A program made the translations under genes and the position numbers. A stretch of 64,000 nt of DNA from Moraxella caprae DSM 19149 (lineage in GTDB: Bacteria; Pseudomonadota; Gammaproteobacteria; Pseudomonadales; Moraxellaceae), in assembly GCF_000426885.1 (NCBI RefSeq), contig NZ_AUGF01000017.1, positions 1 to 64,000 of the forward strand, read 5' to 3'. The notes below the pieces were generated by a model. It made no database searches. It saw nothing but the letters and a program-made list of their open reading frames with translations, and was not told the DNA's origin. This document shows positions 1 through 64,000 of this stretch, in pieces (the first letter of the stretch is position 1; every line of letters starts with the position of its first letter).

Positions 1-1191
1 ATGGCCAAAGCCAAATTCGAACGTAACAAACCACACGTTAACGTAGGTACCATCGGTCACGTTGACCACGGTAAAACCACCCTAACTGCTGCTATCGCAA
101 CTGTTGCTGCTAAGCATCACGGTGGTGAAGCAAAAGACTACGCTGCCATTGACTCAGCACCAGAAGAAAAAGCTCGTGGTATTACCATTAATACCTCTCA
201 CATCGAGTACGACACTGCTAACCGTCACTATGCACACGTAGACTGCCCCGGTCACGCCGACTATGTTAAAAACATGATTACTGGTGCGGCTCAAATGGAC
301 GGCGCTATCCTAGTTGTAGCAGCTACTGACGGCCCAATGCCACAAACTCGTGAGCACATCCTTCTATCTCGTCAGGTTGGCGTACCTTACATCATGGTAT
401 TCATGAACAAGTGCGACCTAGTAGACGACGAAGAACTACTAGAGCTAGTAGAAATGGAAGTACGTGAACTTCTGTCTGACTACGACTTCCCAGGTGATGA
501 CACGCCTATCATCAAAGGTTCTGCCCTTCTAGGTCTAAATGGCGACCAAGGTCAATACGGCGAGCCTGCCATCCTAGAGCTACTAAGCACTCTAGACAGC
601 TACATCCCTGAGCCTGAGCGTGACATCGATAAAGCATTCCTAATGCCAATCGAAGACGTATTCTCAATCTCTGGTCGTGGTACTGTGGTAACCGGTCGTG
701 TTGAGTCTGGTATCATCAAAGTGGGCGACGAAGTTGAAATCGTGGGTATCAAAGACACTGCCAAGACTACCTGTACTGGTGTTGAGATGTTCCGTAAGCT
801 ACTAGACGAAGGTCGTGCGGGCGAGAACTGTGGTGTGCTACTACGTGGTACCAAGCGTGAAGAAGTTCAACGTGGTCAAGTACTAGCCAAACCCGGTTCA
901 ATCACCCCTCACACCCAATTTGATGCAGAAGTATACGTACTGTCAAAAGAAGAAGGTGGTCGTCACACGCCATTCCTAAACGGCTATCGTCCACAGTTCT
1001 ACTTCCGTACCACTGACGTAACTGGTGCCATCACTCTACAAGAAGGTACTGAAATGGTTATGCCTGGTGACAACGTTGAGATGAGTGTTGAGCTTATCCA
1101 CCCAATCGCCATGGACAAAGGTCTACGCTTCGCCATCCGTGAAGGCGGTCGTACCGTAGGTGCTGGTGTTGTTGCTAACGTTAAGAACTAA
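1..1191 (+). CDS. tuf: Elongation factor Tu
   Basis: Translation GTPase that delivers aminoacyl-tRNA to the ribosome in the cytoplasm. The 396-residue protein is full length for the family. It shows the P-loop GHVDHGKT at residues 19-26, the switch-II motif DCPGHADY near 81, and NKCD near 136, followed by the two beta-barrel domains ending in [10 protein letters not shown]. The ATG is the first base of the window, so its promoter and any upstream fusA/rpsG context cannot be seen. Codon use is strongly biased, as expected for a highly expressed gene. A GC-rich hairpin with a T-tract follows. Identification is essentially certain; whether this is the only tuf copy cannot be told. Confidence 0.99.
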
Positions 1192-1242
1192 TCTAACAAG
1201 ATTGGCTTAACAGCAAACAAACCAAACGACTTACCAAAGTCG

Positions 1243-1280
1243 AAACCCCCTGCCAGAGATGGTGGGGGGTTTGGGTTTTT
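1243..1280 (+). terminator. Rho-independent terminator after tuf
   Basis: AAACCCCC pairs with GGGGGTTT across a short loop and is followed by a T-rich tract. It lies about 50 bases after the tuf stop codon. Confidence 0.8.
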
Positions 1281-1354
1281 GGAAAAGAAAAAAAAGGGGG
1301 GGGTGTTTTCAAAACTACCACCAAAGCAGATATCAAAGCGACTGCCAAATTTGC

Positions 1355-1397
1355 TATAATACACGCCTTACCTAACGATTTGGGGTAGGGCTTTTTT
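1355..1397 (+). promoter_or_regulatory. Promoter and attenuator-like hairpin before glmS
   Basis: TGCTATAAT (extended -10, TATAAT at 1355-1360) is followed almost at the predicted start site by GCCTTACC (1365-1372) pairing with GGTAGGGC (1384-1391) and then six T residues. This is the layout of an intrinsic terminator sitting in the glmS leader, about 48 bases before the ATG. It could attenuate glmS or terminate a very short transcript. No clear -35 is visible. Confidence 0.5.
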
Positions 1398-1445
1398 GTG
1401 GCAATCCTTGCCATTGTAATATTAACCAGATACTAAGGAACTAAT

Positions 1446-3290
1446 ATGTGCGGTATCGTTGGGGCGATTCGTGCCCATGCCAATGTGGTGGATTTTTTAA
1501 CAGACGGACTAAAACGCCTAGAATATCGTGGCTATGATTCGTCAGGCATTGCGGTATACAGTGAGAGCGAACAGAAGATTAAACGAGTTCGTCGTGTGGG
1601 GCGTGTCGCTCTGATGGAAGAAGCGGTTAAGCAAAAAGGACTGACGGGTCATATTGGCATCGGACATACCCGCTGGGCAACGCATGGCGGTGTGACCGAG
1701 CCAAATGCTCATCCGCATATCTCAGGTGGACTCATCTCGGTGGTGCATAATGGCATTATTGAGAACTTTGAAGCCGAACGTACCCGCTTAGAAGCATTGG
1801 GTTATGAATTTGAGTCGCAAACGGACACGGAAGTCATTGCTCACAGCGTCCGCCATGAATACGAAAATAACGGCAAGGATTTGTACCGTGCAGTACAAAC
1901 GGCATGCAGTCGTTTTCATGGGGCGTTTGCGATTGCCGTGATATGCCATGATGACCCTGCTCATATGGTGGTGGCTCGCATGGGCTGTCCGCTCCTCGTG
2001 GCATTTGGTGATGAGGAAGTATTTATCGCATCCGATGTGTCGGCAGTCATTGCCTTTACTCGTAAAGTCACTTATTTAGAAGATGGCGACATTGCTTTGT
2101 TGTCCGCTAACGGCATTGACATGCTCCTTGACAAAAATGGCGACAAAACCGAGCGTGCGGTAAAAACTTCCGAGCTATCATTGGCAAGTTTAGAGCTTGG
2201 TGGGTATAGCCACTTTATGCAAAAAGAGATTTATGAACAGCCAAAAGCGGTGGCGGATACAGCAGAGATTTTCCTAGATGGCGGTTTTGTGCCAGAGAAT
2301 TTTGGCGAGCATGCCCCAGAGATTTTCTCAAAAATTAAAAGCATTAAAATCCTAGCGTGTGGTACGTCTTATTATTCGGCACTTACGGGTAAATATTGGC
2401 TAGAATCCATCGCTCGTATTCGCACCGATGTAGAGATTGCCAGTGAATACCGTTACCGTGATGTCATCGCTGACCCTGATGAGCTCATCATCACGACTAG
2501 TCAGTCGGGAGAGACGCTAGACACAATGGAGGCGTTAAAATACGCCCAAGCCCAAGGGCATGAGTGCAGCCTGTCTATTTGTAATGTATTAGAATCTGCC
2601 CTGCCCCGAGCCAGTACGCTCGCCATCTATACCCGAGCAGGGGCAGAGATTGGTGTGGCAAGCACCAAAGCTTTTACTACTCAGCTTGTGATTTTATTTG
2701 GGCTGGCAGTGACACTGGGCAAACTTCGTGGACATGTGTCTGATGACGAACTGACTGGTTATGCTGATGATTTACGTCAGCTACCGGGAAGCATACAGCA
2801 CGCCCTAAACTTAGAGCCACAACTTGCGGTATGGGCAAAAGAGTTCGCCACCAAGCCGTCTGCGTTATATTTGGGTCGTGGCATTCATTATCCGATTGCC
2901 TTAGAAGGGGCGTTAAAACTAAAAGAGCTGACCTATATCCATGCCGAGGCTTATCCTGCGGGTGAACTCAAACATGGTCCTTTGGCTCTGGTTGATGAGA
3001 ATATGCCCGTGGTGGTCATCGCTCCGAACGATAAACTGCTTGATAAGGTCAAAGCCAATATGCAAGAAGTCGGGGCTAGGGGCGGAGAATTGTTTGTCTT
3101 ATCTGACCTTGACAGTGACTTTGCCGAAACGGACGGCGTGCATGTCATTCGCACGCCACGTCATATCGGGGTGTTATCGCCCATTGTTCATACCATTGCC
3201 GTGCAACTGCTCTCCTATCATGTCGCCTTGGTGCGTGGTACGGACGTGGATAAACCCCGTAACCTTGCCAAATCAGTTACGGTGGAATAA
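1446..3290 (+). CDS. glmS: Glutamine--fructose-6-phosphate aminotransferase (isomerizing)
   Basis: Makes glucosamine-6-phosphate from fructose-6-phosphate and glutamine, the first committed step towards UDP-GlcNAc for peptidoglycan and LPS. The 614 residues are full length. The N-terminal Ntn amidotransferase domain begins MCGIVGA with the catalytic Cys2, and GHTRWATHG is present. Two SIS sugar-isomerase domains follow (ACGTSYYSA and the STKAFTTQ region), and the end [13 protein letters not shown] is the conserved C-terminus that contacts the sugar. An AAGGAA ribosome site precedes the ATG. The leader contains a promoter and terminator-like hairpin. No glmS ribozyme is seen, as expected outside Gram-positives. 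Confidence 0.98.
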
Positions 3291-3293
3291 CCC

Positions 3294-3373
3294 TTGATTT
3301 TTGGTTGGCTTTTTATTATAATGAGCCGTTTTATATGTCCGTGTGGCTCGGACGTGGATTGAGCTTTTCAATC
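3294..3373 (+). promoter_or_regulatory. rplS promoter and structured 5' leader
   Basis: TTGATT (3294-3299), a 17-base spacer and TATAAT (3317-3322) form a good sigma70 promoter directly after the glmS stop. The roughly 120-base leader contains two hairpins: GTCCG/CGGAC (3337-3353) and GATTGA/TCAATC (3357-3373). A structured leader would suit autogenous control by L19, but that is inference. Confidence 0.55.
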
Positions 3374-3446
3374 TGATGATGATATGATATGCGACCTTTG
3401 AGCCATTTAGAAAGGTATGAGCCTATGTCATTTATTGGAGTATTCC

Positions 3447-3815
3447 ATGAGTAACAAACATCCCCTGGTTCAACAAATTGAACAATCACAGCTAAAAGAC
3501 CACCCTTCATTCGCCCCTGGTGATACTGTTGTGGTTAAAGTTCGTGTCCAAGAAGGCGACAAAGAGCGTCTGCAAGCCTTTGAAGGCGTGGTTATCGCTA
3601 AGCGTAACCGTGGTCTAAACTCATCTTTCACCGTACGTAAGATTTCAAGCGGTGTGGGTGTTGAGCGTGCATTCCAACTACACTCACCAATCATCGGTAG
3701 TATCGAAGTTAAGCGTCGTGGTGATGTTCGCCGTGCCAAACTTTACTACCTACGTGAGCGTTCTGGTAAGTCTGCCCGCATCAAAGAAAAATTGGGTGCC
3801 AAAAAAGACGCTTAA
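3447..3815 (+). CDS. rplS: 50S ribosomal protein L19
   Basis: Large-subunit ribosomal protein at the 30S-50S interface. The start is placed at [13 protein letters not shown], where the conserved L19 N-terminus begins, 10 codons inside the longest open frame; this gives 122 residues, normal for L19. It contains the typical [37 protein letters not shown] and [18 protein letters not shown] segments. In most gammaproteobacteria rplS closes the rpsP-rimM-trmD-rplS operon. Here it stands alone with its own promoter, while rpsP-rimM are 27 kb away. Confidence 0.98.
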
Positions 3816-3838
3816 TGTCTTATCTGATTTATCCAATC

Positions 3839-3866
3839 AAAACCCTGCTGACATGGCAGGGTTTTT
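3839..3866 (+). terminator. Terminator after rplS
   Basis: AACCCTGC pairs with GCAGGGTT and runs into a T-tract, 24 bases after the rplS stop. Confidence 0.85.
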
Positions 3867-3948
3867 GTGGTTTGGCTTTATGCTCGGTTAATTCCAAAAC
3901 GTGCCAATAAGCACGTCCTTTGATGGTGTTATTTTTATTACGCACAAC

Positions 3949-3979
3949 AAAAAACACTCAACCGAAGTTGAGTGTTTTT
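3949..3979 (-). terminator. Terminator of tRNA-Phe
   Basis: AAAACACTCAAC and GTTGAGTGTTTT form a 12-bp stem with A and T tracts on both sides, so it can act in both directions. It lies immediately downstream of the leftward tRNA-Phe gene. Confidence 0.8.
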
Positions 3980-3984
3980 AAATA

Positions 3985-4060
3985 TGGTGGCGTGGGGCAG
4001 GATCGAACTGCCGACACACGGATTTTCAATCCGTTGCTCTCCCGACTGAGCTACCGCGCC
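3985..4060 (-). tRNA. tRNA-Phe (anticodon GAA)
   Basis: A 76-base cloverleaf with encoded 3' CCA. The D-loop region (TAGCTCAG), the anticodon arm CGGATTGAAAATCCG with GAA, and the T-arm GGCAG-TTCGATC-CTGCC are all clear. The acceptor arms GGCGCGG and CCACGCC pair at six of seven positions; position 5-68 is C-A. The gene stands alone with its own terminator. Confidence 0.97.
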
Positions 4061-4222
4061 ATGTTTAGCTTTATTGGCTAAGTGGTGCGTATTATATATG
4101 ATTTTAAAAACTTTGCAAGCACTTTTTGCATATTTTTTGAAAAATTTTTAAAAACCCATGATTTTTACCCAAAATCCTTGCGTTTTGGGGTATGATAGCG
4201 TTTTTTGACGTGGGGGGTGGAC

Positions 4223-5134
4223 ATGAGTAAATTGCAAACCAATGATTTAAACAGCGTACAAGAGTTTACAAAAAATCAGCTAATGGCGGATTTTGATGTG
4301 TTATTTGACACCGCTAATCTACCAAACCCACTAAATGAAGCGTCTCGTTATGCCATTTCCAACGGGGGTAAACGGGTGCGTCCTTTGCTTGTACTGGCGA
4401 CTTTTTTGGCAGTTGGGGGGCGTGTGGATACGCCTGCCTTTGGGGCGGTACGCCGTGCCATGCTTGCCATAGAGTGTGTGCATGGCTACTCGCTTGTGCA
4501 TGATGATTTGCCGTCTATGGATGATGATGAACTACGCCGTGGTAAGCCAACTTGTCATGTGGTCTATGGCGAAGGGGTGGCGGTGCTGACAGGCGATGTG
4601 TTGCAGTCGCTTGCCTTTGATGTGCTAGGCGGAGAGTATGAGCTTGGGGTGGTTGGGAATGATGTCGTGGCTCGGCTACTTGGCATACTCGCCCCCAATG
4701 CTCGGCGTATGGTGGCAGGGCAACAGGCGGATTTAAACGGTGAGCAAAAACAGCTTGACCAGCACGAACTAGAAGCCATTCACAAGGACAAAACAGGGGC
4801 GTTAATCGTGGCAAGCATCCTAATGGGGGCGGTGTGTGACGGTACGTCTGATGAACGCATGGCAAGTCTTGGCGAGTATGCACGGCTTATCGGGCTTGCC
4901 TATCAGGTGCAGGACGATGTGCTTGATGTCGTGGCGGATACCCAAACGCTGGGCAAAATGGCAGGCAGTGATGAAAAACTGGACAAATCCACCTACGTCA
5001 AACTGCTTGGCGTGGACAATGCCCGTGCCTATGCCGATGAGCTGTTTGACAAGGCAAGAGAGCAAGTGGCAGATTTGGGTGATGATAATCTACTTTTGCA
5101 AATGGTGGATTGGCTACAAAAAAGAGATTATTAA
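4223..5134 (+). CDS. ispA: Farnesyl diphosphate synthase (geranyltranstransferase)
   Basis: Condenses isopentenyl diphosphate with dimethylallyl or geranyl diphosphate to make farnesyl diphosphate, the precursor of undecaprenyl carrier and quinone side chains. The 303-residue polyprenyl synthase has the first Asp-rich motif DDLPSMDDDELRRG and the second, QVQDDVLDV, plus the GGKRVRP substrate motif. The ATG at MSKLQTND is preferred to an upstream TTG because a G-rich ribosome site sits just before it. It is convergent with mutY; the usual xseB and dxs partners are not adjacent. Confidence 0.95.
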   Translation: MSKLQTNDLNSVQEFTKNQLMADFDVLFDTANLPNPLNEASRYAISNGGKRVRPLLVLATFLAVGGRVDTPAFGAVRRAMLAIECVHGYSLVHDDLPSMDDDELRRGKPTCHVVYGEGVAVLTGDVLQSLAFDVLGGEYELGVVGNDVVARLLGILAPNARRMVAGQQADLNGEQKQLDQHELEAIHKDKTGALIVASILMGAVCDGTSDERMASLGEYARLIGLAYQVQDDVLDVVADTQTLGKMAGSDEKLDKSTYVKLLGVDNARAYADELFDKAREQVADLGDDNLLLQMVDWLQKRDY

Positions 5135-5217
5135 AAACAGGATTTTGATGTTTGGAAAATGTCAAATTGTCATTTTTGTGATTTAAAAATTGATAACTGA
5201 TTATAACTGATTAGAAT

Positions 5218-6363
5218 TTACCCCACCAATTTCCCCATCGCCTTTGGTACGCCCAGCCCATCATGACCTTTTTGCCAAACAAAATCGGCATGCATGGCGG
5301 TTAGGGCGTGGTTGATGTTGTCATAAAGCGTTTTATCAATATTTATATCAACCAATGACAAATGCCAATGAAAATGCGTAAGTGTATGTTTGATGGTTTT
5401 GGGGTGATTGATAGGGATGTTTGGCAAATTATCCAAAATTTGACGCTCGGCAAGGCTTAGGCGTTGGGCGTGGGTGTATTTATCGTGCATGGTTTTGGCG
5501 TGATGTAAATCATGGAGTACATTGCCTTGTTTGTCATTTATCATCAGCATGGGCAAGGCATACAGTCCGTCCCAAATGCCTGTCCCTGTGTCGCTTTGGC
5601 GTTTTATCCATAACAGTTTATCATCATATATCAGAGCAAACACGAGCGAATGGCGGTGGGGTTTGTCCTCCTTTTTGGTTTTGACAGGATAGGCGGTAGG
5701 ATTGCCATCCTTATGGGCGGTGCAGTCGTCCGATAGCGGGCAAGAGACGCAAGCAGGGCGAGTGCGAGTGCAGACGGTCGCCCCCAAATCCATCATCGCT
5801 TGGGCAAACTTACCGCTATCATCTTTGGGCGTGAGCGTGTCGGCAAGCTCCCACAGCACCTTGTCAGTGGCGGATTTGGTGATGTCGCCATCTATGCCTG
5901 CCCAGCGTGTCAGCACCCGTTTGACGTTGCCATCACATATCACGCCACGCCCACGCACGCCCATCGCCACTATCGCTCCTGCCGTGGAGCGTCCCACGCC
6001 ACGCACGTTTTGCCATTCGTCTGTTGTTTGTGGAAAATGCCCATGCGTGGCGATATAGTCTGCCACTTGCTTTGCCCCTGCGTGTAGATTTCTTGCCCGA
6101 GCATAGTAGCCAAGCCCTGCCCATAGGTTTGCCACATCGTCCCAGTCGGCATTCGCCAAATCTTGTACAGTGGGGAATGTATCCATAAACCGCCCAAAAT
6201 AACCCAAAACAGTGGCGACTTGGGTTTGTTGAAGCATGATTTCGGACAGCCAAACGGCATAAATGTCAGACGTGTCGGCATGATGATATTGCCAAGGCAA
6301 GTCATGGCGACCGTGCGTGGCAAACCAAGTAAGCAGGCGTGGGGCGAAAGTGGCGTGGTTCAT
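5218..6363 (-). CDS. mutY: Adenine DNA glycosylase MutY
   Basis: Removes adenine mispaired with 8-oxoguanine. The start is set at MNHATFAPRLL, which begins the conserved helix; the open frame continues 54 codons upstream without resembling MutY. At 381 residues it is slightly long. It shows the EIMLQQTQV segment with the catalytic Glu, the helix-hairpin-helix VRGVGRSTAGAI, the catalytic Asp in VICDGNVKRVL, and four iron-sulfur cysteines in the order C-X6-C-X2-C-X5-C. The C-terminal NUDIX-like domain recognises 8-oxoG. It reads towards ispA and is divergent from the nuclease gene. Confidence 0.96.
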   Translation of the reverse strand: MNHATFAPRLLTWFATHGRHDLPWQYHHADTSDIYAVWLSEIMLQQTQVATVLGYFGRFMDTFPTVQDLANADWDDVANLWAGLGYYARARNLHAGAKQVADYIATHGHFPQTTDEWQNVRGVGRSTAGAIVAMGVRGRGVICDGNVKRVLTRWAGIDGDITKSATDKVLWELADTLTPKDDSGKFAQAMMDLGATVCTRTRPACVSCPLSDDCTAHKDGNPTAYPVKTKKEDKPHRHSLVFALIYDDKLLWIKRQSDTGTGIWDGLYALPMLMINDKQGNVLHDLHHAKTMHDKYTHAQRLSLAERQILDNLPNIPINHPKTIKHTLTHFHWHLSLVDINIDKTLYDNINHALTAMHADFVWQKGHDGLGVPKAMGKLVG

Positions 6364-6504
6364 GGGTGGGGATAAAAGGTTTAAGACAACAGGAAGCGTG
6401 ATTATGGGGATGATTTGCCAATTTTCCATGGGCAAAGATGTGTTTGGGATAAATACGATAAACCCAATCTTTGCCATAGTGTCAGAGATTGAAAGCTGAG
6501 CAAT

Positions 6505-6564
6505 CCCGATAATCCTACCGCTCACACCAAAAGCCTACCGCTCACACCAAAAATCGGGTATAAT
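6505..6564 (+). promoter_or_regulatory. Nuclease-gene promoter with duplicated 20-bp operator-like repeat
   Basis: Two tandem copies (period 20 bases, beginning at 6514 and 6534) of CCTACCGCTCACACCAAAA lie between CCCGAT (6505-6510) and ATCGGG (6553-6558). They end directly at TATAAT (6559-6564), the likely -10 of the downstream nuclease gene. The position over the -35/-10 region suggests a duplicated regulator site; no regulator is identified. Confidence 0.45.
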
Positions 6565-6590
6565 AACACGCATTTTAAGTAGCCAATACC

Positions 6591-7706
6591 ATGTCCTATC
6601 TCTACTCATTAGGTACTCGCCCATCCCATCTGTGGGGACTTACTTTGGTACTGTTGTCCTGCCACAGTGCTTATGCCAATAACACCGCCGTTGCCTATGG
6701 CGATAACGTGGCGACGGCTTATGCTGACGACCACAATCACGCCCACAACCACAACACTCATAACACCAATAGTTCAAACACCGCCACCGCTTATGCCACG
6801 GCTCATGATGGGGGTTATGTGGTGGAGCAGTCCACTGGTTTGGCGACATCAGATGAGCCTGTTGGGGTTTTTATGGGACGGCAGACGACAGCGAACACTG
6901 CTCAAAGTCTTGCCAGTTGTCCTGAGCATTTTTATGCCAATACCGCCCCGCAGTTGGTTGGCACCAAAGGGCAAAAATTGGCTCGCAAAAATTACGAGCT
7001 GTGCTTTGATGGCTTTGCCGTGCTGTATTCGGGCATCTCACGCACGCCCATTTACTCTGCCGAGTATCTGACCCGTGAACGCATTAATCAGGCACGTTCA
7101 TTGGCTCGCAAAGACAGCTTTCATGAGGAGAGTCGCCTGCCCACAAACGTGCGAGCAACGCTCAATGACTATCGCCGTTCGGGCTATGATAGGGGGCATT
7201 TATCGCCCAATGGCGACATGGCGAATCTCTCACAGCAGTTTGACAGTTTTAGCCTTGCCAACATCGCCCCTCAAAACGGCACGCACAACCGTGGACTGTG
7301 GCAGGAGATAGAGCGAGACACACGTAATTTGACTCTAAAATATGGCGAGCTGTATGTCGTGACAGGCGTGGTGTTCCAAGGTCGTCAAATCGCCCAAATC
7401 GGCGATGGCGTACTGGTGCCGAGCCACTTTTTTAAGGCGGTTTATGTCTCCAGTATCAACCGTGCAGGTGTGTACTATACGCCCAACAACGATTCAGGTA
7501 AGATTGAACATATCAGCCTTGCCGAGCTCTCCGAACGTACGGGCATTAACGCCATGCCATCGCTGTCGCCACAGGTGCAGTCATCGGCTTTTAATTTACC
7601 CCCTTTGTCTGAGCATGTGGACGGCGTGGATAAAGGGGGTGATACAGAAGGTTGGCCTGCGATTTTGGTGTTGTCGGTGGAATTTGTGATGAGTTTATTA
7701 AAATAA
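6591..7706 (+). CDS. Secreted DNA/RNA non-specific endonuclease (NUC family)
   Basis: Predicted sugar-non-specific endonuclease of the Serratia nuclease/NucA type, acting outside the cytoplasm. An N-terminal signal segment (about residues 10-29, ending SAYA-NN) is followed by a low-complexity His/Asn/Ala/Thr-rich stretch to about residue 75, then the catalytic domain. This carries the signature DRGHLSPNGDM with the general-base His, and NIAPQNGTHNRGLWQEIE with the metal-binding Asn. The length of 371 is long for the family because of the linker. It could serve nutrient acquisition or escape from extracellular DNA traps, by analogy only. The short downstream gene starts 9 bases after its stop and may be co-transcribed. 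Confidence 0.88.
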   Translation: MSYLYSLGTRPSHLWGLTLVLLSCHSAYANNTAVAYGDNVATAYADDHNHAHNHNTHNTNSSNTATAYATAHDGGYVVEQSTGLATSDEPVGVFMGRQTTANTAQSLASCPEHFYANTAPQLVGTKGQKLARKNYELCFDGFAVLYSGISRTPIYSAEYLTRERINQARSLARKDSFHEESRLPTNVRATLNDYRRSGYDRGHLSPNGDMANLSQQFDSFSLANIAPQNGTHNRGLWQEIERDTRNLTLKYGELYVVTGVVFQGRQIAQIGDGVLVPSHFFKAVYVSSINRAGVYYTPNNDSGKIEHISLAELSERTGINAMPSLSPQVQSSAFNLPPLSEHVDGVDKGGDTEGWPAILVLSVEFVMSLLK

Positions 7707-7715
7707 GGTGGAGCG

Positions 7716-7970
7716 ATGAATATCTTTGACAATGACAGCGAAGTCCTACAAATTGGGGCTTTGACCATAGAAAATGGCACGGACAGTGTCATCCTCAGTG
7801 GCGATGTGGAAATTACTAAAACGCAGGCGGGCAAGGCACAAGCACAGGCATTGCTTGACTTTGCACAGGCACTTTGTGCGGTGTTTGATGAGTTAGACAG
7901 CCAAGGTTTGCCTGCTACTGCTGACAAAGACCCATCCAAAGTAGTCATGGTAAACAACCCTTTTGAGTAG
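7716..7970 (+). CDS. Conserved-looking 84-residue protein of unknown function
   Basis: Not recognised. The protein is acidic, lacks signal peptide and membrane segments, and has a helix-like Ala/Gln-rich middle (KTQAGKAQAQALLDFAQAL) ending DPSKVVMVNNPFE. A strong AGGTGGAG ribosome site lies 5 bases before the ATG, and the gene directly follows the nuclease gene, which supports real translation. An immunity role towards the nuclease is conceivable from position, but the nuclease is exported and nothing in the sequence supports it. Confidence 0.7.
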   Translation: MNIFDNDSEVLQIGALTIENGTDSVILSGDVEITKTQAGKAQAQALLDFAQALCAVFDELDSQGLPATADKDPSKVVMVNNPFE

Positions 7971-8038
7971 ACATGCCTTGGGCAGAAACATTTTTACCAA
8001 GCAATTACAAAAAGGTAAATGGCTTACAAAGTTAATGT

Positions 8039-8067
8039 TTGCAATTTAAAAAATCCTTGTTTATAAT
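8039..8067 (+). promoter_or_regulatory. Promoter of the DUF2147-like gene
   Basis: TTGCAA (8039-8044), a 17-base spacer and TATAAT (8062-8067), about 70 bases before the next start codon. Confidence 0.6.
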
Positions 8068-8137
8068 GGGTAAACAGTTGTCAGTACGAATACTGACTGG
8101 CTTGGATTAATTAGGTTTTTGTACACAGGAGTAAGCC

Positions 8138-8503
8138 ATGAAATTAAACAAACTACTTGCCATCGGTCTGGGTGTTGCAGTATCTGCCAGTGCATTTGCC
8201 AATGATGATGCCATCGTGGGCAACTGGAAAATGAGTGAGAAAGGCGAAGCCAAAGCCATCATCAACATCAGCAAGTCAGGCAGTGGCTATCAAGCTGTGA
8301 TGATCAAAGGCTTGACCGAAAAAGCCAAAAAGCGTGAAGGCACGACCGTCATCAGAGACATCAAAGCCCAAGGCGGTGGTAAATACGCAGGTAAAGGCAA
8401 ACACCCAACCCTGCCCATCTCAGGCACTGCCAACATCACACTAAATGGCAATAACATCACCATCAAAAGTAAAGCAGGCACGCAAATGGGCGTCAGACAG
8501 TAA
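8138..8503 (+). CDS. Small exported protein, DUF2147-like
   Basis: A 121-residue protein with a clear signal peptide (MKLNKLLAIGLGVAVSASAFA, cleavage before NDD). The mature part begins IVGNWKMSEKGEAKAIINIS, resembling the 'G-W' opening of DUF2147 periplasmic proteins, though it is short for that family and the C-terminal half is Lys/Gly rich. It has its own promoter, a good CAGGAG ribosome site and a downstream terminator, so it is a single-gene unit. Function is unknown; a periplasmic beta-barrel binding fold is a family-level guess. Confidence 0.75.
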   Translation: MKLNKLLAIGLGVAVSASAFANDDAIVGNWKMSEKGEAKAIINISKSGSGYQAVMIKGLTEKAKKREGTTVIRDIKAQGGGKYAGKGKHPTLPISGTANITLNGNNITIKSKAGTQMGVRQ

Positions 8504-8534
8504 CCAAAGGCTGATTTAAACAGTCAAACACACA

Positions 8535-8558
8535 AAACCCCACTTCGGTGGGGTTTTC
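8535..8558 (+). terminator. Bidirectional terminator between the DUF2147-like gene and glnB
   Basis: AAAACCCCAC-TTCG-GTGGGGTTTT, a 10-bp stem with a stable TTCG tetraloop and A/T tracts on both sides, placed between two convergent genes. Confidence 0.9.
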
Positions 8559-8999
<441 letters not shown>

Positions 9000-9015
9000 T
9001 TAAAAAGGCATACTC

Positions 9016-10410
9016 ATGGCAAATTATACAGTCATCGGCTTGGGCGGTTCTGGGCTGTCTGCGGTCAATTTTTTGGTAAATCAAGGATATACGGTTGCCG
9101 TTACGGACGGTAATTTTCCTCCATTAGCGGACAAATTGCCAAGCGGTGTAGCGACTTATTTTGGCGGTATCAATGCTGATATTTTACTTGCTTCGGACAA
9201 AGTCGTCATCAGTCCTGGTATCGACCCTACCACGCCTGCCATATTCCAAACCATCGAGCAGGGCGTAAGTGTGGTCAGCGATGTACAAGTGTTTATTGAA
9301 AATCTAAAAAAGCGAGATACCCAAAACGGCACGCACACGCCGATTGTCGCCATTACAGGCTCCAACGCCAAATCCACCGTAACCACGCTGGTCGGACTCA
9401 TGGCAGAAAAGTCAGGCAAAACCGTGGGCGTGGGTGGTAATATTGGCACACCTGCTCTTGATTTATTAAAGATTGACGGCATGGACATGGCGGTGCTTGA
9501 ATTGTCGAGTTTTCAGCTTGAAATGATGAGTGAGCTTGGGGCGGACATGGCGACCATTTTGAATTTATCTGCCGACCATTTGGACAGACATGGCGATATG
9601 GCAGGGTATCTTGCCCAAAAATTACGCATTTTTGATAATGCCAAAAATGCCGTGGTGTGGCTGGATGACAAAGAACTTGCCCGTGCCTGTATCGCTCATT
9701 TGCCCAAACACGCCCAAATGATGAGCACGTCAGGGGAGATTGGCGAAGGCTTTTCGGCGGATTTTTGTCTAAAAGGCGAGCGTGATGACAATAGTGAGAA
9801 TGGCGAAACCATTTGGCTATGTCATAATGGCGAAAAGCTCATCTCATCTGATGAAATCTTGATTAAAGGCAAGCATAATCTACTTAACGCCTTATCCGCC
9901 TTAGCCTTGGGCAGTGCCGTGGGGCTTGACATGAGTGCCATGCTTGATGTGCTACGGACGTTTAAGGGCTTGCCACACCGCTGTGAATATGTGGCGGACG
10001 TGAATGGTAAGGTGTATTTTAACGACTCAAAAGGCACCAACATCGGAGCGACACTCTCCGCCATTGATGGGCTTGGGGCGGTGTATGGGGAGCAGTCGCT
10101 TGCCTTGATTTTGGGCGGTCAAGGCAAGGGGCAGGATTTTGCCGAGCTTATCCCTTTTGCCGAGCAGTTTGCCCATAGTATTTATCTTATCGGACAAGAC
10201 GCCGATTTGATACAAAAAACGTTGGCAAACAGTCCTATTTTGGCAAGCAAAATGACACAAGCAGGCACCCTTGAAAAGGCGGTAAAGCTTGCCAGTCAAA
10301 GCTCTGCCAAAGTCGTACTACTGTCGCCTGCGTGTGCAAGCCTTGACCAATTTAAAAGCTATAATGAGCGTGGCGAGCGGTTTGTGGGATACGTCAAAGC
10401 GTTGGCGTGA
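9016..10410 (+). CDS. murD: UDP-N-acetylmuramoyl-L-alanine--D-glutamate ligase
   Basis: Adds D-glutamate to UDP-MurNAc-L-Ala in cytoplasmic peptidoglycan precursor synthesis. The 464 residues are full length. There is an N-terminal Rossmann-like domain (GLGGSGLSAVNFL), the Mur ligase ATP loop GSNAKSTVTTL, the central ELSSFQLE and LNLSADHLDRHG motifs, and a C-terminal domain with PHRCEYV, FNDSKGTNIGATLSAI and LSPACASLDQFKSYNERGERF. ftsW follows 275 bases downstream, a fragment of the usual dcw cluster; the rest of that cluster is not in the window. Confidence 0.97.
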   Translation: MANYTVIGLGGSGLSAVNFLVNQGYTVAVTDGNFPPLADKLPSGVATYFGGINADILLASDKVVISPGIDPTTPAIFQTIEQGVSVVSDVQVFIENLKKRDTQNGTHTPIVAITGSNAKSTVTTLVGLMAEKSGKTVGVGGNIGTPALDLLKIDGMDMAVLELSSFQLEMMSELGADMATILNLSADHLDRHGDMAGYLAQKLRIFDNAKNAVVWLDDKELARACIAHLPKHAQMMSTSGEIGEGFSADFCLKGERDDNSENGETIWLCHNGEKLISSDEILIKGKHNLLNALSALALGSAVGLDMSAMLDVLRTFKGLPHRCEYVADVNGKVYFNDSKGTNIGATLSAIDGLGAVYGEQSLALILGGQGKGQDFAELIPFAEQFAHSIYLIGQDADLIQKTLANSPILASKMTQAGTLEKAVKLASQSSAKVVLLSPACASLDQFKSYNERGERFVGYVKALA

Positions 10411-10461
10411 TTGGGCGGTGCTTGTTGGTATGGTCAAGCACATGTTTTGGGTGGGTTGTGG

Positions 10462-10481
10462 GGGCAAATTGCAATTTGCCC
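10462..10481. repeat. 20-bp perfect palindrome in the murD-ftsW gap
   Basis: GGGCAAATTGCAATTTGCCC reads the same on both strands. With its flanks (TTGTGG on the left, CTATGATGGTGC on the right) it resembles a degenerate second copy, in opposite orientation, around 14566-14602, so it is probably a small dispersed repeat. The rest of this 275-base gap shows nothing definite apart from TATAAT-like sequence near the ftsW start. Confidence 0.6.
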
Positions 10482-10685
10482 TATGATGGTGCATTGACTT
10501 TGCCAAGATGGTTTTGCCCTTTTAATTTTTCGCAATACCAAACTTTGTCCGCAATCCTACCCGAGCCCTACGCAATTTTTGCCCAAGCCTTTCTAATTTC
10601 CCCAAATTTTTGCCAAATAATCAAGCATTTAGCAGGGATTTGGTTTATAATATAGCCCCCAAATTTTCCCAAGCATTGCCCTGTC

Positions 10686-11861
10686 ATGAGTTTTTTTAAC
10701 ATTCCCACGACGATAGCCACATCGCCCTATGTACCGTCTGCTCGGACGGTGTTGATGACGAGCCTGTTTTTGTTGCTGTCCATGAGTCTTTTGATGATGG
10801 CGTCAGCGTCAGTGCCGTTTGCGATGACCAAAGGCTTGTCGCCCATGACCTTCTTTTATTCACAGGCGACTTATATTGTTATCGGTTTGTTGGCGGGCAT
10901 GGTGGTGTATCGCTTTCCTTTGAAGTGGTATTTTGAAATTGGGCTGCTGGTGTTGGCATGGCTCGTGGCACTACTGCTGTTGATAGTGACGCTAATAACA
11001 GGGACGGTCATTAATGGCTCACAGCGATGGCTTGACTTTGGGGTGTTTAATTTCCAGACGTCCGAATTTGTCAAACTGCTGATGGTGTTGGTCATTGCTG
11101 ACTATGTGGTCAGACGGTCGGCAGAAGTGCGGGGCAGTCTGATTGCAGGGTGGCGACTGACGGTGTGGTATTTGCCGATGATTGCCCTGATTTTGTGGCA
11201 ACCTGACTACGGTTCGGTGGCGGTGATTATCGCCACGGCGAGCATTATTTTGTTTGTCAGTGGGGTGCCATTACCGCATTATGTGGCGTTGGTGTCGGCG
11301 GTGTTCGTGCCTGCACTGGTTTATGGACTGCTGTCATCGGATTATCGTAAAGAGCGACTCATGTCGTTTTGGGAGCCATTTGATGACGTGCAGGACACCG
11401 ATTATCAACTGTCTCGCAGTCTGATAGCCTTTGGGCGGGGCGAGTTTGATGGGGTGGGTTATGGCAACAGCGTGCAAAAATTATCGCACCTGCCCGAAGC
11501 TCATACCGACTTTATCCTAGCCATCACAGGCGAAGAATTGGGTTTTTTGGGCGTGGCGTTTGTGTTACTGCTTGAAGTGCTGATTGTGGCGACGATTATG
11601 AGAATCAGCCATACCGCCCTAAAACGTCGCCAACTGCGTCTTAGCTACATGGTATTTGGCTTTGGCGTGGTGATTTTTGGGCAAGTGCTGATTAATGCAG
11701 GCATGAACATGGGGCTTATGCCAACCAAAGGCTTGACCTTGCCATTTTATAGCTTTGGCGGTTCGTCCATGCTGATGGCACTTATCATGATTGCCATGAT
11801 TTTAAAGGCGGACAAAGAAAGCGAGCGAATTTATCTGGAAAATAAAAACAGAGAGTATTAA
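10686..11861 (+). CDS. ftsW: Peptidoglycan glycosyltransferase / division protein FtsW
   Basis: SEDS-family membrane glycosyltransferase that polymerises lipid II at the division septum. The 391-residue protein has about ten hydrophobic segments. SEDS signatures are present: NGSQRWLDFG, FQTSEFVKLLMV, QPDYGSVAV, the extracellular LPEAHTDFILAITGEELG, and the C-terminal GLTLPFYSFGGSS. Position after murD supports FtsW over RodA. The N-terminal cytoplasmic tail is about 20 residues. Confidence 0.95.
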   Translation: MSFFNIPTTIATSPYVPSARTVLMTSLFLLLSMSLLMMASASVPFAMTKGLSPMTFFYSQATYIVIGLLAGMVVYRFPLKWYFEIGLLVLAWLVALLLLIVTLITGTVINGSQRWLDFGVFNFQTSEFVKLLMVLVIADYVVRRSAEVRGSLIAGWRLTVWYLPMIALILWQPDYGSVAVIIATASIILFVSGVPLPHYVALVSAVFVPALVYGLLSSDYRKERLMSFWEPFDDVQDTDYQLSRSLIAFGRGEFDGVGYGNSVQKLSHLPEAHTDFILAITGEELGFLGVAFVLLLEVLIVATIMRISHTALKRRQLRLSYMVFGFGVVIFGQVLINAGMNMGLMPTKGLTLPFYSFGGSSMLMALIMIAMILKADKESERIYLENKNREY

Positions 11862-11875
11862 AAGAGTTGGGGTGT

Positions 11876-12802
11876 TTAAACCATCCCCAATGCTGCCCCT
11901 TGTAACACGCCATTATCCCAATGACGAGTCGCCCACATGAGTATCGTGTCGGGCGTCTCTTTTTGCAACTCTGCTGGCGGATTTTGCCCGAGCAAGGTTA
12001 AAGCGGTAAAGAGTAAATCGCTCACTTTATCAGGCGTGGTGGTGTCTATCGGTGTGGCAAGGTTTTGTTTGGAGAGTTTTTGTCCGTCATGATTGACAAG
12101 TAGGGGCAGATGATAAAAATAGTGAGGCGTGGGAAGGAGACATGCTTTGGCGATACAGAGCTGGGCGACCGTCATCGGCATGATGTCAAGCCCCCGCATG
12201 ACGTGCGTTATTCCTTGCAAGCCGTCATCAATGGTGCAGGCGAGCATGTAGTTTATCATGCCGTTTTGGCGTTTGACGACCACGTCGCCAAGACTTTTGG
12301 CAGGGTTGTCCCATATCACGCCTTGTATGCCGTCAAAAAAGGCGGTCAGCACGTCAGGCAAGCACAGACGGATTTTGTTGTCGCTTAGGTTTTTGTGCAG
12401 GCATAATCGGGGGTAAATCGGAGCAAGGTGTAAATCCTTGATATTAACGTCATAAAAGCTCACCGCAGGTATGGATAGCGCGGATAGCTCCTTGCGAGAG
12501 CAGGTGCAGTGATAGGTGATGTTTGACAAATGAGCAAGATACTCATCATAAATATCTGTGCGTTTGGATTGAAATAGGATTTCGCCGTCCGAATGCAGTC
12601 CCAAATTATCCAAATCGGTCAAGATAGAGACGGCATAATCAGGCTTACACCGCTCAAAGTCCACGTCTTCAATCCGCACAAGCCACTGTCCGCCCAATGA
12701 CTTGATATGGCAATAACTTGCCAAAGCGGTACACAGCGATCCCAAATGCAACGCCCCAGTCGGGGACGGGGCAAAGCGACCGATAATGGGGCGTGGGTTC
12801 AT
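11876..12802 (-). CDS. gluQRS: Glutamyl-Q tRNA(Asp) synthetase
   Basis: Truncated glutamyl-tRNA synthetase paralogue that attaches glutamate to queuosine at the wobble base of tRNA-Asp. At 308 residues it consists of the catalytic domain only, without an anticodon-binding domain. It shows GRFAPSPTGALHLGSL (HIGH-type motif), zinc ligands beginning CTCSRKEL, and GQKLSKQNLA as the KMSKS-type loop. It lies 7 bases downstream of dksA on the same strand, the conserved dksA-gluQRS pair of gammaproteobacteria. Confidence 0.95.
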   Translation of the reverse strand: MNPRPIIGRFAPSPTGALHLGSLCTALASYCHIKSLGGQWLVRIEDVDFERCKPDYAVSILTDLDNLGLHSDGEILFQSKRTDIYDEYLAHLSNITYHCTCSRKELSALSIPAVSFYDVNIKDLHLAPIYPRLCLHKNLSDNKIRLCLPDVLTAFFDGIQGVIWDNPAKSLGDVVVKRQNGMINYMLACTIDDGLQGITHVMRGLDIMPMTVAQLCIAKACLLPTPHYFYHLPLLVNHDGQKLSKQNLATPIDTTTPDKVSDLLFTALTLLGQNPPAELQKETPDTILMWATRHWDNGVLQGAALGMV

Positions 12803-12809
12803 GGCAGAC

Positions 12810-13226
12810 TTAGTGTCCGTGATTTTGCTTTTCTTTCATCTCGGACATGGTTTTGCAGTCAATGCACTGCGCGGCGGTGGGGCGAGCTTCTAGGCGTTTT
12901 AGTCCAATCTCCGTGCCACACGTCTCACAAAACCCATAATCGCCTGTCTCAATCTCCGCCAGTGATTTGTCAATCTTACGCACCAGTTTACGCTCACGGT
13001 CTCGGGTGCGTAGAGCAAGGGCAAACTCTTCTTCTTGGGTGGCACGGTCATTGATGTCCGCCATTGTCCCTGTCTCTTCGTTAATGTAGTCCTTAGTGCG
13101 TTCGGCCTCGGCAAGCAGTTCGGTTTTCCAATTTACTAAAATCGCACGAAAATGCTCCAACTGAGCGTCCGACATATATTCTTCGTCTTTGGCAGGGGTG
13201 TAGGGGGTGAAAGTGGCGTTTGCCAT
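12810..13226 (-). CDS. dksA: RNA polymerase-binding transcription factor DksA
   Basis: Binds the RNA polymerase secondary channel and works with ppGpp in the stringent response. The 138-residue protein is slightly shorter than the E. coli form. The coiled-coil tip DxxDxA is present (DINDRA), and the C4 zinc finger (CETC and, 17 residues on, CIDC) follows. The C-terminus is His-containing. First gene of the dksA-gluQRS pair; the upstream 440 bases hold a dispersed repeat rather than a gene. Confidence 0.97.
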   Translation of the reverse strand: MANATFTPYTPAKDEEYMSDAQLEHFRAILVNWKTELLAEAERTKDYINEETGTMADINDRATQEEEFALALRTRDRERKLVRKIDKSLAEIETGDYGFCETCGTEIGLKRLEARPTAAQCIDCKTMSEMKEKQNHGH

Positions 13227-13323
13227 GCGTTTATCCTTTAAAAACGGTCAATTGACCAAGCATGAAAAAATTAACACTCAAAAAATTGCATCCTAAATGG
13301 GGATATGTTTGGATTTTTCAAGT

Positions 13324-13528
13324 GGGGCGTGTTGAATGTTGGTATTTGCAATGAAAAATGAGAAAAATTGCCCGTTTTTCAAGGAAAAAGTGAGGCTTGA
13401 TAGTCATTCTATCAAACGAGCTTTTGACGATGAAAAACCAGATTTAGCCATTTTTCATGCAACAATTGATTAAATCATCAAATTTTTATCAAATTCCAAT
13501 AAAATGTTATCAATGTTCAGCACTCCCC
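13324..13528 (+). repeat. Dispersed structured repeat, copy 1
   Basis: A 205-bp intergenic element with imperfect terminal inverted repeats (GGGGCGTGTTGAA at the left; the right end reverse-complements to GGGGAGTGCTGAA). It has an inner inverted pair (TTTGCAATGAAAAATG with CATTTTTCATGCAA) and a central hairpin TTGATAG/CTATCAA. Two more copies occur at 38049-38254 and, inverted, at 32181-32446. No target duplication is evident. It contains no convincing ORF. Confidence 0.8.
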
Positions 13529-13597
13529 AAATCCATAAAAAATTAGGGACTGATTCCTATTTAAGGCATTGTTTATTAAAATCATTAAAAGTTTAAA

Positions 13598-13638
13598 GGG
13601 CTTGATTTGGGCGAATCATATTCGCCCAAATCAAGCCC
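13598..13638. repeat. Perfect 19-bp inverted repeat with 3-base loop
   Basis: GGGCTTGATTTGGGCGAAT and its exact reverse complement are separated by three bases. It sits 30 bases downstream of the leftward metallophosphoesterase gene. There is no strong T-tract on that strand, so it may be a REP-like element or a weak terminator. Confidence 0.65.
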
Positions 13639-13667
13639 AAACTTAGGGTAAATTTAACAATGCTTTT

Positions 13668-14486
13668 TTAAAACCCGCTATTATCTAGCCTTTTGACCCA
13701 TGTGTCTAGCGTACGATTGTTGTGTAATTGTAGCAAACGAAAACCGCTTGCTACATCATCAATACCAAACTCATCTCGGTGAGGGGCAAATTGACGAGAC
13801 GTGGCAGGGCAGGTATAGAGCGTTCCGCCATTTTGTTGCAAGATATGTGCCTGATGAACGTGCCCACAGAGAACATGGGGGCGATTGGTGGTATTGGTGG
13901 TGTGAGCGTTTAGTATCGCCCAAAATTCATTGCCATTTTGCAACATATGCTCATCTATCCATGCTGAGCCGACAGGGGTGGGGTGGTGGTGTAGGGCGAT
14001 AAGGGCGGGCATGGCGTGGACTAGATGAGTCTTTAAAAAGGCAAGTTGGCCATCATCAAGTCGCCCGTAAATATGACCATGTAGGGCAGAATTGACCGCC
14101 AAAAGTTGCCAAGTGGCGTGGGGCAAGTCTATGACAAGGCGGTGGGTGTCAATGAGTCTATCATCTTTGGCAATGGGGAAAAATGTGCGTTTGTCAAAAG
14201 GCAAATCATGCCCCATCTCATGTGTTACGTCATGATTGCCTGCCAAGCACAGATAGGGGGTGTTGGTTTTGTCTAGTGTATCAAACAGCCAATCATAAAG
14301 GGGTAAATGACCGTCATTGACCAAATCGCCTGTGAGTAACAGTAAGTTTGGCTTAAAGGTTAAGGCAAAATCCAGCACCTTTAAAAATTTATCGGTATTG
14401 GTAGGGATGTGCGTGGATAAATGCAAATCGCTGATTTGAGCGATGATAAAATCGGACGGGGCGGATAGGTGGGTGGGGTAGGTCAT
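13668..14486 (-). CDS. Metallophosphoesterase, CpdA/Icc-like
   Basis: Calcineurin-type phosphoesterase, probably a 3',5'-cyclic-AMP phosphodiesterase. The ATG at MTYPTHLSAPSDFII is chosen because recognisable sequence begins there; the open frame runs 58 codons further upstream with no family resemblance. The 272 residues fit CpdA. The dimetal motifs appear in order: ISDLHLS (D-X-H), GDLVNDG, AGNHDVTH, ALHHHP, and CGHVHQAH near the C-terminus. Substrate specificity cannot be read from the motifs; class III phosphodiesterases include other phosphoesters. It is separate from the zinc genes upstream. Confidence 0.82.
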   Translation of the reverse strand: MTYPTHLSAPSDFIIAQISDLHLSTHIPTNTDKFLKVLDFALTFKPNLLLLTGDLVNDGHLPLYDWLFDTLDKTNTPYLCLAGNHDVTHEMGHDLPFDKRTFFPIAKDDRLIDTHRLVIDLPHATWQLLAVNSALHGHIYGRLDDGQLAFLKTHLVHAMPALIALHHHPTPVGSAWIDEHMLQNGNEFWAILNAHTTNTTNRPHVLCGHVHQAHILQQNGGTLYTCPATSRQFAPHRDEFGIDDVASGFRLLQLHNNRTLDTWVKRLDNSGF

Positions 14487-14565
14487 GGGGCGGTGGGTTA
14501 AAAATATGGTTAAATGTAAATGGGTGGGGCAGATTGCCATTTGTTTAAATACTATTTGTTTAAGC

Positions 14566-14602
14566 ACCATAGGGCAAATGTGAGTTGTCCCTACAATGCC
14601 TT
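14566..14602 (-). repeat. Degenerate copy of the murD-ftsW gap palindrome
   Basis: On the minus strand this reads TTGTAGGGACAACTCACATT then TGCCCTATGGTGC. That aligns with the sequence around 10455-10490 (TTGTGGGGGCAAATTGCAAT then TTGCCCTATGATGGTGC). The two copies are in opposite orientation. Only these two were seen. Confidence 0.4.
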
Positions 14603-14669
14603 TTAAAACATGATAAATAAAGAATGTCAAACAGATTTCAATTTCAATTTCAAAGGGCAATTTACCAAT

Positions 14670-15470
14670 TTACGACTTACCCAACACCTTCCCCGCGCCA
14701 AACACCGCAAAAAACCCAATCGCCAACGTCATGACAATGGCAAGCCCTGTTTGTACGTCAAGCCACACACTTCCCCACACGCCTGTGGTTACGGCGATTT
14801 GGGCGATTATCATGGCAAAGATGACCATTTGTGTAGGCGAGTGAGCAAGCAGACGAGCGATAAGAGCAGGTAGGATAAGTAGCCCTGTGATGAGCAAACT
14901 GCCAACCGCTTGAATGGCAACCGCACAAAACCCTGCCAGAAGCCCCATAAAAAAGAGCTGTTCGGTTTTAGGATTGATACCTGCGATAGACGCTAGGGCT
15001 TCTGATGTGGCAAGTTTGACCTGTTTTTGCCAAATCCACGCCAAAAAGATAACCCCTGCCCCAACCATGACCGCCAAACGGGGCAAATCGCCCCAACCCA
15101 TGTCAAGTAAGCTACCAAACAAAAAGCCTAGCACGTTGGCTTGTTGCTGGGTAAGCTGGGTGAGCGTTAAAAGCCCCAGACACAACAGGGACACGGCAAG
15201 CACCGACAGCGTGGCATCGCTCGGCAGTCGCTTGTCTTGTAGGAACATGAGTGTGATGACCACGCCTATGCTCACCACGCCCACACCCATGTCGGCAGGG
15301 ATAGACAGCCACGCCCCAATCGCCACGCCAAGCAGAGCCCCATGAGCAAGCGTATCGGCAAAAAACGCCATGCGTCGCCACAGCACCAAACAGCCAAGCG
15401 GTGCAGAGAGTAGGGCAAGCAGTGAACCTGCAAGCCAAGCAGGAGCGATAATCGGTAGCCAATCGTTCAT
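14670..15470 (-). CDS. znuB: Zinc ABC transporter permease
   Basis: Membrane-spanning subunit of the ZnuABC high-affinity zinc importer (ABC-3 permease family). It has 266 residues with about eight hydrophobic segments, beginning PIIAPAWLAGSLLALLSAPLG; the family signature region FFADTLAHGALLGVA lies near residue 35 and GSLLITGLLILPALIARLL near 190. The start is 2 bases after the znuC stop, so translation is probably coupled. Third gene of the leftward zur-znuC-znuB operon. Confidence 0.94.
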   Translation of the reverse strand: MNDWLPIIAPAWLAGSLLALLSAPLGCLVLWRRMAFFADTLAHGALLGVAIGAWLSIPADMGVGVVSIGVVITLMFLQDKRLPSDATLSVLAVSLLCLGLLTLTQLTQQQANVLGFLFGSLLDMGWGDLPRLAVMVGAGVIFLAWIWQKQVKLATSEALASIAGINPKTEQLFFMGLLAGFCAVAIQAVGSLLITGLLILPALIARLLAHSPTQMVIFAMIIAQIAVTTGVWGSVWLDVQTGLAIVMTLAIGFFAVFGAGKVLGKS

Positions 15471-15472
15471 AA

Positions 15473-16234
15473 TTAGTGGGTATGCTGACAGTGGTCGTGA
15501 TGATGAATGTAGGGGGTTTGGTGGGTGCTGTGATATTGTCCAAATAACGCAACAAACTCAGGCAGATGAGCGATGTCGGACGGCACGCCTTGACAGCAGA
15601 TGTGCTTGTTTAGGCAAATCACTCGCCGAGTGCCTTTCATGACCCAGTGCAAATCGTGCGACACAACGAGCATGGCACACGCCAAAAATGGGGGCATACT
15701 GTCTATAAAGTCATAAAGTAACTCTTCACTATCAGGGTCTAGCCCTTGCATGGGTTCGTCTAAGATGAGTAGGTCGGGTTTGTCAAGCAACGCTCTTGCC
15801 ATAAGGACACGCTGAGTCTCGCCCCCTGATAGGTGGTGTATTTGGCGGTCAAGCAAGGGGGTAAGCGATAGTTTTTGTAGGACAAAATCACGCTCATCAG
15901 GCGTTAGGCGTTTGGTGTTTGCTTGGGCGAGCAAATCTTTGACACGTAAGGGCAAAATGCTTGGCACGCTAAACTTTTGGGGGACGTAACTTATCACGCT
16001 GTTGTGCCTGATGATGTCGCCTGACGTGGGTTTGTTTAAGCCCAAAATAAGCTTGACCAACGTGGACTTGCCCGCCCCATTTGGACCGATAAGACTGACC
16101 ATCTCGCCTTTGGATAAGCTAAGCGATATGTCGGTTAAAATCTTGTTTTGACCAACATGAAAGCTGACTTTGTCTAAGCAAAACAGCTCGTCTGTATTAG
16201 CGACTGTATTAGCGACTGTATTAGCGACAGGCAC
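15473..16234 (-). CDS. znuC: Zinc ABC transporter ATP-binding protein
   Basis: ATPase of the zinc importer. It has Walker A GPNGAGKST, signature LSGGETQRV, Walker B LLILDEP and the switch His in VVSHDLH. The only plausible start is a GTG that overlaps the zur stop by 14 bases. The N-terminus then reads MPVANTVANTVANTDEL, encoded by three perfect 12-bp tandem repeats (16193-16228). The C-terminus is His-rich (HHHDHCQHTH), a common zinc-binding tail. Length 253 is typical. Confidence 0.93.
   Translation of the reverse strand: MPVANTVANTVANTDELFCLDKVSFHVGQNKILTDISLSLSKGEMVSLIGPNGAGKSTLVKLILGLNKPTSGDIIRHNSVISYVPQKFSVPSILPLRVKDLLAQANTKRLTPDERDFVLQKLSLTPLLDRQIHHLSGGETQRVLMARALLDKPDLLILDEPMQGLDPDSEELLYDFIDSMPPFLACAMLVVSHDLHWVMKGTRRVICLNKHICCQGVPSDIAHLPEFVALFGQYHSTHQTPYIHHHDHCQHTH
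16193..16228. repeat. Three perfect 12-bp tandem repeats at the zur/znuC junction
   Basis: TGTATTAGCGAC is repeated three times with no mismatch. On the coding strand each unit encodes Val-Ala-Asn-Thr in znuC, and the unit nearest zur carries the zur stop codon. Because the unit is a multiple of three, copy-number change would alter znuC length, not frame. Confidence 0.9.
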
Positions 16235-16724
16235 GACACACGCCTTTTAGTTCAATGACCGTGCGTTCTATGTCAAATCCTGCATCATCTTTGGCAAAAT
16301 TGACAATGGCGTCCACAGGCACGTTGGAGCATTCTTCAACGCTTTGGCATTTTTGGCAAATCAAAAAGGCGGCGGCGTGCTTGGAGCGTGGGTGGCAACA
16401 TGGCACATAAGCGTTCATGGAGCTTAACTGATGAATCAACCCTTCGGCAAGCAAAAATTCTAACGAACGATAAATGGTCGGTGGGGCGATGTTCTTGTTT
16501 TTTGCCCCTGATGAGTGGCGAGCAGACTGCAAGGCACTGATAAGGTCATACGCCCCAAGTGGTTTGTCCGCTTCCAAAATCAGTCCGTACACTTCTTCAC
16601 GCAAGGGCGTAAAACGCACGCCCCGAGCTTCACAGTGGGCTTTGGCATCGAGCATACGCTGTTTGGGGTCGTGGTGTTCGTGGACGTTGTGGTGGTGGTC
16701 GCATTGGCAGGCGTGGTCGGTCAT
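16221..16724 (-). CDS. zur: Zinc uptake regulator Zur (Fur family)
   Basis: Zinc-responsive repressor of zinc uptake genes. The 167-residue protein has a His/Cys-rich start (DHACQCDHHHNVHEHH), the winged helix with APPTIYRSLEFLLAEGLIHQL as recognition region, and the Fur-type zinc sites CCHPRSKHAAAFLICQKCQSVEEC and C-terminal CRAC. The gene leads the zur-znuC-znuB operon and is divergent from znuA, so autoregulation and control of znuA from the shared gap are likely. Fur itself lacks this His-rich tail and would not be expected in this operon. Confidence 0.93.
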   Translation of the reverse strand: MTDHACQCDHHHNVHEHHDPKQRMLDAKAHCEARGVRFTPLREEVYGLILEADKPLGAYDLISALQSARHSSGAKNKNIAPPTIYRSLEFLLAEGLIHQLSSMNAYVPCCHPRSKHAAAFLICQKCQSVEECSNVPVDAIVNFAKDDAGFDIERTVIELKGVCRACR

Positions 16725-16829
16725 GATAGGCTCTTTTGGTTGTTCAAAATTATAAAAATTACATTTAAAATATACGTTATTTTATCATAAAAATAGTTGG
16801 ACAATTTTAAAATGACTGATGAATGCCAT

Positions 16830-16844
16830 TGATATAACATATCA
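16830..16844. promoter_or_regulatory. Candidate Zur-box half palindrome in the zur-znuA gap
   Basis: TGATATAACATATCA is a 15-bp inverted repeat in the 306-base gap between divergent zur and znuA, resembling the TATAAC...ATATC half of Zur boxes. A TATAAT at 16938-16943 could be the znuA -10. The assignment rests on position and approximate similarity only. The rest of the gap is AT-rich with nothing else definite. Confidence 0.35.
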
Positions 16845-17030
16845 TCGAATGGGCGGTGTTCGTGTTGGTAATTTTTAAGAAAAATGCTTGTTTCATCTTA
16901 ATTTAGATACATTATAACAAAAACCCATGATGTATGATATAATCTTACAAGACATTACCGCAAATTTATGCAAGTTTTGTGCCATTTTTTATATTTTTCC
17001 AAATAAATTTATTTAATTTAAAAGGTTGCC

Positions 17031-17885
17031 ATGTTATTTTCTAAATTCCCCTTTGCCAAACTAAGCCCATTTGTCTTGCCTGCCCTACTGTCTGCGACTG
17101 CTCATGCAGGCACGGTTACGGTGAGTAATTACCCGTTGTTACTTTTGTCTAATGCAGTAACACAGGGAGCAGAACCTGCCCAAATGTTACTGTCCACAGG
17201 CGATGTTGGTCATCATGGCAGTCTCTCGCCAAGCAAAGTCAAGCTCGTGGGCGACAGCGATTATGTGGTGTGGTTCGGGCATGAACTGGAACAAAATCTC
17301 GTTAAGACCTTAGAGAACGCCCCCAATGCCATTTCGCTATTTAAGATGAAGGCGTTTTATCGTCTGCCTATGAGGCAGCTTGACGGCACGCCCCGAGCTG
17401 ACACCTTTGACCCACACATTTGGCTAGACCCAGAGAATGCCAAAGCCATTGTGCGAGCGTTGGCAGTGGTGCATTCACACGCCAACCCCGAGCATAAGGG
17501 GTTGTATGCCGATAACGTCAAGGCATTTCATCAAGCCATGGATAAGGCGGTGGCACAGGTGCCAAAAGAGCATAAGCGGGCGTATTGGGCGTATCATGAT
17601 TCGTTTGCCTATCTTGAACGCTCGGCAAATCTGCGTTTTGCAGGGGCATTGACCCCCGACCATCATCTGTCGCCTAAAGCCAGCCAGTTTCGCATTTTAA
17701 ATAACGACCGCCCATCGCCTTATATGTGCCTACTGTCGCAAGGGGCGATTTCGGACGGTATTAAAAACAAGCTCGGCAATGTCGGCACGCTTATCAAGCA
17801 AGAAGACATGTCAGACGGCACCGATTTTGTGGACGTGTGGCAGGCGACCGTCAATGAGATTTACGCGTGTATCGACCAAAAATAA
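17031..17885 (+). CDS. znuA: Zinc ABC transporter substrate-binding protein
   Basis: Periplasmic zinc-binding lipocalin-free cluster A-I protein that feeds ZnuBC. The signal peptide ends SATAHA-GTV. At 284 residues it is short and lacks the long His-rich loop of many ZnuA proteins. Likely metal ligands are the His pair at 61-62 (GHHGSLSPS), His129 in DPHIWLDP and His189 in YHDSFAYL, with an acidic residue near the C-terminus. It is divergently placed from the zur-znuC-znuB operon. Manganese-binding relatives exist, but the neighbours favour zinc. Confidence 0.88.
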   Translation: MLFSKFPFAKLSPFVLPALLSATAHAGTVTVSNYPLLLLSNAVTQGAEPAQMLLSTGDVGHHGSLSPSKVKLVGDSDYVVWFGHELEQNLVKTLENAPNAISLFKMKAFYRLPMRQLDGTPRADTFDPHIWLDPENAKAIVRALAVVHSHANPEHKGLYADNVKAFHQAMDKAVAQVPKEHKRAYWAYHDSFAYLERSANLRFAGALTPDHHLSPKASQFRILNNDRPSPYMCLLSQGAISDGIKNKLGNVGTLIKQEDMSDGTDFVDVWQATVNEIYACIDQK

Positions 17886-18075
17886 ATTGGCGAGGGTGTA
17901 CATAAAGGCGAAGTGATGAGCATTGCCTTTTTGTCTATCAAATGACATCTATCAAACCTGCTACAACCAAAGGCGTATTTTATTTTCCTAAAACCGGCAA
18001 AAGCTTCATTCTATATTTATCATAAAAATAAATGATATTATCACTTTTTACTGATGAAAAAATGCCGATAAAATC

Positions 18076-18104
18076 TTGTAAGTTTTTTAAAAACTTTTTA
18101 TAAT
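18076..18104 (+). promoter_or_regulatory. Promoter upstream of atpI
   Basis: TTGTAA (18076-18081), 17-base spacer, TATAAT (18099-18104), 40 bases before the atpI ATG. Confidence 0.6.
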
Positions 18105-18144
18105 ACAGAACCTTACGATTTTTCACTGTGTTTTTGAGAGCATC

Positions 18145-18543
18145 ATGAGCAAGCCTGCCCAGCGTCATCAGCAAGCCCGTGTGTATCGCTTGCAATTTCG
18201 CCAAGCGTGGGCGGTATTGATACTCATTGGCATAGGGTTTATCCTTGAAACGTTGGGGGTTGCTCACGCCACCAAAAGCATGGCATCGGGCGGACTGCTT
18301 GGCTACATCGCCCAGTGTGCGTTTACACTCATTGCCTACCGCACGACAGGGGCGAGAGCAGGGCGTGTTATCATGCTCAACATGTATCTAGGGCAGATGA
18401 TAAAATGGTTTATCACGCTGATGGGGTTTGCCCTGATTTTTATGTTGGCTAAGCCGATTGGGGCGTTTTTGGTGATTTTGGCTTATTTTGCCCTACAAGT
18501 TGTGCACGTTATGGTGATGTGGCGTATTTGGATTATCAATTAA
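18145..18543 (+). CDS. atpI: ATP synthase subunit I (AtpI)
   Basis: Small membrane protein thought to assist assembly of the c-ring. At 132 residues it has a basic N-terminus and four hydrophobic segments, typical of AtpI, and precedes atpB. Identification depends on topology and position because AtpI sequence is poorly conserved. It has its own promoter, and a further 386-base gap separates it from atpB. Confidence 0.82.
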   Translation: MSKPAQRHQQARVYRLQFRQAWAVLILIGIGFILETLGVAHATKSMASGGLLGYIAQCAFTLIAYRTTGARAGRVIMLNMYLGQMIKWFITLMGFALIFMLAKPIGAFLVILAYFALQVVHVMVMWRIWIIN

Positions 18544-19814
<1,271 letters not shown>

Positions 19815-19852
19815 TTGACACTTTTATTCTAACCCTTCAAATAGGTCATTAA

Positions 19853-20107
<255 letters not shown>

Positions 20108-20135
20108 GTTGAAGCGGTCAGTCTAGGTCCATTCT

Positions 20136-20158
20136 TGTCGGCAGTTTACTTGCCGACA
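20136..20158 (+). promoter_or_regulatory. Intercistronic hairpin after atpE
   Basis: TGTCGGCA and TGCCGACA form an 8-bp stem with a 7-base loop in the atpE-atpF gap. No T-tract follows, so it is more likely an mRNA stability or processing element than a terminator. Confidence 0.6.
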
Positions 20159-20203
20159 GCAATTGGCTATCACCTGACTTTCACTAACAAATGAGGTGAT
20201 TGG

Positions 20204-20674
20204 ATGAATATTAATTCCACCATTATCGGTCAGATGATTGCGTTTGCGTTTTTCGTGTGGTTCTGCATGAAATTCGTATGGCCGCCACTCATCGGAGCGA
20301 TTAACGAGCGTCAACGTAAAATCGAAGAAGGCTTAAACGCCGCCGAAAAAGCAAAAGCTGACCTTGCATCTGCTGAGTCACAAGTCCAAGCAGAGTTTGC
20401 AAGTGCCAAAGCTGAGGCTGCTTCTATCATTGAACGTGCTAACAAAACTGCCAATCAAATGATTGAAGACGCCAAAGTTACAGCCCGTCTTGAAAGCGAG
20501 CGTATTATTGGTGCGGCCCAACAAACGGTTGACCAACAAATTGCCCAAACTCGTGAACAGCTACGTTCACAAGTTGCGACTCTTGCAGTACTTGGTGCTG
20601 AAAAGATTCTAGAAGAAAAAGTTGATGAACAAAAACATGCCAGCATGCTAGCACAACTGGCAACCAAGCTGTAA
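20204..20674 (+). CDS. atpF: F0F1 ATP synthase subunit b
   Basis: Peripheral stalk subunit: one N-terminal membrane helix ([23 protein letters not shown]) followed by a long Ala/Glu/Lys-rich helical coil for dimerisation, ending at residue 156. The length is standard. It is followed 12 bases later by atpH. Confidence 0.98.
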
Positions 20675-20686
20675 TTAGAGGAACTC

Positions 20687-21328
20687 ATGGCTGAATTATC
20701 TACCTTGGCAAGACCTTACGCAAAGGCTGCGTTTGACTATGCTAAAGAGCAAAATGCGATTAACGAATGGGAAGACTTCTTGTTGATGGCATCGGATATT
20801 GTGCGTGATGACGCATTTATTGGTTTGCTACACAATCCAGCCATTCCCGCCAGTCAAAAAACTTCGGTGCTGATGGACATCTACACCAGTCAAAGACCGA
20901 GTAACTCGCCACTTGCCCAAACGTTGCAGACAGCGGCGTCACAGGGTGTGGACGTGAGTGCGGTGGCAGAAGTATTAGCAGGAAGTAAGCATCTGACAGC
21001 CAACAAGGCATTGACAAACTTTGTCAGCCAGCTGTCTGAAAATGGCAGACTGTCTTTGCTTCCTGAGATTCATGCTCATTACAGCAAGCTAAAATCACAA
21101 GAGCTAAAACAGGTTGACGCTTACGTAACATCAGCCTACCCACTAACTGAAGCCCAACGCAAATCCCTACAAGAATCTTTGGCTATCTCAACAGGTTCTA
21201 TCGTGATTTTACACGAGGCTGTGGATAGTTCACTGTTAGGGGGTGCGACCATTAAAGTGGGCGATAAGTTTACTGATGGCTCGGTGCGTGGCAAGTTAAA
21301 ACAATTAAAGACTCAGCTAACAGCATAA
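20687..21328 (+). CDS. atpH: F0F1 ATP synthase subunit delta
   Basis: Connects the peripheral stalk to the F1 head. It opens LARPYAKAAFDYAKEQ and closes SLLGGATIKVGDKFTDGSVRGKLKQLK, both family hallmarks. At 213 residues it is about 35 longer than the usual ~178. The extra segment lies around residues 67-103 (after MDIYTSQRP), in the junction between the N-terminal helical domain and the rest. The reading frame is intact, so this is a lineage-type insertion rather than damage. Confidence 0.96.
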   Translation: MAELSTLARPYAKAAFDYAKEQNAINEWEDFLLMASDIVRDDAFIGLLHNPAIPASQKTSVLMDIYTSQRPSNSPLAQTLQTAASQGVDVSAVAEVLAGSKHLTANKALTNFVSQLSENGRLSLLPEIHAHYSKLKSQELKQVDAYVTSAYPLTEAQRKSLQESLAISTGSIVILHEAVDSSLLGGATIKVGDKFTDGSVRGKLKQLKTQLTA

Positions 21329-21361
21329 ACTGTGGCTGTCTAAATTATAGGAAACAAGGCA

Positions 21362-22906
21362 ATGCAACAATTGAATCCAGCTGAAATCAGCAATCTGATT
21401 AAGCAACGTATTCAAGACCTTGACGTAAGCGCAACTGCTAAAACTGAAGGCGTTATCGTCAGTGTCTCTGATGGTATTGTAAAAATTCATGGTCTAGAAG
21501 AAGCCATGTATGGCGAGATGATTGAGTTTGAGGGCAATGTCTATGGCATGGCACTAAACTTAGAACAAGACTCAGTCGGCGCGGTCGTTTTGGGCGACTA
21601 TTTGCCCCTACAAGAAGGACAAAAAGCATACTGCACAGGTCGTATTCTAGAAGTACCTGTAGGTCCTGAACTGTTGGGTCGTGTGGTTGACGCTCTGGGT
21701 AATCCTATTGATGGCAAAGGTCCTATCAATGCCAAGCTAACCGATAAAGTTGAAAAAATTGCCCCTGGCGTTATCGCTCGTCAATCGGTTGATGAGCCTG
21801 TTATGACAGGTTATAAAGCGGTTGATACCATGATTCCAATCGGACGTGGTCAGCGTGAGCTTATCATTGGCGACCGCCAAACAGGTAAGACCGCCATGGC
21901 AATCGACGCCATCATCGCCCAAAAAGACTCTGGCATCAAGTGTGTGTATGTCGCTGTTGGTCAAAAACGCTCAACCATCGCTAACGTGGTGCGTAAACTA
22001 GAAGAGTCAGGTGCACTGGCTTATACTACCGTTGTGGTTGCATCAGCATCAGAGCCTGCGGCACTACAATACATCGCCCCATATTCTGGCTGTACCATGG
22101 GTGAGTACTTCCGTGACCGTGGTCAAGACGCACTTATCATCTATGATGATTTATCTAAGCAAGCGGTTGCCTATCGTCAAATCTCACTACTACTACGCCG
22201 TCCACCAGGACGTGAAGCCTACCCAGGGGATGTATTTTACTTGCACTCACGTCTGTTAGAGCGTGCATCTCGTGTCAATGCAGACTATGTAGAAGCGTTT
22301 ACGGGTGGCGAAGTCAAAGGCAAGACTGGTTCATTGACTGCCCTGCCCATCATTGAAACACAAGCAGGGGACGTATCAGCGTTCGTACCTACCAACGTGA
22401 TTTCGATTACTGATGGTCAGATTTTCTTAGAATCTAACCTATTTAACTCAGGTATTCGACCTGCGGTAAACGCTGGTATCTCGGTATCTCGTGTGGGTGG
22501 TGCAGCTCAAACGAAAATCATCAAAAAGCTCTCAGGCGGTATCCGTACAGCCTTGGCACAGTATCGCGAGTTGGCTGCCTTTGCTCAGTTTGCATCGGAT
22601 TTGGATGACGCAACCAAACAGCAACTTGAACATGGTCAGCGTGTGACTGAGCTGATGAAGCAAAAACAATACGCGCCGATGTCTATCGCTGACCAAGCGG
22701 CGGTCATCTATGCATCAAACGAAGGCTATCTTGCGGATGTACCTGTTGAAAAAATCGGTGCTTTTGAGCAAGGTTTGTTAAGCTTCCTTCGTGGCGAACA
22801 TGGTGCTCTTATGAGTGAGATTGATGAGACTGCCAACTATAATGATGACATCGAGAGTCGTCTAAAAGCAGGGATTGAAGCTTTCAAAGCATCTCGTAGC
22901 TACTAA
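21362..22906 (+). CDS. atpA: F0F1 ATP synthase subunit alpha
   Basis: Non-catalytic nucleotide-binding F1 subunit, three per complex. The 514 residues include the P-loop [11 protein letters not shown], the arginine-finger region [13 protein letters not shown] and the N-terminal segment [14 protein letters not shown]. Full length. A perfect inverted repeat follows the stop codon. Confidence 0.99.
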
Positions 22907-22911
22907 GAGCA

Positions 22912-22938
22912 ATATGGTGTATCATTGATACACCATAT
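22912..22938 (+). promoter_or_regulatory. Intercistronic hairpin after atpA
   Basis: ATATGGTGTATCA and TGATACACCATAT are exact reverse complements separated by one base, folding as an 11-bp stem with a 5-base loop. No T-tract follows. Confidence 0.7.
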
Positions 22939-22972
22939 ACCCATTTAAACCGAGTCCAGTTTTGGAATAATT

Positions 22973-23845
22973 ATGGCAAGCTTAAAAGAAATACGTGCAA
23001 AAGTAACCAGTATTAAAAGCACTCAGAAAATCACACGTGCCATGCAGATGGTTGCTGCCAGTAAAATGCGTCGGGCTCAAGAACGCATGGGCATGGGTCG
23101 CCCTTATGCTGAAAGTATGCACCGTGTGATTTCACACCTTGTGCAAGCACAGTCCGATTATAAGCACCCTTATATGGTCAGTCGCCCTGTGAACCGTGTG
23201 GGCTTTATTGTGGTTACTTCTGACCGTGGTTTGGCAGGTGGTCTAAACATTAACCTGTTTAAAAGTTTATTAAAGTCAGTCAAAACTTACCAAGAGCAGT
23301 CTGTCGAAGTTGAGTTTGCAGCCATTGGCTCAAAAGGCGTTGGTTTTTTCAAAAACTTTGGTGGTAATGTCACATCGGTAGTTACCGATTATGGCGATAG
23401 CCCAAGCTACGAACACATCAGCAGTCCCGTACAGACCATGCTTGATGATTACCAAAATGGCAAATTAGATAGAATCTATTTGGTGTACAATCAGTTCATC
23501 AACGCCATGACCCAAAAACCATCAATCACTCAGCTTGTTCCTTTGCCTGAGGGAGTTTTGTCCGATGATGAGGGTATCAGTCACGGTTGGGATTATATTT
23601 ATGAGCCTGATACAAAGACGTTGATTGACAGTTTGATGGTACGCTATATTGAATCATTGGTTTATCAAGCCGTCCTTGAAAACATCGCATCAGAGCAATC
23701 TGCTCGTATGGTAGCGATGAAAGCGGCGACAGATAATGCTGGTAATTTAATTAAAGATTTACAATTGGTTTATAATAAGCTCAGACAAGCAGCGATTACC
23801 CGAGAGATTTCGGAAATCGTTGGTGGTGCTGCTGCGGTATCTTGA
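22973..23845 (+). CDS. atpG: F0F1 ATP synthase subunit gamma
   Basis: Central rotor shaft of F1. The 290 residues start [33 protein letters not shown] and end [19 protein letters not shown], the two paired coiled-coil termini that define the family. The middle contains the Rossmann-like domain with [12 protein letters not shown]. Followed 16 bases later not by atpD, as usual, but by a lipoprotein gene. Confidence 0.99.
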
Positions 23846-23861
23846 TAAAATTGGAGTTCTT

Positions 23862-24254
23862 ATGAATCATTATGTGCGTGGTGTGTTGGTATCATTGATT
23901 GTGGCAACTTTGGCGGTGGGCTGTGCATCAACAGGAAATGTTGCCATGAAGGAACAAAACCAACAAAGCATTGAACAAGCCATCATTAAAGGTAAAACCA
24001 CCAAACAAGATGTGAGCAAAATTTTTGGTTCTGCTGATAATGTCTCATTTACTGACAGTGGTAATGAAATTTGGACGTATCGTCATTCCAGATCAAAACC
24101 AATGGCAAGAAATTTTATTCCTTACAATTTTTTCTCACTGGGTGAGAACACTCAAACCAAAGAGTTGGTTATTTTATTTGATAATCGTGGAGTGGTCTCC
24201 AACTATACCTTTAGAGAGACTGCCAATCAGTCCAAAATGGGTATTGCAGAATAA
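23862..24254 (+). CDS. BamE/OmlA-like lipoprotein inserted in the atp operon
   Basis: A 130-residue predicted lipoprotein. The ATG at MNHYVRGVL has a TTGGAG ribosome site and gives a proper signal peptide ending LAVG-C, so it is preferred to the upstream in-frame ATG inside atpG. The mature part contains IIKGKTTKQDVSKIFGSADNV and GNEIWTYRHS, the pattern of SmpA/OmlA (BamE-type) and related small lipoproteins, followed by a C-terminal strand pair with ELVILFDNRGVVSNYTF. It lies between atpG and atpD on the same strand with gaps of 16 and 20 bases, so it must share the atp transcript. Its function is unknown; it is probably not BamE itself. Confidence 0.8.
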   Translation: MNHYVRGVLVSLIVATLAVGCASTGNVAMKEQNQQSIEQAIIKGKTTKQDVSKIFGSADNVSFTDSGNEIWTYRHSRSKPMARNFIPYNFFSLGENTQTKELVILFDNRGVVSNYTFRETANQSKMGIAE

Positions 24255-24265
24255 CTTATATTTAG

Positions 24266-25699
<1,434 letters not shown>

Positions 25700-25707
25700 T
25701 GTCCAAA

Positions 25708-25735
25708 GTTAAGATTGGAGAAATCCAATCTTAAC
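25708..25735 (+). promoter_or_regulatory. Intercistronic hairpin after atpD
   Basis: GTTAAGATTGGA and TCCAATCTTAAC form a perfect 12-bp stem closed by a GAAA tetraloop, 8 bases after the atpD stop. No T-run follows. Confidence 0.75.
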
Positions 25736-25783
25736 TGACTTTATCACGGACAAAACGATGATATAAAATAGATAGGAGTCATC

Positions 25784-26200
25784 ATGGCAATATTTACATG
25801 CCGAGTGGTCAGTGCCAGAGAAGAGCTTTACTCAGGTGAGATTAGCGTGCTTGTGGCTTCGGGTATTGATGGTGAGCTTGGTATTTTGGCAGGTCATACG
25901 CCAATCATTACTTTGCTAAAACCAGGTCCTTTGCACCTAAAATCAGCCGATGGTACAGATGAAGTGATTTATGTACAAGGTGGCGTACTTGAAGTTCAGC
26001 CTAAGATTGTGACCGTGCTTGCTGATTCGGCAGAACGTGCCAGTAATCTGGATGAAGCAAAAATCGCCGAAGCTCGTCGCAATGCTGAGCAAGCCTTGGC
26101 AAATCAAAGTGCTAATATTGATACCACTGCTGCCCTGACAGCATTGGCAGAGTCATTGGCACAGCTACAAACCATTCAAAAGTACAAAAACCGTGCTTAA
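25784..26200 (+). CDS. atpC: F0F1 ATP synthase subunit epsilon
   Basis: Regulatory F1 subunit with an N-terminal beta-sandwich (TCRVVSAREELYSGEISVLVASGIDGELGILAGHTPIIT) and a C-terminal helical hairpin (AEARRNAEQALANQ). The 138 residues are normal. Last gene of the operon; an imperfect hairpin (CGTGCTTAT/ATAAGCACG, 26228-26264) follows without a strong T-tract. Confidence 0.98.
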   Translation: MAIFTCRVVSAREELYSGEISVLVASGIDGELGILAGHTPIITLLKPGPLHLKSADGTDEVIYVQGGVLEVQPKIVTVLADSAERASNLDEAKIAEARRNAEQALANQSANIDTTAALTALAESLAQLQTIQKYKNRA

Positions 26201-26339
26201 TTATTTGCTTAATTATTGATGAAAAATCGTGCTTATCGTCAAAAAATTTGATAAAATAAGCACGTCTATTAAGCAGATTTAATTGATTGATGGCATTACC
26301 TGATTTTGATGTATCTTTTGATGTATTCAAGGACAATAT

Positions 26340-27062
26340 ATGACAACAACAGCCCCAGAAAAAGAAGACATTCCCCGAATTCTGATTGTTGAAGATGATG
26401 AGCGTCTTGCCGTCTTAACCCAAGACTATCTCAGACGTAACGGATTGGACGTGGCGATTGAAACTGATGGCACTCGTGCGATTCGTCGCATCATTAGTGA
26501 ACAGCCTGATTTGGTGGTGCTTGATGTCATGTTGCCAGGTAGTGATGGCTTGACAGTGTGCCGTGAAGTACGCCCACACTATGCTCAGCCGATTTTAATG
26601 TTAACAGCACGCACCGAAGACATGGATCAGGTGTTAGGCTTAGAGATGGGGGCGGATGATTACGTGGCAAAACCTGCCCAGCCCCGAGTATTGCTAGCCC
26701 GTATCCGTGCCTTGCTTCGTCGCTCTGACTCGGCACCGACAGATGACACGCCACAGCGTTTGGAATTTGGTGATTTGGTCATTGACAATGGCGGTCGCTC
26801 TGTTACCCTAAATGACGAATTGGTTGATTTTACCAGTGCTGAGTATGATTTGCTTTGGCTGCTTGCGTCAAATGCAGGTCGTATCTTATCTCGTGAAGAT
26901 ATTTTTGAGCGACTTCGTGGTATTGAGTACGATGGTCAAGACCGTTCAATTGACGTGCGTATTTCTCGTATTCGTCCAAAAATTGGCGATGACCCAGAAA
27001 ATCCCAAACGTATCAAAACAGTGCGTAGTAAAGGTTATCTGTTTGTTAAAGAAGGCAATTAA
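26340..27062 (+). CDS. bfmR: Response regulator, BfmR/RstA type
   Basis: OmpR-family DNA-binding response regulator. The receiver domain (residues about 13-127) has the acidic pair EDDE, the phosphorylated Asp in LVVLDVMLPG and a Lys in DYVAKP. The winged-helix effector domain ends with DRSIDVRISRIRPKIGDDPENPKRIKTVRSKGYLFVKE. From memory it closely resembles Acinetobacter BfmR, which controls envelope and biofilm functions. The cognate kinase bfmS follows after a 94-base gap that contains a terminator-like hairpin. Confidence 0.9.
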   Translation: MTTTAPEKEDIPRILIVEDDERLAVLTQDYLRRNGLDVAIETDGTRAIRRIISEQPDLVVLDVMLPGSDGLTVCREVRPHYAQPILMLTARTEDMDQVLGLEMGADDYVAKPAQPRVLLARIRALLRRSDSAPTDDTPQRLEFGDLVIDNGGRSVTLNDELVDFTSAEYDLLWLLASNAGRILSREDIFERLRGIEYDGQDRSIDVRISRIRPKIGDDPENPKRIKTVRSKGYLFVKEGN

Positions 27063-27104
27063 TTGTAATCTTAACATCAGTCAATATCCAAGCTATGCTA
27101 CAAT

Positions 27105-27131
27105 AAAGCCAGCCACATCGCTGGCTTTTTA
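27105..27131 (+). terminator. Terminator-like hairpin between bfmR and bfmS
   Basis: AAAGCCAGC-CACATC-GCTGGCTTT plus further T residues. TGCTACAAT just upstream (TACAAT at 27099-27104) could be a -10 for bfmS, in which case the hairpin would lie at the 5' end of the bfmS transcript. Confidence 0.7.
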
Positions 27132-27156
27132 TTTTCACTCATGATAAGTCAATGGT

Positions 27157-28836
27157 ATGGCACTCTCATCAATCACCGAACGTAGTATCTTTTTTCGTAT
27201 TTATGCAGGGCTTTTGCTTGTCTGCTTTTTGGTTGCCTTTTTTGGCTATTTTCTCATGCAGGCAATTAACCAGCAACGCCTGCAATCTTATCGAGAATCC
27301 ATTGCCACGGTTGCTTTTTATTTAGGCACAGCATCCTATGATAGACGATCTGTGGAAGAAAAAGAGTCTTGGCTTATGGCGATTGGTCGGGAATTTGGGT
27401 CAGAGATTCATGTCGTGCCGATGGATGGCCTTGAACTTAAAGGTCGCGAATTAAAAAGATTAAAAGAAGGCAAGTCAGTGGTTCGCTATGATGAAATTTC
27501 ACATCATTCGATGGTGTATCATGCCATAGACAATGATGGCAGTGTGCTGTCTGCCGAGCTTGATCGCATTAATGAACGTCAAATTCATGCTGTTATGGGG
27601 TTTTTGTTGGATGAATTACAGTATTATCCATCTTTGGCAGGTAAGCAAGCACGTCTTGCTCATCTAAGTCAAAAATTTGGTTATTCCATGGCATTATTGC
27701 CTTTATCAACTTTGGGCTTGGATAAAGAGCAGTTTGACCGACTAAATACTGGCAAGGCAGTGCTTAGTTTTGACAATGAAAACCAAAGGCCCCACCTATC
27801 GGTCATGATGGCATCAACCATTCCTAATGAAGTGTTGGTGGTAACCGTACCTTTGTTTAACTTCTTTTCCTTGGATGTCATCATTAGTATTGTGCTGACT
27901 TGCTTGTTGTTGGTGAGTTTTGGTGTATATGCCCTGATTTTTCCATTAGAGCGACGTTTACAACTTTTACAAATGGGGGTCAATAAAGTTGCCGAAGGTA
28001 AACTTGACACCATGGTGCAAGTGGCAGGATATGATGACATCGCCCGTCTGTCATCAACCTTTAATGCCATGACTCGTCACATCAAAAGACTCATCGAGTC
28101 TCAGCGTGAGCTGACCCGTGCCGTCTCGCATGAGTTAAGAACACCAGTGGCACGCATTCGTTTTGCGGTGGACATGCTTGCTGATGACGATGATTATGAG
28201 TCACGGCAGGTACAAAAGCAGTATATTGATGATGACATTGCTTCTTTAAATGAGCTTATTGATGAAATTTTAACCTATGCCAAGCTCGAAGAAGGCTCTC
28301 CAAAGATGGATTGGGAAATGGTGTGCTTAAAAGAGCTCCTTGAACAAATCGAGCGTGAGACCAATGCTTTGGGCAAACCCATTGCCATAAAAATCAAACC
28401 GCCCGCCCAAAAAGTGGTGGCGATGGCAGACAGGCGTTATCTACACCGTGTGGTGCAAAACTTAGCGGGCAATGCCCTGCGTTATGCCAAAAGCACCATC
28501 ATCATCAGTGCAGGGGTCAAAAAAGGCATGGCATTTGTCACCGTCGAAGATGATGGGCATGGCATTCCTGAAGCTGACCGTGAGAAAGTGTTCATTCCTT
28601 TTGCCCGTCTCGATGACAGTCGTACCCGTGCGTCAGGTGGCTATGGACTTGGTCTGTCCATTGTTTCACGCATTGCGTTTTGGTTTAGCGGTAACATGAG
28701 TGTGGATGAAAGCCCAAGTTTGCACGGGGCGAGATTTACCATGGAATGGCCAGTCAAACAGGTGGGCGTGGTTATCGTGGCAGATGAGCTGACGGGCGCA
28801 AAAAGTGAGAAAAAACTCATCGGCACAGACGAATAG
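27157..28836 (+). CDS. bfmS: Sensor histidine kinase, BfmS/RstB type
   Basis: Inner-membrane histidine kinase paired with BfmR. Residues about 10-32 form the first membrane helix, a periplasmic sensor region follows to about 230, and a second helix (IISIVLTCLLLVSFGVYALIF) leads to HAMP, then HisKA with AVSHELRTPVARIRF (phospho-His), and the ATPase domain with QNLAGNALRYA, DDGHGIP and GGYGLGLSIV. At 559 residues the length fits BfmS. All catalytic motifs are intact. Confidence 0.9.
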   Translation: MALSSITERSIFFRIYAGLLLVCFLVAFFGYFLMQAINQQRLQSYRESIATVAFYLGTASYDRRSVEEKESWLMAIGREFGSEIHVVPMDGLELKGRELKRLKEGKSVVRYDEISHHSMVYHAIDNDGSVLSAELDRINERQIHAVMGFLLDELQYYPSLAGKQARLAHLSQKFGYSMALLPLSTLGLDKEQFDRLNTGKAVLSFDNENQRPHLSVMMASTIPNEVLVVTVPLFNFFSLDVIISIVLTCLLLVSFGVYALIFPLERRLQLLQMGVNKVAEGKLDTMVQVAGYDDIARLSSTFNAMTRHIKRLIESQRELTRAVSHELRTPVARIRFAVDMLADDDDYESRQVQKQYIDDDIASLNELIDEILTYAKLEEGSPKMDWEMVCLKELLEQIERETNALGKPIAIKIKPPAQKVVAMADRRYLHRVVQNLAGNALRYAKSTIIISAGVKKGMAFVTVEDDGHGIPEADREKVFIPFARLDDSRTRASGGYGLGLSIVSRIAFWFSGNMSVDESPSLHGARFTMEWPVKQVGVVIVADELTGAKSEKKLIGTDE

Positions 28837-28915
28837 CGATAAATACAGATAACTGGCGTGGCATTTTGGCGAGGTTATGCTAAAATAAATCATAAATTTA
28901 TCTTAGGATGTCAAT

Positions 28916-29086
28916 ATGCCTTATCTTTTTGGATTATTGGTGCTTGCCAATGCGGCTCTGTTGGGTTATTTTTTGCTGGTGCCTAGTACCGATAAGAATG
29001 TTGAGCAAGCCAAAGCCAGTCTTGTCGCCCCCGTCAGCTTTACCAATACGACCAATCAGTTGCCCCCTGAGATTGGTAAAAAATAA
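28916..29086 (+). CDS. 56-residue single-pass membrane protein
   Basis: Reads MPYLFGLLVLANAALLGYF then a short polar tail ending TNQLPPEIGKK. One N-terminal membrane helix with the tail outside or in the periplasm is predicted. A TAGGATG ribosome-site-like string precedes the ATG. Similar short N-termini occur in SPOR-type proteins, so this may be a truncated relative. The last three codons including the stop lie in the 8-bp target duplication of the adjacent MITE-like element, so the element inserted exactly at the gene's 3' end. Confidence 0.6.
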   Translation: MPYLFGLLVLANAALLGYFLLVPSTDKNVEQAKASLVAPVSFTNTTNQLPPEIGKK

Positions 29087-29227
29087 GGCTCTGGTTCAAA
29101 AAGTATGCTACAAAGAAAACCGTTCGTGGTGAGCTTGGGAAACCTAACGGTTTTCCGACCCGCAGGCAGGCTCAGGGCGAACGGAAAACCTAGTTCAGCA
29201 TACTTTTTGGACTACTATCAAAAATAA
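29079..29227. mobile_element. MITE derived from the IS1-family element, with 8-bp target duplication
   Basis: The 133-bp core (29087-29219) starts GGCTCTGGTTCAAAAAGTAT and its right end reverse-complements to GATAGTAGTCCAAAAAGTAT. These are the same ends as the IS copies at 39909 and 63757. It is flanked by AAAAATAA on both sides (29079-29086 and 29220-29227), the 8-bp duplication expected for IS1-family transposition. The inside carries no transposase, only a hairpin-forming CCGTTCG...CGAACGG repeat that also occurs at 53224-53326. Confidence 0.88.
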
Positions 29228-29266
29228 TTAAAAATCACGTCAATTCATTAACTGATATGTATCAGT

Positions 29267-30703
29267 CTAATCGGAGCTAGTTTTGTCATCTTCACTGACG
29301 TCATGGTTTGTCGGATTGTCTGATGTGTCAGTTGTGCTTCGTGTATTATCTACCAAAGGAATATGCACAAGAACTTCTAGCCCGCCATTGTCATGGTTGC
29401 GGGCGATGACCTCGCCTTGGTGCAGGTGAGCGATACGACTGACGATGGCAAGACCTAGCCCACTGCCTTGGGTTGTCCGTGCTGTCTCACCACGCTCAAA
29501 AGGTTGCATAATACGTTGTAGTTCACTCTCCGCCACACCCTCGCCCTCATCACGCACACTGATGGTGAGTATTCTTTTTTTAAGGGTGTTGGCGGTCAAA
29601 TCATCAGCGTCTCGATAGTCAATCACCGCCCCCAAATGGATGGGTTCACGCCCATAACGCACCGCATTATTGACCAAATTGACAATCAAGCGTTTCATGG
29701 ATAAAGGACGCACCATGACATCTTCGGCGACCCGATTGTCATAGACAAAACGCACGTCATTAAACTGCACGCTGATTTCATGGAAAATCAGCTCCAAATT
29801 GGTCGCTCGCACTGCTTCATCCGAGCCGTCTTTCATAAATGACATGAACTGCTCCAAAATAGCATCCATGTCCTCGATGTCATACACCAACCCTTCTCGA
29901 AAAAACTCATCAGGCAACATCTCGGCAGTCAGTCGCATGCGAGTTAGGGGCGTGCGTAGGTCATGGCTGATGCCAGCGAGCATGATGGTGCGTTCTTTTT
30001 GGGCTTGATGTAGAGTGTGAAATAGGCGGTTAAAGGCGGTATTGACTTTACGAATCTCATTTGAGCCAACCTCGGGTAGCACGGTCGCATGTCCTAGATG
30101 AATGTAGTCATTGGCGGTGCGTTCTAGTTTTTTTAGTGGGCGATTTAGGCGACGCACCAAAACCAGACTTACCAAAATGGTCAAAATCGGCAAGCCAAAC
30201 ACAAAACCTGCCAGTAACCCCGCACTGTACTGCGAGTAGTGAATGACAGGCTCACGCAGCCAAACGTTGGGGTATTTGCTGTCCCAAATCCACAGCTTCG
30301 GGGTTGGTTTGAACTTAAAATAAACCTTGACCTCACGCCCAAGCTCTCGGCTGACTTGCCCTGCAAAAATGTCGGTAAAAAAGTCAGCCACTATCTTGTC
30401 ATTGACCACAGGAAACTCGCTCGGGTCGCTGATGATTTGCACATGGCTGTTGTCCTGCACCCATTTGAGCATGGCAGGGTCGTCTGCAAAGCTCCGATTG
30501 GCGTTGTCAATAAAGGTCAGCTCGCTTGCCAAATAACTGGCGTGATTCTTAATCTCAGGCAGATACAGGCTTCGCCAAATGAGCCAAATCGATAAGGCGA
30601 TACTGGCAAAGACGATAAAAATCACCATGCTGACCGTCTGCCATGTGTTAGAATTTAGCGTGTGTCTGATTTTAAGTTGCCAGTACTTGTAATTTTTTTT
30701 CAT
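29267..30703 (-). CDS. envZ: Sensor histidine kinase, EnvZ type
   Basis: Inner-membrane kinase of 478 residues. Two membrane helices (about 22-44 and 162-182) enclose a periplasmic region; HAMP follows, then LAGISHDLRTPLTRMRLTAEM, the EnvZ H-box with phospho-His, and the ATPase motifs NLVNNAVRYG, VRDEGEGV and GSGLGLAIV. A 30-residue Asp/Ser/Thr-rich tail ends the protein. No ompR lies next to it within the window, which is unusual since ompR-envZ normally form an operon. The upstream region is divergent to rpsP. Confidence 0.85.
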   Translation of the reverse strand: MKKNYKYWQLKIRHTLNSNTWQTVSMVIFIVFASIALSIWLIWRSLYLPEIKNHASYLASELTFIDNANRSFADDPAMLKWVQDNSHVQIISDPSEFPVVNDKIVADFFTDIFAGQVSRELGREVKVYFKFKPTPKLWIWDSKYPNVWLREPVIHYSQYSAGLLAGFVFGLPILTILVSLVLVRRLNRPLKKLERTANDYIHLGHATVLPEVGSNEIRKVNTAFNRLFHTLHQAQKERTIMLAGISHDLRTPLTRMRLTAEMLPDEFFREGLVYDIEDMDAILEQFMSFMKDGSDEAVRATNLELIFHEISVQFNDVRFVYDNRVAEDVMVRPLSMKRLIVNLVNNAVRYGREPIHLGAVIDYRDADDLTANTLKKRILTISVRDEGEGVAESELQRIMQPFERGETARTTQGSGLGLAIVSRIAHLHQGEVIARNHDNGGLEVLVHIPLVDNTRSTTDTSDNPTNHDVSEDDKTSSD

Positions 30704-30840
30704 AAAAATGGGATAAAAGTGCGATACGCTCTATTTTAACACACGTTTTGTGCATAAAGTCGGAAATTGCTTTGTCAAACCAATTTATGCCCATGTTGTC
30801 GGGTATTGCATCACGGCATGAGAATTTTTAAAAAATTACT

Positions 30841-30868
30841 TTGAAAATGGCATAAAAATTGGTATAAT
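30841..30868 (+). promoter_or_regulatory. rpsP promoter
   Basis: TTGAAA (30841-30846), 16-base spacer, TATAAT (30863-30868), giving a leader of about 100 bases before rpsP. Confidence 0.65.
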
Positions 30869-30978
30869 TAGGGTCTTTTTATAAATCTGGTTTTGCCATC
30901 GGCTCATCCTCACATTTTTGGCGACCAGTTTTTTCTTGCAAATACTTTATCATTTAATGAATTCAAGAGAGAATTATC

Positions 30979-31224
30979 ATGGTTGTTATTCGTCTAGCTC
31001 GTGGCGGTTCAAAAAAACGCCCATTCTACCAAATCGTTGTTGCTGACAAGCGTGCGTCTCGTGACGGTCGCCACATTGAGCGTATCGGCTTCTTTAACCC
31101 ACTGGCTCGTGGTCAAGAAGAAGCGTTTCGCATTGACCAAGACGCTTATAATGCGTGGATTGGTAAAGGGGCTCAGCCTTCTGACCGTGTTGCTCAACTG
31201 GTTAAGGCTAGCAACAAAGCGTAA
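30979..31224 (+). CDS. rpsP: 30S ribosomal protein S16
   Basis: Small-subunit assembly protein. The 81 residues open [25 protein letters not shown], the S16 signature. First gene of the rpsP-rimM pair, with its own promoter and a GAGAG ribosome site. Confidence 0.98.
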
Positions 31225-31379
31225 TCGCTGACATCTTGTGTCGGTTTGTGTGTCTCTTATCATTGATTGATGAGTGTCATGCAGACCGATTTTTATTTAT
31301 CTCTTTACTGGTTTTAAAATAAGTCAAAACTCTTATTTACCTCGCAAGCATTTATTTTTATTAATTTATTTAAAACGCC

Positions 31380-31913
31380 ATGACAACATCGCCCAATCCC
31401 GACACGCTCATCCAAATCGCTACCCTAAAAAAACCTTATGGCATTAAGGGCTGGCTGTGGGTATTTAGCTTGACTGACAACCGCTCGGACATCTTTGACA
31501 TGCCTCATTGGTACATGAAAACAGCACTCGGTTTTCGCCCTTTGACGGTCAGTGACTGGCGAGAGCAGGGGGCAGGGTTGGTGGCAAGTTTTAAGGAAGT
31601 GCCTGACCGTAACGTGGCAGAGACCATGAATGGCGTGAGCGTTTGGGTGGATAAATCAAATTTGCCTACGCTAGATGATGATGAGTATTATTGGTCGGAC
31701 TTGGTGGGGCTGACAATCATTAACGAAGAAGGCGATAATTTGGGCGTCATCAAAGAGATGTTCGAGACATCTGCCCATGCCATCATTTCGGTCAAGCCGA
31801 CTGCCGAGAGCGTGGATGGCGAAGACAGGCTCATTCCGTGGCACAGCGACATCGTGCTTAATGTGGATTTGGACGCCAAAACCATGCTCGTGGCATGGGG
31901 CAGGGACTATTAA
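31380..31913 (+). CDS. rimM: 16S rRNA processing protein RimM
   Basis: Assists 30S head assembly through S19. The 177 residues contain the N-terminal domain (IATLKKPYGIKGWLWVFSLTD, with the conserved GIKG) and the PRC-barrel domain (YYWSDLVGLTI..GVIKEM), ending LIPWHSDIVLNVDLDAKTM. In related bacteria trmD and rplS follow; here a ferredoxin gene starts 3 bases after the stop. Confidence 0.95.
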   Translation: MTTSPNPDTLIQIATLKKPYGIKGWLWVFSLTDNRSDIFDMPHWYMKTALGFRPLTVSDWREQGAGLVASFKEVPDRNVAETMNGVSVWVDKSNLPTLDDDEYYWSDLVGLTIINEEGDNLGVIKEMFETSAHAIISVKPTAESVDGEDRLIPWHSDIVLNVDLDAKTMLVAWGRDY

Positions 31914-32165
<252 letters not shown>

Positions 32166-32180
32166 ATAAGGGCGATGATT

Positions 32181-32446
32181 GGGGCGTGCCTACCCTTTAT
32201 AACACAATTTAAATCTTAAAAATTTGTAAAAACAAACCACTTGTTTTTGCATGAAAAATGGCTATCCGACCACTTAATTTAAAAAGTTAAATTAAATTAA
32301 ATTCTTAAAATTTACCTGATTAAGTGGTCGGATGTTTTCATCGTCAAAATCCTTGTTGATATTTCAATATCAACTGCGGAATTTTCCTTGAAAAACGGGC
32401 GATTTCCCCTATTTTTCATTGCAAATACAAAAGGCAGGCACGCCCC
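32181..32446 (-). repeat. Dispersed structured repeat, copy 3 (inverted, with extra hairpin)
   Basis: Same family as copies 1 and 2 but in reverse orientation. The ends GGGGCGTGCCTACC and, on the other strand, GGGGCGTGCCTGCC differ at one position. It is about 60 bp longer than the others because of an internal hairpin: ATCCGACCACTTAAT (32264-32278) and its exact complement (32319-32333) around an AT-rich loop. The apical stem is TTGATAT/ATATCAA, a paired change relative to copies 1 and 2. It fills most of the 322-base ferredoxin to DUF475 gap. Confidence 0.8.
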
Positions 32447-32487
32447 ATTTATTGCTTTTCTTGTTATAAAACAGGAACATCTCATCC

Positions 32488-33561
32488 ATGATGAAAACCC
32501 TTAAACATTTTTATTTTGACATCTTTTTTACCATCGCCTGCTTGATTGGGGCGGCGTATTGGGGATTTACGCACGGTGGGACAACCGCCATGCTCTCGGC
32601 ACTGTTTATTACAATGGTGCTGGCACTGATGGAAATCTCATTGTCCTTTGATAATGCGGTGGTCAATGCGTCCGTTTTAAAGCATTGGGATAAGTTTTGG
32701 AAAACGATTTTCTTAACCGTTGGTATGCTCATCGCTATCTTTGGTATGCGACTGGTGTTCCCCATTGTCATTGTGGCAGTTACGGCAGACATGGGCATGA
32801 AAGAAGTTGTCGATTTGGCACTCAATAACCCCAAAGAATACTCCGCCAAGCTCATGGCACACCATGCTGAGATTGCTGCTTTTGGTGGTATGTTCCTACT
32901 GCTTGTCTTTTTGAACTTTGTATTTGACGACAAAGACATTCATTGGTTTGGCTGGCTTGAAAAACGCCTTGCTAAGTTTGGTAAAGTCGATGCCATGAGC
33001 GTGTTTGTGGCGATTGTGATTTTGATGACATCTTTGTCGTGGGTGGATGAAGCTCACGAACCTGCTGTCCTTATGGCAGGCGTGTGGGGTATTCTTATCT
33101 ACATGGGTGTCAATGTGCTATCTACTTTCTTAGAAGGTGATGATGACGATGACAAAGTGGACGGCAACGAAGTGGCAGGCGCGATTGCCAAAGGCGGTAT
33201 CGCAGGCTTTTTATATTTAGAAGTATTAGATGCGTCATTTAGTTTTGACGGCGTGATTGGGGCGTTTGCCATTACCAATGACGTGGTTATCATCATGATT
33301 GGTCTTGCCATTGGGGCGATGTTTGTGCGTTCGATGACGATTTTCTTGGTCGAAAAAGGCACGCTAGATGAGTTTGTGTACCTAGAACACGGGGCTCATT
33401 ATGCCATTGGTGCGTTGGCGATTATCATGCTTATCTCGATGAAATTTCATGTGCCAGAGATTGTCACGGGGCTTATCGGGGTTGCCTTTATCGTGGCGTC
33501 TGTGATAGCTTCCATTCGTTACCGCAAAAATAATCCGCATAAGTCCATCTCCCAGCAGTGA
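32488..33561 (+). CDS. DUF475 / TerC-superfamily integral membrane protein
   Basis: A 357-residue protein with about eight or nine hydrophobic helices. The pattern LMEISLSFDNAVVNASVLKHW with acidic residues inside membrane segments, repeated as LEVLDASFSFDGVIGAFAI, is typical of the TerC/YjbE-like superfamily and specifically DUF475. An Asp-rich cytoplasmic stretch (EGDDDDDKVDGNE) lies between. Relatives are linked to metal or tellurite handling, but the substrate cannot be inferred. ATG-ATG at the start leaves one codon of uncertainty. It stands as a single gene. Confidence 0.85.
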   Translation: MMKTLKHFYFDIFFTIACLIGAAYWGFTHGGTTAMLSALFITMVLALMEISLSFDNAVVNASVLKHWDKFWKTIFLTVGMLIAIFGMRLVFPIVIVAVTADMGMKEVVDLALNNPKEYSAKLMAHHAEIAAFGGMFLLLVFLNFVFDDKDIHWFGWLEKRLAKFGKVDAMSVFVAIVILMTSLSWVDEAHEPAVLMAGVWGILIYMGVNVLSTFLEGDDDDDKVDGNEVAGAIAKGGIAGFLYLEVLDASFSFDGVIGAFAITNDVVIIMIGLAIGAMFVRSMTIFLVEKGTLDEFVYLEHGAHYAIGALAIIMLISMKFHVPEIVTGLIGVAFIVASVIASIRYRKNNPHKSISQQ

Positions 33562-33677
33562 TAAGCCATGCTTAAAGCTGGTTAAAGTGCAAATAATGCC
33601 ATAAAACAGCAAAACCGCTTGTACTCTGCTACATTCATTGCTAAGATACGTCTTATTTTTATCAATAAGGCATTATC

Positions 33678-35069
33678 ATGACTACTACCCAAACCGCCCA
33701 AATGTGGGGCGGACGTTTTACCGAAGCCACCGACCGTTTTGTTGCCGAATTTACCGCCTCGGTCAATTTTGACAAACGCATGGCAAATCAAGACATACAA
33801 GGCTCTATCGCCCACGCCACCATGCTTGGGCAGTGCGGTATCATCACCGCCGATGAAAGCCGTCAAATCGTGGACGGACTGACTCAAATCAAAGGCGAGA
33901 TTGAGCGTGGCGAATTTGAATGGCGTGTGGAGCTAGAAGACGTTCATATGAACATTGAGAGTCGCTTGACCGCCTTGATTGGCGATGTCGGCAAAAAACT
34001 GCACACAGGGCGTAGCCGTAACGACCAAGTGGCAACCGACATTCGCCTGTACCTAAGAGATGAGACCGACAAAATCATCGCCTTGATTGGCAAATTACAA
34101 AACGGTCTACTTGATTTGGCAGGCAAACACACCACGACCATCATGCCGGGTTTTACGCATTTGCAGACCGCCCAGCCTGTGAGTTTTTCTCATCATGTCA
34201 TGGCGTGGTTTGAGATGCTTTGCCGTGATAGCGAGCGTTTTGCCCAGACTTGCACTCGCATTAACCAAATGCCACTTGGCTCGGCGGCTCTGGCAGGGAC
34301 AACTTATCCCATTGACCGCACAATCACCGCTCGTCTGCTTGGCTTTGACGGCATTTGTGAGAACTCGCTCGATGCGGTGTCTGACCGTGATTTTGCCATT
34401 GAATTTACCGCCAACGCCAGCATTTTGATGATGCACCTATCTCGCATGAGTGAAGAGCTGATTTTGTGGATGTCGGCACAGTTTGGTTTTATCCATATCC
34501 CTGACCGCTTTTGTACAGGGTCGTCCATCATGCCCCAAAAGAAAAATCCTGACGTGCCAGAGCTTGTGCGTGGCAAGACCGCTCGTGTGTTCGGACAGCT
34601 CACAACTCTGCTCACACTCATGAAAAATCAGCCCCTAGCGTACAATAAGGACAACCAAGAAGACAAAGACCCCCTGTTTGACTGCGTGGACACGCTGACA
34701 GGCTCGCTCATCGCCTTTGCCGATATGCTCCCAAACATCACGCCAAACGCCCAAAATATGCGTACCGCCACGATGAAAGGCTATGCCACAGCGACTGATT
34801 TGGCGGATTATTTGGTTAAAAAGGGCTTGCCGTTTCGTGATGCTCATGAAGTGGTTGGGAGTGCGGTGGCGTTGGGTGTGGCAAAAGGCGTGGATTTGAG
34901 TGAGCTTAGCCTTGATGAGTTAAAGGCGTTTAGTCCGCTCATCGGCGATGATGTCTTTGACTGCTTAACCCTAGAAGGCTCGCTAAACGCTCGTAATCAT
35001 ATCGGTGGTACCGCCCCAGAGCAGGTGGTAAAAGCGATTGAGCGGGGGCGTGGTCGAGTTAAAGGTTAA
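33678..35069 (+). CDS. argH: Argininosuccinate lyase
   Basis: Final step of arginine biosynthesis, splitting argininosuccinate into arginine and fumarate. The 463-residue fumarase/aspartase-superfamily protein has the signature [15 protein letters not shown] with the catalytic Ser, [13 protein letters not shown], and [20 protein letters not shown]. Full length. Single-gene unit ending in a terminator. Confidence 0.98.
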
Positions 35070-35085
35070 TTAAAGCGTGATTGAT

Positions 35086-35120
35086 AAAACCCAATGCGTG
35101 AAGTTAAGTATTGGGTTTTT
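35086..35120 (+). terminator. Terminator after argH
   Basis: AAAACCCAAT pairs with ATTGGGTTTT around a 14-base loop, followed by more T residues. Confidence 0.8.
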
Positions 35121-35267
35121 GTTTGGGTAGATTGGCAGGTTTTTTTTGCAAAAAAACAAAATTAAGACTTGCCTTAATTTGAAATGTTGATTTTAAAAAA
35201 CACCCTTGCAATCACTTTCAAATTTTTATAAACTGATAGAAATCTATGAAAAATATAGGGGGAAAAT

Positions 35268-35489
35268 ATGCTTATCGCCTATCAAGCTAAAATCAATGGC
35301 AATCAAATCCATTGGATAGACGCACCGCCTGATGTGTCTGATGTGGAAGTGCTGATTTTGCCAAAACAAAAACAGGACACGCCCAAACCCAAACGCCAAC
35401 CCCCAAAAGAATTGCAAGGACAAATGCAAATTGTGGGCGATATTTTTGATATGTCAGAAAGTTATCAAGAGTGGGAGCATTTTAAATGA
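35268..35489 (+). CDS. Putative antitoxin of a PIN-domain toxin pair
   Basis: A 73-residue protein with a strand-rich N-terminus (MLIAYQAKINGNQIHWIDAP) and a Lys/Pro-rich linker, ending GDIFDMSESYQEWEHF, the kind of C-terminal helix that plugs a PIN toxin. A GGGGGAAAA ribosome site precedes the ATG. It overlaps the toxin gene by 4 bases (ATGA), so the two are translationally coupled. The DNA-binding class is not recognised. Confidence 0.72.
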   Translation: MLIAYQAKINGNQIHWIDAPPDVSDVEVLILPKQKQDTPKPKRQPPKELQGQMQIVGDIFDMSESYQEWEHFK

Positions 35490-35887
35490 AATCACTCTTA
35501 TTGGATACGCATATTTTATTGTGGCATGTCAATGAGCCTGATTTGCTTTCTGATAAAATCAAACAAGCGGTTGATACTTATGATAAAGTATATGTTTCAG
35601 CCATTTCGTGTTTTGAGATTAATTGGCTTGTTCGTCACAATCGGGTTGTGTTGCCAAATGGGCTTAATTATACCGCTTGGATAACACGCATTCAGGAATT
35701 AACTGACATTGAATTTTTAAACATCACACCAGAAATTGCCAGCTTGTCAGTTGAATTGTTCGAACATCACAAAGACCCTTGGGACAGACTTGTCATCGCC
35801 ACCGCTTTAATTCACGATTGCCATCTAGCAAGTGTGGATACCAAATTCCCTTTGTATCAAGAATTAAATAACAAACTTATTAACTAA
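35486..35887 (+). CDS. VapC-type PIN-domain toxin
   Basis: Predicted Mg-dependent ribonuclease toxin of a type II system. The 133 residues show PIN acidic residues in order: [10 protein letters not shown] (Asp), SCFEINW (Glu), [11 protein letters not shown] (Asp) and SVDTKFPLY (Asp). The subgroup 'LLLDTHxLLW' is common among VapC proteins. Position directly after, and overlapping, a small putative antitoxin supports the call. yggX begins 16 bases downstream and may be read through from this pair. Confidence 0.85.
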
Positions 35888-35903
35888 AAAGGCAACCCAA
35901 CAA

Positions 35904-36197
35904 ATGACCGAAATGTTTAACCCCAAAGCCAACCTTGTATTTTGTCGTAAATACCAAGAAAATCTGCCAAAAATGCCAAATCCGCCTTTCCCCAATGCCA
36001 AAGGCGAGGAAATCCAAAACACCGTCTCAAAAAAAGCGTGGGACGAATGGCTAGAATTACAAACCATGCTCATCAACGAAAAACACCTGAGTATGGTGGA
36101 CAAAGACGCCAAAAAATTCATCGCTGAACAGCGTGAATTATTCTTAGACAATGGCGACTATGAACGCCCAGCAGGGTTTAAGCCCAAAGACATCTAA
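35904..36197 (+). CDS. Probable Fe(2+)-trafficking protein YggX
   Basis: A small cytoplasmic protein linked to protection of iron-sulfur clusters from oxidation. It has 97 residues with the family features F-C-R near the N-terminus ([27 protein letters not shown], spread over two motifs), [15 protein letters not shown], and the ending ERPAGFKPK. It follows the toxin gene closely, a position where a yggX promoter is not obvious. Confidence 0.92.
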
Positions 36198-36223
36198 CTT
36201 TGCACTAAATTTTATTTAAGTAT

Positions 36224-36254
36224 AAAAAAATCGGACTTAGTGTCCGATTTTGTT
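36224..36254. terminator. Bidirectional terminator between yggX and a lipoprotein gene
   Basis: AATCGGAC and GTCCGATT form the stem, with A-tract on the left and T-tract on the right, between convergent genes. Confidence 0.85.
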
Positions 36255-36272
36255 TTTTGGATCAACAAGGAA

Positions 36273-36698
36273 TTAGCACGCCACACCGATAATCCATTCA
36301 CTCTTATCATTAGTGCTTTTGTCTAGGTCTGCACGGCGAACTAATGGCTCGGTACAGCCTTTGGGGGTGATATAGCTGATGGCGATTTTGACTGCGGTAT
36401 CTGCCATAATCGCTGTGCCATCTGCTGTACGCACATGGATATAAAAAGGTTGCTCTAATGGAACGACATAGCTATCAAGCAGATAAATCCTGTCGCCATA
36501 AGTGACTTTAGCGTGATAGTCTTTAAAATGAAGCATGCCCACACCGTCCACATAGGTATCAGGGCTAAGCGATTCGTTGGTCTTTTTGGTGTTGGGCATG
36601 ACCAGTAGAGATGGCATGGCAGGCGGTGTAGCAGGTGTACTGGCACAACCGACCAGCATCCCTGCTGTGATGAGAGTTGATAATAATTTTTTCATCAT
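36273..36698 (-). CDS. Predicted lipoprotein of unknown function
   Basis: A 141-residue protein with a lipoprotein signal (LLSTLITAGMLVGC-ASTP). The mature part begins with a Pro/Ala-rich spacer and ends with two cysteines (GCTEPLV and GVAC) that could form a disulfide in the periplasm. Not recognised as a family. Located 24 bases downstream of sstT on the same strand, so probably co-transcribed. The first two codons are both ATG. Confidence 0.7.
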   Translation of the reverse strand: MMKKLLSTLITAGMLVGCASTPATPPAMPSLLVMPNTKKTNESLSPDTYVDGVGMLHFKDYHAKVTYGDRIYLLDSYVVPLEQPFYIHVRTADGTAIMADTAVKIAISYITPKGCTEPLVRRADLDKSTNDKSEWIIGVAC

Positions 36699-36722
36699 TG
36701 CTCCTTTTGTCCTTTGAATCTC

Positions 36723-37937
36723 TTAACCTTTATAAGCATATTTAGGGTCGGCAGCAGCGGTAAATAGCACGTCGGTTGATGAGTTAAGGGCAGTCTCTGC
36801 CGAGTCTTGTACCACACCGATGATAAAGCCGATGGCAACGACCTGCATGGCGATGTCGTTGGAGATATTAAACAGTCCGCACGCCAATGGGATGAGCAGT
36901 AGTGAGCCACCTGCCACGCCTGAGGCACCACAAGCACTGACAGAGCCAACGATGGCAAGCAGTAGGGCTTGGAAGAAGCTGACTTCCACGCCAAGGGTAT
37001 GAGCGGCGGCAAGCGTTAGGATGTTGATGGTGATGGCAGCCCCCGCCATGTTGATGGTTGCCCCCAGCGGAATGGTGAGTGAGTAGGTGTCTTCGTTTAG
37101 CCCAAGTTTTTTGGCAAGGTTCATGTTCACTGGAATGTTGGCGGCGGACGAACGGGTAAAAAATGCCGTCACTCCTGATTCACGCAGGCAGGCGATAACG
37201 AGCGGGTAGGGGTTTTTACGAGTCTTGACCAAGACGATGAGCGGATTCACCACCAAAGCGATGAACAGCATGGCACCAACCAGTACGATAAGTAGCTTGG
37301 CGTAGCTTGCCAGACCGTCAAAACCTGTCTCTGCCACGGTCTTTGATACCAGTCCTAAGATGCCAAATGGGGCAATCGCCACAATCCATTTTACCACCGC
37401 TGAGACGGCGTTTGAGATGTCATGTACGACCGTCTTGGTGGTCTCGGACGCATGACGTAGCCCCAAACCAATCAGTACCGACCATGTCAAAATACCCAGA
37501 TAGTTGGCATTGCTAAGGGCGGTCACGGGGTTGGCGACCAGATTCATGAGTAGGTTTTTTAGGACTTCACGTAAAGATTGGGGGGCGGACTGTTCTACCG
37601 CTTGTATGTCGGCCAGACCCACAAGTTCAATGGGAAAGGCAAAACTTGCCAGTACAGCAGTCAAAGCAGCGGTAAATGTCCCCACCACATACAGTAGCAT
37701 GACAGGCTTGACCCGAGCATCACTACTGCTCTTAAATCCTGCCACGGCAGATAGTACCAAGGCGAACACCAATATCGGGGCGACTGCTTTTAAGGCTCCG
37801 ACAAACACATCGCCCAGCACCCCAAGCGACATACCAACTTCTTTGGTAACACTGCCAATCAACACGCCTAGCACTAAGGCAATCAAAATAAGTGGCACAA
37901 GTCCCACACGCATGTATGCATTCACAAGTTGACGCAT
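36723..37937 (-). CDS. sstT: Serine/threonine transporter SstT
   Basis: Sodium-coupled serine and threonine importer of the dicarboxylate/amino acid:cation symporter family. The 404 residues have about eight to nine membrane helices and the re-entrant loops. Family signatures are present: [39 protein letters not shown] and the C-terminal [19 protein letters not shown]. Full length and intact. Confidence 0.94.
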
Positions 37938-38048
37938 GAATCATTCCTTATTAACAAACACTTGTCAAATCACAAGATGATAAGATTACAAAATGTGATA
38001 ACTATACCACTTTTTGTAATAAAGGTGTTAATGAATTTTTATTTTGTT

Positions 38049-38254
38049 AGGGCGTACCTGCCTTTGGTATTTGCAATGAAAACCACGAAAAATCGCACGT
38101 TTTTCAAGGAGAAAACTTGAGATTGATAGTTGTTCTATCAAGCAAGTTTTCGCCTTCGAGCCACAAGATTTGGCCATTTTTCATGCAAAAATAGATAAAA
38201 GCGTTAAATTTTCATCTTATTTTATAAAAATGTTATCAATGGTAGGCACTCCCT
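38049..38254 (+). repeat. Dispersed structured repeat, copy 2
   Basis: A 206-bp member of the family at 13324 and 32181, in the same orientation as copy 1. The ends are AGGGCGTACCTGCC and, on the other strand, AGGGAGTGCCTACC. The inner pair TTTGCAATGAAAA / CATTTTTCATGCAAA and the apical hairpin TTGATAG/CTATCAA are preserved. It occupies most of the 382-base sstT-pepA gap. Confidence 0.8.
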
Positions 38255-38272
38255 ATAATTCTCAAAGGCAAA

Positions 38273-38300
38273 AAAACGACCATGCACATATGGTCGTTTT
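38273..38300 (-). terminator. Terminator of pepA
   Basis: AAAACGACCAT and ATGGTCGTTTT form an 11-bp stem; on the minus strand it runs into seven T residues. Confidence 0.85.
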
Positions 38301-38319
38301 GAATGATGATTTGTTGGGG

Positions 38320-39810
38320 TTAGTCTGCTTGTCCCACTAAGTAACGCATGAGCATGGGGACAGGGCGACCGCTTGCTCCTTTGTTGTCGCCACCTGACCA
38401 TGCTGTCCCTGCAATGTCTAAGTGAGCCCATGCTTGACCTTCTTTGATAAAGCGTTGCAAGAAGCACGCTGCCGTGATAGAGCCGCCTTCACGCCCGCCG
38501 ATGTTTTGGACGTCTGCAAAGGTGGATTTGAGCTGTTCATCATAGGCATCATCTAGGGGCATTTGCCATACTAGGTCGCCTGTGTACTCGCCTGCTTCTT
38601 CTAAGGCGAACAGCGTGTCTTCGTCATTACAATACAACCCTGAACGCACTCCACCCAAGGCAATCACGCACGCCCCTGTCAGGGTCGCCGCATCGATGAT
38701 GGTGCGTGGCTTGTAGTTGTCTTGGACGTAGCACAGGGCGTCACACAGCACCAGACGACCTTCGGCATCGGTGTTTAGAATCTCAACACTCATGCCGTTC
38801 ATGGCGGTTACGATGTCTGATGGGCGAGTGGCTTTGCCCGATGGCATGTTCTCAGCACAGGCAAGCACCACGACCATATCCAGTGGCAGGCGAGCTTCAC
38901 ACACCGCTTTGATGGTGCCAAGCATGGCAGCTGCTCCGCCCATGTCGTATTTCATCTCATCCATGCCTGCTGATGGTTTTAGTGAGATACCGCCTGTGTC
39001 AAAGGTAATGCCTTTGCCGACTAGGGCGATGGGGTCTTTTAGTTTGCTCTTTTTCTTGCCTGATTTGCCGTGGTATTCGATGATTGCCAGTTTGCCTTCG
39101 TTGTCTGAACCTTGTGAAACTGCCAAGAAACAGCCCATGCCCAGTTTTTTCATCTCTTTTTCACCAAGCACGCTCACACTGACCACGTCTTTGTAGTCTT
39201 TGCCCAGTTTTTCGGCAACTTTGGCAAGCTCAGCAGGGGTCATGATGTTGGGGGCGTCATTGGCGACATCACGAGCCAAACTCTGCCCGATGTGTGTGGC
39301 AGTAGCGATGGCTAGGGCGTTTTCGTAGTCGGCTTTGGTGTCTTGGGTGTTGATAAATTCAACAGCAGATAGGGCGATTTTGTCGCCTTTTTTGGATTTG
39401 TAGGGTTCAAAGCGGTATTCGGCATGCAGTAAGGCATTGACAAACTGTCCAAAGTGCTTTTGGCAAATGACATCGCCCCACGCCACGACCGCAGATTTGC
39501 TGTTTTTGATGGTGTTAAAGGTGGCTTTGCCCAGTTTTGGCATTTGCCCTGCCAGCTTGTCCAGCGAGCCTGTACCAATCACGCTGATGACATGTCCGTC
39601 ATCAATGCCATAATCGGTCACGCTCTCACCGACCGAGCCTTTAAAGCCACTGGCTTTGATGAGTGCGTTGGCACGGTCTAGGTGACCGCTGTCAAGGTTG
39701 CCCAAAATCTTGGCATCGCTGTCGGCAAAGACGACCAGATGGGGCTGGGCTTTGGTTTTTTTGGGGCTAAGCTTGTCGCTGACGCTTAGGTTTAGGGTGG
39801 ATACAGACAT
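38320..39810 (-). CDS. pepA: Leucyl aminopeptidase (M17)
   Basis: Dizinc/dimanganese cytosolic aminopeptidase of family M17. The 496 residues have a variable N-terminal domain and the catalytic C-terminal domain with VGKGITFDTGGISLKPS (metal Lys/Asp), MKYDMGGAAAMLG and the signature NTDAEGRLVL. Some M17 proteins also act as DNA-binding regulators, which cannot be judged here. Reads leftward with its own terminator. Confidence 0.95.
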   Translation of the reverse strand: MSVSTLNLSVSDKLSPKKTKAQPHLVVFADSDAKILGNLDSGHLDRANALIKASGFKGSVGESVTDYGIDDGHVISVIGTGSLDKLAGQMPKLGKATFNTIKNSKSAVVAWGDVICQKHFGQFVNALLHAEYRFEPYKSKKGDKIALSAVEFINTQDTKADYENALAIATATHIGQSLARDVANDAPNIMTPAELAKVAEKLGKDYKDVVSVSVLGEKEMKKLGMGCFLAVSQGSDNEGKLAIIEYHGKSGKKKSKLKDPIALVGKGITFDTGGISLKPSAGMDEMKYDMGGAAAMLGTIKAVCEARLPLDMVVVLACAENMPSGKATRPSDIVTAMNGMSVEILNTDAEGRLVLCDALCYVQDNYKPRTIIDAATLTGACVIALGGVRSGLYCNDEDTLFALEEAGEYTGDLVWQMPLDDAYDEQLKSTFADVQNIGGREGGSITAACFLQRFIKEGQAWAHLDIAGTAWSGGDNKGASGRPVPMLMRYLVGQAD

Positions 39811-39908
39811 ACAAACTCCTTGTTTGTGAGTGGGGAAGGGATTGTTTAAATTTTAGCACATTTTTGGGGGTTTGGGCATGGGTTGGATGATTGATTACAA
39901 AAAATACG

Positions 39909-40702
39909 GGCTCTAGTCCAAAAAGTATGCTACACCCACCCATAGTTGATATAATGAAACACCAAGTCAAATACTTTAAGATGATTGGTTAGGTTTTTAG
40001 AGAAACAACACGTTTTTCTAAATGCTCGCCTAGCAAAGGTTCTAAGCCTTGTGTTATTACCTTCAATACCAACGGTAAAGCGTTTGCCAACTTGTTTGAT
40101 AGAGTGCTTAAAAGCAACAAGAAAACTGTCCCAATCATCACAAGCAATTTTGTTGAAAGTAATGCCTAGTTGGGTAAGTTGTATTTTGAGTTTTTTGGCA
40201 GTAGCAAGGTTTCGTCTGCCCCATACATAGGCAACAATCTCACCTGTGTGTCTATCATACGCATAGATGAGCCAAACTTTGTTTTTCTTGTTACCCACGT
40301 AAGTCCAAAACTCATCCATCTCTAAGGTATTGTAATGCTTGGTCTTGGTTTGATTTGGTGATTACTGTTTGCAAGCACGCTAAGTGCTTTACCCTTACTC
40401 ACTTGTTCAAGCATCACAATGTCAGCAATACTACAACCACGAGCTAACATTAAGCGTATTTTGCCATCTATGTAAGACTAACAATCTTTGTAAGTAAGCT
40501 GTAAATGATGAACAAATGTCTGTGGCAGTGTTTACAAAAATAGTTTTGTTTGCCATGGCTTTTTATGCCATTTTTCTTTATACTAACCGATAGGCAACCT
40601 GAGCAAGTAATGGTAATTTGTGTCTTCATAACCGTAAATTACCAACTTTTGTTCAAGTTGTCTTTTTAGTTTTTGTTACAGCATACTTTTTGGATTACTA
40701 CC
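39909..40702 (-). mobile_element. IS1-family insertion sequence, decayed
   Basis: A 794-bp element. Its left end begins GGCTCTAGTCCAAAAAGTAT and its right end reverse-complements to GGTAGTAATCCAAAAAGTAT, so the inner 15 bases of the inverted repeats are nearly identical. The transposase reads leftward but is broken. No matching 8-bp direct repeats were found at the two ends (AAAATACG versus AAATAATT), which may mean rearrangement after insertion. Related ends occur at 29087 and 63757. Confidence 0.85.
39930..40629 (-). pseudogene. IS1-family transposase, frameshifted and interrupted
   Basis: The 3' part is a 129-residue open frame starting MDEFWTYVGNKKNKVWLIYAYD, the InsB-like catalytic half with plausible DDE residues (MDEFW, CDDWDSF, GIEGNN). 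Upstream, an InsA-like zinc-ribbon start (MKTQITITCSGC, then NYFCKHCHRH) runs off frame after about 40 codons. The continuing frame contains an in-frame TAG before SYIDGKIRLMLARGCSIADIV, and another shift is needed to reach MDEFW. IS1 elements do use one programmed shift, but the extra stop and first shift indicate a dead copy. Confidence 0.82.
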
Positions 40703-40797
40703 AAATAATTTTACAAAAAACTCTTCTATTTATTTTGATTTATTTTATAATATAAAAAAGTTATACCTAATGTCTAATCATTTTTATGGAGCAAGAT

Positions 40798-41406
40798 ATG
40801 CTAAAAAAACTACTATTAGCCACCGCCATTGTCGGTGCAACCATTTCAACCGCTAGTGCTGATAATGTTAGCGGTACTATGAATTTAAAGGTAACGCTAC
40901 CAGAGATTTTGGTATTATATCACTGGCAAGAAGCAGGCATTCAATTTGAGCCAAATAAATACGATATGCCGACAGGTAAAGGGGCAGGTACTTATGATTT
41001 TGCTGGCAACATTCAAGTAGCGGACAATGACGGTAACGCAGATGGTGCTGGTGTTTCCGACACTCCTATGAATTTAAATGACATCACAGGTCGTACTAAT
41101 GCTACCACCATTCCTGTTGTCCTAAAAAATTCTTGGGCCGTGCGTACTTTAACTGAGAATGGCAAAGCAAAATTAGCTATTGCAAATACAAAGGCTGAGC
41201 ATAAAAAAGGCGATGATTCAGTTGTTTTAACCAAAGAAGCCAAAGTTAGCCAAGGCAACAAGAGCGGAACTGAGATTGAATTAGATTCTAAATGGGCACC
41301 AACCACAGGCGATATTACCTTTGATTTAGATTTGACTGGTGCAACAAAAGCAGGGTTACACCAAGCTGACGATGCAACTTTCACTCTAAAACTAACTGGT
41401 AAATAA
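40798..41406 (+). CDS. Major fimbrial subunit of a chaperone-usher locus
   Basis: An exported 202-residue protein, signal peptide MLKKLLLATAIVGATISTASA-DN. The start at MLKKLL is preferred because GGAGCA lies as ribosome site 5 bases upstream and inside the longer frame. The mature N-terminus has alternating hydrophobic residues (GTMNLKVTLPEILVLY), compatible with a donor strand. The C-terminal half has strand-like repeats ending ATFTLKLTGK. It is the first of four fimbrial genes. Cysteine-free, like alternative (CS1- or ECP-type) pilins; the exact family is not identified. Confidence 0.72.
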   Translation: MLKKLLLATAIVGATISTASADNVSGTMNLKVTLPEILVLYHWQEAGIQFEPNKYDMPTGKGAGTYDFAGNIQVADNDGNADGAGVSDTPMNLNDITGRTNATTIPVVLKNSWAVRTLTENGKAKLAIANTKAEHKKGDDSVVLTKEAKVSQGNKSGTEIELDSKWAPTTGDITFDLDLTGATKAGLHQADDATFTLKLTGK

Positions 41407-41422
41407 TTCTTTACAACACAAT

Positions 41423-41458
41423 TTACCTAACTTACCTAACTTACCTAACTTACCTAAC
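41423..41458. repeat. Four perfect 9-bp tandem repeats between pilin and chaperone genes
   Basis: TTACCTAAC is repeated four times without mismatch, directly before a terminator hairpin. Such short repeats can change copy number by slippage. Confidence 0.9.
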
Positions 41459-41460
41459 TA

Positions 41461-41503
41461 AAAAAGGCTGTTTTGGTGCATCGTTATGCCTAACAGCCTT
41501 TTT
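41461..41503 (+). terminator. Internal terminator between pilin and chaperone genes
   Basis: AAAAAGGCTGTT pairs with AACAGCCTTTTT over a 19-base loop, ending in a T-run. Partial read-through would give more pilin than chaperone and usher mRNA, a common arrangement in fimbrial operons. Confidence 0.8.
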
Positions 41504-41532
41504 AATTCGGACAGACGACTTTTGGGTGTTTT

Positions 41533-42099
41533 ATGATTAAAAAATGCAGTTGGGCTTTGGGGCTGTGGGCGAGTATCAGTCTTAGCACTTGTGCCTATGC
41601 CACCAATTTACAAACCGATGTGGTGCAAACCGATACAGGCACACAGCTTGTGGTGAGCCAAAAAAACGCCACAGGACAGACCTTGCAAATGCCCCCTGCC
41701 CAGCTTGGCATTTCACCGCCAAGACTTGATTTGACCGCAAAGACTTTGAATAAGCGTGTGGACACATCGGTTACTTTTTATAATTATGGCGATACGCCAA
41801 AACGCATACAAGTTGAGCTTGCTGATGTGGACAGCGATTTTGTGCCGATTGCCAGCGGTCAAGACACGCTCAAAGCGTGGACACTCATCGCCCCACAAGA
41901 TTTTGAAATCAAAGCAGGCGGTTATCAGACCATTCGCTTGTCGTTTCGCTTGCCTGATGACTTTGCCCAAAAAAGCCATTATGCGTTTTTGAACATCAAA
42001 CAACACATTGACAATCCGATTGTATCGCAAAGCGACAGCTTGGCGGTGGTCAAAATTGGCTCGCAGTATCAGCTACCCATTCGTTTGGCGGTCAAATAA
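41533..42099 (+). CDS. Periplasmic fimbrial chaperone
   Basis: A 188-residue exported protein with signal segment ending ACAYA-TNLQ. It shows Ig-like strands: LGISPPRLDLTAKTLNKRVDTSVTFYNYGDTPKRIQVEL, split over two sheets, and YQTIRLSFRLPDDF. Such single-domain-plus chaperones of alternative (alpha or ECP-like) usher systems donate a strand to pilins. The PapD-type second domain seems short or absent. The TAA stop overlaps the ATG of a 33-codon leader ORF that leads into the usher gene. Confidence 0.7.
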   Translation: MIKKCSWALGLWASISLSTCAYATNLQTDVVQTDTGTQLVVSQKNATGQTLQMPPAQLGISPPRLDLTAKTLNKRVDTSVTFYNYGDTPKRIQVELADVDSDFVPIASGQDTLKAWTLIAPQDFEIKAGGYQTIRLSFRLPDDFAQKSHYAFLNIKQHIDNPIVSQSDSLAVVKIGSQYQLPIRLAVK

Positions 42100-42200
42100 T
42101 GAGTGCCAAGCGATTTGTGCAATTTATGCCATTGACAATTATGCAAACTGTAAAACCTATTATGCAAACTGTAAAACCTATACAACAGGCACTAAGATGA
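42099..42200 (+). CDS. 33-codon coupling ORF between chaperone and usher
   Basis: Its ATG overlaps the chaperone stop (TAATG), and its TGA overlaps the usher start (ATGA), so ribosomes could pass through without leaving. It includes a 2 x 20-bp tandem duplication (about 42138-42177) that encodes IMQTVKP twice. No recognised protein features; a coupling device is the simplest reading. Confidence 0.45.
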   Translation: MSAKRFVQFMPLTIMQTVKPIMQTVKPIQQALR

Positions 42201-44623
42201 AACTTGTCTCGGTATTTGTGGGTGTGGTGCTTGGTGGAATGGTTAGCGTACAGGCAAGCGAGCTACACCTACTTGGGCTAAAAATCAATCACAGCCAAAT
42301 GGGCAACATAGACGCTTTGTGGCAAGACGGGCGTTATTATATTAGCCTAACTGATTTGTCGTCTCTTGATACAACCGCCCAAGAGCAAGCGGACGGTTGG
42401 CATTTTGATACGCCTTTGGGGCGGACGGTTTTGGCAAGTGATGATGTTGTCGTGTGGCAAAATATGCCGTATTTGTCGTTTGACGCTTTACGCAAACTTG
42501 GCATTGGTGCCACTTATTCACCGTCTGATTTACACATTCATCTGATGCGTGCCACTTTACCAAAATCCCAAAAAACACCTACCAATTTGCCCAAGATTAC
42601 CCATTTTCCAAGCAAGTTTGGGGTGCAAGGCGTGCATTTTGACACGCAAATGACAGGCAATGACAGTTCTTGGCGGTATGGTTACAATTTAGATGCTTTT
42701 GGTTATGCAATGGGGGGCAGTTGGGGCGTGGCGACTGCCAAAGACAACCGCCAAAAAACTGTGCTAGATAACGCTTATTGGGCGTATGCCACCGACCAAA
42801 CCGCCATTCGGCTAGGTAGCAGTAGCACGCCTTTTGAGACGATGACAGGTGTGGATTTGGCGTATAGCAATGCCAATATCAAACGACATCTGACCCCTTA
42901 TTTGGACGGCAAAACCAGTAGCTTGTTAAATACCGACATTCACGACTTACAGCACATCAAAGGGGTGGGCGTGGCAGGCGGAGTGGCTAAGCTACGCATA
43001 AATGGCGTGGCGGTTGCCACGGTGCAAAGCCTGCTAGACGGACGCTATGAGTTTTTGAATTTGGATATGTCTGCCATAGACCGCCAAAGTCTGATTGAAG
43101 TGGCTATTTTTGACACGCCTTATGCACAAATACCTGTCAGCATTCAAACGATATCGCTTGGCAGGCGTGAAAGTCGTGTGGCGACCGATGAGCTTTTGGT
43201 GCAAGCGGGGCTTGGGCGTGTGGGTGTGTTTGATGACAAAGGGGCAGATGCTGGTTATGCTAAGTTTGCTTATGGCGTGAATAACAAACTCAGTATCAAT
43301 GCAGGGGCAAGCAAAAATACCCATAAAAACGCCAAAGACAAGCCTACCTTGTGGCAGGTGGGGGCAAATATCGCCCCAAATCGTTATACTAATATTGTGC
43401 TTGACTATAAAAGCAGTGGCAATTATCGGCTAGATACCAATTATGAACGCACCCACTGGCGTGGCAATTATCGTTACAGTCGTTACAACCACCAAACTCA
43501 TCATCATTTTGGGCTGTATTACACCCCAAACCACGACACGCATTTGTCAATTACCCAAGACGACAACCAAACCAACATCTACGCACGCACTCGTATCAAC
43601 GACCATATGAGCCACGATGTACAATATCGGTCAAAAGATGATTACTGGCGATATCGTATCAGCCAAGATTATCCCACAGGCAAATTTGCCAGCACTTATG
43701 CGTACAGCATAGACCCTGATAAGCACCATTTGTCATCGTCGCACAGACTAAGTTACCACACCACTTTACAAAATCATCTGCAAATGGCACGCACCAAAAG
43801 CCAAGACAAAATTCCAGTTTTGCTTGCCAGTAGCGTACAGCACCGCTTGTCGGACAATCAATCGGTATCGCTTGGCGTATCGTGGCAAAACCTAACCAAT
43901 CAAATCGGCTTTGACGGCAGTTGGCAGTATCACACCCAAAACGGTATGAGCCTTGGGGCAGGCTATCGGCACGGCACTGTGTCAAATGGCTTTGATGGTC
44001 GTTTGAATGGGCGTGAAATGGGTCGGCAAAGTGGCGAGTGGTTTTTGCGTCTGTCGCTAAACGCTTATAAACCGCCTGCAAGCTTGCCAAAACTTGGCAG
44101 ATATACAGCGACCAATAGCACCAATGGACAGGCGGTCATTACCCTAACTCACGATGATAATGCCAACAAATCAGCGTATGAACAGATGTTTTTTGATGTC
44201 AATGGTCGGCTAACATCTGCCAGCACCCTAAGTCAAGACAACAACAAAAGCACTTATTTACTGGATTTACCAAAAGGCGTACACAAGATTGGTTTAGATG
44301 GGCGAGATTTGCCAATCCAATATGCCTTGCCAGCCCAAGCTGTTGCCAAGATCGCCCCAAGACTGCCAACGCACATCAACTGGCACATCAGCCAAACTTA
44401 TGGCATTCGTGGGCGACTGTCTTTGGGGGTGGGGCAGGTGGCACTTTGGCAAAATAACCATAAAATTGCCACCACCCAAAGCGATACAGACGGCTATTTT
44501 TTCTTTGATAAACTGCCAACAGGCACTTATACTGTGCAGGCGAGTGGTCATCAGCCAAAGCAGGTGGTGGTATCGGACGATTATGTGGTGGGCGTGGTGC
44601 TGACAAGCAACGAGGAGCAATGA
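42197..44623 (+). CDS. Outer-membrane fimbrial usher
   Basis: An 808-residue protein with signal peptide MKLVSVFVGVVLGGMVSVQA-SE. The ATG at 42197 is chosen over an open frame that reaches back into the chaperone gene. After an N-terminal domain (to about 130) comes a long stretch of amphipathic strands rich in Tyr, Asn and His (residues about 140-690), fitting a 24-strand barrel with a plug. The C-terminus contains a carboxypeptidase-regulatory-like fold (YGIRGRLSLGVGQVALW and DTDGYFFFDKLPTGTYTVQASG), as in ushers of alternative systems. It overlaps the adhesin gene by 4 bases. Confidence 0.8.
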   Translation: MKLVSVFVGVVLGGMVSVQASELHLLGLKINHSQMGNIDALWQDGRYYISLTDLSSLDTTAQEQADGWHFDTPLGRTVLASDDVVVWQNMPYLSFDALRKLGIGATYSPSDLHIHLMRATLPKSQKTPTNLPKITHFPSKFGVQGVHFDTQMTGNDSSWRYGYNLDAFGYAMGGSWGVATAKDNRQKTVLDNAYWAYATDQTAIRLGSSSTPFETMTGVDLAYSNANIKRHLTPYLDGKTSSLLNTDIHDLQHIKGVGVAGGVAKLRINGVAVATVQSLLDGRYEFLNLDMSAIDRQSLIEVAIFDTPYAQIPVSIQTISLGRRESRVATDELLVQAGLGRVGVFDDKGADAGYAKFAYGVNNKLSINAGASKNTHKNAKDKPTLWQVGANIAPNRYTNIVLDYKSSGNYRLDTNYERTHWRGNYRYSRYNHQTHHHFGLYYTPNHDTHLSITQDDNQTNIYARTRINDHMSHDVQYRSKDDYWRYRISQDYPTGKFASTYAYSIDPDKHHLSSSHRLSYHTTLQNHLQMARTKSQDKIPVLLASSVQHRLSDNQSVSLGVSWQNLTNQIGFDGSWQYHTQNGMSLGAGYRHGTVSNGFDGRLNGREMGRQSGEWFLRLSLNAYKPPASLPKLGRYTATNSTNGQAVITLTHDDNANKSAYEQMFFDVNGRLTSASTLSQDNNKSTYLLDLPKGVHKIGLDGRDLPIQYALPAQAVAKIAPRLPTHINWHISQTYGIRGRLSLGVGQVALWQNNHKIATTQSDTDGYFFFDKLPTGTYTVQASGHQPKQVVVSDDYVVGVVLTSNEEQ

Positions 44624-45474
44624 TGACAACATATACCAATCGTATGAAGCATAAGACTGTTAAGCACAAGACCGTTAAGCACCTTATGGCGGTAGCGTTT
44701 TTGGGGTTGTTGTCTGTTGTCATAATACCGCAGGCACAGGCAGAAAACTGCTCTCCTGTAATTTACAATGGCTTGCTTGGTCCAAAATTTAAAAAAGTGG
44801 GCGAGTCTAATGGCGAGACAATCTATGCGTGTATGCGTGATGACAAACCCTATCCAAAAATTACTGTCAATGACAGTGATATCATTGCAGGTGGTAGCCA
44901 AGCGGTGGGTATGGGCAATGCCCAAAAAGTCGTGGATTTTGGTGTAAGTCGTGTTGATGTTGATGGTTTTGATATAAATGCTGTCAATGCCCCTAGTCGC
45001 TATACTTTTAAAAAAGCGGGCAGTATTACTGAGCCATTAAACGAAACATTTCAATTTTTTACTTATACCGACAAAAATGGTGATCTTGTTAAAAATAACA
45101 GCGGTCCTGCTTTTTATAATGCCTATTGTCAAGGCAAGCAAGCACCGCCATACGGTGCGGTCAATCATTGGCAAAATATCGTGGATTATTTGACCAATAA
45201 TGCCCAAAAGTTTCTTGTTAATGGCGAACCTGCCACGCCAAGCTATAAGCCGATTGATAGGCATAATTATCAAATTGCTACCAAAGCGCTTGTGGTGGAC
45301 GGCACCCAAATGACGGTCAATTTGATTGCCAGAAAGCGAGATGGTTTTTATTATAGTTTTGTCAATAAAGACAGTATTTATTGTATGATGACGGTGGGTG
45401 TAGAGGCAAGCGTGGATTTGAATACTGCCCGTGCCAAAGATTACACGCTAAACATAAGCTACAATAGCAATTAA
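44620..45474 (+). CDS. Putative tip adhesin or minor fimbrial subunit
   Basis: A 284-residue protein. A basic N-terminus (two KHKTVKH-like repeats) precedes a signal peptide with LMAVAFLGLLSVVIIPQAQA before ENCSP. The mature protein has four or more cysteines (NCSP, YACMR, AYCQGK, YCMMT) and a terminal strand, consistent with a tip subunit. Its position as last gene, overlapping the usher, is typical for the adhesin. Sequence family not recognised. A terminator follows. Confidence 0.65.
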   Translation: MMTTYTNRMKHKTVKHKTVKHLMAVAFLGLLSVVIIPQAQAENCSPVIYNGLLGPKFKKVGESNGETIYACMRDDKPYPKITVNDSDIIAGGSQAVGMGNAQKVVDFGVSRVDVDGFDINAVNAPSRYTFKKAGSITEPLNETFQFFTYTDKNGDLVKNNSGPAFYNAYCQGKQAPPYGAVNHWQNIVDYLTNNAQKFLVNGEPATPSYKPIDRHNYQIATKALVVDGTQMTVNLIARKRDGFYYSFVNKDSIYCMMTVGVEASVDLNTARAKDYTLNISYNSN

Positions 45475-45500
45475 CAAAACAGTCTTATCTTTTAATCATA

Positions 45501-45526
45501 GAGCCTAACAACAGTTGGGCTTTTTT
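45501..45526 (+). terminator. Terminator of the fimbrial operon
   Basis: AGCCTAAC pairs with GTTGGGCT (one G-T pair) and is followed by a T-run. Confidence 0.75.
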
Positions 45527-45579
45527 GTGATTAAAACACCAATTTTATTCTCAAAATATCGGCTATTTTGCTAGAAACG

Positions 45580-46080
45580 ATGTCAATTTTACAGCACAAA
45601 ACCACGCACAGCACAAGCGATTTAAATGAACAGCTTTACCGCTCACAGTCTTTGCCACAGCTGACAAGCGATGGACAATTAAAGCGTTTTTTGAGTGTGG
45701 AGGGGCTGCCCAAAGCTATGTTGCAACGAATCCTTGACAAGGCAAACGGCTACCTACTGCCAAACGGTCAAATCCAAAATTCGGACGAATTGTCAGGCTC
45801 AACTGTGATGAATTTGTTTTTTGAAAATTCCACACACACGCACGACTTTTGAAGTCGCCCAAAAACGCCTTGGCGCCAATGTGCTAAACCTTGACATTGC
45901 CAAGTCTAGCACAAGTAAGGGCGAAAGCCTTGCAGATACTTTGTGGAATTTGCAAGCGATGAGTGCAGATATGTTTGTGGTGCGTCATTCGTCAAGTGGG
46001 GCAATGCACTTTATGGCAAGTAAGGTTACCCCAAATGTCGCCATCATCAATGCAGGGGACGGACAGCACGCCCACCCATA
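45580..46080 (+). pseudogene. pyrB: Aspartate carbamoyltransferase, truncated and frameshifted
   Basis: The N-terminal half of PyrB is recognisable: LYRSQSLPQLTSDGQLKRFLSVEG, then [11 protein letters not shown]. The carbamoyl-phosphate loop should read STRTRTTF; here the run ACACACACG has lost bases and the frame ends at HTHDF. The other frame resumes [18 protein letters not shown] and [29 protein letters not shown], running to [11 protein letters not shown], where the sequence passes into acnD. The C-terminal half, including the aspartate-binding domain, is missing. A functional pyrB elsewhere is expected unless the strain requires pyrimidines. Confidence 0.9.
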
Positions 46081-48064
46081 CGGACGCATTGGGCGTGATT
46101 TCGGTGGGCGTAGGCGGACTTGAAGCCGAATGCGTCATGCTAGGTCAGCCGTCTATGATGCGAACGCCTGACATTGTCGGTGTACATTTGACTGGAAAAC
46201 GCCAAGCAGGGATAACAGCGACCGACATTGTCCTTGCTTTGACCGAGTTTTTGCGAGCCGAGCGAGTGGTGGGGGCGTATTTGGAATTTTTTGAGGAAAG
46301 GGGCGAGCAGTCTGTCGGTGGGCGATAGAGCGACCACTGCCAATATGACCCCTGAATATGGGGCGACCGCAGGGCTGTTTTATATTGACCAAAACACGCT
46401 GGACTATCTCACCTTGACAGGGCGAGAGAGCGAGCAAGTCAAATTGGTGGAAAATTATGCCAAAACCGTTGGGCTGTGGGCGGATAAAATGACGAAGGCG
46501 GTCTATCCACGAGTGTTAGAATTTGACTTATCTGCCGTAACTCGTAACATCGCAGGCCCGTCCAATCCACACGCAAAAGTTGCCACAAGCGAACTAAAAG
46601 AGAGGGGCATTGCAGGGGTGGTAGAAAATCGTGGCTCTTTTGATGAAGTGGGGGGCTTAATGCCTGACGGAGCGGTCATTATCGCAGCGATTACAAGCTG
46701 TACCAATACCTCAAACCCAAGAAATACCGTTGCCGCAGGACTTTTGGCAAAAAAGCCAACGCACTGGGGCTAACTCGCTAGCCGTGGGTGATGTCGTCCT
46801 TTGCCTCTGGTTCTAAGGTCGCTAAGATTTATCTAAATGAAGCAGGGTTATTGCCTGAGCTTGAAAAGCTGGGCTTTGGTATTGTTGGCTTTGCCTGTAC
46901 GACTTGTAATGGCATGAGTGGGGCTTTAGACCCAAAGATTGAACAAGAAATCATGGAGCGAGATTTATACGCCACAGCCGTACTATCAGGCAATCGCAAT
47001 TTTGACGGATGCATTCACCCACAAGCAAAACAGGCGTTTTTGGCAAGTCCGCCCCTTGTCGTGGCGTATGCGATTGCAGGGACGATTCGTTTTGACATTG
47101 AAAATGACCCACTTGGCTATCATAATGGCGAGCCGATTTATCTAAAAGACATTTATCCAAGCGATGATGAAATTGATGACATTGTGGCAAAATGCGTAAG
47201 ACCCGAGCAATTTCGTGAAATTTATATCCCAATGTTTGATTTGGATAAATCGCAAAAGGCAAACAGTCCGCTGTATGATTGGCGTGAACAGTCCACTTAT
47301 ATCCGCCGTCCGCCCTATTGGGATAATGAACAGGGGGAAGGGGCTTTGGCAAGATCGTACGAACTTAAAAACTTACGACCGCTTGCCATTTTGCCTGATA
47401 ATATTACCACCGACCATTTGTCGCCGTCCAATGCGATTGTCAAAAATTCGGCGGCGAGCGAATGCCTTGCCAAAATGGGCGTGCCAGAAGAAGATTTTAA
47501 CAGCTATGCCACGCACCGAGGCGACCATTTGACTGCACAACGGGCGACTTTGGCAAATCCTAAGCTGTTTAATGAAATGGTGCGAAACGCTGACGGCACA
47601 GTCAAACAAGGCTCGCTGGCTAGGATTGAACCAGATGGGACAGTGGTGTGAATGTGGGAGGCGATTGAGACTTATATGGAGCGGGGTCAAGCAGGGACTG
47701 GGCGGTAAAGGGCGTGCGTTTGGCGGGCATGGAAGTGATTGTGGCAGAAGGCTTTGAACGCATTCACCGCACCAACCTTGTGGGAATGGGCGTGTTACCA
47801 CTGCAATTTATAAACGGTCAAAATCGCCATACGCTTAAATTAGATGGTACGGAAATTTATGTGGTACAAGGGGAAATTTCGGCTCGCTGTACTTTAGATT
47901 TAATCATTGAACGCAAAAATGGCGATGTGGAAAGCGTGCCTGTGTTATGTCGCCTAGATAGCGATAGTGATGTAAGGACTTATAAGGCGGGGGGGCGTGC
48001 TTAGGGAGTTTGCGGGGAGGTTTTTTTGGATGAAAAATAATACTTTTTAGTAGTTAAAATCTGA
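46050..48064 (+). pseudogene. acnD: Fe/S-dependent 2-methylcitrate dehydratase, heavily decayed
   Basis: Aconitase-superfamily enzyme of the methylcitrate cycle. The first ~240 residues are lost; the remnant begins at [23 protein letters not shown], joined within PyrB. Frameshifts occur near 46300 (G-rich run) and 46765. An in-frame TGA follows DGTVV at 47649, a short deletion lies near 47690 (MERGQ joined to the SSRDWAVKG region), and a last shift in a G-run falls near 47990. Between them, TSCTNTSNPRNTVAAGLLAKK, CTTCNGMSGALDP, LPDNITTDHLSPSNAI and AEGFERIHRTNLVGMGVLPL mark the family. No function can remain. Confidence 0.92.
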
Positions 48065-48147
48065 ACTTTTATTTTGAATAAATGGTAAAGGTATGGTAGT
48101 ATAAAAGCTAGACCTTTACTTCCCATTAACCTTCATATAGGATAAAT

Positions 48148-48651
48148 ATGATGCTAAAAAAAGAAATTTTTGAAATTCATGCTGTGAATGAAAATTTTAA
48201 TACACTAATAGAGCGTTTCCCAAATATTCATACTGGTAACAAAATCATTCTTTTACCAGCTGATGAAGAACGACATTTGTTTTATAATGGAACTTTAGAG
48301 ATTTTTCAGTATTTAAGCACTAAATTTGATGAAAATACCGTCAATATTTTAGGCGATGACGATAGTTATAGAGAACTTTCATTGCACTCTAAGGCTCACT
48401 GGGTGGGTGTTTTCATGATTAGTAGTATACTTGCACCAATTTTTACCAATGTTGTGAGCGATTATATTAACAATGAACTGCACGCTGAACCTAAGGATGA
48501 GATAGCTTTAACTATTAAAGTAGTTAAAAAAAATAACTCTACCACATCTATTGACTATCGTGGAAATTCGGAAAATTTAGACAAAGTTTTCAAAGAAGTA
48601 AATAAATTAAGTGAAACAAATGAATCAGATAAAACAATTAATACTAAGTAA
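48148..48651 (+). CDS. 167-residue membrane-anchored protein, unknown cassette gene 1
   Basis: Not recognised. The first ~85 residues are soluble and mixed alpha/beta (IHTGNKIILLPADEERHLFYNGTLEIF in two parts). One hydrophobic helix is predicted near 90-112 (VGVFMISSILAPIFTNVV), and the tail is Lys/Asn-rich. AT content is clearly higher than in the flanking acnD and prpF remnants, which suggests acquisition. An AGGA ribosome site precedes ATG-ATG; TTGAAT (48074) and TAGTAT (48097) at 17-base spacing could be its promoter. It overlaps the next gene by 41 bases. Confidence 0.7.
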   Translation: MMLKKEIFEIHAVNENFNTLIERFPNIHTGNKIILLPADEERHLFYNGTLEIFQYLSTKFDENTVNILGDDDSYRELSLHSKAHWVGVFMISSILAPIFTNVVSDYINNELHAEPKDEIALTIKVVKKNNSTTSIDYRGNSENLDKVFKEVNKLSETNESDKTINTK

Positions 48652-49438
48652 TAGTATAGATATTGCAACTTATAGTAGCTACAAGAACAAACTTGAAATC
48701 TATCTCAGTTCTTGTCAAAAAAAGAGCAAGGAAAATACCTCAAATTTTCTTTGGAGATTGGTAACTTTATATAATATTAAAATTAATTTTATTAAAAACT
48801 TTGAGTATCTTAAAAATGGTAATTTTTATGAATCTTGGTGTATTTTGGAGACTATAGAAATTAGTTTGCAAAATTTAATTAATAATTCTAGTAAAGAGTT
48901 TATAGATGAGTATCAAGTAAATTTCTATAAACATTATACTCAACAATGGCAATCACTTTTTCCATATAATATTTTTTTCAGCATGGGTTTTATTGCATCC
49001 AAATTTACTTGCTCAATTTGCGGTCATGAATTAAGACCAAGAAGCCTTTGTAACCATCGGAAAGGTAGAATATATGATGGTGAATTGTGTTTTCATATTT
49101 GCAATCAAATGGATGATATTTTAGAGGTATCAATTGTTGACAACCCCATGCAAAAGTGCTGTATTCCGATGATAGATTATGACTATTCCCTAGTAAAATA
49201 CGCGGTAGATAGACTTTACTCACCTTTTGATGGCTGGTTTTGCCACAAAACAAAAATGAAAGTGGAAAGAAGTAAATTTCATTCGGTACTTTCAGAAGCT
49301 TTATGTCCTTGTCATGAGCACAATAAGCGTTTTGGAGAATGCTGTTTTTCCAAAAGCCAAATTGAAATTCCCCATGTTGATTTCTATTTTGAAAAAACAT
49401 TTGATGAAAGTTTACCAAAATTTATTTTTCCTTATTAA
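48611..49438 (+). CDS. Cysteine-rich protein with SEC-C-like motif, unknown cassette gene 2
   Basis: A 275-residue protein, no signal peptide. The N-terminal ~135 residues are helical, Asn/Lys-rich. A cysteine/histidine cluster follows: CSICGHELRPRSLCNHRKG and YDGELCFHICN, which can bind zinc. A second cluster CPCHEHNKRFGECCF near residue 240 resembles the SEC-C zinc motif found in SecA tails and many accessory proteins. The start overlaps the preceding gene, so the two are likely translationally coupled; ATGs at 48611 and 48620 are both possible. Not recognised beyond the motifs. Confidence 0.7.
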   Translation: MKQMNQIKQLILSNSIDIATYSSYKNKLEIYLSSCQKKSKENTSNFLWRLVTLYNIKINFIKNFEYLKNGNFYESWCILETIEISLQNLINNSSKEFIDEYQVNFYKHYTQQWQSLFPYNIFFSMGFIASKFTCSICGHELRPRSLCNHRKGRIYDGELCFHICNQMDDILEVSIVDNPMQKCCIPMIDYDYSLVKYAVDRLYSPFDGWFCHKTKMKVERSKFHSVLSEALCPCHEHNKRFGECCFSKSQIEIPHVDFYFEKTFDESLPKFIFPY

Positions 49439-49542
49439 TATTGTTTTACATTATCAACAACATACAAAAATAGTGATGAGTTTAGTATGTGGCGATAAAA
49501 TGCAGAGTGATAGTTTATCATCTTAAACAAGGGGTAATCAAA

Positions 49543-50670
49543 ATGCAAACCCCAATCCTCGCCACTTATATGCGTGGTGGCACATCAAAAGGCACATTTT
49601 TTAAACTCTCCGATTTGCCCACATCTTGCCAAGTGGCAGGGCAAGCACGAGACAATTTTTTGCTCCGTGTCGTGGGCAGTCCAGACCCCTACGGCAAGCA
49701 GATTGACGGACTGGGCAATGGCTCATCAAGCACCTCCAAAGTCGTGATTATCTCGCCTTGCACGGACGGCATACACGATGTCAATTATCTGTTTGGGCAA
49801 GTCGCCATTGACAAGGCGATGATAGATTGGTCAGGCAACTGTGGCAATTTGACAGGGGCAGTGGGCAGTTTTGCGATTTTTAATGGCTTGATTTCTAAGG
49901 ATAAAATTCCCGAAAACGGCATTTGTACGGTCAAGATTTATCAGCAAAATATCGGCAAAACCATCATCGCCTATGTGCCTATCAAAGACGGATAAGTGGC
50001 GGAAACAGGCGATTTTGAGCTTGATGGGGTAACTTTTCCAGCCAGTGAAATTAAAATTGAATTTATAGACCCTGTGGACGACACGGGCGAGATGTTCCCC
50101 ACAGGCAATTTAAAGGACACTTTGTCCGTCCCTTGCATGGGCGAGTTTGAAGTTACGATGATTAACGCAGGCATTCCCACGATATTTCTGCACGCAAGCG
50201 ATTTGGGCTTTAAAGGCACAGAAATGCAAGCGGACATCAATTCAAACAGCGAAATTTTAGCCAAATTAGAAAAAATCCGTAGCTTTGGAGCGGTCAAAAT
50301 GGGCTTGATTGACGATGTGGAACAAGCCCAAAGCCGTCAGCACACCCCAAAATCGCTTGGGTTGCACCGCCTACCGACCATGTTGCACCATGCGATGATG
50401 GGTACGGCTAGCGTGGCGATTGGCACGGCAGGGACGATTGTGGGGACGATTGTCAATGAGGTGGCAGGTGGTAAAGCATTGACAGAAGTGTGTTTTGGAC
50501 GCCCATCAGGGACGCTCACGGTGGGCGGACAATCCGAATGCGTAAATGGCAAATGGGTCGCTCGTAAAGTATCTATGAGCCGTTCGGCACGCCGTCTGAT
50601 GGTGGGGCAGGTGTTTGTGCCTGAGGATGGTTTTGATAGATTAAAATGCATACAAATGAAGTCAGCCTAA
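49543..50670 (+). pseudogene. prpF: PrpF-type isomerase with in-frame nonsense codon
   Basis: AcnD-accompanying PrpF (aconitate isomerase-like, DAP-epimerase fold). MQTPILATYMRGGTSKGTFF begins the protein. The reading frame is stopped by a TAA at 49993-49995 after YVPIKDG, and the same frame resumes immediately with VAETGDFELDGVTFPASEI. The remainder is well preserved (FPTGNLKDTL, NAGIPTIFLHASDLG, MLHHAMMGTASVAIGTA, SRSARRLMVGQVFVPEDG). A segment of about 20 residues before LHHAMMG appears shortened. With acnD dead, loss of prpF function is expected. It ends in a terminator. Confidence 0.88.
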
Positions 50671-50699
50671 ACCCCAAAGCAAGAAAACTTTGGGGTTTA
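50669..50699 (+). terminator. Terminator after prpF
   Basis: AAACCCCAAAG pairs with CTTTGGGGTTT around an 8-base loop. Confidence 0.85.
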
Positions 50700-50744
50700 T
50701 GTTTTAAACACTTGTCGTTATTTTTAGCAAAACCCATGAAAATT

Positions 50745-50753
50745 TGCTATAAT
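50745..50753 (+). promoter_or_regulatory. Extended -10 promoter of lptF
   Basis: TGCTATAAT is an extended -10. It ends 1 base before the upstream-most ATG of the lptF frame, so transcription would start after that ATG. This argues for the GTG at 50782 as the real start. Confidence 0.6.
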
Positions 50754-50781
50754 AATGCATTTTTATCATCAGTCTAGTACC

Positions 50782-52056
50782 GTGATTTTACGCCGATACA
50801 TGATACGCCAAGTTGCCACGACCACCGCCCTTGTACTGGGGTTTTTGGTGGTCATGCTTTTGGGCGGTCGCCTGATACGTTATTTTGGCATGGCTGCCGA
50901 AGGGGGGCTGGATGTGGGGGTGCTGTGGACACTCATCGGCTATAATTTGCCTTATTTTTTGGAATTGATTTTTCCTTTGTCTTTTTTTATCGGGCTTATG
51001 CTGGTTTTTGGGCGACTGTATGCCGACCATGAGATGGCAGTGCTAAACGCAGGTGGGATAAGTCGTGGCACGGTATCAAGATGGCTGATACCGCTTGTGC
51101 TTGTGGTGTTTGTCATGCAGGGTTTTATCACGCTCATCGGTAAGCCGTGGGGGGTGGGGCGTGCCACCAACATTTGGCAAGAGCAATCGGTGGTGGAGAT
51201 TTTTGATTTGATTCGCACCAAAGAGTTCATCAGCAGTGGCGACTATCATCTGTATGTCGGTGAAGTGGGCGATGAGCGTGAATTTTTAAAAGATGTCATC
51301 GTCATTCAGATGAATGATGGCAAGCAAGCAGAGTATGCCAATACGCCAACCACACAGACCGCCATAGAGCAGGGCGACCCGTTACACGCTGATAACCTAG
51401 ACACGAGCAAAATCCCAAGCCAGCTACTATCTGACAAAGACACCATTATCCTAGCCAAATCCGCAACCCAAGTGCCGACCGCCACGCATGATGGTTCGGT
51501 GGTGCTTGACTTGCACGAAGGTCGGCGGTATGAAGTGGATACCGCCAGTCGTCAGTACAGCCAAGTGGGCTTTGGGCGGTATCGCATTCATCTGACGGGC
51601 AAAAGCGAGAGTCAAGGACGCCCGATGAAGATAGAAGGCATTGCCACAGGCGAGCTTTTGAGTGTGCGTAGGGTGCAAGGCGAGATAACCCTAAAAAACA
51701 GCATGTTTAGCCCACAGCAGGTGCGTGCCGAGCTCGGTTATCGTTTGTCGTTGCCGTTTTTGATGATTATCGCTGTACTGCTTGCCACACCGCTTGCGAC
51801 CGTGCGACCCCGTCAAGGCAGATGGCTCAAACTCATCCCTGCGATTTTTGTGTTTGTGGCGAACGTGCTGATTTTGATTTCCCTAAAAGAGAGCATTGCC
51901 AAGGGCAAGATTGGCGTGTACATCTATCCTGTGGCATTGGTGTTGTTCATCGCTTTTGCCTTGTATCTAAATTATCATGACCGTATCATGGCACAGCTTC
52001 GCCGAAATCGCATCAGTCGCCAAGGTCATCAGCAATCAGAGCAGGGGGCATCATGA
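50782..52056 (+). CDS. lptF: LPS export permease LptF
   Basis: Inner-membrane subunit of LptB2FG, which extracts LPS for transport to the outer membrane. The GTG start (VILRRYMIRQVATT) is chosen because the promoter -10 lies right before the earlier ATG. The protein has 424 residues: two N-terminal helices, one more pair, a periplasmic beta-jellyroll domain (about 130-310) and C-terminal helices (LSLPFLMIIAVLLATPLA). Its stop overlaps the lptG start by 4 bases. Confidence 0.92.
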   Translation: MILRRYMIRQVATTTALVLGFLVVMLLGGRLIRYFGMAAEGGLDVGVLWTLIGYNLPYFLELIFPLSFFIGLMLVFGRLYADHEMAVLNAGGISRGTVSRWLIPLVLVVFVMQGFITLIGKPWGVGRATNIWQEQSVVEIFDLIRTKEFISSGDYHLYVGEVGDEREFLKDVIVIQMNDGKQAEYANTPTTQTAIEQGDPLHADNLDTSKIPSQLLSDKDTIILAKSATQVPTATHDGSVVLDLHEGRRYEVDTASRQYSQVGFGRYRIHLTGKSESQGRPMKIEGIATGELLSVRRVQGEITLKNSMFSPQQVRAELGYRLSLPFLMIIAVLLATPLATVRPRQGRWLKLIPAIFVFVANVLILISLKESIAKGKIGVYIYPVALVLFIAFALYLNYHDRIMAQLRRNRISRQGHQQSEQGAS

Positions 52057-53141
52057 AAGCATGGATTTTACCCCGTTATGTCATCCGCTCGGCACTGTTT
52101 GCCATGATGGGAGCGGTGGTGGGCTTGTGGCTATTGCAAATCATCTTTGCCTATCTGTCCGAGCTTGAAAACCTATCCGAGACTTATACATATTTTGACG
52201 CGTTACGCTTTATTTTGTACCGTTCGCCTTATTTTTTGGTGCAGTTTATCCCCACGGGGGCATTACTGGGGGCGGTGATAGGGCTTGGACTGCTGGCGGG
52301 TAACAGCGAGCTTGTGGTCATGCGAGCAGGTGGAATCAGCGTGTATCGTATCATCGGGTTTGCGATGTTACCTGCGTTTTTATTTGTGATGATTTCGCTG
52401 GCGGTTAATCAGTTTGTTTTGCCTACCACCAACGACAAAGCCTCACAGATTGCCAATCATTTACCTAATAAAAAGCTATTTACGGTCAATGGCTATTGGG
52501 CGGTTAATGACACCGCACAGGGTCAGGAGATTGTCTATATCAGTTATGCAGATTCGGCGGGCAATCTGGGAGAAACTAAACGCTATCGTTTGGGGGCGGG
52601 GTCTCATTTGACAGAGGCGACTCGGGCAAGTGGGGGCGTGTATTCTGGGCAAGTGGGGTCGGAGTATCATTGGAATTTGCAAGAAGTTGCTCAGCTTAAT
52701 GCCAGCGAGCAGGGCGTACAGCGACATTTTGACGATTATAAAACTTTATCTTTGCCCCTTGCCCCCACTTATGTGCATTTATTGACCAAAGAGGCGGAGG
52801 ATTTGTCTTTGACCGACCTTTTGACCCATAAACAGCTCATGAGTCATCAAGGCAAACGCTCGTTACGCCATGAAGTCGCCTTTTGGCAAAAATTACTCTC
52901 GCCCTTTGCGGTATTGTCGTTGGTGTTAGTTGCCTCATCGTTTGTGTTTGGTTCACTGCGTTCGCAGGGCTTGGGACTTCGTATTGTCATGGCGTTATTG
53001 ACGGGACTTTTGTTTAGTTATTTGACCGATTTGACGGGGTTTGTGGCACTGGCAACAGGGTTTTCGCCGTTTTTTATGGCACTGTTACCGATTATTGTGA
53101 GTGCAGGCGCGGGGATTTATCTACTCCAAAGACGGCAATAA
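52053..53141 (+). CDS. lptG: LPS export permease LptG
   Basis: Partner of LptF in the LPS extractor. The 362 residues start ILPRYVIRSALFAMMGAVVGLWLLQ and follow the same plan: helices, jellyroll domain and C-terminal helices with SPFAVLSLVLVASSFVFGSLR. The ATG overlaps the lptF stop. No lptA/B/C genes lie nearby, which is usual since lptFG form a separate unit. Confidence 0.93.
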   Translation: MKAWILPRYVIRSALFAMMGAVVGLWLLQIIFAYLSELENLSETYTYFDALRFILYRSPYFLVQFIPTGALLGAVIGLGLLAGNSELVVMRAGGISVYRIIGFAMLPAFLFVMISLAVNQFVLPTTNDKASQIANHLPNKKLFTVNGYWAVNDTAQGQEIVYISYADSAGNLGETKRYRLGAGSHLTEATRASGGVYSGQVGSEYHWNLQEVAQLNASEQGVQRHFDDYKTLSLPLAPTYVHLLTKEAEDLSLTDLLTHKQLMSHQGKRSLRHEVAFWQKLLSPFAVLSLVLVASSFVFGSLRSQGLGLRIVMALLTGLLFSYLTDLTGFVALATGFSPFFMALLPIIVSAGAGIYLLQRRQ

Positions 53142-53223
53142 AATGGCGAGAGATTGCCAATTTTTATGGTTATTTTTAAATTAAAAATCTTAAGTGTATA
53201 GCCACAAATTTTAAAATTACACT

Positions 53224-53326
53224 CTACAAAACGAAAAAGTACCACGGTTTTCTGTTCGTGGCGAGCTAAGTCGAACTATGACGGAAACCGACCCTCAGGC
53301 AGGCTCAGGGCGAACGGCTTGTGTAG
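53224..53326. repeat. REP-like hairpin element sharing its core with the MITE
   Basis: In the 511-base lptG-hemA gap. It contains GTTCGTGGCGAGCT and later CCGACCC, then CAGGCAGGCTCAGGGCGAAC, which are also present inside the 29087-29219 element; the ends CTACA/TGTAG are complementary. The complementary CCGTTCG/CGAACGG strings make a large imperfect hairpin. The remainder of the gap shows no gene; TATAAT at 53597-53602 is a likely hemA -10. Confidence 0.6.
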
Positions 53327-53652
53327 TAAAATTCAATTTTGTTAGCTGTATCACAAGCTCAATAATATAAGAGTGTAGGGGTGTGCTGTGGACATCCGAT
53401 AAACATGACAGCAATAAAGGACGTGCGGAGATAGTGCTGATGAACCTTTGATAAATATTAAGTTCGTTAGATATGAGTATATTTTAACATAAGAAAATCA
53501 TCTATTTAAAACGATTGATTTTGTCAAAGTGTGTGTTTTGATTGAAAAGTTTCATAAAAACCCCCATTTTTTGTGTGTTTTTGGCAAATGCTGTTATAAT
53601 AATCCGTTTCATCGTTTGTCCGTTTATTTTTACCTACCAAATATAGCTTGTC

Positions 53653-54987
53653 ATGAAATTAGCCGTCATCGGAGTCAATCACAAAACCGCCCCTGTCGCC
53701 CTGCGAGAGCGGTTGTCGTTCGGCTCGGATTTGCCACAGGCGATTACTGACATTCGCCGTCTTGATGAGTCGGTCTCGGGGGCGGTCATCGTCTCTACTT
53801 GCAACCGCAGCGAGATTTATGTGGGGTTTGACGATGAGTGGCAAGCGGTCGCTGACGATGATGATGTGAGCGTGCAGGCAGGGCGAGTTCGGTTGTGGCT
53901 TGCCGAGTTCAAGGGCGTGGCACTAGATGACATTTCGCCTTTTTTGTACATTTATGAGAATAACCGTGCGTTGAACCACTGGCTTCGTGTGGCATCAGGG
54001 TTAGATTCGATGATACTGGGCGAGCCACAGATTCTGGGACAAATCAGACAAGCGGTGTCGCAGTCGCAGGCAGTAAGTGGGGTGGGGAGTGATTTTCATT
54101 GGCTTACTCAGCAGATTTTTGCGTCAGCACGCAGTGTCCGCCGTGACAGTAAAGTCGGACAGCAGGCGGTGACGTTAGGGTTTGCCACCGCCAAACTGGT
54201 CACGCAGATATTTGACAAGCCAGAGAAGACCACGCTACTCATGGTGGCGGCAGGCGAGATGAACCGTCTTGTCGCTCATAACGTGGCAAGCCTTGGCATG
54301 AAAAACATCATCATCGCCAATCGCAGTCCACAGCGTGCCGAACTACTCAAAGATGAGCTGGTACAAATGGCACAAAATGCAGGGCGGTCGGTGCATGTTG
54401 AGTGCGTGGGGCTAGATAGTCTCGGGCAGGTGCTAAGCCGTGCCGATGTGGTGAGCAGTTGTAGCGGTAGCATGGAGACGCTGATTAGCACAGAGATGGT
54501 CAAGCACGCCCAAAAGGTGCGTCGTCATCGTCCGTTGCTACTGGTGGATTTGGCAGTGCCACGAGACATCAACCCTGCGGTGGGCGGATTTGATGATGTC
54601 TATCTGTATTCGGTGGATGACTTACAGCATGTCATCGCAGGTAACCTAGAAGAGCGAAAACAAGCGGCGGTAGAGGCGGAGCTGATGGTCAGTCAGCTGA
54701 CCCTAAGTATCGAGAGTCAAATGCAACTGCTGTCCGCCAGACGTTATATTGCCGATTATCGCATGATGGCAAACGAGCATAAAAGCCGACTGTTATCGCA
54801 TGCCAAACACCGTCTGGCACAGGGTGATGACATGATGATGGTGCTAGATGAGTTCGCTCATCGTCTGACCAACACGCTCACGCACTCGCCGTCACGACTC
54901 ATCCGCACCGTTGCCACACACCAAGATTCACAGCTTCTAGAAGTGGTAGGGGTAGGGCTGATGGATTACCGTGATAGGCAAGCCTGA
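53653..54987 (+). CDS. hemA: Glutamyl-tRNA reductase
   Basis: Reduces glutamyl-tRNA(Glu) to glutamate-1-semialdehyde, the first step of C5-pathway haem synthesis. The 444 residues begin MKLAVIGVNHKTAPVALRERL. The catalytic Cys lies in VIVSTCNRSEIYV, GLDSMILGEPQILGQIR is the family signature, and the NADPH-binding and dimerisation domains follow. Full length. Confidence 0.97.
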   Translation: MKLAVIGVNHKTAPVALRERLSFGSDLPQAITDIRRLDESVSGAVIVSTCNRSEIYVGFDDEWQAVADDDDVSVQAGRVRLWLAEFKGVALDDISPFLYIYENNRALNHWLRVASGLDSMILGEPQILGQIRQAVSQSQAVSGVGSDFHWLTQQIFASARSVRRDSKVGQQAVTLGFATAKLVTQIFDKPEKTTLLMVAAGEMNRLVAHNVASLGMKNIIIANRSPQRAELLKDELVQMAQNAGRSVHVECVGLDSLGQVLSRADVVSSCSGSMETLISTEMVKHAQKVRRHRPLLLVDLAVPRDINPAVGGFDDVYLYSVDDLQHVIAGNLEERKQAAVEAELMVSQLTLSIESQMQLLSARRYIADYRMMANEHKSRLLSHAKHRLAQGDDMMMVLDEFAHRLTNTLTHSPSRLIRTVATHQDSQLLEVVGVGLMDYRDRQA

Positions 54988-55008
54988 CTACTTTACTCAA
55001 AATCACCT

Positions 55009-55965
55009 TTATTTAAAATCCCCCAAATTCATCTTTAACGCATCAAAACACACACTCATCTCAAAGCCCCGATACTGCAAAAATCGCAGTTGGCGGGCTT
55101 TTTCTTTGGGGTCTTTTGGGATTGTGTCGCCATATTTTTTACAGCGAGCTTCTACGGCAAGTTTGAGCCAGTCTATCTCATCATCCTTGTTATCATCGTC
55201 CAAAATTGTGCCGTCCGCCACACTATCCACATTACTCATGGCGATAAGTTCATCTATACTGCCAAACGCCTTGATATCAAGCCCTGCTTTTTTTAGGCTA
55301 TCTGTCAAATACCGCACGCCACGCCCTTTGCGTACCGCTTCACGCACGAGCATGGTCGCACAGCGTGTGTCGGACTGATAACCTTTTTCGGCAAATTCAT
55401 CAAGCAAGTCATCCACCGCCTGTGGGTCGCAGTCTTTGGCGATGAGTTTGGTTTTTAGTTCATGGCGAGACAGCTCTTTTTTGGATAAATAATAAAACGC
55501 AAGCCAACGCAAATAGCGAGCTTCTTTGTCGGGAAGTTGTAATTTTTCAATCTCCACTTGGCTTAATAATTTTAAAGAATTGTCATCAAGCACCGTTTGG
55601 CTGTCGTCTTTTAATAATAAATCTACCGCAGACGGTTTGTTGTCGCTTGTTTGGGATTTGCGTTTGCGTGTGGGTGTTGGCGTATTGGTTTGGGAGTTGG
55701 AATTTTGGGTGTTTTTAATTGGTTTTTTGGATTTTTTAAAGGAGTGTTTGGCGGTGTTAGTTAAATTTTTTGGTTTATCAGATAAAAAATTATCATCGGA
55801 TTGTTTGTTGCTGTTTTTACCGTCCGTTTTATCGGCTTTTTGAGGATTTTGATTATCCGTATTATCACTGTTATCATTCTTTTTATTAAAAGTTTTAGCA
55901 GACACAGGTTGTCCCATGTCTGCTAAGATGTCATCTAAGGTTTGTATTTTTATGGGTTTGACCAT
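55009..55965 (-). CDS. recX: RecA regulator RecX with long disordered N-terminus
   Basis: Modulates RecA filaments. The C-terminal ~165 residues are a RecX domain: ARYLRWLAFYYLSKKELSRHELKTKL, then DLLDEFAEKGYQSDTRCATMLVREAVRKGRGVRYL, ending KEKARQLRFLQYRGFEMSV. The first ~150 residues are low-complexity (Asn, Asp, Lys, Ser, Thr), absent from ordinary ~150-residue RecX. It follows recA by 4 bases on the same strand, the conserved recA-recX arrangement. Confidence 0.9.
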   Translation of the reverse strand: MVKPIKIQTLDDILADMGQPVSAKTFNKKNDNSDNTDNQNPQKADKTDGKNSNKQSDDNFLSDKPKNLTNTAKHSFKKSKKPIKNTQNSNSQTNTPTPTRKRKSQTSDNKPSAVDLLLKDDSQTVLDDNSLKLLSQVEIEKLQLPDKEARYLRWLAFYYLSKKELSRHELKTKLIAKDCDPQAVDDLLDEFAEKGYQSDTRCATMLVREAVRKGRGVRYLTDSLKKAGLDIKAFGSIDELIAMSNVDSVADGTILDDDNKDDEIDWLKLAVEARCKKYGDTIPKDPKEKARQLRFLQYRGFEMSVCFDALKMNLGDFK

Positions 55966-55969
55966 AAAA

Positions 55970-57061
55970 TTAGTCGTCCATGCCCTCTACATATCCAGGC
56001 ACTTCACCGTCATCATCGCTGGGGGCGACTGGCACGACATTGGCAAGTTTGAGCTCACGGATTTTGGCTTCAATCTCTTGGGCGATGGCTGGATTTTCCG
56101 CCAAAAATTGGCAGGCATTGGCTTTGCCTTGACCGATTTTTGAGCCTTCATAGCTGTACCACGCCCCTGATTTACCCACGATGTCAAGGCTTGCCCCGAT
56201 GTCCACAATCTCACCCAAGCGGTTAATGCCTTCGCCGTACATGATGTCAAATTCGGTTTGGCGGAACGGGGGAGCCATTTTGTTTTTGATGACCTTGACA
56301 CGGGTTTCAGAACCGATGATTTCCTCTTTGTCCTTGACCGAGCCGATACGGCGAATGTCTAGGCGGACAGAGGCGTAGAATTTTAGGGCGTTACCGCCTG
56401 TTGTCGTTTCAGGCGAGCCGAACATTACGCCGATTTTCATGCGGATTTGGTTGATGAAAATCACCATGCAGTTAGAGCGTTTGGCGTTACCTGTGATTTT
56501 ACGCAAGGCTTGGCTCATCAGACGTGCTTGCAGACCCATGTGGCTGTCGCCCATTTCGCCTTCAATCTCAGCCTTTGGAGTTAAGGCAGCAACCGAGTCC
56601 ACCACAATCAAATCCACCGCCCCAGAACGCACAAGCATGTCCACGATTTCAAGGGCTTGCTCGCCGTTGTCAGGCTGAGAGACCATAAGTTCGTTCAAAT
56701 TTACGCCCAATTTTTTGGCATAAATGGGGTCTAGGGCGTGTTCTGCGTCAATGAACGCACATTTTCCGCCTTGCTTTTGGCATTCGGCAATCGTTTGTAG
56801 GGTGAGCGTGGTTTTGCCCGAGCTTTCAGGCCCGAAAATCTCAATGATGCGCCCCTTTGGCAAACCGCCAATCCCCAGAGCAATGTCAAGCCCAAGCGAG
56901 CCTGTGGAAATGGTCTCGACATCTACCTTGATAGACTCATCACCCAGATTCATGATGGTGTTTTTGCCGAACGCCTTTTCAATCTGAGCCAATGCCATTT
57001 GCAACGCTTTTTCTTTATTGCCTTCAATGTTTTCGTCTTTTTCTTTGGGTGCTTTTGCCAT
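55970..57061 (-). CDS. recA: Recombinase RecA
   Basis: Homologous recombination and DNA-damage response ATPase. The start [16 protein letters not shown], 6 codons into the open frame, has an AAGG ribosome site. It has 363 residues with Walker [11 protein letters not shown], Walker [11 protein letters not shown], the DNA-binding loop [37 protein letters not shown] (split as known L2 and core) and an acidic C-terminus (DDDGEVPG). Intact. No obvious LexA box was recognised upstream. Confidence 0.98.
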
Positions 57062-57223
57062 AAGAATTACCTTTTTCAACTAAAATTAACGTGATAAAAC
57101 AACTAAATTTACAACCAAAATTTTGCCTATTTTAGCACTTTTTTGGGCAAAATGGCGGTAATTTTTGCGTTGTTACAATAAATAATTGTTAAGTTAAATT
57201 AAATAATTTATTAAAAAATACTG

Positions 57224-58006
57224 TTAAATCTGCTCATCTCGTTTAAACACCCATTCATCATCACTGCTTGCTTTTTCGTCAAAATAATAACCGTCCATGT
57301 CAAAGTTTTTTAGCTCATCGGGGTTTGTGATTTGATTTTTTGCACAAAAATTCATCATCATGCCACGGGCTTTTTTGGCGTAGAAACTCACGATTTTATA
57401 TTGCCCGTTTTTTTGGTCTAAAAATTTGGGCGTGATAATCTCCGCCTTGATTTTGGCAGTATTGACCGCTTTAAAGTATTCACTGGAAGCAAGATTTATC
57501 AATACATCAGAACCGCTATTTTTGATATTATCATTTATCACATCAGTAATCTCATCGCCCCAATAGCCATATAAATCATCGGCGTGGGGTGTTTTTAATT
57601 TCGTACCCATTTCTAGCCGATAAGGTAGCATATTATCCAAAGGCTTTAAAATGCCATATAACCCTGATAAAATTCCTAAATGTCGATTTAAATATAAAAT
57701 CTCATGGGTGTTTAATGAATAAGCGTCCAATCCTGTATAAACATCACCGTCAAACAAATAAATAGCAGGCTTTTTATTGTCATCGAAAGGATAAGTCCAG
57801 TTTTGGTTACGTACGACATTTAATTCAGCGATTTTTGCAGATACGCCCATAAGCTCTTGTAAGTCTATCACGTCTTTATTTTTTAGGGTTTTCATTAATT
57901 CTATGGCGTGATTGATAAGTACAGGTTCGCTTAAATGACTATCTACATTAAAGGGGATGGCGGTTTTTTCATCTAGGTTTTTGGCAGGGGATATTAAACA
58001 ATACAT
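57224..58006 (-). CDS. yaaA: Peroxide stress protein YaaA
   Basis: DUF328 protein that limits intracellular iron damage during peroxide stress in E. coli. The start MYCLISPAKNLDEKT is preferred to an ATG four codons upstream because TTGGAAA then serves as ribosome site. The 260 residues are family length. Conserved parts: LISPAKNLD, LYDFNGDVY-like YLFDGDVYTGLDAYSL, YRLEMGTKL, and KKARGMMMNFCAKNQI. Located next to recA but in its own unit. Confidence 0.93.
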   Translation of the reverse strand: MYCLISPAKNLDEKTAIPFNVDSHLSEPVLINHAIELMKTLKNKDVIDLQELMGVSAKIAELNVVRNQNWTYPFDDNKKPAIYLFDGDVYTGLDAYSLNTHEILYLNRHLGILSGLYGILKPLDNMLPYRLEMGTKLKTPHADDLYGYWGDEITDVINDNIKNSGSDVLINLASSEYFKAVNTAKIKAEIITPKFLDQKNGQYKIVSFYAKKARGMMMNFCAKNQITNPDELKNFDMDGYYFDEKASSDDEWVFKRDEQI

Positions 58007-58148
58007 GATATTTTCCAATGATTAAATGAGTTTAAAAGATAAAAAGATTATAAAATAACTGGTGTAATTTTTCAATTTAAAAATATTGATTTGACGGTTT
58101 AAATTTGTTATATTAAATCCTTATTTTAACCATTAAAAGGAATTTCTT

Positions 58149-59219
58149 ATGACCGACACGATTTTGGCACGCCTAGCCCCAACCGCTCACGGCAAATACA
58201 TCGGCGTTATCACACTCAACAACCCCAAAGCTCTAAACGCCCAAAACCTAGACATGGTCAAAGCCACACGCACGCACCTAGATACATGGGCAGATGATGA
58301 CAGCGTGGCGGTCGTGGTGCTACACGGCACAGGCGATAAGGGGCTGTGTGCAGGGGGCGACATCAAGGCACTCTATGGCGGAGCGAGTGGGTCGAGTGCC
58401 CACGACTTTTTCACGCACGAGTACGGACTCATGCACGCCATGCACACCTACCCCAAACCTATCATGGCGTGGGGGCATGGGATTGTCATGGGGGGCGGTA
58501 TGGGACTGTTTGTCGGGTCAAGCCATAAAGTCGTTACGTCCGACACGCTCATGGCAATGCCCGAAGTCTCTATCGGGCTATTTCCTGACGCAGGGGCTTC
58601 CTACTTTTTAAATCATTTGGCGGGTAAGGTTGGGCTGTTTTTGGGGCTAACGGGGGCAAGATTTACAGGGGCGGACGCTCATGCGTTTGGCGTGGCGGAT
58701 TTTGCAATCGGTCATGACAGATTTGATGACGTGCTAAGTCGTATTTGTCAAATTGATTTTAAGGATAATCACACCAATCATCATTTATTATCTGCTTGTT
58801 TAAATAGATTTCATGATAAATCCATATTGGGAGAGAGCGTTTTATTACAGTCATTTGATGAAATCAATCATCTCATGAATCAAGGCGATTTATTAGCGAT
58901 TGACAATGCTTTAATGAATTATCAAGGCGATGATGATTTTATTAAATCCGCCATAGACATTTATAAAAATGGCTCGGACACCACAAAAGCCATTACCTTT
59001 AAAATCTATCATGATTTAAAAACGACCAAAAAAGACTTTTCCTTAAAACAAATATTTGATTTAGAAACGGTCGTGGCGACACATTGTGTCAATCATGGCG
59101 ATTTTAAAGAAGGGGTGCGGGCATTACTCATTGATAAAGACAAAAACCCCAAATGGCGATATATGCTTGCCGATATGTCTATGGGGCATATTGATGAGTT
59201 TTTTGGGGAGTTTGTTTAA
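58149..59219 (+). CDS. Enoyl-CoA hydratase/isomerase family protein, 3-hydroxyisobutyryl-CoA hydrolase-like
   Basis: Crotonase-fold enzyme of the ECH_2 group. The 356 residues show the oxyanion-hole segments GLCAGGDIKALYGG and HGIVMGGGMGLFVGSS, and the catalytic region MPEVSIGLFPDAGASYFLNHLAG. Length, plus the C-terminal helical part, matches 3-hydroxyisobutyryl-CoA hydrolase of valine degradation better than ~260-residue hydratases. No other valine-catabolism gene is adjacent. A good AAAGGAA ribosome site and a downstream terminator are present. Confidence 0.85.
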   Translation: MTDTILARLAPTAHGKYIGVITLNNPKALNAQNLDMVKATRTHLDTWADDDSVAVVVLHGTGDKGLCAGGDIKALYGGASGSSAHDFFTHEYGLMHAMHTYPKPIMAWGHGIVMGGGMGLFVGSSHKVVTSDTLMAMPEVSIGLFPDAGASYFLNHLAGKVGLFLGLTGARFTGADAHAFGVADFAIGHDRFDDVLSRICQIDFKDNHTNHHLLSACLNRFHDKSILGESVLLQSFDEINHLMNQGDLLAIDNALMNYQGDDDFIKSAIDIYKNGSDTTKAITFKIYHDLKTTKKDFSLKQIFDLETVVATHCVNHGDFKEGVRALLIDKDKNPKWRYMLADMSMGHIDEFFGEFV

Positions 59220-59233
59220 ATAGATTTATAGAG

Positions 59234-59259
59234 AAATCCGCTTTTTGCAAAGCGGATTT
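59234..59259 (+). terminator. Terminator after the enoyl-CoA hydratase-family gene
   Basis: AAATCCGCTTT and AAAGCGGATTT form an 11-bp stem with TTGC loop. Confidence 0.85.
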
Positions 59260-59262
59260 GAT

Positions 59263-59675
59263 TTACTGCCCCGCTTGTGAGCAGACATAGCCAAAGTTTG
59301 CTCTCGCCTGCCCTATAAGGAATCACTCTGTACCAGTCTTTTGAGGGATAAATGGATACATAACCTTCATAACTGTCTGCATTGTTGCCTTGCTTGTATA
59401 ATGAATGATATTATCAAAGTCATTTTTACGAGCAACGCAGTCATAATAATCAAAATTTTTCGTTTGCCAATAGCTTTTACCATCTAAATTTTGAATAGTT
59501 TTAAAATCTGTTCGTATCCACACACTAACTATTACCCACCGCCTGTAAAAGACTTGGCACGCACGCTGTCTTTGTCTAAATACTCTTTAAAGTTGTTGGT
59601 TTCGTCCGTTTAAACCCAATTACTAGTAAAAGCAGGTGTAGCAAGCATTAGGATGATACATAGATATTTTTTTAT
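59263..59675 (-). pseudogene. Surface-adhesin-E-like small exported protein, decayed
   Basis: Minus-strand remnants in order: a signal peptide KKYLCIILMLATPAFTSNWV, then a stop, TDETNNFKEYLDKDSVRAKSF, stops and a frame change, then VWIRTDFKTIQNLDGKSYWQ with YYDCVARKND, and after an in-frame TGA, GQARANFGYVCSQAG. The paired-cysteine 'YDC...VC' layout with 'DKDSV' resembles small surface-adhesin E-type proteins. At least three inactivating changes are present. The stretch from here to the RT stop (59676-59770) is AT-rich and empty. Confidence 0.65.
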
Positions 59676-59770
59676 AAAAACTCCTGTTAAAAATATATAC
59701 AAAAAAATTTTCTATTATATTGATATAAAGAATAATTATTTAAAATTTTTTTAAAATAAACTTCATAAGC

Positions 59771-61289
59771 CTATTTCTTAATTTTAGTATTGAGTATTTT
59801 CCAGTGCCTTCTAACTTGATGGCGAATTTTATCTGATTGCATAATTTTTGCCGAATTGTAAGCATAACCCAAAAAATTACCCCAAACCTGACGCTGAAAA
59901 ACCCATTTATCTTTCTTATTTAATCGTCTAATATATCTTTTTGATTTTTTAGCACCGATATATGAATATCTATAATGTAATCGATTGATAAACAACTTGC
60001 CTTTCGTATTATTTTGAATTCTTTTTGAGTAATATTTACAGCGTTTAACGCCTTGACTCATTTTCATATAATACTGTGCTAAAGCTTGATTTTTGAGATA
60101 GATATTTGTACCATCAAAACTAAATCCTAAGTATTCAAATCTTCTGTTTGAACTATTTTTGTTAATTTGACCACCAAACTCTTGCAGGCACTTAACGCTA
60201 TTATTTTCTTTAAAAAAATAAAATATTTGGGTTTTTTCTTGTTTAATGTTTAACTTGGTAATTTTAGATATTGAATCTTCTAATAATACCAATATCTCAT
60301 TTTTAAGAGAGCTATTACAAACAATCACAATATCATCGGAATATCTCTTATATATTCCGCCAATTTTCTGTACTTCTTGATGAATATAGGTATCAAAATT
60401 AATCATATAAATATTTGCCAAAGTTGCACTAATAGCAGAGCCTTGGCAAATGCCTTTATATAAATTTTTTTCTGTGTTATTACGTTTTTGGCTATAAATA
60501 ATGCCTTTACTTCGGATATATTTAAGCTCCCTTAATTGACAAAAAGCTACCGCCTCTTGCGAATATAGATGCGTAATTGTTTTAATTGATTTTTGTTTGT
60601 ATTTTCCTTCATGATTTAGAATAATTTTCTCTTTAAATAATTCAAATATTTTTTCATAATCTATGTATGAAAACTGAGTAATTGCCTTATAGACATTATA
60701 ATGGTCTTTGGGTAGAGTGTCGTTTTCTTTTAATTCTAGCACGCTTTTCCAGGCATTTTTTAATAAGGCGTGGTCAAGATTATCAAAAAATCCCTCTATA
60801 TCTACTGTGATGACTGTCAGTTCTTCTTGTTGTGCACGGTGTTTTATAACATCAAAAACTTCTTTGGCAAAATCTATATTACATTTACCCGAACCATCTA
60901 CTGTAGTTATTTTTCTATAAGCAGTTACCACATCGCCAAGATTATTTTGATTTAACTGTTTTTCGTAATGAATCTGCAAAAGATAAGCATAATAAGCAAA
61001 AATATTAGCAATCCCAATGATTGGCATAATAAATATCACGCACCTTGGGTTTTAGGCGTACACGCTTACCATTGTGTAATATATTGCCGTCTTGGTCATA
61101 CTGTTTGCGAAATTTAGGCGTGATTATTTGTGTATGAATGAAAGGACAAAACGCATGTTTGGCTATTTTTTCAGGATTGGTAATATAGCGAATTACTTGA
61201 TTTTTGCTTTTAGAAGTGATTGGCAATCCGATATGAGGGTATCTTTTTAGTTTAAACCAAGAGGGGTCTTTGACTTTTTTTGATTTCAT
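59771..61289 (-). pseudogene. Reverse transcriptase of antiviral 'unknown group' type (DRT2-like), single frameshift
   Basis: The gene is split into two frames by one extra base near 61007. Part 1 (from ATG 61289) reads MKSKKVKDPSWFKLKRYPHI and ends KVRDIYYANHWD. Removing one T from GATTGC continues it as ANIFAYYAYLLQIHYEK in the long second frame, giving about 505 residues. RT motifs are intact: VITVDIEGFFDNLDH, then KGICQGSAISATLANIYM, and YSDD as the catalytic aspartates. There is no maturase or endonuclease domain and no retron VTG motif. The N-terminal 'RYPHIGLP..ITNPEKIAKHAF.PFI' style recalls defence RTs of the DRT2 kind. The split could be mutation, sequencing error or programmed shift. 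AT-rich relative to neighbours; a structured ncRNA lies just upstream. Confidence 0.82.
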
Positions 61290-61309
61290 AATTGTTGCAG
61301 AATAAAAAA

Positions 61310-61584
61310 TGAAAGTAGGCGGAGTACGCATAACAGCCAGTAAGTACACCTTACGCTTCTATCAGAAGAAGCACCCCAATTGTAGAATAATAATACTATG
61401 TATCATCAAATCAAAGGATATAAATATGCTAAGTTTCAATGCATTCACAGCAATTAACATCATAAAGCAGTTGACATTTCTGTCCAAGTGCTTTATAAAA
61501 GCTATCCGTACTGACATATTCAGTACGCAAACCCAAGATGGGCAGTTTAATTGGCAAACTTAACTGACTTGCTACCTACTTTCA
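61310..61584 (-). ncRNA. Structured ncRNA upstream of the reverse transcriptase
   Basis: Read on the minus strand, the region opens TGAAAGTAGG and closes with its exact complement CCTACTTTCA, 20 bases before the RT start codon. Inside are a stem CGTACTGA/TCAGTACG (61507-61527), a long hairpin ATAAAGCA/TGCTTTAT with inner TTG/CAA and ACA/TGT pairs and a GAAA tetraloop (61462-61496), and GCTTCT/AGAAGC (61355-61372) within an outer GGGGTGC/GCGTACTCC helix. A promoter predicts transcription starting at the first bases of the fold. This is the arrangement of the template RNA of retron and DRT2-type systems. Confidence 0.75.
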
Positions 61585-61590
61585 AGGTAA

Positions 61591-61619
61591 ATTTTACTAC
61601 ACCAAAAAATTTTTTGCAA
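61591..61619 (-). promoter_or_regulatory. Promoter of the RT-associated ncRNA
   Basis: On the minus strand TTGCAA (61614-61619), exactly 17 bases, then TAAAAT (61591-61596). The predicted start, about 7 bases further, falls at 61585-61584, where the terminal stem of the ncRNA begins. Confidence 0.65.
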
Positions 61620-61620
61620 T

Positions 61621-61650
61621 AAAAACCACTCATTAAGAGTGGTTTTTATT
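61621..61650 (-). terminator. Terminator of katA
   Basis: AAAAACCACTC and GAGTGGTTTTT form an 11-bp stem with a 5-base loop and flanking T residues on both strands, 28 bases after the katA stop. It insulates the ncRNA promoter from katA transcription. Confidence 0.9.
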
Positions 61651-61677
61651 GTATTTAAAAAATTATACAAAATGCTT

Positions 61678-63219
61678 TTACATAAAATCCTTAGGATTTA
61701 AACAACTCGCCAAATGCTTGGCAGGGTCGGTGTCATACGCCTTAATGGCATCTTCTACCGTCATGCCCAACGCCTTGGCAACACCCATGCCATAATCAGG
61801 GTGGCAGGCGTGGCAGTTACGGATATGGCGGTATTTGATGAAATCTAACGCATCACCCATTGCCCCTGCGGTGTTGTCAAATAGGGCTTGTTTTTGCTCA
61901 TCAGTCATGAGATTAAACAGGGCTCTTGGCTGGCTAAAATAATCACTGTCATCTTCACGAAAATCCCACTGCTTGGCATCGCCACTAATTTTTAGGGGTG
62001 GCTCGGCGTACTGGGGCTGTTCTTGCCATTGATTAAAGCTGTTTGGCTCATAGTGCGGACGTCCGCCATAGTTGTCGCCCACTCGCCCTTGACCGTCTCT
62101 GTGGTTTGAGTACACAGGGCAACGTGGGGCATTGACAGGGATTTGGTTGCGGTTTACACCCAAGCGATAACGCTGTGCATCGGCATAGTTAAATAGACGA
62201 GCTTGTAGCATACGGTCAGGCGATACGCTGATACCAGGAACCAAGTTGCTTGGGGCAAAGGCGGATTGTTCAACATCTAAGAAGAAGTTTTCTGGGTTTT
62301 TATTAAGTTCAAATTCGCCCACTTCAATCAAAGGATAGTCGCCTTTTGGCCAAACTTTGGTTAGGTCAAATGGATGATAAGGCACTTTATCTGCATCTGC
62401 TTCTGGCATGATTTGAACGTACATTTTCCATTTGGGGAAGTCGCCATGTTCAATAGCTTCAAACAAGTCTTTTTGGTGGCTTTCACGGTCTTGACCAATG
62501 ATTTTTTCGGCTTCTTCGTTGGTTAGGTTTTTGATGCCTTGCTGAGTGCGGAAATGGAATTTGACCCAAAAACGCTCATTATCGGCATTGATAAAGCTGT
62601 ATGTATGCGAGCCAAAGCCGTGCATATGGCGATAAGACTTAGGAATGCCACGATCGCTCATCACAATCGTTACTTGGTGGAATGCCTCTGGCAGTAGTGT
62701 CCAAAAATCCCAGTTGTTGGTGGCACTACGCATATTGGTTTTGGGGTCTCTTTTGACCGCTTTGTTTAGGTCAGGGAATTTTCTTGGGTCTCTTAAAAAG
62801 AAGACAGGCGTGTTGTTGCCGACCATGTCCCAGTTGCCTTCTTCGGTGTAAAATTTAAGGGCAAAACCACGAATATCACGCTCAGCATCCGCCGCACCAC
62901 GCTCGCCTGCTACGGTGGTAAAACGGGCGAACATTTCGGTTTTTTTACCAACTTCACTAAAAATCTTGGCACGGGTATATTTGGTGATGTCGTGCGTTAC
63001 GGTGAACGTCCCGAACGCCCCTGAACCTTTGGCGTGCATACGGCGTTCTGGAATGACTTCACGGGCAAAGTCGGCAAGTTTTTCGTTTAGCCACAAATCT
63101 TGGGCAAGTAAGGGACCTCTGGCACCTGCGGTCAACGAGTTTTGGTTATCAATAACAGGAGCTCCGTTGCTCATGGTAAGGGGTGTGCCTGAGTAGGGGC
63201 ATTTTGGGGTATCAGTCAT
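61678..63219 (-). CDS. katA: Catalase (haem, small-subunit type)
   Basis: Breaks down hydrogen peroxide to water and oxygen. The start [22 protein letters not shown] is used because the 33 upstream codons of the open frame do not resemble catalase. The 513-residue protein contains the distal His in [13 protein letters not shown], the Asn in [14 protein letters not shown], and the proximal haem Tyr in [14 protein letters not shown]. Length matches clade 3 catalases. Upstream 63220-63583 (364 bases) is AT-rich; no clear OxyR site or promoter could be picked. It ends in a strong terminator. Confidence 0.96.
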
Positions 63220-63583
63220 GATAAATCCTAGGTTATGGTGTATTTTGATTAAAGGTATGACAAAACAAGTATAGCAAAGCAGGGTGTGCTTGTCGGTTAG
63301 CGTATGTAAACAATACAAATGACACTCATTGCCAACTTAGATGACTGGCTTGAACTTTGCTACTGCTTGGTTTGTCAATCTATGGAGCTATTATAGGCAG
63401 GATTGATTATTTGGTAAATTATAATAATTTGATGTTTTGATTTGATTTTTTAAATTGAAAAAACTTGATGAATTCTAAATGATGATTGATAAAATTTGTT
63501 GTAATTTAAAAATCACAACAATCCAATACGGTTGAAAACCAAACCGCTAGAAGCTAAGACGAGTCATCATAAGATTTGCCCAA

Positions 63584-63727
63584 TCAGTCTAGTTTACGAC
63601 TGCCAAACACCAAACTTACCCCCGCCAACGCTCCCCATAAACTGTTACCTTGCCAAATCGCCATGCCAAAAAACAGCACAGCAAGCAAAATGGCGGTTGG
63701 ATAAATGTGATAATTGCTGATGGTCAT
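63584..63727 (-). CDS. 47-residue two-helix membrane protein
   Basis: Reads MTISNYHIYPTAILLAVLFF, then GMAIWQGNSLWGALAGVSLV and FGSRKLD. Two hydrophobic segments and a short positively charged tail suggest a small inner-membrane protein. TAGGGAA 7 bases before the ATG is a good ribosome site. Function unknown; a real gene is likely from the ribosome site and amino-acid pattern, but there is no family match in memory. Confidence 0.6.
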   Translation of the reverse strand: MTISNYHIYPTAILLAVLFFGMAIWQGNSLWGALAGVSLVFGSRKLD

Positions 63728-63756
63728 GATGATTCCCTATTATCATAAAAATTTAA

Positions 63757-64000
63757 GGCTCTGGTCTAAAAAGTATGCTAAACCCAACCATAGTTAATAT
63801 AATGAAACACCAACTCAAATGCTTTGAAATGGTTTTCTAGCTTTTTAGAAAAACAGCAAGTTCTCCTAAATGCTCGCCTGACGAAGGTTCTCAGTCTGGT
63901 GTTATTGCCTTCAATACCCACAGTAAAGCGTTTACCAACTTGTTTTAAAGAGTGCTTAAAGGCAGTTAAAAAGCTATCCCAATCATCACAAGCAATTTTG
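63757..64000 (-). mobile_element. Second IS1-family element, cut by the window edge
   Basis: The left end GGCTCTGGTCTAAAAAGTAT matches the ends of the copy at 39909 and of the MITE at 29087. The interior continues in the same orientation with high similarity to the 39909 copy, but with many base differences, so the copies are not recent twins. Only the transposase 3' end is in the window. Confidence 0.85.
63778..64000 (-). CDS. IS1-family transposase, C-terminal part (partial at window edge)
   Basis: Open from the window end to the TAG before the inverted repeat. The sequence contains KIACDDWDSF, KQVGKRFTVGIEGNNTRLR and ends FHYINYGWV, the same C-terminus as the 39930 frame. The N-terminal zinc-ribbon half lies outside the window, so whether this copy is functional is unknown. 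Confidence 0.8.
   Translation of the reverse strand, partial: KIACDDWDSFLTAFKHSLKQVGKRFTVGIEGNNTRLRTFVRRAFRRTCCFSKKLENHFKAFELVFHYINYGWV

What the first reader, a model, noticed from the sequence alone, without database searches (positions are those of the whole stretch)
59771..61619. Reverse transcriptase with an upstream structured template-like RNA: candidate DRT2-like antiviral system
Seen: an RT with intact catalytic motifs and no intron or retron hallmarks. Just 5' is a 275-nt region closed by a perfect 10-bp terminal stem, with at least three internal hairpins and a 17-bp-spaced promoter whose start falls at the terminal stem. Known: DRT2-type defence RTs copy an upstream ncRNA by rolling-circle reverse transcription into a repetitive gene, and retrons use a comparable RNA-RT layout. 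Inference: this is a member or relative of those systems. The island is AT-rich and flanked by a decayed gene and a strong terminator, as expected for an acquired defence module.
Basis: partly seen in the sequence, partly recalled or inferred. Interest (0 to 1): 0.85.

Follow-up and report, generated by a model that had tools for sequence, protein, structure and literature searches.

The report
Divergent DRT2 antiviral reverse transcriptase locus
A bacterial chromosome carries a (here broken) phage-defence reverse transcriptase together with the RNA it is thought to copy into a hidden repetitive gene, and its group seems to stitch that gene together at a different place from the one studied so far.

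Summary
The RT (59771-61289, minus) is split by one frame break near 61.0 kb; both pieces match DRT2 best (PADLOC 364.7 and 73.2 bits). The 275-nt RNA upstream (61310-61584, minus) is real: a covariance model built from four relatives alone finds it at exactly these ends (111.7 bits, E 9e-23), and 15 of 25 pairs show two-sided changes (0 of 500 shuffles). Four other genomes carry an unbroken RT with this RNA, one of them at the same chromosomal site. The five RTs form one clade (95/94), apart from the KpnDRT2-like controls. The published ACA/ACA template-jump rule works in both KpnDRT2-like controls but in none of the five. Instead, in the window and two relatives, joining the template at an AU-rich 4-nt repeat inside the -10 box gives a 105-108-nt endless ORF and TTGAC(A/T)-17-TATAAT (as good in 3 to 6 of 3000 shuffles); L013 gives a weaker version, L016 none. 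I read this as DRT2-type defence with a shifted jump site: a new variant of a known kind. The window's own copy is probably inactive. The jump site and translation of neo are predictions without experiment.

The parts
59771..61039 (-). RT gene, larger piece (422-aa ORF, YSDD); its first about 11 codons lie before the frame break
61005..61289 (-). RT gene, N-terminal piece in another frame, likely ATG at 61289; frame break near 61.0 kb
   Evidence: relatives L013-L016 are unbroken here
61310..61584 (-). structured ncRNA, 275 nt, with terminal stem, 5' handle hairpin, template and 3' scaffold
61575..61584 (-). terminal stem, 5' arm
61310..61319 (-). terminal stem, 3' arm
61508..61526 (-). 5' handle hairpin
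61355..61377 (-). GGGG and the hairpin after it; GGGG pairs with CUCC at 61321-61324
61591..61619 (-). likely ncRNA promoter TTGCAA-17-TAAAAT
   Evidence: consensus match only, no excess over shuffles
61391..61498 (+). predicted repeat unit of the concatenated DNA, 108 nt = 36 codons without stop; a 105-nt register scores equally; ends ambiguous within the repeated ATAA (61387-61390 and 61495-61498)
61471..61476 (+). -35 hexamer TTGACA of the predicted neo promoter
61494..61499 (+). TATAAA in the chromosome, predicted to become TATAAT when repeats are joined
   Evidence: inference
61413..61428 (+). AAAGGA and in-frame ATG (61426) of the predicted neo ORF

Best explanation
A divergent clade of DRT2 phage defence. 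Shown by computation: a DRT2-family RT gene, and before it a conserved structured ncRNA. Inferred by analogy with KpnDRT2 (PMC11100668, PMC12039810): the RT binds the ncRNA, copies its central template again and again by jumping from the template's 5' end back to its 3' end, and on infection the repetitive DNA becomes double-stranded and is transcribed from a promoter that exists only across repeat junctions, giving an endless hydrophobic protein (Neo) that stops growth. Specific to this clade, also inferred: the jump uses an AU-rich 3-4-nt repeat inside the -10 hexamer, so that joining turns TATAAA, TATTTA or TATTGA into TATAAT (TAGAAT in L013), instead of ACA repeats in the spacer. In this genome the RT is frame-broken, so the system is probably off here. 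The confidence given is for the whole statement; for DRT2-type defence by a neo gene, wherever the jump lies, I would say 0.75.
For: DRT2 HMM and structure matches. RNA conserved with two-sided changes in 15 of 25 pairs, 0 of 500 shuffles; left-out window found by a model of the four relatives, 111.7 bits. Junction scan recovers the published kind of answer in L033 and L038 and in the clade a -10-box join as the top answer with a repeat of 3 or more bases in window, L013, L014, L015; as good in score and repeat length in 4, 69, 6 and 3 of 3000 shuffles. In-frame ATG after a GGA-containing motif 34, 37, 34 and 31 nt beyond the -10 (window, L013, L014, L015). Hydrophobic residues 22 and 24 of 37 in window and L013.
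Against: L016 gives no join of score 10.5 or more (its best, 10.0, is a 129-nt unit). L013 needs TAGAAT and is common in shuffles (69 of 3000). Endless frames alone are common: 1193, 431, 829 and 1506 of 5000 shuffled units for window, L013, L014, L015; window and L013 also have an open frame on the ncRNA strand. No codon-position signature in the template (18, 14, 17 differences of 37 each). The window has other joins of similar score, for example CCAA 108 nt with AATAAT. A contiguous TTGACA-17-TATAAA promoter already lies in the chromosome, pointing away from the unit. The sequences are related, so the odds may not be multiplied.
Confidence: 0.45

Rival explanations
1. DRT2-type defence by a neo gene, but the jump lies elsewhere: another short repeat (for example CCAA in the window, or TGT in L015 with extra bases added) or a jump without homology.
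For: Window join CCAA, 108 nt, endless, TTGACA-17-AATAAT; L015 TGT gives TTGACT-16-TATAAT. L035 uses yet another motif by the same scan (ATCT, 111 nt). KpnDRT2 and the controls jump in the spacer.
Against: The L015 TGT unit is 104 nt and the window TGT unit 100 nt, both not 3n. CCAA has no counterpart at the same place with 3n length in L013-L015.
Confidence: 0.3
2. The RT and ncRNA work together in defence, but the product is not a neo gene: the RNA templates another DNA product, as other Class 2 DRTs do (DRT9 homopolymer, DRT10 tandem repeats).
For: No codon-level conservation in the template; L016 lacks a promoter at the join; DRT9 and DRT10 show that related RTs make other products (PMC12632851, passages).
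Against: HMM scores are far higher for Drt2 (364.7) than for Drt9 (47.7) or RT_UG17 (74.3); -35, ATG spacing and reading frame recur in four of five.
Confidence: 0.15
3. Only a decayed relic: RT and RNA of this clade no longer have a defence role.
For: Frame break in the window RT; its terminal branch is 0.72 against 0.27 for L013.
Against: L013-L016 have no stop inside the RT match; dN 0.41 against dS 2.56 between window and L013 (405 codons, dS near saturation); RNA stems kept by two-sided changes.
Confidence: 0.04

Closest known systems
KpnDRT2 (Klebsiella pneumoniae DRT2; PDB 9c0i; PMC11100668, PMC12039810)
   Same: RT family, no other domain found, ncRNA of about 280 nt before the RT, handle hairpin, template, 3' scaffold; predicted 3n endless unit (108 against 120 nt) and TTGACA-17-TATAAT across repeats
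   Different: about 53% or less identity even within the clade and below NCBI's Drt2 cut-off; no ACA/ACA pair giving a 3n unit; predicted join inside the -10 box; -35 read as Leu-Thr; this copy is frame-broken
Group II intron RTs and retrons
   Same: RT domain; retrons also have an RNA beside the RT
   Different: maturase 74 of 300 bits, retron St85 47.9 of 235; no intron RNA in the Rfam scan
DRT9 and DRT10 (UG17)
   Same: Class 2 RTs with an ncRNA and repetitive DNA products (PMC12632851, passages)
   Different: PADLOC 47.7 and 74.3 bits against 364.7 for Drt2

Membership tests
DRT2 | RT best matched by Drt2 profiles | tested here: met
   PADLOC 364.7 and 73.2 bits for the two pieces; four intact relatives 449.3 to 469.5
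DRT2 | score above NCBI's Drt2 equivalog cut-off (390 bits) | tested here: not met
   297.1 and 48.1 bits for the pieces; intact L004 377.7. Speaks for a divergent branch, not an equivalog of KpnDRT2
DRT2 | structured ncRNA directly before the RT | tested here: met
DRT2 | pseudoknot in the 3' scaffold | tested here: inconclusive
   GGGG/CUCC pairs kept in five sequences and a helix across it in single folds; the crossing was read by eye, not scored
DRT2 (KpnDRT2-related) | ACA-1/ACA-2 bounding a 3n template with promoter across the join | tested here: not met
   met in L033 and L038, not in window, L013, L014, L015, L016, nor L035
DRT2 | 3n endless ORF and sigma-70 promoter formed across repeats | tested here: inconclusive
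   found in window, L014, L015, weaker in L013, not in L016
DRT2 | phage-triggered concatemeric cDNA and Neo protein | not testable with these tools
   needs experiment
Group II intron or retron RT | model score above cut-off; intron RNA | tested here: not met
   74 of 300 and 47.9 of 235 bits; Rfam gave only a tRNA in the window. msr-msd was not searched for as such

The most novel reading that the evidence does not exclude
A DRT2 clade of one bacterial family performs rolling-circle reverse transcription through an AU-rich micro-repeat inside the -10 hexamer, so that each template jump itself completes the promoter of the hidden neo gene (TATAAA/TATTTA/TATTGA to TATAAT). The ACA jump rule is then one of several, and divergent neo genes have been missed because searches assumed it.
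Probability: 0.45. Interest if true: 0.65.

Novelty: new variant of a known kind. Interest (0 to 1): 0.5.

Why it matters
Tang et al. (PMC11100668, section 10) wrote that ncRNAs could be predicted in divergent DRT2 clades but that Neo annotation was harder, which suggested other ways of rolling-circle copying and neo expression. This locus and its four relatives give one such clade a concrete, testable prediction: where the jump occurs, how long the unit is, and why the promoter is complete only after joining. If right, the motif-free junction scan used here is a way to look for further hidden neo genes.

Tried and rejected
Retron or group II intron: rejected on scores. ACA/ACA jump in the window: rejected because the unit is 100 nt, not 3n. 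The contiguous plus-strand promoter TTGACA-17-TATAAA as the functional element: set aside because it points out of the unit and its second hexamer differs among relatives (TATAAA, TATAAA, TATTTA, TATTGA in window, L013, L014, L015; sequences). Close relatives in viral contigs: none with L004's RT, one partial 30% match with an alignment query. Phage and plasmid records: 3 and 20 with a match, all under 60% identity. Distant DRT2s of the same family: of 15 loci (L018-L032), 3 (L020, L027, L030) gave an open 3n join scoring 10.5 or more, and the five-sequence RNA model gave one chance-level match among them (L029, 14.1 bits, E 0.38). A 10-nt repeat around the L012 template gives 151 nt, not 3n. 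Codon-level selection on neo: no sign. Of six regions fetched to see what other genomes have downstream of the hydratase, I listed ORFs in three (L059, L061, L062) and not in L060, L063, L064.

Errors of mine: one search used a wrong stretch of L033 (1501-2748 instead of 1048-2295), which still overlapped the RT; one search printed the wrong upstream stretch of L033, mended; one search failed because alignment files share record names with the sequences, redone.

Full report
What is there. On the minus strand, 59771-61289 encodes an RT in two overlapping frames; the break lies near 61.0 kb. With PADLOC Drt2 the larger piece scores 364.7 bits and the N-terminal piece 73.2; the best other family reaches 74.3 on the larger piece. 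NCBIfam's Drt2 model is also the best but below its cut-off of 390 (297.1 and 48.1 bits), and the intact relative L004 reaches 377.7, so this is a divergent branch. The best solved structures by sequence are KpnDRT2 chains (9c0i and others, E about 1e-43). Intron and retron models are far below their cut-offs.

The RNA. Upstream, 61310-61584 is a 275-nt element closed by a perfect 10-bp stem, z -4.55 against shuffles. Four relatives (L013 of the same genus; L014, L015, L016 of another genus of the family) have an alignable element at the same place, with z -3.95, -7.01, -3.76 and -3.37. On their alignment 25 named pairs are 93.3% formed, 15 have two-sided changes, and the covariation score is 0.544, against 0.235 +/- 0.037 in shuffles (0 of 500 as high) and 0.06-0.17 when slid. 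One measure does not exceed shuffles: further pair types (18; 117 of 500 shuffles as high). The structure was chosen with these sequences in view, so I also built a model from the four relatives alone, with the same helices. In the 15 sources I gave it (the window and 14 of 69 loci held), it found the window element at exactly 61310-61584 with 111.7 bits, E 9e-23; the next match had 13.2 bits. The five-sequence model matches 5 of 348 genomes of the family, at the five sites it was built from (stricter filters); the other 17 genomes with an RT match have none, so their RNAs differ or are too distant. GGGG/CUCC and a helix between the UUAAGUUUG region and the 3' part would cross, as in a pseudoknot; this was read by eye, not scored.

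Family and site. In a tree of 28 RTs the five form one clade (95/94); with three Bacteroidota RTs they form a group (98/96), apart from the E. coli, Photobacterium and L033 RTs; two of the Bacteroidota rows have long branches, so their place is unsure. L013/L004 lies at the same site, between the same hydratase and catalase. The hydratase is 92% identical but the RT 53% (N-terminal part 73%), so RT and flanks have not diverged in step: exchange at the site, separate arrival or very fast change of the RT. The closest genome by the hydratase, G004 (94%), has two other ORFs there, without a Pfam match at 0.01. In the genus, DRT2 over its best piece was seen in 2 of 22 genomes, window included (weaker RT matches in others).

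How it may work. In KpnDRT2 the RT copies a template between two ACA motifs again and again; the double-stranded product joins a -35 to a -10 box 17 bp apart and makes an endless ORF (PMC11100668, PMC12039810, parts read). I scanned for joins that give a repeat of 3n length, an endless frame and a promoter across the join. In the controls L033 and L038 the top answer is of the published kind (CTGT 111 nt; TGT 117 nt, both TTGACA-17-TATAAT); L035 gives ATCT 111 nt. In the clade, the top answers with a repeat of three or more bases lie in the -10 box: window ATAA 108 nt (a 105-nt register ties), L014 GTAT 108 nt, L015 ATAT 105 nt with TTGACT, L013 GTA 111 nt with TAGAAT; L016 gives nothing at 10.5 or more, its best being 10.0. 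With repeats of two bases allowed, L013 also has joins with TATAAT. Keeping the -35 in place and shuffling the rest, joins at least as good in score and repeat length occur in 4 (window), 69 (L013), 6 (L014) and 3 (L015) of 3000 shuffles, and in 0, 1 and 4 for L033, L038 and L035; by score alone in 8, 69, 10, 10, 3, 1 and 6 (L016 was not tested, having no candidate). ACA pairs give an open 3n unit with a strong promoter in L033 and L038 and in none of the other six ncRNAs tested.

Support and limits. An in-frame ATG follows a GGA-containing motif 34, 37, 34 and 31 nt after the predicted -10 in window, L013, L014 and L015; L013 has seven further in-frame ATGs and L014 one, so the choice there is mine. 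The -35 hexamer is read as Leu-Thr in all four. Against it: endless frames are common in shuffled units (1193, 431, 829 and 1506 of 5000), codon positions do not differ in divergence (18, 14, 17 of 37), and L016 does not fit. The sequences are related, so their odds may not be multiplied.

State of this copy. RT dN is 0.41 and dS 2.56 to L013 (405 codons; dS near saturation), so the gene was under constraint for long, but the window's terminal branch is 0.72 against 0.27 and the frame is broken. I expect it to be inactive unless the break is an assembly error, which I cannot tell from one assembly.

Novelty. Paper searches for DRT2 with reverse transcriptase, neo and rolling circle (373 papers, 20 listed), template jumping and homologs (2 papers), Moraxella (0 papers) and never-ending/neo since 2025 (231 papers, 15 listed) showed the two founding papers and work on other DRTs in what was listed, and nothing on this clade. 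Most subscription papers are not in the library. That the host is a Moraxella is my recollection from gene content, not a tool result.

Noticed in passing
window 59220-61677; L004/L013 (G011); L059 (G004); L061 (G007): The stretch downstream of the hydratase varies between species: DRT2 in two genomes whose RTs are only 53% identical although the hydratase is 92% identical, two other ORFs in G004, and another arrangement without the catalase in G007. It may be a site where genes are exchanged.
   Followed up: partly
window 63778-63999: An ORF running off the window's end matches the IS1 transposase (Pfam DDE_Tnp_IS1, 41.5 bits, cut-off 24.1), close to the end of the 64037-base contig.
   Followed up: partly
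L003 (G000:C9:10889-11179): The same genome has a second RT-like stretch in a 413-aa open frame (48.8 bits to Drt2; Pfam RVT_1 33.4 bits); its kind was not determined.
   Followed up: partly
L012, upstream of its RT: A Bacteroidota DRT2 has matching ends GGGTCGAG/CTCGACCC around an upstream stretch, a 10-nt direct repeat 151 nt apart, and a hydrophobic endless 120-nt frame with a 6-nt repeat. Whether it makes a neo gene from a Bacteroidota-type promoter is open.
   Followed up: partly
L035 (Photobacterium damselae plasmid pPHDD1): Here too the ACA/ACA rule fails, but an ATCT join gives a 111-nt endless unit with TTGACA-17-TATAAT (4 of 3000 shuffles as good).
   Followed up: partly
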